From: a virus
Direction: 5' to 3' (one strand)
Virus record (IMG/VR): IMGVR_UViG_3300038696_000421
Location: 1 to 27,005 of that record
Length of the DNA stretch: 27,005 bases
Made by a program: the position numbers and the translations under genes. This document shows positions 1 to 27,005 of this stretch, one piece after another (the stretch's first letter is position 1; each line of letters begins with the position of its first letter). The notes beneath the pieces were generated by a model, which ran no database searches, was not told the DNA's origin, and worked only from the letters and a program-made list of their open reading frames with translations.

Positions 1-40
1 CTGGACGCCTGCGCATCGAGTTGGTAACAGCCTCGAGTGT

Positions 41-115
41 TCCGGCGTAGCTCAGCGGTAGAGCAGTTGACTGTTAATCAATTGGTCGTAGGTTCGATCC
101 CTACCGCCGGAGCCA
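41..115 (+). tRNA. tRNA-Asn (anticodon GTT)
   Basis: This is a complete cloverleaf. The acceptor arms TCCGGCG (41-47) and CGCCGGA (105-111) pair, followed by discriminator G and an encoded CCA (113-115). The anticodon stem is 66-70 with 78-82, the loop is 71-77 and the anticodon GTT is at 73-75. The T-arm GGTTCGATCC is present. It carries Asn for translation. An integrase operon pointing towards it begins within 100 bases, so its 3' half is the likely phage attachment site. The other attachment site lies outside the window, so the core sequence cannot be defined here. Confidence 0.97.
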
Positions 116-197
116 ACAAGTCCTTGAAAATAAAGGATAAGTGACGAAACCCAAGTGGGTGTCCGTCCGTGCGTCCGTGGCCGTCCGTTACGGATGG
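116..197. other. tRNA-to-prophage junction with GTCCGT repeats (probable attL flank)
   Basis: This short gap lies between the tRNA and the last minus-strand phage gene. It holds four copies of GTCCGT (161, 165, 173 and 183), ending in the small palindrome TCCGTTACGGA (184-194). The layout would suit integrase or accessory-protein binding next to a tRNA attachment core, but that is inference. A related motif occurs in inverted orientation near 13005-13026. Confidence 0.45.
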
Positions 198-431
198 TCA
201 TATCATCGCCCCCTTTTCAAAGCTGCGGCAGGGGCCGCAGAGGCGGTTTCCGGGGCCGGTGCTGATGAATGGTCGGCCGCAGCACAGGCAGGCGCGCCGG
301 GTCGAGGCGCGGGCGCGGGCGATCTTTTCGAGCTGGCGTTCGGCCAAGGCGATGTCGGTCGGGCCGGTGATCTGGCGGCGACCATCCCAGACCGAGGCAT
401 CGGTCGCATTGCCTTCGACGCGCAGGGTCAT
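198..431 (-). CDS. small zinc-ribbon protein, last gene of the int operon
   Basis: This is a protein of about 77 residues. Its C-terminal half carries two CxxC pairs (CLCCG, then CGPCR about 14 residues later) separated by a short Gly/Pro-rich stretch, a zinc-ribbon signature. The N-terminal half is a charged helical region. The start at 431 is chosen because its ATG overlaps the stop of the preceding gene as ATGA; a longer version starting at 482 would overlap that gene by 55 bases. It is the gene nearest the attachment site. Its function is unknown; a nucleic-acid-binding or protein-binding role is suggested only by the zinc ribbon. Confidence 0.7.
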   Translation of the reverse strand: MTLRVEGNATDASVWDGRRQITGPTDIALAERQLEKIARARASTRRACLCCGRPFISTGPGNRLCGPCRSFEKGAMI

Positions 432-679
432 GTCTTGGGTTTCCGCTTTGGGCTTGGGCCGCAATCGGCGCGCGCGTTCCACCTTGTCGCTGCGATTTTC
501 AATGTGAAGCCCGAGCGGCCTGCGCCGCAGCTGTCATCTAAATTGCCGTCGAAACGGATGACGGGGCAGGCGATGATGAACGGGCCGGACATGGTGCCGT
601 CGTCAAGCCTTAGCCCCGAGAAAATCTCGGGTGGGGAGCCACAGAACGGGCAGCCCAACAGCTTTGGTCTTCTGGTCAT
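428..679 (-). CDS. Lar-like zinc-finger protein
   Basis: This 83-residue protein begins with a basic tail followed by CPFCG (about residues 10-14). Two more cysteines follow downstream (ACPVI and DSCGA), and the end contains ATRWNAR. A CPFCG opening with a terminal WNxR block is the hallmark of the Lar (restriction alleviation) type of small phage and prophage zinc-finger proteins. Lar proteins modulate type I restriction, but many family members are untested, so the function here is inferred from the motif only. Its ATG overlaps the upstream stop (ATGA at 676-679), so translation is probably coupled. The basic C-terminus (KRKPKT) is consistent with nucleic acid contact. Confidence 0.72.
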   Translation of the reverse strand: MTRRPKLLGCPFCGSPPEIFSGLRLDDGTMSGPFIIACPVIRFDGNLDDSCGAGRSGFTLKIAATRWNARADCGPSPKRKPKT

Positions 680-1017
680 GCTGCATCCTCTTCAAGCACG
701 GCCCCGAACAGATCGTCTTCGGTCACGGCGGTCAGGACCTGGCGGATCAGCTGGCGTTGCTGGATGCCCCTGCGGTCAGCCTCGGCCTTGAGGCTTTTGG
801 CGACGTCGGGATCGACCAGCATGCGGATTTCCTGCATCGGGCGGTTCGGATCATGCGGGGTGCGCCCGCCCTGATAGCGCGGGATATTCACGCCAGCATT
901 CCGCGCGTGCCGCAGGGCCTGATAGACCGTGTAGACGTTCAGGTTAGCCTGCTGCGCGATCTCGGCCGGGCGCAGGCCTTTCAGGGCAAGGGTGATGATG
1001 ATGGCTTTCTTGGTCAT
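676..1017 (-). CDS. helix-turn-helix regulator-like protein
   Basis: This 113-residue protein has an N-terminal helix-turn-helix of the Sigma-70 region 4/transposase type: LKGLRPAEIAQQANLNVYTV around residues 12-31. A Pro-rich linker follows. The C-terminal segment resembles a ribbon-helix-helix or coiled helical pair (VDPDVAKSLKAEADRRGIQQ). It is probably DNA binding. The start at 1017 is preferred because the ATG overlaps the previous stop and AAGGGGG precedes it; a start further upstream would read through the preceding gene. A strong stem-loop lies immediately upstream (1034-1074). Its target and role are unknown; it could regulate this int-distal cassette. Confidence 0.7.
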   Translation of the reverse strand: MTKKAIIITLALKGLRPAEIAQQANLNVYTVYQALRHARNAGVNIPRYQGGRTPHDPNRPMQEIRMLVDPDVAKSLKAEADRRGIQQRQLIRQVLTAVTEDDLFGAVLEEDAA

Positions 1018-1355
1018 CGGTCGCCCCCTTGTTCCCCGGCGCGGCACTGGGAGGAGGAGGATGCCGCGCCGGGGGCTACCGCGTTCCGTGAGTGACGGGG
1101 TGCGGTATTCTGGTGATCGGGGACGCAAAAGATCGACTGGACGGGATAGCGCAGCTGGAGTTCGCCGCCTGCACCGTCGCCGAAGCGTTCATCGGCGAGG
1201 CGCAGGATCGTGCCCGGATTGACCAGGTCGTTCAGCACGCGCGCGCCGTTCCATATCCAGCCCTCGAGATTCGCCTCGGACAGGCGGCCATCGCGCAGGG
1301 TGAAGGTGTGAAGGCTTTGGCCGTGGTCTTCGAGGTGGATGCGCAGGGCGGTCAT
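1014..1355 (-). CDS. hypothetical small protein of the int operon
   Basis: This 113-residue protein matches no family I recognise. Residues 1-78 look like a compact alpha/beta domain (HLEDHGQSLHTFTLRDGRL, then a GWIWNGARVL segment). The last 35 residues are low complexity and rich in Ala/Ser/Arg, and they coincide with a 13-bp perfect inverted repeat in the DNA. The tail may therefore reflect RNA-structure constraint rather than a folded protein part. It starts in an ATGA overlap with the preceding gene (1352-1355) and its own stop overlaps the next start. The tight coupling supports a real gene, but the function is unknown. Confidence 0.6.
   Translation of the reverse strand: MTALRIHLEDHGQSLHTFTLRDGRLSEANLEGWIWNGARVLNDLVNPGTILRLADERFGDGAGGELQLRYPVQSIFCVPDHQNTAPRHSRNAVAPGAASSSSQCRAGEQGGDR
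1034..1074 (-). promoter_or_regulatory. strong stem-loop upstream of the HTH gene
   Basis: The arms CCCCGGCGCGGCA (1034-1046) and TGCCGCGCCGGGG (1062-1074) are perfect 13-bp complements around a 15-nt loop. In the minus-strand transcript the loop is a run of UCC repeats, which resembles an anti-Shine-Dalgarno sequence. The stem ends 16 nt before the ATG at 1017. No U-tract follows, so this is not a canonical terminator. A role in translational control or transcript processing is plausible. Confidence 0.6.
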
Positions 1356-1663
1356 TGGACTGACCCACGAGCAGACGCGGTGGCGATGATGCGCGCGTGG
1401 TACTGTTCGATCTCGTCACAGACCTGCCCGTAAAAAACTTCATCGCCGTCAGTGACGTCTTCGCAATCATCAAGCGCCGAGATATGTATGGCATGCAGTT
1501 CGGCCGCGCCCGCGTAAAAACAGGTGCGCATGACGGCGACCTGATCGGGCGATGCCCGTGGGAATATTGCCCGCGCAAACATCTTGAAGGCTTCATCCAC
1601 CAGCTTGCCTTTGCGGGCGAGCTTGCGCACTTCGTTTTTGATCATCTTGTCAGTGCTGGGCAT
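1352..1663 (-). CDS. hypothetical helical protein downstream of integrase
   Basis: This 103-residue protein starts MPSTDKMIKNEVRKLARKGK and is mostly predicted helical with a basic N-terminus and an acidic middle (DDCEDVTDGDEVF). I do not recognise a family. The start at 1663 is chosen because the integrase stop and this ATG overlap as TAATG; the open frame continues upstream only through the integrase coding region in another frame. It is the first of five small genes transcribed behind the integrase and towards the attachment site. The function is unknown. Confidence 0.65.
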   Translation of the reverse strand: MPSTDKMIKNEVRKLARKGKLVDEAFKMFARAIFPRASPDQVAVMRTCFYAGAAELHAIHISALDDCEDVTDGDEVFYGQVCDEIEQYHARIIATASARGSVQ

Positions 1664-2820
1664 TACGCCTTTTTCCTTTCGGACTGGGACGGGCGCGCGA
1701 TCGAGAGGACGGCGCGGCTGGCGGTTTGCAGGTTGGGGGCCATGTATGTGGCCTTGAGCCGGGGGTTGGTGGCGGCGCTGTTGCCGAGCACGTCGCCGAC
1801 GTCGCCCTGGGTGGCCCCGCCGCCGCGCGACCATGCGCCGAAGGTGCGGCGCAGGTCGCGAAACTGGAGGTCGGCCACGCTGGGGCAGGAGCGCGCGGCG
1901 GCGTTGCGCACGCGCTGAAAATGCTTTTGAAACAGATCCTCGCTGTAGGCGGTGCCTGCCGGGGTTGCGATCAGCGGTGCGTCGGGGAAAAGGATTGTGC
2001 GGCGCAGGGCGTCGGCCATGCGGGACGCAGCCTCGGGGTGCAGTTGCATCGCGCCGTGGGTGCCACGCTTGGACCGTGTGAGGTTCCAGACCCAGACGCG
2101 CGGGCCGCCGGTGGCCATGGGCATGTTGTGGAAATCATCGCCCGTCGCCTCGCGTACATCGGTCAGGCGCTGGCCCTGTAGCGCGCCCAGAAGGCAGGCG
2201 TTGCCGATCTGCTGCATGCCGATCGCATCGGCGGCGGCGACAAGGGCGTCGAGTTCGGCCCATTCGGCCACGCGGCCACGCGGCGGGGGCGTGCGTAGTT
2301 TGAGGCGCATGCAGGGGTTGGAGTTTTCGGCGCGCCAGCCGATGACTTCGGCGCGCGCAAAGAGGATCGACATCATGCGGATCAGGGCCTGCGCCAGTGA
2401 CGGGCGGCCAGAGCGTAAAAGCGCCTCGTACCATTCATTCATCACGGGTTTGGAGAAGTCGACCACCAGCGACGTGCCCCATTTCGTGTCGCATGTGGTG
2501 AGGTTTCGCGCGTAGCTTTCGCGCGTCTTGGGGCGCAGGCCATCCCATGCGGGCGAGCGGCGGTAATTTTCGATCAGGTCGGTGATGGTGCGCCCGGTCG
2601 GGCGGCTGGCGGCAGAGGGGGTGTCGCGCGCCACGGCATCGTTGAGGCGCGCAGCCTCGCGCACCGACCAGGTGAGTTTGCCCGCGTCGAGTTCGACGGG
2701 CTTGAACCCGCGCGCGCGGGCGTCGGCCTGCGGTTCCCACCAGAGCCGCCAGGTGCCATCGGCGCGCTGGCGTTGACGCAGGCCCGGCGGGGGGGTGACG
2801 ATGGGGCGACGGGCAGTCAT
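1663..2820 (-). CDS. int: tyrosine recombinase (phage integrase)
   Basis: This 385-residue site-specific recombinase would integrate and excise the phage at the adjacent tRNA-Asn. The N-terminus (residues 10-45) is an arm-binding-like region with the RADGTWRLWW motif of phage integrases. Residues 78-170 form a SAM-like core-binding domain. The catalytic domain shows Arg218 (GQRLTDV), Lys251 (a candidate beta-hairpin lysine), Arg324 in RDLRRTF and the nucleophile candidate Tyr359 (KATYMAP). Two positions that are usually His are changed: Arg321 in the HxxR box and Asn347 in the LGHS box. The start at 2820 overlaps the upstream excisionase-like stop (ATGA). It is co-transcribed with small genes on both sides. 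Confidence 0.93.
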   Translation of the reverse strand: MTARRPIVTPPPGLRQRQRADGTWRLWWEPQADARARGFKPVELDAGKLTWSVREAARLNDAVARDTPSAASRPTGRTITDLIENYRRSPAWDGLRPKTRESYARNLTTCDTKWGTSLVVDFSKPVMNEWYEALLRSGRPSLAQALIRMMSILFARAEVIGWRAENSNPCMRLKLRTPPPRGRVAEWAELDALVAAADAIGMQQIGNACLLGALQGQRLTDVREATGDDFHNMPMATGGPRVWVWNLTRSKRGTHGAMQLHPEAASRMADALRRTILFPDAPLIATPAGTAYSEDLFQKHFQRVRNAAARSCPSVADLQFRDLRRTFGAWSRGGGATQGDVGDVLGNSAATNPRLKATYMAPNLQTASRAVLSIARPSQSERKKA

Positions 2821-3092
2821 GCGCGCCGCGCCTGCGCCATAAGCACGACATTGCCGGAGGGCAGCGCGGGCGTGTGGAAGTTCGGGCGGGCGGCGTTGGC
2901 CGGGCGGCCCTGTGCCTGCACCCATGCGGCGATTTCGGAGCGCCGCCAGATCAGGGGGCGCAGCGATGTGGGCATCGGTGCCGGAAAATCCTGTTCGCGT
3001 TCCAGCCGGGGGCGGCGGCGCAGGAAGGCCCCGGCATCGGTCAGGCCGATCAGGGTGGCGACAATGGGGGCGGTGACGAAGGGCTGTTCCAT
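2817..3092 (-). CDS. excisionase / AlpA-like DNA-binding protein
   Basis: This is a protein of about 91 residues directly upstream of the integrase with an ATGA overlap, the normal place for an excisionase. The first 65 residues contain a winged-helix/MerR-like pattern: a short helix with APIVATLIGLTDAGAF, a basic segment, then FPAPMP and LIWRRSEIAAWVQAQGR. The RRSEI-W ending is typical of AlpA/Xis-type small DNA-bending proteins. Its likely job is directing recombination towards excision. The start at 3092 is chosen over 3170 because a purine-rich AAGAAAG lies upstream; 3170 has no visible ribosome binding site. Confidence 0.72.
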   Translation of the reverse strand: MEQPFVTAPIVATLIGLTDAGAFLRRRPRLEREQDFPAPMPTSLRPLIWRRSEIAAWVQAQGRPANAARPNFHTPALPSGNVVLMAQARRA

Positions 3093-3112
3093 GGTTGCGC
3101 TTTCTTGGGTTG

Positions 3113-3139
3113 GCCGCGCCTTGCCACCATGGGCGCGGC
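3113..3139 (-). promoter_or_regulatory. stem-loop before the excisionase-like gene
   Basis: GCCGCGCC (3113-3120) and GGCGCGGC (3132-3139) form a perfect 8-bp inverted repeat with an 11-nt loop, about 20 nt upstream of the excisionase-like start. A second hairpin, GCCCGGT-TGG-ACCGGGC (3192-3208), lies just after the stop of the preceding gene. Neither has a U-tract, so they look like intra-operon RNA structures rather than terminators. Confidence 0.45.
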
Positions 3140-3218
3140 TGGTTTCGGGGGTGGCAGTGGTGGCCCCCATCGGCCCCGGGTGGAGGCGGTGGCCCGGTTG
3201 GACCGGGCGCGTGGGAAT

Positions 3219-3479
3219 TCAGGTGTGCAGGAAGATCACGTTGTCGGCGCCGGCATCGAGGCGCGCGAGACCGGCGTGCAGGGTGCGGTGCGCGATCAGT
3301 TCATCGAAAAGCGGGCCGCAGGCGGCGAGAAGCAATTCCGCCTCTGCCCGCGTGGCATCGCCGCGCGTGGCGTCATAGGCGACGTTGCGCAGCTGGTTCA
3401 GCATGCGGTCGGTGACGGGGCCGAATTGGGCGGGGGCGATGTGCGGGGCGTCATTGGACGCGGGCGTCTGGGCGGGCAT
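3219..3479 (-). CDS. hypothetical protein, first gene of the int operon
   Basis: This 86-residue, largely helical protein has no recognised domain. It is Ala-rich (ATRGDATRAEAELLLAACGP) and ends in NVIFLHT. A clear ribosome binding site (AAGGA, about 7 nt before the ATG) supports the start at 3479. It is the first gene behind the promoter at about 3510-3539 and is followed by the excisionase-like gene and the integrase. The function is unknown; its position would suit a recombination accessory factor, but nothing in the sequence shows this. Confidence 0.65.
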   Translation of the reverse strand: MPAQTPASNDAPHIAPAQFGPVTDRMLNQLRNVAYDATRGDATRAEAELLLAACGPLFDELIAHRTLHAGLARLDAGADNVIFLHT

Positions 3480-3509
3480 GTGCGATCCTTTCTTGCCGGT
3501 ATGTGAGGC

Positions 3510-3561
3510 AAGTTAGGAGTCACGACCCGCAACTGTCAAGGCACAATTTGCGATAATCGCA
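3510..3561 (-). promoter_or_regulatory. promoter of the int operon with upstream palindromic operator
   Basis: Read on the minus strand, a perfect -35 TTGACA (3534-3539) is followed after 18 bp by TAACTT (3510-3515). This places transcription about 25 nt before the ribosome binding site of the gene starting at 3479. Immediately upstream of the -35 is the 13-bp palindrome TGCGATAATCGCA (3549-3561), flanked by AATT on both sides. The half-site TTGCGA recurs in the operator region at 4597-4602, so the phage repressor may act here too; that link is inference. Confidence 0.6.
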
Positions 3562-3571
3562 TAATTTGAAT

Positions 3572-3913
3572 TTAGGTGTTCCACAGATCGAGCAGCTCGA
3601 TCCGTTCGGCAGCCTCGAGCTGGATGAAATCGGCCAGTTGTTCGGGGGCTGTGCGCGCAAACCATTGAGCCATTTCCGACACAGGTGAAATCGCCGCGAG
3701 CGCGAAGGTTTGCATCAAAACCTTTTCCGACCATATGAGCAGCACGGGCACCATTCGGCGACGTTTGCGCAGGATGAACCAGACATGGCCGACCTGTTCC
3801 TGAAGGCGCAATTCGGGGGCGATGGTTGCGCCAGTGGATTTGTCGACCACACGCCACGGGCCCAGCCATGATTGCCGGACGACGAAAAGGCGGTCTTCGT
3901 AGATCACGGGCAT
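3572..3913 (-). CDS. hypothetical protein coupled to the repressor
   Basis: This protein of about 113 residues is translated immediately after the repressor: the repressor TGA and this ATG overlap as TGATG, with GGAGG 5 nt upstream. The N-terminal half is beta-rich with several Trp and hydrophobic strands (IYEDRLFVVRQSWLGPWRVV, VGHVWFILRKRR). The C-terminal half is helical and acidic. I recognise no family. Coupling to the repressor suggests it is made in the lysogen and may modulate repressor or lysogeny function, which is inference. The in-frame GTG one codon earlier is the less likely start. Confidence 0.72.
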   Translation of the reverse strand: MPVIYEDRLFVVRQSWLGPWRVVDKSTGATIAPELRLQEQVGHVWFILRKRRRMVPVLLIWSEKVLMQTFALAAISPVSEMAQWFARTAPEQLADFIQLEAAERIELLDLWNT

Positions 3914-4521
3914 CACACCCTCCAGCTGGCGATGACCTTACCACGGATCACGACGTTTGCGCCGTCGACGATATGCACGCGCTGATCTGCCGGATCGCAA
4001 GAGGCGGCGACCAGAACCGGGGGTTCATACCGGCGAATTAGCGTTATGGCGCTGGCAGTTGCGTGGTTATAGACCTGCGCGATCACGGTGTCGCCGGGGG
4101 CGCAGCGTTCGCTTGCGTGGGTATCGACCAGCATCATGTCGCCTGCGAGCAGGCCGCCCAGGGCCATCGCGCGGTTCCTGATCTGCCAGAGATCGACGCC
4201 CGGCCGAGATGCGCCCAAGGCGTGGGCGATCTGGGCCGTGGGGTCGCCTTCGCGGGCGAGAAAGGGTGCGGCATCGCTTTCGGCAAAGCCGGGGGCGAGC
4301 TGGCGCGCGGTGGCGGGGCGGGCCGCGCCGGCCTTTTCCAGAATGGTTGCGACATCGGTGCCCAGGGCATCGGCAAAGGCCTGTGCCCATTCCAGCGTCA
4401 TGCGTTGGTGCCCGTGCAGGATTTTCGAGACGACCGAACGGTCGCGCCCGAGGGTTGCGGCGATCTGGTCGGCGGTGATGCCCGCCTTTTTCTGCTGCGC
4501 CCTGAACCACTTGTCATCCAT
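3913..4521 (-). CDS. CI-like repressor: HTH plus S24-like domain lacking catalytic dyad
   Basis: This 202-residue protein is the probable lysogeny master repressor. Residues 1-62 form an XRE-type helix-turn-helix (ITADQIAATLGRDRSVVSKI, then HQRMTLEWAQAFADAL). Residues 110-202 match the LexA/CI S24 fold: ALGGLLAGDMMLVD, then APGDTVIAQV, ending GKVIASW. At the position of the catalytic Ser (LexA GMSM) it has Ala118 (RAM), and at the Lys (TVKR) it has TLIR, so autocleavage should be lost. The start at 4521 is used; the only upstream in-frame candidate is a TTG without a ribosome binding site. It is transcribed divergently from the gene at 4617. Confidence 0.88.
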   Translation of the reverse strand: MDDKWFRAQQKKAGITADQIAATLGRDRSVVSKILHGHQRMTLEWAQAFADALGTDVATILEKAGAARPATARQLAPGFAESDAAPFLAREGDPTAQIAHALGASRPGVDLWQIRNRAMALGGLLAGDMMLVDTHASERCAPGDTVIAQVYNHATASAITLIRRYEPPVLVAASCDPADQRVHIVDGANVVIRGKVIASWRV

Positions 4522-4616
4522 TGGTGACAAGTAGCAACTCGTAACCGCAATTAAATGTGCCGAAATGGCAAAATATGACTTGCAAGGACGCAAATCTTGC
4601 GACTACATCTTGCGTC
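4510..4616. promoter_or_regulatory. divergent repressor/Cro control region
   Basis: This region separates the repressor (minus) from the first lytic gene (plus). It holds the 10-bp direct repeat ATCTTGCG(A/T)C at 4594-4603 and 4607-4616, spaced 13 bp, preceded by CTTGCAAG and GACGCAA elements (4579-4593) that form inverted half-sites with them. A separate perfect inverted repeat, CTTGTCA (4510-4516) and TGACAAG (4525-4531), straddles the repressor start codon. Neither start has an obvious Shine-Dalgarno sequence. These are probable operators, inferred from position and symmetry. Confidence 0.65.
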
Positions 4617-4928
4617 ATGAGTAGCAACCTTACACCAATGCAAGTGTGCGAAGCCCTGATCGGGCCGATCGAGGATATCGCGCGCATTGCCGGGCAAAAG
4701 CCGAAGGCCGCCTATCGCTGGCGGCATCGCAGCGTTTGGCGTGATGCGGGCGACATTCCGAGTGCACGCTATATGCGGACGCTGTTGGCCCATGCCGCTG
4801 CGCGGCAAATTCCGCTGACGGCGGATCATCTGATTTTCGGGGCTGGCGCAGAAGAAATTGCCGCGCTGGTGGCCGAGTTGAAAAATGCACCGCATCCGCG
4901 TGCCGCAGCCCAGGTGGCGGCGGAATGA
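4617..4928 (+). CDS. Cro-position DNA-binding protein, first early lytic gene
   Basis: This 103-residue protein is encoded divergently from the repressor. Residues 5-45 read as a Cro-like helix-turn-helix (MQVCEALIGPIEDIARIAGQ, KPKAAYRWRHRS); the YRWRHR recognition-helix region is strongly basic. Residues 50-75 resemble the RYMRTLLAHAAARQIPLTADHLI segment of Cro/CII-type phage regulators. It is likely the lytic-side regulator acting on the shared operator region. The start at 4617 is chosen over a GTG at 4557. No ribosome binding site is visible, and the repeat ATCTTGCGTC abuts the ATG, so leaderless translation is possible. Confidence 0.75.
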   Translation: MSSNLTPMQVCEALIGPIEDIARIAGQKPKAAYRWRHRSVWRDAGDIPSARYMRTLLAHAAARQIPLTADHLIFGAGAEEIAALVAELKNAPHPRAAAQVAAE

Positions 4929-5329
4929 GCGCGGCGGTGCAGATGCTGTCGGCCGGGGGCGCTTGTGAGGCGGCGCATCCGGCGGATGGTGCGCCCCGGG
5001 CCTGCCGCCGCTGGTGCCTGCGCAGAACCCCGCGCGGGCGCGCCCGACTGGCGGCGCGGCCTGTTTTCCCCAGTGGCAGGCCGCGCCGCATTTTTCGCCT
5101 GCCGCGTTCCGGTGGGCTGTCGATCTGGTTGAGCACCTGTCTGCCCCGCCTTGCGCGGATCGCGGCAGAGGGTGTGTTCCACCTGAAAGGGCGCACCGAT
5201 CGACAGTCCAACCCGAGCGCGGTGCCTATGGGCCGAGGTGAACCGAGATCTATGGGACCTGCCCGGCGTTCCAGATCGCCACAATTGCGCACCGCGCTCG
5301 ACCAACCAAAGGCCCGCAAGCATGAGTGA
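4925..5329 (+). CDS. hypothetical Arg-rich protein
   Basis: This 134-residue protein is rich in Arg and Pro, with no recognised domain. It contains a short hydrophobic stretch (GGLSIWLSTCLPRLARIAAE) and a basic, disordered-looking C-terminus. Its start overlaps the previous stop (ATGA at 4925-4928) and its end overlaps the next gene by 8 bases, the pattern of the whole operon, which argues for a real gene. The composition is less typical than that of its neighbours, so it remains the weakest of the early operon genes. The function is unknown. Confidence 0.52.
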   Translation: MSAAVQMLSAGGACEAAHPADGAPRACRRWCLRRTPRGRARLAARPVFPSGRPRRIFRLPRSGGLSIWLSTCLPRLARIAAEGVFHLKGRTDRQSNPSAVPMGRGEPRSMGPARRSRSPQLRTALDQPKARKHE

Positions 5330-5615
5330 CCGGGGGCGCGTGGGGATCGGGTTCAAGGTGCTGGCCGTGGCGATGGCGGGCAAGGCGGGGCAGCTTGATC
5401 CGCAGGATGTGCATGATCTGGTGACCGAGGCCGAGCAGGTGCTTGGGTCAGCCAATGCGCTGACGCGGGCGATCATGGATTTCGCGACGCAATATGAGGT
5501 GGACCGATACGACGCAGCGATTGTTGCGGCGCTGGCGGACAGGTTGCACGAGCGGCTGGAGGTTCTGGCGATGCCGGTGCCGCCGGGCGAGGACAGGGCC
5601 GATATTCATGGATGA
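5322..5615 (+). CDS. hypothetical small helical protein
   Basis: This 97-residue protein appears almost entirely helical (FKVLAVAMAGKAGQLDPQDV, HDLVTEAEQVLGSANALTRA, DRYDAAIVAALADRLHERLE). It has no known motif. The start at 5322 overlaps the preceding stop by 8 bases and its own end overlaps the next start by 8 bases. The position in the early operon, ahead of the primase, would suit a replication or host-takeover accessory role, but no function can be assigned. Confidence 0.65.
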   Translation: MSDRGRVGIGFKVLAVAMAGKAGQLDPQDVHDLVTEAEQVLGSANALTRAIMDFATQYEVDRYDAAIVAALADRLHERLEVLAMPVPPGEDRADIHG

Positions 5616-5982
5616 TCAGCAGACGCTGCCCCCCGCCGTGCCCCCCGCCGTGCCGCCGCGCGCGGCCCTGTCTTTGGCCGATCAGGTGTTTGTCAATTAC
5701 ATGGCGGCGCTGAGTTGCAACCGGATCGAAAACCGCGACCGACGCAAGTTTGCGCGCGAGATTGCCGCCGAGGTTTTGCCGCAGGTGACGCGGGGCAACC
5801 GGTATCTGGATCCGATCCTTGAGGCGTTTGGCGCGCTGGAGCGGGCGGATGACCCGAAGGTGTCGCGGGCGTTGGAGCTGTTGAACCTGTCGGTCGCGCT
5901 GAGCGAGTTTTTCATGTGGCGCGGGGGCATGGCGTATGACGCCTTTGCCCGCGCGTCCAAGGCAGAGGAGCAAGGGACATGA
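5608..5982 (+). CDS. hypothetical small protein with Pro-rich N-terminus
   Basis: This 124-residue protein starts with a repeated PPAVPP tract (residues 7-16, encoded by the repeated ccccccgccgtg). A helical domain follows (LADQVFVNYMAALSCNRIEN, RRKFAREIAAEVLPQVTRG, ALELLNLSVALSEFFMWRGG). I do not recognise a family. The start at 5608 overlaps the previous stop; a longer open frame upstream would cover the preceding gene. It couples to the next gene through an ATGA overlap. Confidence 0.65.
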   Translation: MDDQQTLPPAVPPAVPPRAALSLADQVFVNYMAALSCNRIENRDRRKFAREIAAEVLPQVTRGNRYLDPILEAFGALERADDPKVSRALELLNLSVALSEFFMWRGGMAYDAFARASKAEEQGT

Positions 5983-7004
5983 GCGGATCGGTAGCAGTGC
6001 GCGCGATGCTGGTGGAGGTGAATTGCATGGTGATCGCGCTAAAGCGCCAGCAGGAGGTTTTGCGCGACCTGGTGGACAGTGTCGAGAAGGCCGAGGGGTT
6101 GGGATGCGAGGTTTCGGTCGAGACCGAGGTGATCGGGCAGACGCGGCGCGTGCGGCTGGATGTGTTGATGTCGGCCCCAGTGCCTGTGCCGGTGGCGCGG
6201 TCGGTGCCAATGGGGCGCGGGTTCGAGGTGGCGTTGGCCGAGGCGGACAAGCTGGATGCGACGCCACCGCTTGACCCGGCGCTGCGGCGCGAGGCGGTGG
6301 CGGATATTGCGCCGGTGGCGGTGGCGGAGGTTGCGCCGGAGGTGGTGGCCGATGTTGCGCCGGAGGTTGTGACGACGATCGTGGTGGACTTGCTGGACGA
6401 GGGGCCAAAGTTTCGGATCGAGGCAGCGCCCGAGCTTGGGCCTAAGCCGGTGGCGGAGGTTGTGCCGCGCGTTGCGACGTCCGCTGTACCGTTTGCAGCG
6501 CTTTGGACGGACATCGAGGATGCGACGGCCGTTGCGATGAAGGCCAAAGGGCATACCGCGCGCGAGATTGCAGAGCTGTTGGGACGCCCAGTGCCGGGTA
6601 CGCAATATCGGCTGAAAACGATGCTGAAAGAGCGCGTCGCACAAGCGCAGACCGGGGCGGCAACGCCGGCGGCAGCAAAGGCCGAGGTTGCGCCGCCGCG
6701 CGAGGATGACAACGCGCCCGCGCCCGCGCCCGCGACCACGACCACGCTGGAGGATCATATCGCCGGGCTGCGCCGGTCGGGGTCTTTCTGGACGCTGGAG
6801 CGGGATGAGGACCTGATGCGGCTGGCCGATCTGGGGTGGGACCCGGACACGCTGGCGCAGGAGATGGAGTGCGCGGCGCTGGATATCACCACCCGGTTCA
6901 AGGTGCTGACCGACAACAAGCGGTTTCCGCGTGCTGCGGTGGCGAAGTATCTGGCCGAAATCACGGCGGATGCGGTGCCGGTCGTCGCGTCGGGCGCGCG
7001 GTGA
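5979..7004 (+). CDS. two-repeat Myb/SANT-like DNA-binding protein
   Basis: This 341-residue protein has a layered architecture. Residues 1-60 are helical. About residues 105-140 form a degenerate repeat of the type VA(E/D)VAPEVV. Two Myb-like helical modules follow: the first near residues 175-215 (LWTDIEDATAVAMKAKGHTA, then AELLGRPVPGTQYRLKTML), the second near residues 265-310 (SFWTLERDEDLMRLADLGWD, then DITTRFKVL). A Pro/Ala-rich linker with APAPAPATTTT lies between them. Each module has the opening Trp, the acidic pair and the final helix with Arg. It probably binds DNA, perhaps as a replication or transcription factor. A good ribosome binding site (GGAG/AAGGGA) supports the start. Confidence 0.7.
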   Translation: MSGSVAVRAMLVEVNCMVIALKRQQEVLRDLVDSVEKAEGLGCEVSVETEVIGQTRRVRLDVLMSAPVPVPVARSVPMGRGFEVALAEADKLDATPPLDPALRREAVADIAPVAVAEVAPEVVADVAPEVVTTIVVDLLDEGPKFRIEAAPELGPKPVAEVVPRVATSAVPFAALWTDIEDATAVAMKAKGHTAREIAELLGRPVPGTQYRLKTMLKERVAQAQTGAATPAAAKAEVAPPREDDNAPAPAPATTTTLEDHIAGLRRSGSFWTLERDEDLMRLADLGWDPDTLAQEMECAALDITTRFKVLTDNKRFPRAAVAKYLAEITADAVPVVASGAR

Positions 7005-7007
7005 TCC

Positions 7008-8186
7008 ATGGGCGCGCCTGCCCCCAGTTCGCGCCAGCGTTATGCACTGGACGAGATCAAGGCGATGCTGATCGCGCGCGCCTTTGATGTGGCGCAGCAT
7101 TATGCGCCGCCGGTGCCGGGGGCGCATATCGACAAGGGTGGCTGGTGGACGCTTAACCCCGGCCGGGCCGATCGCAGCGTGGGCAGTTTTGTCGTGTGGA
7201 TCGAGGGGCCGAAGGTTGGATCGTTCCGCGATTTCGCCAGTGGCGATTTTGGCGATCTGCTGGACCTGATCCAACTGTCGCTGGGGTGCAGTGTGACCGA
7301 TGCGCTGCGCGAGGCGCGTGGATATCTGGGTTTGCAGAACGACGATCCGGCGGCGCAGAGGATCAGGGCCGAGGCGATCGAGCGGGGCCGCAGGATGCGC
7401 GCCGAGGCCGAGGCGAAGGCCCGTGCCGATGCCGAGCGGCGTGCCAGGCAGGCGCGCGCGATCTGGCTGGCCGGGCGCGAGGCGCTGCGCGGCACGCCGG
7501 TCGAATTTTACCTGCGCGACCAGCGCGGCATTGATCTGGCGGCGTTGGGCCGCCAGCCGCGCGCCCTGCGATATGTGCCCGAGCTGTTCTACACCCATGT
7601 CGACGGCGAAAGCGGCGAGATCATCGAGGGGCGCTGGCCTGCGATGGTGGCGATGGTGACCAACGGGCGCGGCGAAAGCGTCGCAGTGCATCGCACCTGG
7701 CTGGCGCAGGCGGCAGGCGGCGGATGGGGCAAGGCCCCGGTGCCCGAGGCCAAGAAGGTGCTGGGCAATTATGCCGGGGCCGCGATCCACATCTGGTCTG
7801 GTATCGGGCCGCGCGGCGGCAAGGCCGGGCCGTTGTCGCAATGCGGGGCGGGCGCGCATGTGTATCTGACCGAGGGCATCGAGGACGCGCTGTCGGTTGT
7901 GGCGCTGTTGCCCGAGGCGCGGGTGCTGGCCGGGATCAGCCTGTCGAATATCGGCCAGGTGGTTTTGCCCTTGAATGTGGCGACCCTGACGATCGTGGCG
8001 GACCAGGACGAGGGGCCAGAGCAACAGGCGGCGCTGGCGCGTGCGGTGGAGCGGCACGCGGCGCAGGGGCGCGCCGTCCGGCTTTGGCAGAACCGGCACG
8101 GCGGCAAGGATTTGAACGACGCGCTGCGCGCTGCGATCAGCAAACAGAAAAACACGGGGGCAGGCGATGAAAGATCAGCGCAATAG
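7008..8186 (+). CDS. DNA primase with Toprim domain
   Basis: This 392-residue primase would prime phage DNA replication. Residues 25-110 resemble the fold around a CHC2 zinc-binding domain (GGWWTLNPGR, VGSFRDFASGDFGDLLDLIQ), but the zinc cysteines are absent. Residues 120-150 are a charged coiled helix. Residues 150-280 match the phage primase core ending in KKVLGNYAGAAIHIW. The Toprim domain shows Glu289 in YLTEGIEDALSV and the Asp332/Asp334 pair in VADQDEG, followed by GGKDLNDAL. No helicase motor is present, so this is a primase-only protein; the P-loop protein at 10089 likely supplies the helicase. Confidence 0.85.
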   Translation: MGAPAPSSRQRYALDEIKAMLIARAFDVAQHYAPPVPGAHIDKGGWWTLNPGRADRSVGSFVVWIEGPKVGSFRDFASGDFGDLLDLIQLSLGCSVTDALREARGYLGLQNDDPAAQRIRAEAIERGRRMRAEAEAKARADAERRARQARAIWLAGREALRGTPVEFYLRDQRGIDLAALGRQPRALRYVPELFYTHVDGESGEIIEGRWPAMVAMVTNGRGESVAVHRTWLAQAAGGGWGKAPVPEAKKVLGNYAGAAIHIWSGIGPRGGKAGPLSQCGAGAHVYLTEGIEDALSVVALLPEARVLAGISLSNIGQVVLPLNVATLTIVADQDEGPEQQAALARAVERHAAQGRAVRLWQNRHGGKDLNDALRAAISKQKNTGAGDERSAQ

Positions 8187-8436
8187 GCATTTTGGGCCGA
8201 TCAAGGGCCTTGGCCTTGAGGTTGAAGAGGCGGCAGGTGGGCGGGTGCGGTTTGTCATCGTGCAGCGGCACGCCTTGCCGCCGCATGATGTTGTCGAGCG
8301 GGTGACGCTGCACGATTATGCCGAGGTTGAGTTGTTGCGCACCTTTCTATTGATCCCGGTCAATTTCTTTGCCGGGGCCGATGGTGGCGCGCCCGCGCGG
8401 GCGGTGCAGGACATGACCGGCGAGGGCGCGGCATGA
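8167..8436 (+). CDS. hypothetical small protein after primase
   Basis: This 89-residue protein overlaps the primase end by 20 bases in another frame. It is beta-rich in the middle (GRVRFVIVQRH, VERVTLHDYAEVELLRTFLL) and ends with an Ala/Gly tail. No family is recognised. A GGGGGCAGG segment upstream of the ATG can act as ribosome binding site, and its own stop overlaps the next start, supporting a coupled gene. The function is unknown. Confidence 0.62.
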   Translation: MKDQRNRHFGPIKGLGLEVEEAAGGRVRFVIVQRHALPPHDVVERVTLHDYAEVELLRTFLLIPVNFFAGADGGAPARAVQDMTGEGAA

Positions 8437-8567
8437 TCTGGGTGCTTTGGGTCGAGATCGGGCCGGAGGTGGTTGGTTTCGGGCCGCTGACGCTGGCGCA
8501 ATGCGTGTATCTGATTGAGGGGTTCTTGCCGCACATCATCGCCGTTTGCCTGCCGTGGCAAGGGTGA
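8433..8567 (+). CDS. 44-residue hydrophobic protein
   Basis: This small gene begins MIWVLWVEIGPEVVGFGPLT and ends CLPWQG. It starts in an ATGA overlap with the preceding stop and ends 11 bp before the convergent ArdC operon. It contains several Trp, is strongly hydrophobic and has a possible membrane-associated stretch around residues 21-42 (LAQCVYLIEGFLPHIIAVCL). The function is unknown. Support comes from the coupling and from coding-like base use. Confidence 0.5.
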   Translation: MIWVLWVEIGPEVVGFGPLTLAQCVYLIEGFLPHIIAVCLPWQG

Positions 8568-8578
8568 GCATGCAGGGT

Positions 8579-8800
8579 CTATTTTCCGCGCAGCCGTTCG
8601 GGCCATTCGGGCGGGCGGAAGCCTGCGCGCAGCCAGCGCATGACCTGCGCCGCAACCGGGTTGACACCGCGCGCGGTGCTGGCCCCGTCACGGGCCAGCC
8701 ATTTGCGGATTGTCGTGTCGCTGGTGTCGAGAATGCGGGCAAGGTCGCCTTGGGTCAGGTCGAGCTGGCGCATGATCTGGCGGAATTCGTCGGGGGTCAT
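8579..8800 (-). CDS. XRE-type helix-turn-helix protein
   Basis: This 73-residue DNA-binding protein carries a helix-turn-helix at residues 3-38 (DEFRQIMRQLDLTQGDLARI, DTSDTTIRKWLARDGAS). A C-terminal helix with a Trp/Arg-rich end (VMRWLRAGFRPPEWPERLRG) follows. This is the shape of small phage XRE-like regulators that repress their own operon. It is the last gene of the ArdC operon, whose promoter contains a perfect 17-bp palindrome, so autoregulation through that site is an attractive inference. It ends 11 bp from the convergent early operon. Confidence 0.8.
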   Translation of the reverse strand: MTPDEFRQIMRQLDLTQGDLARILDTSDTTIRKWLARDGASTARGVNPVAAQVMRWLRAGFRPPEWPERLRGK

Positions 8801-8818
8801 TGTCGTTCCGATCTGTGT

Positions 8819-9022
8819 TCATGTTACGGAAAACAGGTAAAGTCGGCCGCAGTCAAGCGGCAGCGCTTCAAGATGCAGGATGGCCCGCGCGGCAGGGATC
8901 AGGCGCGTCTGACCGGCCAGAGTAACTGCGCGCAACATCGCGCGTTCATCGAACGGCAGGCCATTTGCAAGCGTCAGGACGAGAGCGCGGGCGGTGCGGG
9001 TGGTTTCGAGAGGACATGGCAT
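8819..9022 (-). CDS. hypothetical small protein in the ArdC operon
   Basis: This 67-residue protein starts MPCPLETTRTARALVLTLAN and has no recognised domain. AAAAGGA lies about 9 nt upstream of the ATG, supporting the start. It lies between ardC-like and HTH genes on the same strand. The sequence suggests a single alpha/beta unit (RAILHLEALPLDCGRLYLFS). The function is unknown; a role alongside ArdC in evading host restriction is possible from context only. Confidence 0.6.
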   Translation of the reverse strand: MPCPLETTRTARALVLTLANGLPFDERAMLRAVTLAGQTRLIPAARAILHLEALPLDCGRLYLFSVT

Positions 9023-9059
9023 TGGGCAATCCTTTTGCTTTGTGGTGGCGCATGGGATG

Positions 9060-9077
9060 CGCGCCCCGCAGGGCGCG
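9060..9077 (-). promoter_or_regulatory. hairpin after the ArdC gene
   Basis: CGCGCCC (9060-9066) and GGGCGCG (9071-9077) form a 7-bp stem with a CGCA loop in the short gap after the ArdC stop. No U-tract follows. It may stabilise the 3' end of the ardC message or lower downstream expression. Confidence 0.4.
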
Positions 9078-9088
9078 GCACCGATGCG

Positions 9089-9967
9089 TCATTCCGCAGC
9101 GATCGCAGCGGCTGGCGCGCTGGCAAGGGCCAGAGCGTAGTCCGTCGCCTTTTGCGCGGCGGCGGCGGCGCGGAAAATGAACCGCTTGTCGTCGCGCAGG
9201 GCCTTGAGCCAAGAGCCGATATAGGCGGCCGAGTTTTCGGTATTCAATTCGGCCCCGAGGCGGGCGCAAAGGAAGCACGCCCCCAGTTCGGCGACCAGCT
9301 CCTCGAAGGCGTAATCTGCCTGCCCTGCGATTTTCAGCCGATCAAGGCGCGACTTGTGGCCAGTCCAGTGCACCAGTTCGTGCGCGAGGGTGCCATAGTA
9401 ACCGGCAGCGGTGGCATACTGGGCGAGGCGCGGCATGTGGATCGTGTCGGGGCCAGGGCGGTAGCAGGGGTTGCATCCATCGACCAAGATGCGCGCGCCG
9501 GTGGCTGCGAAGAAGTTTTCCATCGCGTCGATCGCGTCGGGGCCTTCGCCGTCCGCCGGTTCGAAAAGATCGGGGGTCAGATCGCAGGGCAGGCCGTCGA
9601 TCTGTTGGACATTGAAAACCGTGTAGCTTTTCAGGAAGGGGATTTTCACCGCCTCGCCTGCATCATTTTCGCGGTCAAGCGCCGAATAAAAGACGATGCG
9701 CGAGCCCTTTTCGCCTTTGCGGACGTTTCCGCCTACGGCCTTTGCTTGCTTGAAGGTCATCCACTGGTCGGCAGTGAAGCCGTACTTTTCGGCCGCGATC
9801 CAGAGCAGCAGAACGTTGATGCCCTGGTAGAATTCGCCCGTCGCGCGGCGCGGCAGGGTGAAGACCGGCTTGCCGCCTTTCCAGTCCTTGTGCCAGGGCA
9901 ATGCACCCTTTTCCAAATGAGCAACGATCGCGTCGGTGATTTCCTGGTGAATGTCGATCCGGGTCAT
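9089..9967 (-). CDS. ArdC-like antirestriction protein (ssDNA-binding domain plus zincin metalloprotease)
   Basis: This 292-residue protein matches the ArdC family. The N-terminal domain (residues 1-125) has the ssDNA-binding signature IDIHQEITDAIVAHLEKGAL, PWHKDWKGG, FYQGINVLLLW, and WMTFKQAKAVGGNVRKGEKG. The C-terminal zincin domain carries HELVH at 196-200 (TLAHELVHWTGH), followed by a FEELVAELG helix that would supply the third zinc ligand. ArdC proteins protect incoming DNA from restriction during plasmid transfer; in a phage the natural inference is protection of entering or replicating DNA. It is transcribed against the surrounding early genes from its own promoter. Confidence 0.92.
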   Translation of the reverse strand: MTRIDIHQEITDAIVAHLEKGALPWHKDWKGGKPVFTLPRRATGEFYQGINVLLLWIAAEKYGFTADQWMTFKQAKAVGGNVRKGEKGSRIVFYSALDRENDAGEAVKIPFLKSYTVFNVQQIDGLPCDLTPDLFEPADGEGPDAIDAMENFFAATGARILVDGCNPCYRPGPDTIHMPRLAQYATAAGYYGTLAHELVHWTGHKSRLDRLKIAGQADYAFEELVAELGACFLCARLGAELNTENSAAYIGSWLKALRDDKRFIFRAAAAAQKATDYALALASAPAAAIAAE

Positions 9968-10017
9968 GGTGTCAAACTCCCTGCGTTGGTGCGCTTCATT
10001 GCGCGGCTGACCTGTCT

Positions 10018-10056
10018 ACTAATAGCGCCATTGGCGCTAGTGTCAATCTATAAAAT
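10018..10056. promoter_or_regulatory. ArdC promoter with palindromic operator in its spacer
   Basis: On the minus strand a perfect -35 TTGACA (10041-10046) is separated by 16-17 bp from a TATTAG/ATTAGT -10 (10018-10024). The spacer is filled by the perfect 17-bp palindrome TAGCGCCATTGGCGCTA (10023-10039). A protein bound there would block RNA polymerase. An AT-rich TATAAAAT (10049-10056) could be the -10 of a rightward promoter for the gene at 10089, so one site may control both directions. Confidence 0.68.
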
Positions 10057-10088
10057 ATCATGCTTCGAAAAAAAGATCGGGGCTTGTC

Positions 10089-11987
10089 ATGGTTGACCAA
10101 GACAGCCTGCGAGCCGAGCTGGAAAGCGCGCCGGTGGTGGCGGTGGGGGCTTCGCCCAGTGCTGTGGCCAGTGCTGCGCCTGATGCCGCACCAGGTGCCG
10201 CGAATGGCACGGGTGCGCCGGAGCCTGCGCCGGGTGGCGCGGGCGATGGGGGCAAGAAAAAGGGCCGACCGCGCGGCGAGATATTCAGGGATTGCCCCGT
10301 GGTGCCGCTGGGGGTTTATGGCGATGTGTCGTATTACCTCGACCGGCTGGGGCAGCTGCGCGCGATCGACAATCATAGCCTGGACAAGATCAGGCATGTT
10401 TTCGGCGGCGATGTGCGGCTTTTGTCGATGCATTTTCCGCAATACGACAAGGACGGCGACAAAAAGCCCGGCAAGTTCGATCAGGCATCGGCGGCGGCGG
10501 TGATGACCGAGGCCAGCGCCGAGCGGGGCGTGTGGTCACCCGTGGGCCGGGTGCGCGGAGCAGGTGCGTGGGCGGATGATGACGGCAGCCTGATCTATCA
10601 CGCGGGCGACGAGGTGTTGATCGGCGGCAGGTGGCTGCGGCCTGGTGTTTATGCGGGGCACGTGTACCCAGCGTCCGACCCGGTGCCACGGCCAGCGCCG
10701 ACGGCGCGCGGTGATGCGGCAGGCGAGGCGCTGGCGCTGATCTCGACCTGGGCGTGGCGGCGGCCAGACATCGACCCGCAGCTGGCACTAGGCGTGGCCT
10801 GTGCGCAGATGATGGGCGGTGCGCTCGATTGGCGGCCCGTGGGCTGGCTGACCGGCGACGCGGCGACCGGCAAGAGCACGTTTCAGAAGTTCCTCTTGTG
10901 GCTGCACGGCGGCGAAGCGGGGCTGTTGCAGGCCGCCGATGCGACCGAAGCCGGGATCCGGTCAGTCGTGGGATATTCGAGCCTGCCAGTGGCGGTGGAC
11001 GAGCTGGAGCCTGACAAGGACAACCCGCGCAAGGTCAAGGCCGTGATCGAGCTGGCGCGCCGGGCGGCATCGGGCGGCCAGATTTTCAGGGGCGGTGCCG
11101 ACCAGAAGGGGCACCAATCGAACGCCCAATCGGCATTCCTTTTTTCGTCGATCCTTGTGCCGCCGATGCCTGCACAGGACCGCAGCCGGTTGATCCTGCT
11201 GGACCTGAACCAGCTTCCCCCCGACGCCCCCAAGATCAGTCTCGATCCGCGCAAGTGGCGCGGCGTGGGCGCGCAGATACGCCGCGCGCTGATCGAGGGG
11301 TGGCCAACGTGGCCCGCGCGGCTGGAGCTGTGGCGCGCAACGCTGGCGCGGCATGGGCAGACCGGGCGCGGTGCCGACAATTTCGCAACCGTGCTGGCCA
11401 TGGCCGACATGGCGATGCGGTCAGATATGCCGGGGGCCGACGAGCTGAACGCCTGGGCGCGCAAGGTCAGCCATGCCAGCACCGAAGACGCGCTGGAAGT
11501 TGGCAGCAATGCCGACGACATGCTGATGCGCCTGATGGGCCAGCCGCTGGACGTGTGGCGACGTGGCCGGAAGTTTACCGTCGGTCAGTGGGTGGCCATG
11601 GCGGCGCGGATGCCCGGCGCGCGCGATGCGATCGACGAGGCGACGCCCGACACGGCCAACCAGTTTCTGGCGCCCTATGGTCTGCGCGTGCGCGGGCGCG
11701 GATCGGAGGCGGCGCTTTGCATCGCCAACCGCCCGCTGGCGCTGTTGAGCGAGCTCTTCAAGGACAGCCCGTGGGCAGAGGGCGTTTGGAGCCAGGCGGC
11801 GCGGCGATTGCCCGGGGCCAAGGCCACGCCGCCGCTGCACTTTGCAGGCGCATCGAGCCGCGCGTGGGAAGTGCCGCTGGCCGGTATTCCGGGGCTTTTG
11901 CAGTTTCCGGCCGACCGTGACGACGGGCAAAACCCCGCCGCACCACCCGGTTACGGATTGCCCTCAGATGCGGAGGATTTCGTATGA
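10089..11987 (+). CDS. P-loop replicative helicase-like protein
   Basis: This 632-residue protein probably acts as the replication helicase. Residues 1-55 are a disordered Ala/Pro tail. Residues 56-64 form an AT-hook-like KKKGRPRGE. Residues 65-200 are a DNA-interaction or primase-like N-domain. The ATPase core has Walker A at 256-263 (GDAATGKS) and a Walker B candidate at 301-305 (VAVDE), followed by a sensor-like QSAFLFSSI. The C-terminal 150 residues look like a winged-helix region. The architecture resembles phage and plasmid D5/DUF927-type replication proteins. It is placed directly before the iteron array, which suits origin recognition or loading. The family assignment beyond P-loop ATPase is inference. 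Confidence 0.75.
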   Translation: MVDQDSLRAELESAPVVAVGASPSAVASAAPDAAPGAANGTGAPEPAPGGAGDGGKKKGRPRGEIFRDCPVVPLGVYGDVSYYLDRLGQLRAIDNHSLDKIRHVFGGDVRLLSMHFPQYDKDGDKKPGKFDQASAAAVMTEASAERGVWSPVGRVRGAGAWADDDGSLIYHAGDEVLIGGRWLRPGVYAGHVYPASDPVPRPAPTARGDAAGEALALISTWAWRRPDIDPQLALGVACAQMMGGALDWRPVGWLTGDAATGKSTFQKFLLWLHGGEAGLLQAADATEAGIRSVVGYSSLPVAVDELEPDKDNPRKVKAVIELARRAASGGQIFRGGADQKGHQSNAQSAFLFSSILVPPMPAQDRSRLILLDLNQLPPDAPKISLDPRKWRGVGAQIRRALIEGWPTWPARLELWRATLARHGQTGRGADNFATVLAMADMAMRSDMPGADELNAWARKVSHASTEDALEVGSNADDMLMRLMGQPLDVWRRGRKFTVGQWVAMAARMPGARDAIDEATPDTANQFLAPYGLRVRGRGSEAALCIANRPLALLSELFKDSPWAEGVWSQAARRLPGAKATPPLHFAGASSRAWEVPLAGIPGLLQFPADRDDGQNPAAPPGYGLPSDAEDFV

Positions 11988-12103
11988 TGACCCGGCGCGA
12001 TAACGGCAAGCCCTTGGAAACGCTGGTTTCATCCCGCTTGCCCCGCACCCCGTGGCGTGCCATTATTTCCCTGCGGTGGGAGTGCTTCGCCCCGGGTATG
12101 GGG

Positions 12104-12353
12104 CTGCTACAGTGTAGCAGGCATGTAGCAGGCAGTGTAGCAGGCAAAAGCCCTGCGATTTCAGCCCCTTACCCCGTATCTGCTACGCTGCTACGCCTGA
12201 TGTGCATTCCCTCGTATGCATGCACACACGCGCGCGCGCGCATGCGGCAATGTATATATATCTGTAGCAGCGTAGCAGAGATATATAAGTATCTGAAAAG
12301 ACAGGCCGAAATGCTGCTACGGTGCCTGCTACATGCCTGCTACACCGTAGCAG
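12104..12353. repeat. mirror-symmetric iteron array, 12 x GTAGCAG/CTGCTAC
   Basis: GTAGCAG starts at 12114, 12125, 12137, 12264, 12272 and 12347. CTGCTAC starts at 12104, 12180, 12188, 12314, 12326 and 12337. From the outside inwards the spacing is 10, 11, 12, 43, 8 on the left and 10, 11, 12, 42, 8 on the right, so the whole array is its own reverse complement in layout. The outer 31 bp of each arm match at 30 positions (12104-12134 against 12323-12353) and the inner 15 bp match exactly (12180-12194 against 12264-12278), while the stretches between have diverged. Confidence 0.92.
12213..12246. repeat. 34-bp alternating purine-pyrimidine tract (Z-DNA prone)
   Basis: This is an uninterrupted alternation of pyrimidine and purine made of TG/CA steps and a run of CG steps (12229-12241). 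A second TA-alternating stretch follows at 12251-12261. The symmetry axis of the iteron array (about 12228.5) falls inside the tract. Such sequence readily adopts Z-form or melts under negative supercoiling. Confidence 0.85.
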
Positions 12354-12392
12354 GTGCGGCCAACCCCTTGAAAATGCTGGAAAAGGGGGGGA

Positions 12393-13043
12393 ATGGCCAT
12401 GCCGTCGCCTGACAATCGCTTTCAAGTGCTGGCGCAGGAGGCTGCCGATCGGCTGGACCGGGCGCGTGCGGCTGGCGAGCAGCTGGAGCTGTTGCCCGTC
12501 GCGCCGGATACCGACGCCGCGATGGTGCCGCAGGGTGCTGGCGTGCCGGGACGTGGCCGGGGCAAGGCGCAGGTCAGCCAGGTGCGCAGCTGGCTGGCCG
12601 CCAAGGGATACCGGATGCCCGAAGATGTGCTGTCCGAGATGGCAGGGCTGGCCAGCGGCGAGGATGCTTTCACCACCGCGATGGTCCGGGCAGAGCAGGC
12701 AATGCTGTGGGCAGGCGCGTCGTTGCCGCCGAAGGCGCGGATCGACCTGTTCTTGCAGCTTTACGCGATGCAGCTGCGGGCGGCAGATGCCCTGATGCCC
12801 TACGGCGCGGCCAAGGTGAGCACGGATGCGCCGCGCCCAGCCTCGGTGCAGGTCAATGTGATCGGCGGGACAGTGCAGGATGCAGGGGCGCAGGCGCGCG
12901 ATGTGACGCCGCGCGAGGGGCGCGCGGGCCAGCGGATCGCGCCGCCGCCGATGCCTTGGGAAATGCAGCAAAATCAAGCGGTTGCGGATGAAGGCGACGA
13001 CGCTACGGACGGCCAGTCACGGACGGAAGGGCCAAGCGCATGA
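12393..13043 (+). CDS. putative terminase small subunit
   Basis: This 216-residue protein lies one gene upstream of the large terminase, the usual place of the small subunit. Residues 15-35 are helical, residues 50-58 basic (GRGRGKAQ), and residues 60-130 a helical bundle (VRSWLAAKGYRMPEDVLSEM, LPPKARIDLFLQLYAMQLRA). The segment ADALMPYGAAKV, followed by a beta strand (PASVQVNVIGG), resembles the core-to-C-terminal part of small terminases that bind DNA as a ring. It would recognise packaging sites and hand DNA to TerL. The assignment rests mostly on position. ATG at 12399 is an alternative start with better spacing to the GGGGGG run. Confidence 0.55.
   Translation: MAMPSPDNRFQVLAQEAADRLDRARAAGEQLELLPVAPDTDAAMVPQGAGVPGRGRGKAQVSQVRSWLAAKGYRMPEDVLSEMAGLASGEDAFTTAMVRAEQAMLWAGASLPPKARIDLFLQLYAMQLRAADALMPYGAAKVSTDAPRPASVQVNVIGGTVQDAGAQARDVTPREGRAGQRIAPPPMPWEMQQNQAVADEGDDATDGQSRTEGPSA
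13005..13026 (-). repeat. CCGTCCGT motif, inverted relative of the attL-flank repeat
   Basis: Read on the minus strand this is CCGTCCGTG, AC, TGGCCGTCCGT. The segment at 163-188 on the plus strand is CCGTCCGTG, a 6-nt spacer, TGGCCGTCCGT. Twenty positions in two blocks are identical. Here it sits at the 3' end of the putative small terminase gene. Confidence 0.6.
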
Positions 13044-13269
13044 AATCAATGGAGAAAATAGTGCGTATCCAGTTGATTGAAAATCAGTTGCCGCGCGTCC
13101 TGGGCGCAGGGATGCGACCCACCCCCCTTCGCACTTTCGGCCCTGACCGCCCGCGTCTCGACCCCCGGGGGGGGGCGGCGCGCGGTCTTCATTCCCCCCT
13201 CTGTCCGACCCCATGCAAAAAAACGGCGAACACTTTGGTAATGCGCCGGGGGAAGGGGAGGGTCAGGCC
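13044..13269. promoter_or_regulatory. 226-bp leader before the large terminase
   Basis: No credible gene is visible. The first 50 bp are AT-rich, then the segment becomes C- and G-run rich, with a CCCCCGGGGG palindrome at 13162-13171. GGCCCTGACC (13139-13148) can pair, with one bulged C, with GGTCAGGCC (13261-13269), which ends at the terminase ATG. CCCCTTC at 13124-13130 can pair with the GAAGGGG of the ribosome binding region. It may be a structured leader, or it may contain the packaging site; neither is proven. Confidence 0.4.
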
Positions 13270-15003
13270 ATGACACCGATCAATCGGAACCGGGGTGCGG
13301 GGTGGATCATGCCAGAGGCTGGGCGGGGTGCGGGGGCTGCGCCGGGCGCATCCGACGGGCCGGAAAGCCTGCCCGTTGCCGAGGCACTCTCAACGCTAGA
13401 GGGGAATTTCGCCACTGGCAAGATGCCCGATGCCAAGCCCGATCTGTTCCCCGGCAAGATTGCCGAGGGCTTTTACTGGTCCGATGCGGCGGTCGCGGGC
13501 ATTCAAGGGCCGGTGGGCAGCGGCAAGACGACAACCTTGCTGAAATCGCGCCTGCGCCGCGCGCTGGCCATGCCGCGATCGTCGATCGACGGTGTGCGCC
13601 GCTACAAGCTGCTGGTGGTGCGCGAGACCTACCGCCAGCTTTGGTCGACCACGATCCCCAGCTATCTGGAGGTGTTTCCGAAAGACCTGGGCAAATGGTC
13701 GGGCGGGCGCGGCGACCCGGTGACCCACCTGATCCAGTTCGAAGATGAATTCGGGCCGGTCGAGTTTACCGTCGAATTCATGGCATTCGGCGATGACATC
13801 GTGTCATCCATGCGCGGCATCCAGACCACTGACATGTGGCTGAACGAAACCGACACCCAGCCTGTCGACGTGCTGACGGCAGGCATCGGCCGGATCAACC
13901 GCTGGCCCGCGCGCGAGCATCTGGCCGGCTATCCGATGCAAATGCGCAGCTATGGCCAGATCGTGTGCGATTTCAACGCGCCGGACGAGGACAACTGGAC
14001 GTTCCGCGTCTTTCACAACGTGGAGGAGCGCGCGCGCATCGTGGCCGAATTGAACCGCCACCTGCCAGAGGGCGCGCGCGAGGTCAAATTCGAGTTCCAC
14101 AATCAACCCGGCTATGGCGAAGCGGGTTGCGAGAACCTGCAAAACCTGTCGCCAGATTACTATCCCGTCCAGATCGGGGCGATGCGCGCCGCCGGGCGCG
14201 GCGATATGATCGACCGGCTGGTGTTCAACAAGGTCACCTATCTGCGCGTCGGCGAGCCGGTCTTTCAGCGCGAATTCAACCGGCGCATCCATGTGGCCGA
14301 GGGCACGTTGCGCCCATGGGAGGGCGTGCCGCTGCGCATCGGCCTCGATCAAGGCTTCAAAGGCGCTGCGGTGATCGCGCAATACGACACGCCGCACCGC
14401 TGGCAGGTGCTGGGCGAGATGCATTTTCCGCAGGAACGCCTGATGGCCGCCGAATTTGGGCGCAGGCTGGGCGATCTGCTGGAACGGCGGTTCACCGGGC
14501 TGCGGATCGAGGGGGCCTGGGCGGATATGGCGGGCGAACACGGCGCCAGCCAGGCGGCGGATGAAAACGACACCTGGAACCTGATGGTGTCGCGCGCCGC
14601 GAATTTCCGCGTGCGGCCGCAGCGCATCGGCACCAACCGCATCCAGCCCCGGCTGGAGGCGGTGCGCGCCGCACTGGAGCATCTGCACGGCGGCACGCCG
14701 GGCCTGTTGATCGACCCGTCGTGCAAGTTCCTGATCCGGGGGCTGGAGGCGCGATATGTCTGGACCGACCAGATCGACGCCACCGGCGACCGGCGCAAGG
14801 TGCCCGACAAGCGGCTGACCGAGGCCAACGTGATGGACGCGCTGCAATACCTGCTGCTGTCCGAGGTGCGTGGCAACGGCGCAAGCCCCCTGTCAACCCC
14901 CGACCGACCCGGCCTGAGCGGCCGGAACAGCGGCCCGCCCCTGCCGGGTGGCAAAAGCGGGCTGACCACCGATTACGATATCCTGCAACCCTATGGAGGC
15001 TGA
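13270..15003 (+). CDS. terL: terminase large subunit
   Basis: This 577-residue DNA packaging motor has an ATPase domain with Walker A GPVGSGKT (80-87) and Walker B MWLNE (189-193, with the glutamate following the hydrophobic strand). The RNase H-like nuclease domain has acidic residues at Asp360 (RIGLDQG), Asp419 (AWADMAG) and Asp523 (NVMDALQY). It cuts and translocates DNA into the prohead through the portal. The start at 13270 is used because GGGGAGGG lies just upstream; the in-frame ATG at 13213 has no ribosome binding site. The C-terminus is Pro/Gly-rich (TPDRPGLSGRNSGPPLPGG). Confidence 0.93.
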   Translation: MTPINRNRGAGWIMPEAGRGAGAAPGASDGPESLPVAEALSTLEGNFATGKMPDAKPDLFPGKIAEGFYWSDAAVAGIQGPVGSGKTTTLLKSRLRRALAMPRSSIDGVRRYKLLVVRETYRQLWSTTIPSYLEVFPKDLGKWSGGRGDPVTHLIQFEDEFGPVEFTVEFMAFGDDIVSSMRGIQTTDMWLNETDTQPVDVLTAGIGRINRWPAREHLAGYPMQMRSYGQIVCDFNAPDEDNWTFRVFHNVEERARIVAELNRHLPEGAREVKFEFHNQPGYGEAGCENLQNLSPDYYPVQIGAMRAAGRGDMIDRLVFNKVTYLRVGEPVFQREFNRRIHVAEGTLRPWEGVPLRIGLDQGFKGAAVIAQYDTPHRWQVLGEMHFPQERLMAAEFGRRLGDLLERRFTGLRIEGAWADMAGEHGASQAADENDTWNLMVSRAANFRVRPQRIGTNRIQPRLEAVRAALEHLHGGTPGLLIDPSCKFLIRGLEARYVWTDQIDATGDRRKVPDKRLTEANVMDALQYLLLSEVRGNGASPLSTPDRPGLSGRNSGPPLPGGKSGLTTDYDILQPYGG

Positions 15004-15007
15004 GACG

Positions 15008-15304
15008 ATGACCGCACCGAAACCCGCGACAAAGGCCAAGCGACCCCCGATCCCGAAGGCCGCGCCCCTGCAACTCGATACCGAGGCGATCCGGGGCGCG
15101 CTGGCGCAGATCGCCGATCACGGGCGCAACAACACCGCGCTGCTTGTGGCCTTGCTGGAACAGAGCCGTGGCCTGAACCTGAAGCGCAAGGGCAACACCA
15201 CCACCGCCCAAATGCTGGGTGTGCATGCGCAGGTGACGGGCGGCGATCTGGCTGCGCTGGAATTGTGGGCCAATGCCGCGCGCAGGGCGCTGCTGCGGGC
15301 ATGA
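15008..15304 (+). CDS. small protein between terminase and GNAT-like gene
   Basis: This is a 98-residue protein with a basic, Pro/Lys-rich N-terminus (PKPATKAKRPPIPKAAP). A helical segment follows (AIRGALAQIADHGRNNTALL, QSRGLNLKRKGNTTTAQMLG). No family is recognised. The ATG at 15008 has GGAGGC 7 nt upstream, which decides it over 14993. Its stop overlaps the next start. It is likely a virion assembly or minor virion factor by position. Confidence 0.65.
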   Translation: MTAPKPATKAKRPPIPKAAPLQLDTEAIRGALAQIADHGRNNTALLVALLEQSRGLNLKRKGNTTTAQMLGVHAQVTGGDLAALELWANAARRALLRA

Positions 15305-15852
15305 TCCAGCCGCGCGCATACGAGCCTGCGGGGGCGTTGGCAATCATGCAGCGGCTTGATCCGCATGACATGATGGAGGCGGCGCTGGTGCGCGGGCGTT
15401 CTGCGTCCGGGCCAGAGCTGTTTGCCGACTGGCACGCCATGCAGGGTGCGCGCGTGGCGTCGTGGCTGTTGGTGTCGGCACCGTCGCGCGGGGCGGTGCC
15501 GTTCGGGTTGGTCGGTCTGGCCAATACCGGGCAGGCGGGCGTTGCCCAGGCGGCATTCCTGTCGCGCGATCATGCCCGTTTCCGGCGCGAGCTGGTGGCG
15601 GCGGCGGGGCTGATTGCGCGCGAAATGCCGGTTTTCTGCGCGCAGACCGGCATTCACCGCATCGAGGCGCGCGCTTGGGCCGATCATCCGACCGCCGCGC
15701 GGTTTCTGACAGCACTCGGGTTTGAGTGTGAGGCGCGGATGCCCGGTTTCGGCCCGACCGGGGCCGCGACATTCCTGCAATTCGCCTGGGTATCGCCGCA
15801 GGTCGCGGCCCGTGCCCTGATATTTCCCACCCCCCCCGAACAGGAGAACTGA
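15301..15852 (+). CDS. GNAT-fold protein, T7 gp13-like internal virion position
   Basis: In this 183-residue protein, residues 100-165 carry the acetyltransferase-like end of the fold: GIHRIEARAWADHPTAARFL, then LGFECEARMPGFGPTG and a last beta strand (FLQFAWV). The same R-A-x-x-x-H-P-x-A-x-x-(F/W)-L-x-x-LGF-E-x-E-x-R pattern occurs in short-tailed phage proteins annotated as gp13-like or GNAT. Whether it is an enzyme is unclear; the acetyl-CoA binding loop is not obvious. It starts in an ATGA overlap with the preceding gene and precedes the portal. Confidence 0.7.
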   Translation: MIQPRAYEPAGALAIMQRLDPHDMMEAALVRGRSASGPELFADWHAMQGARVASWLLVSAPSRGAVPFGLVGLANTGQAGVAQAAFLSRDHARFRRELVAAAGLIAREMPVFCAQTGIHRIEARAWADHPTAARFLTALGFECEARMPGFGPTGAATFLQFAWVSPQVAARALIFPTPPEQEN

Positions 15853-15855
15853 CCG

Positions 15856-16050
15856 ATGTGCATCTTTGGACGCCCAAGGGCCCCGCAACCCGCCGCCATG
15901 CGGGTCGCGGCCACCGACAACCGCGAAAGCATCCAGCAGGGCGATGCCGAGGCCCGGATGCGCCGTCTGCGCGCGGGCGCTGCGGCCAACGTGCTGACCA
16001 GCCCGCGCGGCATTCCCGCAACCCCGACGCTGGGCGGGGTGGCAGCATGA
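15856..16050 (+). CDS. small MCxFGRP-type phage protein before the portal
   Basis: This 64-residue protein starts MCIFGRPRAPQPAAMRVAAT, followed by an acidic/basic helical segment (RESIQQGDAEARMRRLRAG) and a TSPRGIPATPTLGGV tail. Short proteins with an N-terminal MC/MG-x-P-K/R-AP motif and an (I/V)LTS-G tail are common next to portal genes in short-tailed phages; their role is not established. AGGAG lies 10 nt upstream of the ATG, and the stop overlaps the portal start (ATGA). Confidence 0.75.
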   Translation: MCIFGRPRAPQPAAMRVAATDNRESIQQGDAEARMRRLRAGAAANVLTSPRGIPATPTLGGVAA

Positions 16051-17690
16051 AGATGGCCCGCGTGATCGAAAAGGACCCGCGCGCGCAAGAGGCAATTCGC
16101 CGCTGGGATGACCTGAAAACCGATCGCACCCGGTTCGAGCGTGACTGGGAAGACATCGCCCGCCTGATCCGGCCCCAGCGCGGCGGGTTCAGCCTGACCG
16201 ATCACGCCACGCGCGTGATGGAAAAGCCGCTGTCATCGGCCCCGATCATCGCGCAGGCGAACTTTTCCGCCGGGCTTTACGGCACCCTGACCAACCCGGC
16301 AAACCGCTGGATGGGAATGAAGACGAACGACCCCGATCTGAATGCCTGGAAGCCGATGGCCGACTGGCTGGACGTGGTGACAGACCGCATTCTGGCCAGT
16401 TTTCAGCCGTCGGTCAGCCCGTTCTACAGTGCTGCAACGCAGGTCTTTGGCGACCTGTCATGCTTTGGCAATGCCGCGCAATATGACGAGGTTGACCAGA
16501 CCAACCGCAAGATCATGGATGTGACCCTGTCGCTGGCAGAGGTTGTCTATGACATCGACGCTTATGGGCAGGTCTGCGAGGTGGTGCGCAAGTTCCACCT
16601 GAAACCCGTCGCTGCGGTCGAGATGTTCGGCCCGGATGCCGTACCGCCCAAGGTGGTGGAGCTGGCGCAAAACTACAGCAACGACAAGCATGCCTATTTC
16701 CATCATGTGAAGCGCAACCATTCGTGGGCCAAGGGCGCACTGGGGCCGCGCGGCAAGAAATGGGTGTCGCGCTATGTCTGCGAGATCGCGCAAAGCCTGC
16801 TGCGCGAGCGTGGCTATGACGAAATGCCGTTCTTTGCCCCGCGATGGGAGGTGGAAAGCGGGTTCGTTTATGGCACCGGCCCCGGCTTCATCGCGCTGCC
16901 ATCGGCCCGCCTGGTGCAGCAGATGGATGCGGCGACCCTGCGCGCGGCGCAGCGTGCGGCAGACCCCACCATTCTGGCCCCCGACCGCGACACATGGCAG
17001 ATCAACGGGCAGGTGCGGCCCGGCGCGGTGGTCTTTGGCGGCGTGAACACGCGCGGCGAAACCATGCTCAAGCCCTTTGATGCCGTGGGCAACATCGGCC
17101 TGACGATCGAGGAAAAGCGCCAGAAGGTCGATGAAATCCGCGATGCGTTCAACTTTACCCTGATGAACCTGGCGGGCCGCACCGGCATGACGGCAACCGA
17201 GGTGATGACGATCAACGAGGAACGCCTGCGCCTGTGGGCACCCCATATGGGCCGCATTCAGGAAGAATACCTTGCGCCCAAGATCGAACGGCGGTTTTCG
17301 CTATTGTGGCGCAACGGCCAGATCCCGCCGCCGCCCGAAGGGGCCGAAGGCGTGGCGCTGACGGTGGATTACCAGTCGGCGGCGGCGATGGCGCAGAAAT
17401 CGACTGAAGGCAACGCCGCCCTGCGCATCATCCAGGACCTTGGCCCCCTGATGCAGGTCATGCCCCGGATCGGCGACAGGCTCGATCCCGATGGCCTGGT
17501 AGAGGTGCTGCATGCCGCGCGCGGCGCGCCCTCGCGCATGCTGCGGTCGCGCGAACAGGCCGACGAAATCGCGGAAATGCGTGCGCAGCAGGAACAACAG
17601 GCGCAAGCGATGCAGATGGCCCAGTCCGGGGCCGGTGCCCTGCGCGACGTGGCCGGGGCCGCGCAGGCGCTGGAAGGGGGTGACATGTGA
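16047..17690 (+). CDS. portal / head-to-tail connector protein
   Basis: This 547-residue protein is of the T7-type head-tail connecting family. Characteristic blocks are present: RWDDLKTDRTRFERDWEDIA near the N-terminus, FSAGLYGTLTNPANRWMGM, VTDRILASFQPSVSPFYSAA, a GSG-like VYGTGPGFIALPSARLVQQM, and GRTGMTATEVMTINEERLRL in the clip/wing part, then a Gln-rich C-terminal helix (MRAQQEQQAQAMQMAQ). Twelve copies would form the DNA channel and the docking site for terminase and tail. The start at 16047 overlaps the previous stop; the longer frame upstream covers the small gene before it. Confidence 0.93.
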   Translation: MKMARVIEKDPRAQEAIRRWDDLKTDRTRFERDWEDIARLIRPQRGGFSLTDHATRVMEKPLSSAPIIAQANFSAGLYGTLTNPANRWMGMKTNDPDLNAWKPMADWLDVVTDRILASFQPSVSPFYSAATQVFGDLSCFGNAAQYDEVDQTNRKIMDVTLSLAEVVYDIDAYGQVCEVVRKFHLKPVAAVEMFGPDAVPPKVVELAQNYSNDKHAYFHHVKRNHSWAKGALGPRGKKWVSRYVCEIAQSLLRERGYDEMPFFAPRWEVESGFVYGTGPGFIALPSARLVQQMDAATLRAAQRAADPTILAPDRDTWQINGQVRPGAVVFGGVNTRGETMLKPFDAVGNIGLTIEEKRQKVDEIRDAFNFTLMNLAGRTGMTATEVMTINEERLRLWAPHMGRIQEEYLAPKIERRFSLLWRNGQIPPPPEGAEGVALTVDYQSAAAMAQKSTEGNAALRIIQDLGPLMQVMPRIGDRLDPDGLVEVLHAARGAPSRMLRSREQADEIAEMRAQQEQQAQAMQMAQSGAGALRDVAGAAQALEGGDM

Positions 17691-17714
17691 GGCGCAACGT
17701 GGCAGATTTATCCA

Positions 17715-18059
17715 ATGCGCTGGCTTTTGCTTCCCTTGATCTGTTTCGCAGTGCCCGCAGAAGCCACATGGTTTCTGGAGAGAACAATGCGTTGCGAGAT
17801 GGCGACTGTGCCCGATTGCGTCGAGCGGATCGAAACTTTCGAAGACGAGTCGGCGCATTACGACTGTTTCTTGAGAATGCATTTATACATCAGCCGTATG
17901 GACCATTTTCAAGGCTGTCTGGAAAATCAGAAAAAATCGCTAGACGACAAAATCGAAGAGATAGAGGCAGAACGAGAGCGCGTTCGGTCACTTTGGCAAT
18001 GTCGATCTTCGACCTACGGTCTTTTGCCACCAGTGGAAGGCTGCACACCCAATCGTTGA
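17715..18059 (+). CDS. secreted cysteine-rich protein (probable moron)
   Basis: This 114-residue protein has a clear signal peptide, MRWLLLPLICFAVPAEA, with an AEA cleavage site after residue 17. The mature part has six cysteines (27, 35, 51, 68, 96, 110), enough for three disulfides, and a charged helix LDDKIEEIEAERERVRSLWQ suited to a coiled coil. Its base composition is visibly less G+C rich than that of its neighbours, suggesting separate acquisition. It follows the portal gene after 24 bp and is followed by a terminator. A lysogenic-conversion or superinfection-exclusion role is possible; no family is recognised. The larger overlapping frame from 17687 has no such signals. Confidence 0.7.
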   Translation: MRWLLLPLICFAVPAEATWFLERTMRCEMATVPDCVERIETFEDESAHYDCFLRMHLYISRMDHFQGCLENQKKSLDDKIEEIEAERERVRSLWQCRSSTYGLLPPVEGCTPNR

Positions 18060-18144
18060 CATGCGCCGATGTTTCAGGCAACCTTTCCTTGCATCGTGAA
18101 AATGGCGATGCCGGGTTTGGCGACCTGTCTGTCTCTAGGCGCTC

Positions 18145-18173
18145 AAAAGCCGCGCCATGTTGTGCGGCTTTTT
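18145..18173 (+). terminator. rho-independent terminator after the secreted-protein gene
   Basis: AAAAGCCGC (18145-18153) and GCGGCTTTT (18164-18172) form a perfect 9-bp stem with a 10-nt loop, followed by one more T. The A-run on the 5' side makes it work in both directions in principle. It separates the portal/secreted-protein unit from the BRO-N gene. Confidence 0.85.
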
Positions 18174-18193
18174 CTATGCTCGGGCGCAATGGG

Positions 18194-18300
18194 AACCCTT
18201 CGGGGTTGCCGGTTCCTAGAGGCCGGTTCGCCAACCTGTTGTTTGCCCGGGCACCCATTTGGCGATGGGTGGTTCGGGGTCACTCGAACTCTAGGAGGGC
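18194..18300 (+). promoter_or_regulatory. structured leader of the BRO-N gene
   Basis: Several hairpins follow one another: AACCC-TTCG-GGGTT (18194-18207), CACCCAT-TTGGCG-ATGGGTG (18252-18271) and GTTCG-N8-CGAAC (18272-18289). In addition, TTCCTAGAG (18213-18221) can pair with CTCTAGGAG (18289-18297, one G-U), which contains the ribosome binding site AGGAGG of the gene at 18304. The leader could switch between open and closed states. No clear promoter was found. Confidence 0.5.
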
Positions 18301-18303
18301 GAT

Positions 18304-19152
18304 ATGAGCGCCGAGATAATCCCATTTGATTTTGAAGAACAGGCCGTGCGCGTCGTGATGCATGACGATGAACCTTGGTTCGTGGCTGCCGATGTGTGCC
18401 GCGTGCTTGAACTCGTAAACAGGCACGATGCGGTGTCGCGTCTCGACGATGACGAGCGAGATGCTGTCGGTATTACCGACACCATCGGGCGCGAACAGCA
18501 GATGACCGTCATTTCCGAAAGCGGTCTCTACGCGCTGATCCTGACCAGCCGCAAGGAAGCCGCGCGGCGGTTCCGCAAGTGGATCACTGCCGAGGTGCTG
18601 CCTGCGATCCGGCGCACCGGGCGGTATGAGCATCCTGCCGCAGTCGCGCCCGAACCGGGTGGCGATATCGCGGGCCTGCCGATCCGCGAGGCGGAATTGT
18701 GGTTGCAGATGGTGCGCGAAGCGCGGCTGACCCAAGGGCCGCGCGCCGCTGTGTCGATCTGGGGCCGGTCGCCCCTGCCGCAACTGCTGCCCATTCCCAC
18801 ACGCGGCGTCGATCTGGCCGAGGCGCGCGCCTGTCTTGCGCATCTTCTGGCGCATGACGAAGGCGGGCGCGGCGTGGCCGATCTGGCCCATGCCGCGCGG
18901 GCGGGTGAATTCGTGGCGATCAGCCTTTTGACCGGGCTGGGGCTGCGCGTGGTGGCGGATGGGTTGTTCGTGGCAAACGCCCCCGTGCCGGGGCTGGCCG
19001 CGATCTATGCCGAAACGCGCTGGCACGGCGGCGGGCACCGCACGGCGCTGGCGGCGTTGCCGGGGGCGGTTGTCGCCGGGCCATTGTCATTGGGCGGTCA
19101 GGGCACGCGCGGTGTGATCGTGCCCTTTCACCTGATCGGGGGGGAGGCATGA
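18304..19152 (+). CDS. BRO-N domain protein, phage antirepressor-like
   Basis: In this 282-residue protein, residues 5-107 form a complete BRO-N domain: IPFDFEEQAVRVVMHDDEPW, FVAADVCRVLELVN, DAVSRLDDDERDAV, then ISESGLYALILTSRKEAARR and FRKWITAEVLPAIRRTGRY. BRO-N proteins bind DNA and several act as antirepressors. The C-terminal part (residues 125-282) is a separate, Ala/Gly-rich region containing LAEARACLAHLLAHDEGGRG, which I do not recognise. The gene sits in the virion block, behind a terminator and a folded leader, with AGGAGG before the ATG. It could antagonise the repressor, but lateral acquisition as a moron is equally possible. Confidence 0.85.
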   Translation: MSAEIIPFDFEEQAVRVVMHDDEPWFVAADVCRVLELVNRHDAVSRLDDDERDAVGITDTIGREQQMTVISESGLYALILTSRKEAARRFRKWITAEVLPAIRRTGRYEHPAAVAPEPGGDIAGLPIREAELWLQMVREARLTQGPRAAVSIWGRSPLPQLLPIPTRGVDLAEARACLAHLLAHDEGGRGVADLAHAARAGEFVAISLLTGLGLRVVADGLFVANAPVPGLAAIYAETRWHGGGHRTALAALPGAVVAGPLSLGGQGTRGVIVPFHLIGGEA

Positions 19153-19153
19153 C

Positions 19154-19381
19154 ATGGCGCAACTTTCGCAAGACGCCTTTGACCGGGCCGAAGAAATCGG
19201 CGATGCCCTGCATTTCATTGGCGGCTGCACCGATATGCTGGCCCGAGAACTGGCAGAGCTTTTGCCGCCGGACCGCGAATGCAGCGTCTTTGCGCTGCTT
19301 GCCTCGATCAACGGCTTTCGGAACACGGCCGCGCGCGCGGCGTCGGAGATCGCACGTTCGGGGCGGGAGGATGCGCCATGA
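19154..19381 (+). CDS. small helical protein of the head module
   Basis: This 75-residue protein, MAQLSQDAFDRAEEIGDALH, is all-helical in appearance with two cysteines (GGCTDML, ECSVFALL). It begins 1 bp after the BRO-N stop and its own stop overlaps the next start (ATGA at 19378-19381). No family is recognised. Confidence 0.6.
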   Translation: MAQLSQDAFDRAEEIGDALHFIGGCTDMLARELAELLPPDRECSVFALLASINGFRNTAARAASEIARSGREDAP

Positions 19382-19695
19382 TCTTTGACCGCATGACCGT
19401 TTTCAAGGTGCTGTTTCCGCAGGCGCGTGCCGCTGCGCGCACCGCCCGGCGTTGGCAGGCTGCGCGGCTGCGCGAGCCGTTGTTGATGGCCGATGTGCTG
19501 GCGCTGGGTCAGGTGCTGGCGCTGCAACCCCGGCAGTCTGGCACGGATGGCACCTTGCCCGTGCCGATCGACCCGCAGCGGCTGGCCTATGAGGCCGGGC
19601 GGCGCGACATTGCCCTCGAACTGGCGGCCCTGATGGGCGTCAGCAACCATGAACTTTCCCTGATGCTGGAGAAGAACGATGTTGAGATTGACTGA
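19378..19695 (+). CDS. Bbp19-like structural protein
   Basis: This 105-residue protein ends with the diagnostic DPQRLAYEAGRRDIALELAA block seen in the Bbp19-type small proteins of Bordetella phage BPP-1-like short-tailed phages, preceded by basic helices (ARAAARTARRWQAARLREPL). It is encoded between the portal and scaffold genes, as in related phages. The exact role is unsettled; a head-assembly or minor structural role is inferred. It overlaps the scaffold gene by 17 bases. Confidence 0.7.
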   Translation: MIFDRMTVFKVLFPQARAAARTARRWQAARLREPLLMADVLALGQVLALQPRQSGTDGTLPVPIDPQRLAYEAGRRDIALELAALMGVSNHELSLMLEKNDVEID

Positions 19696-20704
19696 CATGA
19701 TCCGCCGCCTGCCGGTTTTCGCACCCGAGGCCGGGGCTGCCGCCGCCGCCCTGGCGGTGGATGCCGGTGCCGGTGCGTCGCCCGCCGATGCGGCGGCGGG
19801 TGCGGCGGCTGCCGGTGCTGCCGATGGTGCCGCTGCCGGTGATACGACCGCCGATGCGGCGGCGGCTGCGGCGGCTGCCGGGCCGCGTTGGTGGGAAAAG
19901 CTGTCTGACGCGCAGAAAACCTATGTCACCGCGACAGGCCGCACCAAGGACAACCCGATGGAGGTGCTGCCCGGCATCATCGACGATTACCTGAACGCGC
20001 AAACCCGTTTGGGCAACAACCCGGCGAACCTGCTGGTCAAGCCCAAGGACGGGCAGGCCCTGCCCGAATGGATGCGCGCCAATGCCGATCATTTCGGCCT
20101 GCCGAAAGAGGCCGAGGGATACAAGATCGACCGGCCCGCTGATCTGCCCAAGGATATCCCGTGGAACGACAAGCTGGAGGCGCAGGCGCGCGATCTGGCG
20201 TTCAAGAACGGCGTGCCGCCCGAGGCGCACAAGGCTTATGTCAGCCTGTTCGCCGAGCATGTGAAGGGGCTTTACGGGCAATCCGCCGAGGCGCTGGCGC
20301 TGGCGGACGGCGAAATGCGCGATGCGTTGGCGCGCGACTGGGGGTCGCAGATGGATGCGCGCATCATCCAGGCGCAGCAGGCTGCCAGCATCCTGGCGGA
20401 AAAGACCGGCCTGGATGCCGATGCGCTGGCGGGCGTGGTGCAGGTGCTGTCGGCCAAGACAGGCGATGCCAATGCCATCCGCGTATTCCATGCGATCTAT
20501 GAGGCGATCGGCGATGACCCCGCCGTCGGCATGGGCAAGGGCGGCGGATCATTGGGGACCACCCCCGCCGATGCCCGCGCGCAACTGGCGGCGCTTGAAG
20601 CGCCGGGCGGCGATTATTTCGAGGCGACCAAGGCTGGAAACACTGCCAAGGTCAAGGAATTGCAGCCGCTGTTGACGCGACTTCACAAGCTGGCTGCGGG
20701 CTGA
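19679..20704 (+). CDS. scaffolding-type protein
   Basis: This 341-residue protein lies directly before the capsid gene. Residues 15-68 are a long Ala/Gly/Asp-rich, low-complexity tract built from GCC/GCG/GGT repeats. A soluble domain follows with WWEKLSDAQKTYVTATGRTK, DNPMEVLPGIIDDYLNAQTR and LGLPKEAEGYKI-type features typical of phage scaffolds (PEWMRANADHFGLPKEAEGY). A helical C-terminus ends KELQPLLTRLHKLAAG; basic helical C-termini contact the capsid protein in known scaffolds. It would shape the prohead and leave. It is followed by a strong terminator. Confidence 0.82.
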   Translation: MLRLTDMIRRLPVFAPEAGAAAAALAVDAGAGASPADAAAGAAAAGAADGAAAGDTTADAAAAAAAAGPRWWEKLSDAQKTYVTATGRTKDNPMEVLPGIIDDYLNAQTRLGNNPANLLVKPKDGQALPEWMRANADHFGLPKEAEGYKIDRPADLPKDIPWNDKLEAQARDLAFKNGVPPEAHKAYVSLFAEHVKGLYGQSAEALALADGEMRDALARDWGSQMDARIIQAQQAASILAEKTGLDADALAGVVQVLSAKTGDANAIRVFHAIYEAIGDDPAVGMGKGGGSLGTTPADARAQLAALEAPGGDYFEATKAGNTAKVKELQPLLTRLHKLAAG

Positions 20705-20710
20705 TCGCCA

Positions 20711-20758
20711 CAACATCTGCCTTGTGCACCCTATTCGCGGGGCAGATGTTGGTTTTTT
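20711..20758 (+). terminator. terminator between scaffold and capsid genes
   Basis: CAACATCTGCC (20711-20721) and GGCAGATGTTG (20741-20751) form a perfect 11-bp stem around a 19-nt loop, followed by GTTTTTT. This is a textbook intrinsic terminator, yet the next genes are still virion genes on the same strand, so readthrough or a separate promoter is needed. Confidence 0.88.
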
Positions 20759-20890
20759 GCTTGACGGATGCGAAATAATCAGGCTTGGATTTCAGCTATC
20801 GGGCAGCCCTGCGCTTGTGGGGTCCGGTTGAGAGGTAGCTAAACGCTCCCGATTAGCGCGACGTTACGCGCAGGTGTGGGTCCGATCTGT

Positions 20891-20954
20891 CGGGCAGCCC
20901 CTCCGAAAACTCACAATGATCGTCAGTTTTCAGGATGGAGGGGCAGCATGCCCG
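20891..20954 (+). promoter_or_regulatory. RNA fold burying the capsid RBS and start codon
   Basis: Three nested perfect helices can form in the mRNA: CGGGCA (20891-20896) with TGCCCG (20949-20954), GCCCCTCC (20897-20904) with GGAGGGGC (20937-20944), and GAAAACT (20905-20911) with AGTTTTC (20925-20931). The bulges are 20932-20936 and 20945-20948, and the loop is 13 nt. The middle helix contains the Shine-Dalgarno GGAGG and the outer helix covers the U and G of the start codon. The 5' arm TCGGGCAGCCC (20890-20900) is duplicated at 20799-20809. Confidence 0.8.
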
Positions 20955-21877
20955 AATATTCCCAAAGCGTGGAGCAACACCACCGCACGATGTATTCCAA
21001 TTCGGTGAAGATGGTGGCGCAGCAAACGCGCGACCCTTTTGCCGGAACGGTGATCGACAGCCCTGCCAAGGGCGATGCCCAGAGCGCCAGCGAGCTGGTC
21101 GATGCGGGTGAATACCAGTACGGCGAAGAAAGAACGCGCCGGAACGTCGAAATGCCCGTCACCGGTACCCGCCGCTGGCTTGTGCGCCCGCCGGTCATCA
21201 AGTCGGGCCAGTATTTCGATTATGAAGACGATCTGGATGGCAGCATCGTTGCAACATCGGCCAAGGTGACCGTGCACACCCGACGCGTGATCCGGGGCAA
21301 GGCCGACCGCACGCTGGGCATTCGGAAGTTGGATGGCAAATATGTCGTCACCGATGGCGGCATCCTTGGTTTCGCCACCGAGGGCAAGCGCCCGACCAGC
21401 AAAAGCGGGCTGCCTGCCGGAAACTATGTCCCGCACGCCAGCACGGGTCTGACCCTTGCCAAGCTGCGCGAGGCGCGTCTGTTCTTGCGTACCAACGATT
21501 TCGGCATTGAGGATGACGATCCGCTTTACTGTGCGATCACCGCGCAGCAAGAGGATAATCTGCTGGAAATCGCCGAAGAGGCGAAAGCCAGTGTCCCGGC
21601 ATCCCTGATCCAGGAGCTGCGCGAGGGCAAGCCGACCAAGCTGATGGGCTTCAACTGGATTTTCACCAACCGCCTGCCGGTGAATGCCGCCGAGCACCGT
21701 CTGTTGCCGGTCTGGTCGAAAAAGAACATCGAGCGGGGCGTCTGGATGGATGTCGAAGGGTCCATCTGGAATGACGGCGGTTCCGACAATCTGCCCTATG
21801 CCCGTGTGCGCGCCTACATCGATTGCGTGCGCCACGAAGACAAGGGCGTCGTCGCCATCGAGTGCGTCGAAGGCTGA
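20948..21877 (+). CDS. major capsid protein
   Basis: This is a 309-residue protein directly downstream of the scaffold gene. It begins MPEYSQSVEQHHRTMYSNSV and carries the DLDGSIVATSAKVT, DNLLEIAEEAKASV, MGFNWIFTNRLP and AYIDCVRHEDKGVVAIECVE blocks seen in capsid proteins of BPP-1-like short-tailed phages. It is expected to form the icosahedral shell with an HK97-type fold. The start at 20948 has GGAGG 6 nt upstream, inside a large stem-loop; the upstream in-frame GTG at 20876 has no such site. A terminator-like hairpin follows. Confidence 0.88.
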   Translation: MPEYSQSVEQHHRTMYSNSVKMVAQQTRDPFAGTVIDSPAKGDAQSASELVDAGEYQYGEERTRRNVEMPVTGTRRWLVRPPVIKSGQYFDYEDDLDGSIVATSAKVTVHTRRVIRGKADRTLGIRKLDGKYVVTDGGILGFATEGKRPTSKSGLPAGNYVPHASTGLTLAKLREARLFLRTNDFGIEDDDPLYCAITAQQEDNLLEIAEEAKASVPASLIQELREGKPTKLMGFNWIFTNRLPVNAAEHRLLPVWSKKNIERGVWMDVEGSIWNDGGSDNLPYARVRAYIDCVRHEDKGVVAIECVEG

Positions 21878-21891
21878 TCCTGACCGCGTGA

Positions 21892-21920
21892 CCGCCGGGT
21901 GCAGGCCCGGCGGCGCTTTT
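21892..21920 (+). terminator. terminator-like hairpin after the capsid gene
   Basis: CCGCCGGG (21892-21899) and CCCGGCGG (21906-21913) form a perfect 8-bp stem with a 6-nt loop, followed by CGCTTTT. The short T-run and its offset suggest partial termination or 3'-end protection rather than a full stop. Confidence 0.65.
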
Positions 21921-21945
21921 CCCAAATCAACGAAAGGTCAGGCTT

Positions 21946-22404
21946 ATGCCCGTCGTTAAAAAGAAATCCGATCTGTTTGCAGATCGCAGTCTTGACCAAG
22001 TGGTGCCCGATCCGGCGCGTGCGCGCGGTCGGCCCATCTGTGCCACCTTTACCGTCACCAATGCCGCCGATGACAGCAGCGGTTCCACCTATCACCTGTG
22101 CGACATTCCCGCCGATGCGATCCTTGACAGCCGCACGGCGTTCCAGGTGCAGAACACCGGCTTTGCTGCCATCCGTGTTGGCACGCTGGGCGATGTCGAT
22201 GCGCTGGTGGCCGTACTGAAATCGGCAGGCAACGTCGTAAGCCCCGTGGCGTTCGGTGATGCCAAGCACGGCCTGCCCGCCTGGCAGGCGCTTGGCCTGG
22301 CTGCGGCACCCGAGAACGGTGTGATCAGCCTTTATCAGCACGCCATCGCCAATGCCACCGGTGCGGGCAGCATGAAGGGCGAGGTCCACTACCGCTTTCG
22401 CTGA
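21946..22404 (+). CDS. probable capsid decoration/cement or minor virion protein
   Basis: This 152-residue, beta-rich protein has a basic start (MPVVKKKSDLFADRSLDQVV) and a series of predicted strands (ICATFTVTNA, STYHLCDIPADAILDSRTAF, GFAAIRVGTLGDVDALVAVL), ending SMKGEVHYRFR. It lies between hairpins, directly after the capsid gene. Short-tailed phages such as BPP-1 have a cement protein neighbouring the capsid gene, and this is the best candidate here by position and predicted fold. AAAGG upstream provides the ribosome binding site. Confidence 0.62.
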   Translation: MPVVKKKSDLFADRSLDQVVPDPARARGRPICATFTVTNAADDSSGSTYHLCDIPADAILDSRTAFQVQNTGFAAIRVGTLGDVDALVAVLKSAGNVVSPVAFGDAKHGLPAWQALGLAAAPENGVISLYQHAIANATGAGSMKGEVHYRFR

Positions 22405-22432
22405 CCGGCGGCATTGCCGTCGCCTGCACCGA

Positions 22433-22455
22433 GCCGGGGCCGCGCTGGCCCCGGC
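22433..22455 (+). promoter_or_regulatory. GC-rich hairpin between the cement-like and tail genes
   Basis: GCCGGGGCC (22433-22441) and GGCCCCGGC (22447-22455) form a perfect 9-bp stem with the loop GCGCT. There is no T-run. It lies 18 bp before the tail gene start and may protect the upstream capsid-region message from 3' decay. Confidence 0.55.
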
Positions 22456-22473
22456 CCACCCAAAGGGGCCAGT

Positions 22474-23067
22474 ATGACCGATCCCATCACCGCATCGAAC
22501 ATCGTGGCACAGGCGTTCCTTCATATGGAGCTGGCACCCCTGTCGTCGATCGACGAAGACACGCCGCAAGCCGCCGACGCGCGGCGCACCTATCCCGAGG
22601 CGCTGCGGATGTGTCTGGAGCAGAGCGACTGGAGCTTTGCCAGCACGCTGGTCAATCTGGCCGAGGCCGAAGCCCTTGATCCGCCGCTGGCCGTCGATGC
22701 CGAGCACCCGCATGCCTATGTCCTGCCCGGCGATCTGGTCGCCCTGCGCGAGGTTGGCGACAGCTTTACCCGATGGCGGCTGGATCGTGGCATTCTGCGC
22801 GCCAGCGTGCCGCAGCCCTTACGCCTGCGCTACACCGCCTTTGTCGCGTCTGAGGCGGGGATGACAGCGACGTTCCGCACCGCGATTGCGCTGCAACTGG
22901 CGCTGTTGATGGGGCCGCGCTGGCTGACCACCCAGACCAAGCGCGACCAGATCGCGGGCGAGCTGCGCGAAGTGCTGGCGCGCGCCAACCGCAACGATGC
23001 CCGCAACGCCAGCCCACAAGGCTGGGGCGGGCAATCGGGCGACTGGGTGACGGGGGCAATCCTGTGA
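22474..23067 (+). CDS. tail tubular protein A-like (T7 gp11-like) adaptor
   Basis: This 197-residue protein matches the gp11 type. Its N-terminal helix SNIVAQAFLHMELAPLSSID, the DARRTYPEALRMCLEQSDWS segment with the conserved W-S/x-F-A, and the VLPGDLVALREV block are typical. The C-terminal half is helical (TATFRTAIALQLALLMGPRW). It forms the ring joining the portal to the tail nozzle. AAGGGG precedes the ATG. Its stop overlaps the GTG of the next gene. Confidence 0.85.
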   Translation: MTDPITASNIVAQAFLHMELAPLSSIDEDTPQAADARRTYPEALRMCLEQSDWSFASTLVNLAEAEALDPPLAVDAEHPHAYVLPGDLVALREVGDSFTRWRLDRGILRASVPQPLRLRYTAFVASEAGMTATFRTAIALQLALLMGPRWLTTQTKRDQIAGELREVLARANRNDARNASPQGWGGQSGDWVTGAIL

Positions 23068-25283
23068 CGCGCACAACGCCCGCCCAGCGATCCTTTTCCA
23101 GCGGAGAAATCGCACCGCTGTTGCACCGGCGGTCAGATTATCAGAGGTTCCAGACCGGGCTTGCCATTTGCCGGGGGTTCTTGCCCCTGATGCAAGGCGG
23201 GTTCACCCGCGCGCCGGGCACGCTGTTTCGCGGCTATACCCGCACCAATGCGCAATCCATCCTGATGCCCTTTGTCTTTGCCAGCGACGATGCGCTGACC
23301 CTTGAATTCAGCCCCGGCAAGCTGCGGTTCTGGCGCTATGGCGCGCTGGTCGAGAAAGACGGCGCGCCCTATGAGATCACGACGCCTTATGGCGCAGACG
23401 ATCTGGCGCAGCTGCAATGGGTGCAATCCGCCGATGTGATCTATCTGGCAGACGGCAGCCGCCCCATGCACAAGTTGTCGCGCTTTGCGCTGGACAACTG
23501 GACCATCGCGCCCGCCGTGTTCGACAACGGCCCGTTCCGGGTACAGAACCTGAACGAGGCCAAGACCATTCAGGCCAGTGCGCAAACCGGCACGATCACG
23601 CTGACCGCAGCCAGCGCGCTGTTCGAGGCCGATCATGTTGGCAGTCTGGTCCGCATCGAGGCCGAGGATTACAGCGACCTGTCACTGTGGACATCCGACA
23701 GCGCCGCCGTGGTTGGCAATCTCGTGCGATCGGACGGCAATATCTATGAGCTGATCACCGGCACCAACACCGGGCTGACCCCGCCCCTGCATAGATCGGG
23801 CGATCAGAAAACCGATCTGGTTTACGGCACCGTCTGGCGGTTCGTGTCGGACGGCACCGGCGTGGTGCGGATCACCGCCGTCGCCAGCGCGACATCGGCA
23901 ACGGCAACCGTCATCAAGCGCATCCCAAAGCCTGCCGTCGATCATCCGACCTATCGGTGGAGCGAAGGCGCATGGTCGGATCGCTACGGCTGGCCCGCGT
24001 TGATCGAGGTTTATGACCAGCGTTTCGTCGCCGCCGCCACGCCGAATGAGCCGCGCACGATCTGGTTTTCGGTGCTGGGGACGTTCGAGGATTTCACACC
24101 CGGGATCGAGGCGGATGACGCCTTTGCCTTTGCCATCGCTGGCAGCGAGAACCAGAACCGCATCCTGTGGCTGCGCGCGGGCCATCGCGGCTTGCACATC
24201 GGGGCGGCATCTGAAGAATATTCGACCCGGTCGGAAACCCGCGCGCAGGTGATCGGGCCGACCACCGCGCGCTTTGGCAAAGACAGCGGCATCGGCGGAA
24301 GCCCCGTGCGCCCGATTTCGCCCGACGGCGACCCGATCTTTGTATCCCGCGACGGTCGCCGGTTGTTCGAGATTTCTTATGTTATCGAGCGTGACGGCAA
24401 CACCGCGCGCGAGCTTTCCTTGCCGTCGTCGCACATCGGCACATCGGGGTTCGACCAGATGGTCTGGCAGGCCGCGCCAGAGCGTCAGGCGTGGCTACGC
24501 CTTGGCAACGGCGATCTGGCCGCGCTGATCCACAATCCCACCGAGGATGTGCTGGGTTGGGCCGTTGTGCCGCTGGCTGGCGGCGTGTGCGAGGCGCTGG
24601 CGGTGACGCCGTCGGCCAATGGCGCGCGCGACATTCTGACGATGATCGTGCGGCGCGAGATCAACAACGCCGTGGTGCGTATGGTCGAGGAACAGGCGAT
24701 CACCTATTGCGAGTGCCAGCAGTCGCAAAGCGCCGCCGATGCTGTGCATTTTTTTGCCGCCGCCAGTTTTGCGCCCGATACCCCCACTGCCGCGTTCAGC
24801 GTGCCGCACCTGTCTGGCACCGAGGTTCACGTCTGGACAGAGGCCGGAAACCTTGGCCCCTATACCGTGCCGGAAGATGGGGAAATCACCCTGCCGTTCG
24901 CAGTGTCGCGCGCAACCGTCGGGCTGTTCGACGCCACCCACATGGCCGAAACCCTTGATATTCAGGCAGCAACGCCGAACGGCGACAGCATGGGCCGCAA
25001 GAAGCGGATCCAGCCGAACCTAGGTATCGCACTTTACCGGACTGCCGATGGCCGGGTTGCGACCGTGGAGCGCACGCTTGGCCAGCCTGCGCGCGTCAAT
25101 CCCGTTGCCCCCCTTGTGCCCGGGCTGGTGCCGTCGGCCATGGCCACGCTGGTAACGGGCGTAGCGCGCATCACGATTGTGGGCGGGCAGTCCGAGGAAA
25201 CGGCCCTGCGGATCACGCCCGTGGGGGGCGCGCCGCTGACCGTACTGGCGTTGGTGCCGCATATTCAGGAAGGCGGCCAGTAG
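23064..25283 (+). CDS. tail tubular protein B-like (T7 gp12-like) nozzle protein
   Basis: This is a 739-residue, beta-rich tail protein. The N-terminal signature FSSGEIAPLLHRRSDYQRFQ, then LAICRGFLPLMQGGFTRAPG, is the standard opening of gp12-type nozzle proteins. Later blocks include LVRIEAEDYSDLSLWTSDSA, RTIWFSVLGTFEDFTPG, RDGRRLFEISYVIERDG and MVRMVEEQAITYCECQ. It forms the distal tail nozzle. Translation starts with GTG at 23064, overlapping the previous stop (GTGA). The length is close to that of T7 gp12. Confidence 0.88.
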   Translation: MTRTTPAQRSFSSGEIAPLLHRRSDYQRFQTGLAICRGFLPLMQGGFTRAPGTLFRGYTRTNAQSILMPFVFASDDALTLEFSPGKLRFWRYGALVEKDGAPYEITTPYGADDLAQLQWVQSADVIYLADGSRPMHKLSRFALDNWTIAPAVFDNGPFRVQNLNEAKTIQASAQTGTITLTAASALFEADHVGSLVRIEAEDYSDLSLWTSDSAAVVGNLVRSDGNIYELITGTNTGLTPPLHRSGDQKTDLVYGTVWRFVSDGTGVVRITAVASATSATATVIKRIPKPAVDHPTYRWSEGAWSDRYGWPALIEVYDQRFVAAATPNEPRTIWFSVLGTFEDFTPGIEADDAFAFAIAGSENQNRILWLRAGHRGLHIGAASEEYSTRSETRAQVIGPTTARFGKDSGIGGSPVRPISPDGDPIFVSRDGRRLFEISYVIERDGNTARELSLPSSHIGTSGFDQMVWQAAPERQAWLRLGNGDLAALIHNPTEDVLGWAVVPLAGGVCEALAVTPSANGARDILTMIVRREINNAVVRMVEEQAITYCECQQSQSAADAVHFFAAASFAPDTPTAAFSVPHLSGTEVHVWTEAGNLGPYTVPEDGEITLPFAVSRATVGLFDATHMAETLDIQAATPNGDSMGRKKRIQPNLGIALYRTADGRVATVERTLGQPARVNPVAPLVPGLVPSAMATLVTGVARITIVGGQSEETALRITPVGGAPLTVLALVPHIQEGGQ

Positions 25284-25814
25284 ATGTGTGGGTTTGTCAC
25301 AGCCGCGCTGGCGGCCCTCGGTGGTGGCGGTGCGACGGCAACCGGCGCTCTTGCCGGGGCTGCGACCGCAGGGACCGGGCTGATGAAGCTGGGCACCCTG
25401 ATCAGCGTTGGCGGATCGCTGGCGCAGGGGTTCATGAGCGCGCGTGCCGGGCGCGACCAGGCCGAGGCCATCGCGCAGCAACAGCAGACCGAAAAGAACC
25501 TGAATGCGGTCGAGGAAATGCGCACCCGCCGCCAGATGCAATCGCAACTGCGCCAGCAGCGCAGCCAGATCGCCGCGCGCGGCATTGCCGCCGACAGCCC
25601 GACGGCGCTGTTGCTGGGGCAGGTTGGCGCGCAGGAGATCAGTTTTCAGGGGCAGGCGATCCGGCAAGGCGGGCAAGCGCGTCAGCAGGAATTGAGCGCG
25701 CAGCGCCGTGCCGCCCGCGCGCGTGGCACGCAGGGCATGTTGCAAGGCGTGTTCGGTGCTGCCGACACGCTTTTGACCGCTGCCCCTGAAATCTGGCCGG
25801 GGATGCTGACATGA
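25284..25814 (+). CDS. internal virion / ejection protein (T7 gp14-like position)
   Basis: This 176-residue protein starts MCGFVTAALAALGGGGATAT. A hydrophobic Gly/Ala-rich N-terminal region is followed by a Gln-rich amphipathic helical part (AEAIAQQQQTEKNLNAVEEM, RQMQSQLRQQRSQIAARGIA, EISFQGQAIRQGGQ). A Gly-rich membrane-active start plus a long Q/R/A helix is typical of gp14-like ejection proteins. The ATG directly follows the preceding TAG, and the stop overlaps the next start (ATGA). Confidence 0.72.
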   Translation: MCGFVTAALAALGGGGATATGALAGAATAGTGLMKLGTLISVGGSLAQGFMSARAGRDQAEAIAQQQQTEKNLNAVEEMRTRRQMQSQLRQQRSQIAARGIAADSPTALLLGQVGAQEISFQGQAIRQGGQARQQELSAQRRAARARGTQGMLQGVFGAADTLLTAAPEIWPGMLT

Positions 25815-27005
25815 CGCTGACCGTTCCCCGCGCGGGCGTCGTTGCCGGAAGGTCTGCCAACGTACAGATCGAGGCACCGCAGACCGGCGCCATCGTCGCC
25901 GATTTTGGCCGAAGCATGCTGCGCGTCGGCAGTGCGATCAAGGCCGAGGCCGAAAGCCGCGAGATGGGCAGTCTGAAAAATCGGATGATAGAGGATCTGA
26001 ACAACCTTCGCCTGGAATACGAAGAGGTGGGCGACCCGGACCGGATCGACGCTGAATTCGACGGGCGGATTGCCGCACTGCGCCAGGGCTATGCCAAGAA
26101 CCTGAAAAGCCAGGACCCGCGTTTTGTCGAACTGGTGGGCCAGACCTTTGACAGCATGAAGGAACCGCACCGCTTTGCCCTGGGTGCAAAGGCGCTTGAT
26201 CTGCGGCAGGGGCAATGGCGGGTGAACCTTGGCGACATGGGTGACCAGATCGTGCGATCGGCAGCCGCGCTCGATCCGGACACCCAAGCCGAATACATGG
26301 GCCAGTTCGAAGAAGAGCTGGCCGAGGCAGTCGCGCAAGGTATCCTGACCCCGGAAGAAGCAGACCGGCAGTTGAAAACGCGCACTGCCGAGGCCGATCA
26401 GGCCCGCGCCGAACGGATGCTGCGCGAGGACCCGGCGAGCCTTCTGGACTGGATCGACGGCGACGGGCTTGCCAGCCTTGACGCGGATGCACGCGAGCGG
26501 TGGTACACGCGCGCGGCATCGGCCATCGAGACGCGCGCACGCACGGCGCGGGCCGAAGCGACGGCGCAGATGTCATCGCAGTTACAAATTGCCATTGAGG
26601 CGCGTGCTCAGGGCCGGGTTGTCGAATACGAGGACGCGCTTTTTGCCAATCCGCTGGCGCAGGCCGATCCGAAATTCGGTGAGCTGACAATGCGCCGGGC
26701 GCTGCACGAGGCGCGTCCTGATTTCCAGCGCCTGCCCGTCGACGAGATGAAGGCCGCGCGAACGCTGGAAAGACAGCGCCCGGTGCGATCCGAGCCCGAG
26801 TTGCTGATCGAAAAGGCAATGGACGTGGCGATTGACGAGGCAGAGCGTGCCTGGACAACCGACCCGCAGGGCCATTACGCCGCGCTGGAACTTGGCACGC
26901 TGACGCCCCTGCCAGATATCGCCACGACATCGGTGCAAGACTATGCCGCTGCCGTACGGGCGCGCGCCGAACGCGGCGCGGCCATCCGGGCGCAGGGCTA
27001 TACTG
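25811..27005 (+). CDS. internal virion protein, partial (runs off the window)
   Basis: At least 398 codons are open to the window end. The N-terminus, MTLTVPRAGVVAGRSANVQI, is followed by long charged helices (AIKAEAESREMGSLKNRMIE, LNNLRLEYEEVGDPDRIDAE, ADRQLKTRTAEADQARAERM). A large helical protein after a gp14-like gene corresponds to the gp15/gp16 position of T7-type phages, whose products are ejected into the cell with the DNA. A transglycosylase domain, if any, would lie downstream. The start overlaps the preceding stop (ATGA). Confidence 0.72.
   Translation, partial: MTLTVPRAGVVAGRSANVQIEAPQTGAIVADFGRSMLRVGSAIKAEAESREMGSLKNRMIEDLNNLRLEYEEVGDPDRIDAEFDGRIAALRQGYAKNLKSQDPRFVELVGQTFDSMKEPHRFALGAKALDLRQGQWRVNLGDMGDQIVRSAAALDPDTQAEYMGQFEEELAEAVAQGILTPEEADRQLKTRTAEADQARAERMLREDPASLLDWIDGDGLASLDADARERWYTRAASAIETRARTARAEATAQMSSQLQIAIEARAQGRVVEYEDALFANPLAQADPKFGELTMRRALHEARPDFQRLPVDEMKAARTLERQRPVRSEPELLIEKAMDVAIDEAERAWTTDPQGHYAALELGTLTPLPDIATTSVQDYAAAVRARAERGAAIRAQGYT

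Follow-up and report, generated by a model that had tools for sequence, protein, structure and literature searches.

The window, by which we mean the whole stretch of 27,005 nucleotides analysed here, is an entire IMG/VR record (IMGVR_UViG_3300038696_000421) and is itself a phage fragment. Its gene order runs from integrase-like and repressor-like genes through a Toprim primase gene, an ArdC gene on the other strand and a helicase gene to a heptamer array, which is followed by a TerS-like gene at 12393, a P-loop TerL-like gene at 13213 and a head-tail connector gene at 15858. The integrase-like gene has no Pfam match and is labelled from sequence only, and no family model matched the TerS-like and TerL-like proteins, which are named from position and sequence alone. 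The connector matches PF12236 (E = 1.8e-97) and is accompanied by a long late-gene block with portal-like and other late genes; we regard the element as a full phage and not as a satellite lacking its own structural genes. Searches for a Rep_3 family initiator gave no match among ten window proteins (Pfam) or five (NCBIfam), and a DNA search of named phages found no close relative. The ArdC-type antirestriction gene (9089-9967, minus strand) lies between primase and helicase and is present in only 2 of the compared loci. The features that concern us are listed below, where "word" denotes the heptamer repeated in an array.

7008-8186, plus strand: Toprim primase (DUF7146 + Toprim_3), a separate gene and probable partner of the helicase
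10089-11987, plus strand: D5/SF3-like AAA+ helicase of 632 aa, the proposed initiator; Walker A motif GDAATGKS
11505-11903, plus strand: C-terminal domain of the helicase (aa 473-605), predicted to be winged-helix-like and DNA-binding without binding data (AlphaFold2, pLDDT >90 over most of it)
11838-11855, plus strand: codons of aa 584-589 (HFAGAS), the predicted beta-wing, covarying with word bases 3 (584), 2 (587) and 5 (589)
12104-12143: left outer set of four heptamers, 12104-12110 (minus), 12114-12120 (plus), 12125-12131 (plus) and 12137-12143 (plus)
12159-12171, plus strand: IHF-like site TTTCAGCCCCTTA in the left 43-bp gap, matching 7/9 consensus positions in the window and up to 9/9 in relatives
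12180-12194, minus strand: left inner pair, 12180-12186 and 12188-12194
12213-12246: central alternating purine-pyrimidine tract of 34 bp
12251-12263, plus strand: AT-rich TGTATATATATCT, a candidate melting site, the melting role being inferred
12264-12278, plus strand: right inner pair, 12264-12270 and 12272-12278
12286-12298, minus strand: weaker IHF-like match TTTCAGATACTTA in the right gap, inside a conserved AT-rich stretch
12314-12353: right outer set of four heptamers, 12314-12320 (minus), 12326-12332 (minus), 12337-12343 (minus) and 12347-12353 (plus)
12393-13043, plus strand: TerS-like gene, labelled by position only, 3' of the array in 43 of the 44 phages compared below

Within the 250 bp of 12104-12353, twelve GTAGCAG/CTGCTAC heptamers stand in mirror order with the layout <10>11>12>43<8<76>8>42<12<11<10>, in which a single base in the 43/42 spacing is the sole deviation from the mirror. 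The heptamer occurs 14 times in the 27-kb window against 0.88 expected, a count reached in none of the shuffled window sequences, and 12 of the 14 copies fall inside this one stretch; the other two are isolated, and because the record is a fragment a distant cluster could lie beyond it. Compared as inverted copies, the outer 31 bp of the two arms are identical at 30 of 31 positions and the inner 15 bp at all 15, whereas the 43/42-bp gaps agree at merely 15 of 35. The array occupies the gap between the helicase stop at 11987 and the next start at 12393. Several claims of the first-pass annotation therefore held, namely the position, order and orientation of the twelve heptamers (with spacing mirrored save for 43/42), the near-identity of the arms with diverged connecting stretches, and the location in a non-coding gap right after a P-loop helicase gene. 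A 142-aa open reading frame spanning this gap (11984-12412) was rejected as a gene, since the words within it turn over between phages.

The helicase matches PHROG 21086 and 35358, both annotated 'DNA primase', and its full structure model has a mean pLDDT of 83.7. Foldseek matches of this model include the SaPI5 primase-helicase (7ola), the NrS-1 C-terminal region, MPXV E5 and AAV Rep40, with E-values down to 7.5e-6 against D5-type helicases and low whole-chain TM-scores; a sequence search of solved structures returned nothing meaningful. The DUF927 model scores the window protein at E = 0.029, short of the cut-off, and finds weak similarity in 18 of 41 homologues (down to 6.2e-5). By its structural matches, the helicase has an AAA+ fold of the D5/SF3 initiator helicase type, to which SaPI5 Rep also belongs. 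In the model of the C-terminal domain, two helices precede a beta-wing, with residue 584 on the first strand, 587 at the turn and 589 on the second strand. This domain has only weak structural matches (Z up to 3.5), mostly to winged-helix DNA-binding domains with TcpK at the top, and a fold search with the domain alone gave no confident match. The P4 alpha domain was absent from the chains reported by that search, which does not exclude it.

We gathered homologues of the helicase from viral contigs and bacterial genomes, the named hosts being Rhodobacteraceae, and found that in nearly all of them the region 3' of the helicase carries an array with the same plan and another word. The 44 arrays considered here are those fitting the register C-2-3-C-5-A-C, and they come from related, mostly Rhodobacterales phages. 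Their common layout is about <8<23>12>43<8<76>8>43<12<21>12>, with exactly twelve sites in 24 of the 44 when one mismatch is allowed, and 71.5% of their sites have mirror partners, compared with 39.8 +/- 1.4% once gaps and orientations had been shuffled. The words are of 13 kinds: CCACAAC (16 arrays), CCACGAC (6), CTACAAC (4), CTACGAC and CCACTAC (3 each), CTGCTAC, CCGCTAC, CCGCGAC and CCGCAAC (2 each), and CTGCGAC, CTGCAAC, CCCCTAC and CAGCAAC (1 each). A further phage (L127) has twelve exact CCATACC sites 121 bp past its helicase stop, a word outside the common C..C.AC register in a near-perfect mirror, <8<24>11>42<8<79>8>41<11<24>8>. In two helicase homologues (L091 and L139), no array was found. 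Two prophages of one host genome share the word GGGACAC (L065 6649-6897 and L066 6103-6375), a misfit to any strict rule that co-resident elements differ.

The first-pass annotation had proposed comparing array spacing in related phages and listed unconserved heptamer order, along with a lack of read enrichment during lytic replication, as refuting its reading. Order and spacing are conserved and the word is not, so the former outcome did not occur. It had also argued for selection on the sites and their geometry rather than simple duplication, a view supported by conserved geometry under word turnover and by the diverged gaps. The rival possibility, a functionless array left by simple duplication or inversion, could draw on the near-identical inverted copies in the arms of the window. 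However, site order and spacing stay alike while the word changes across 44 phages and across plasmids from another bacterial class, the stretches between sites have diverged, and the words covary with the helicase, so that this explanation is all but excluded.

GTAGCAG itself cannot be regarded as a universal motif, given that unrelated phages (L018-L026) carry GTAGCAG arrays, yet no helicase homologue was found in their records, which may be fragments. The sharing of this word between the window and these phages looks like convergence. Several arrays on the unrelated contigs are two-sided; examples of their arrays lie at L024 2530-2835, L026 10413-10718, L023 5486-6190 and L020 3277-3383.

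Which protein reads the word is indicated by covariation. Words were called blind to protein, and co-change was assessed over 600 columns on a tree of the helicase body minus its C-terminal part; the p-values are approximate, as an equal chance of change was assumed on every branch. For base 3, the best of the 600 columns is residue 584 (p = 1.1e-8, with 8 of 8 base changes accompanied), four orders of magnitude ahead of the next column at 2e-4. For base 2 it is residue 587 (p = 3.5e-6), and for base 5 residue 589 (p = 2.3e-4), which alone fails correction for 600 columns. Each of the three variable bases thus has its top column within one stretch of six residues, 584-589. As an overall trend, T or S at 584 goes with A at base 3, R, K or H with G, and Y with C; pairing of R, K and H with G fits standard protein-DNA chemistry. 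The table relating residues to words is nearly one to one, in that CCA always occurs with T584 and G587, CTA with T584 and R587 or with S584 and G587, CCG with R/K584 and G587, CTG with H584 or with K/S584 and C/H587, CCC with Y584, and CAG with R584. When a rule derived from the first 33 arrays was applied to 12 further arrays, it predicted base 3 correctly in all of them. Between close relatives whose words differ, the wing region has diverged far more than the body, with identities of 59% versus 89% for the pair L070/L133 and 79% versus 94% for L051/L054.

No comparable signal was found in the neighbouring proteins that could be assessed. The TerS-like protein (43 sequences) has no covarying column, its best p of 2e-3 among 201 columns failing correction, and neither the Toprim primase (37 sequences) nor the TerL-like protein (41 sequences) shows word covariation that survives correction. 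We therefore set all three aside as readers of the array, on covariation alone. The 5979-7004 and ArdC genes have too few homologues in the compared loci for this analysis. The first-pass annotation had named the products of both 7008-8186 and 10089-11987 as candidate binders; the primase is an unlikely reader because it does not covary with the word, while the helicase is favoured by the covariation of its wing, although there are no binding data. Collectively, the covariation supports that the C-terminal wing of the helicase sets word specificity, binding itself being inferred.

A distant homologue of the helicase (about 24% identity) is found on small plasmids of Arsenophonus nasoniae, again next to a mirror array. 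These plasmid arrays have twelve sites in a 6+6 mirror with the 44- and 8-bp spacings seen in the phages and AT-rich centres, as in >12>12>12>44<8<101>8>44<12<12<12< with the word GGTTGTA. On the linear 8.19-kb plasmid paNv_CH14, the only open reading frames of at least 100 aa encode the helicase, a YhgA-like transposase and a telomere resolvase; as no other replication-type frame of that length is present, helicase and array are the obvious replicon of this plasmid. Sibling plasmids of one strain are paNv_CAN17, with GGTTGTA, and paNv_CAN18, whose helicase is identical to that of paNv_CH14, where the array has GTAATG-type sites. In another strain, paPv13 (CTAACAA) and paPv15 (GGTAACA) likewise differ in word. 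Farther afield, an array of 11 sites follows the primase/helicase of Bdellovibrio phage phi1422.

Some of these elements bear additional features. Five Arsenophonus nasoniae plasmids (L155-L158 and L161) combine a telomere resolvase with the D5-like helicase and mirror array, some also with a terminase small subunit, and resemble reduced N15-like telomeric phage relatives or satellites. Two of them also have, next to the gene for the terminase small subunit, a second, mostly one-sided cluster of CTACAAG (L155 9038-9275 and L156 6619-6777), possibly a packaging site. Circular phage-like plasmids of 39-41 kb from Phaeobacter (L153) and Leisingera (L160) carry terminase genes and a distant helicase homologue with no clear mirror array nearby.

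The position of the array invites a rival view, in which the TerS-like protein, whose gene follows 40 bp further on, binds it as a cos or pac site at which DNA packaging starts. The array begins about 90-380 bp past the helicase stop in 42 of the 44 phages (the exceptions being L036 and L089), and it lies 0-130 bp 5' of the TerS-like gene in 43 of them, even where the helicase is 1.5-2.2 kb off. Proximity to the terminase genes, themselves labelled by position, thus speaks for packaging, and lambda cosB is likewise known to combine multiple sites with an IHF bend. Against it, the columns that covary with the word are in the helicase wing and not in the TerS-like protein, with the reservation that binding data are lacking, and on the Arsenophonus plasmids the array follows the helicase while the terminase small subunit is kilobases away or not annotated. 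We consider a packaging site very unlikely as the primary function. Nevertheless, in three phages (L036, L049 and L089) at least one gene separates the helicase from the array, which keeps its place next to the TerS-like gene; under an origin reading, this link to the TerS-like gene is unexplained. For this reason, a further part in packaging or in the expression of late genes is not excluded.

Another rival gives the array, bound by the helicase or some other protein, a main task other than starting replication, namely regulating transcription of the late genes that follow or segregating the replicon. Its location between the early and late blocks, just 5' of the TerS-like gene, would suit such a regulatory or partition array. 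However, twelve mirror sites at fixed spacing that track a hexameric AAA+ helicase exceed, by our inference, what a repressor would need, no ParA-like neighbour of the array was seen, and the smallest array-bearing plasmid has no other candidate initiator. A primarily regulatory or partition function thus appears very improbable.

The gaps and the centre of the array hold further elements. Across the 44 phages, the IHF-like match in the left gap averages 7.82/9, against 5.95 +/- 0.10 in shuffled sequences, and is nearly always on the same strand, while that in the right gap averages 7.29/9 over relatives, against 6.39 +/- 0.11. The alternating purine-pyrimidine run between the inner pairs has a mean length of 25 bp, compared with 10 bp in dinucleotide shuffles. 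In the window, the centre is a CG/CA alternating tract with AT only as short stretches alongside, and the tract could conceivably be a Z-DNA or melting element. The alternating CG centre also suggested a telomere-resolvase site, which was dropped, as the centre is no long palindrome (its halves match at 3 of 34 positions) and the window encodes an integrase-like gene, itself without a family match.

We conclude that the array is very likely (probability about 0.88) a phage replication origin whose reader is a helicase that loads itself, probably as a pair of opposed hexamers, a conclusion reached by computation only, without binding or replication data. The first-pass annotation had offered the origin as an inference. 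It is now supported by a geometry conserved among 44 homologues, by a word that covaries with the helicase wing and with no other protein we could compare, and by small linear plasmids on which the array is apparently the sole origin candidate; geometry, word turnover, covariation and plasmid context were all computed here. In the mechanism we propose, the C-terminal winged-helix domain would read the heptamers, with the wing at 584-589 picking bases 2, 3 and probably 5. Binding to each six-site arm would place one hexamer per arm, so that two hexamers face opposite ways around the centre, and bending at the IHF-like sites of the 43-bp gaps may fold the arms. Melting of the centre would follow, with the helicases unwinding outward, bidirectionally, and priming left to the separate Toprim primase. 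Binding is inferred, and hexamer loading, melting, IHF bending and bidirectionality are drawn by analogy with SaPI Rep. Because few wing residues would choose the word, word and wing could drift together while the spacing stays fixed, giving each replicon a private origin code.

It is tempting to go further and hypothesize that many phages and linear plasmids share one blueprint of two six-site arms and two opposed hexamers, with a small residue-to-base code in the wing (584 for base 3, 587 for base 2, 589 helping with base 5), and that lineages switch words repeatedly under a constant geometry, the word serving as an identity tag of the replicon. We lean towards this bolder reading by a narrow margin only; the different words of sibling plasmids within one Arsenophonus strain would fit it. 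It has long been asked how initiators and origins can shift specificity in step and still sustain replication, and to this question these elements bring dozens of natural matched helicase-origin pairs, some with bodies about 90% identical and words one or two bases apart. Since such pairs exist, the code is directly testable with natural proteins and arrays. The same relationship offers a means of locating origins in phages that have not been cultured and of predicting an array's word from its protein.

Several known systems share parts of this arrangement. In phage P4, the winged-helix domain of the alpha primase-helicase binds origin repeats (PMC4234260, citing Yeo et al. 2002). P4 unites primase, helicase and origin binding in one protein, whereas here the primase is a separate gene, and the window, a fragment, shows one compact symmetric array with repeat words other than those of the P4 ori and crr. 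The C-terminal domain of SCCmec Cch2 binds repeats just 3' of its gene, where three AAGTG iterons are reported, and Cch is a DUF927 helicase (PMC7581432), the family weakly matched by 18 of the 41 homologues mentioned above; three iterons, however, do not make a twelve-site mirror array. In the PLE of Vibrio cholerae, origin and the initiator RepA covary as a cognate module (PMC8263062), as word and wing do here, but that initiator is RepA_N-type and not a helicase, and its iterons are three semi-palindromes of ~30 bp. TcpK of plasmid pCW3, the top though weak structural match (Z 3.5), is a winged-helix protein that reads tandem 9-nt repeats via its beta-wing (PMC6137059), although it is a conjugation accessory protein and neither a helicase nor an initiator.

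The closest parallel is with the SaPI/PICI satellites, where two iteron sets surround a melting region beside the helicase gene (PMC6092414, PMC7581432) and the C-terminal domain of SaPI Rep reportedly recognizes iterons directly 3' of its own gene, with binding reported as two hexamers (PMC7581432). The window and 42 of the 44 phages likewise have the initiator helicase gene directly 5' of the putative origin, two iteron sets (6+6 in mirror) flank a central region, specificity appears to reside in the C-terminal domain, as indicated by the covariation of the word with residues 584 and 587 (binding being inferred), and the SaPI5 Rep fold is among the best matches of the helicase. The first-pass claim that no origin with such two-fold symmetry had been described therefore failed, and symmetry alone is not new. 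The differences are that the centre is AT-rich in SaPI/PICI and a GC-containing alternating purine-pyrimidine tract in the window, that the element is a full phage and not a satellite, and that here the 6+6 geometry is fixed across many words and the word-tracking residues are identified. In the literature searched, mostly without subscription papers, we found no description of a fixed 6+6 geometry with a drifting word, of such a residue-base code, or of this arrangement in full phages and telomeric plasmids. We regard these three points as new, the code being an apparent one; through the last of them, an origin plan once described as exclusive to PICI satellites reaches ordinary phages and linear telomeric plasmids.
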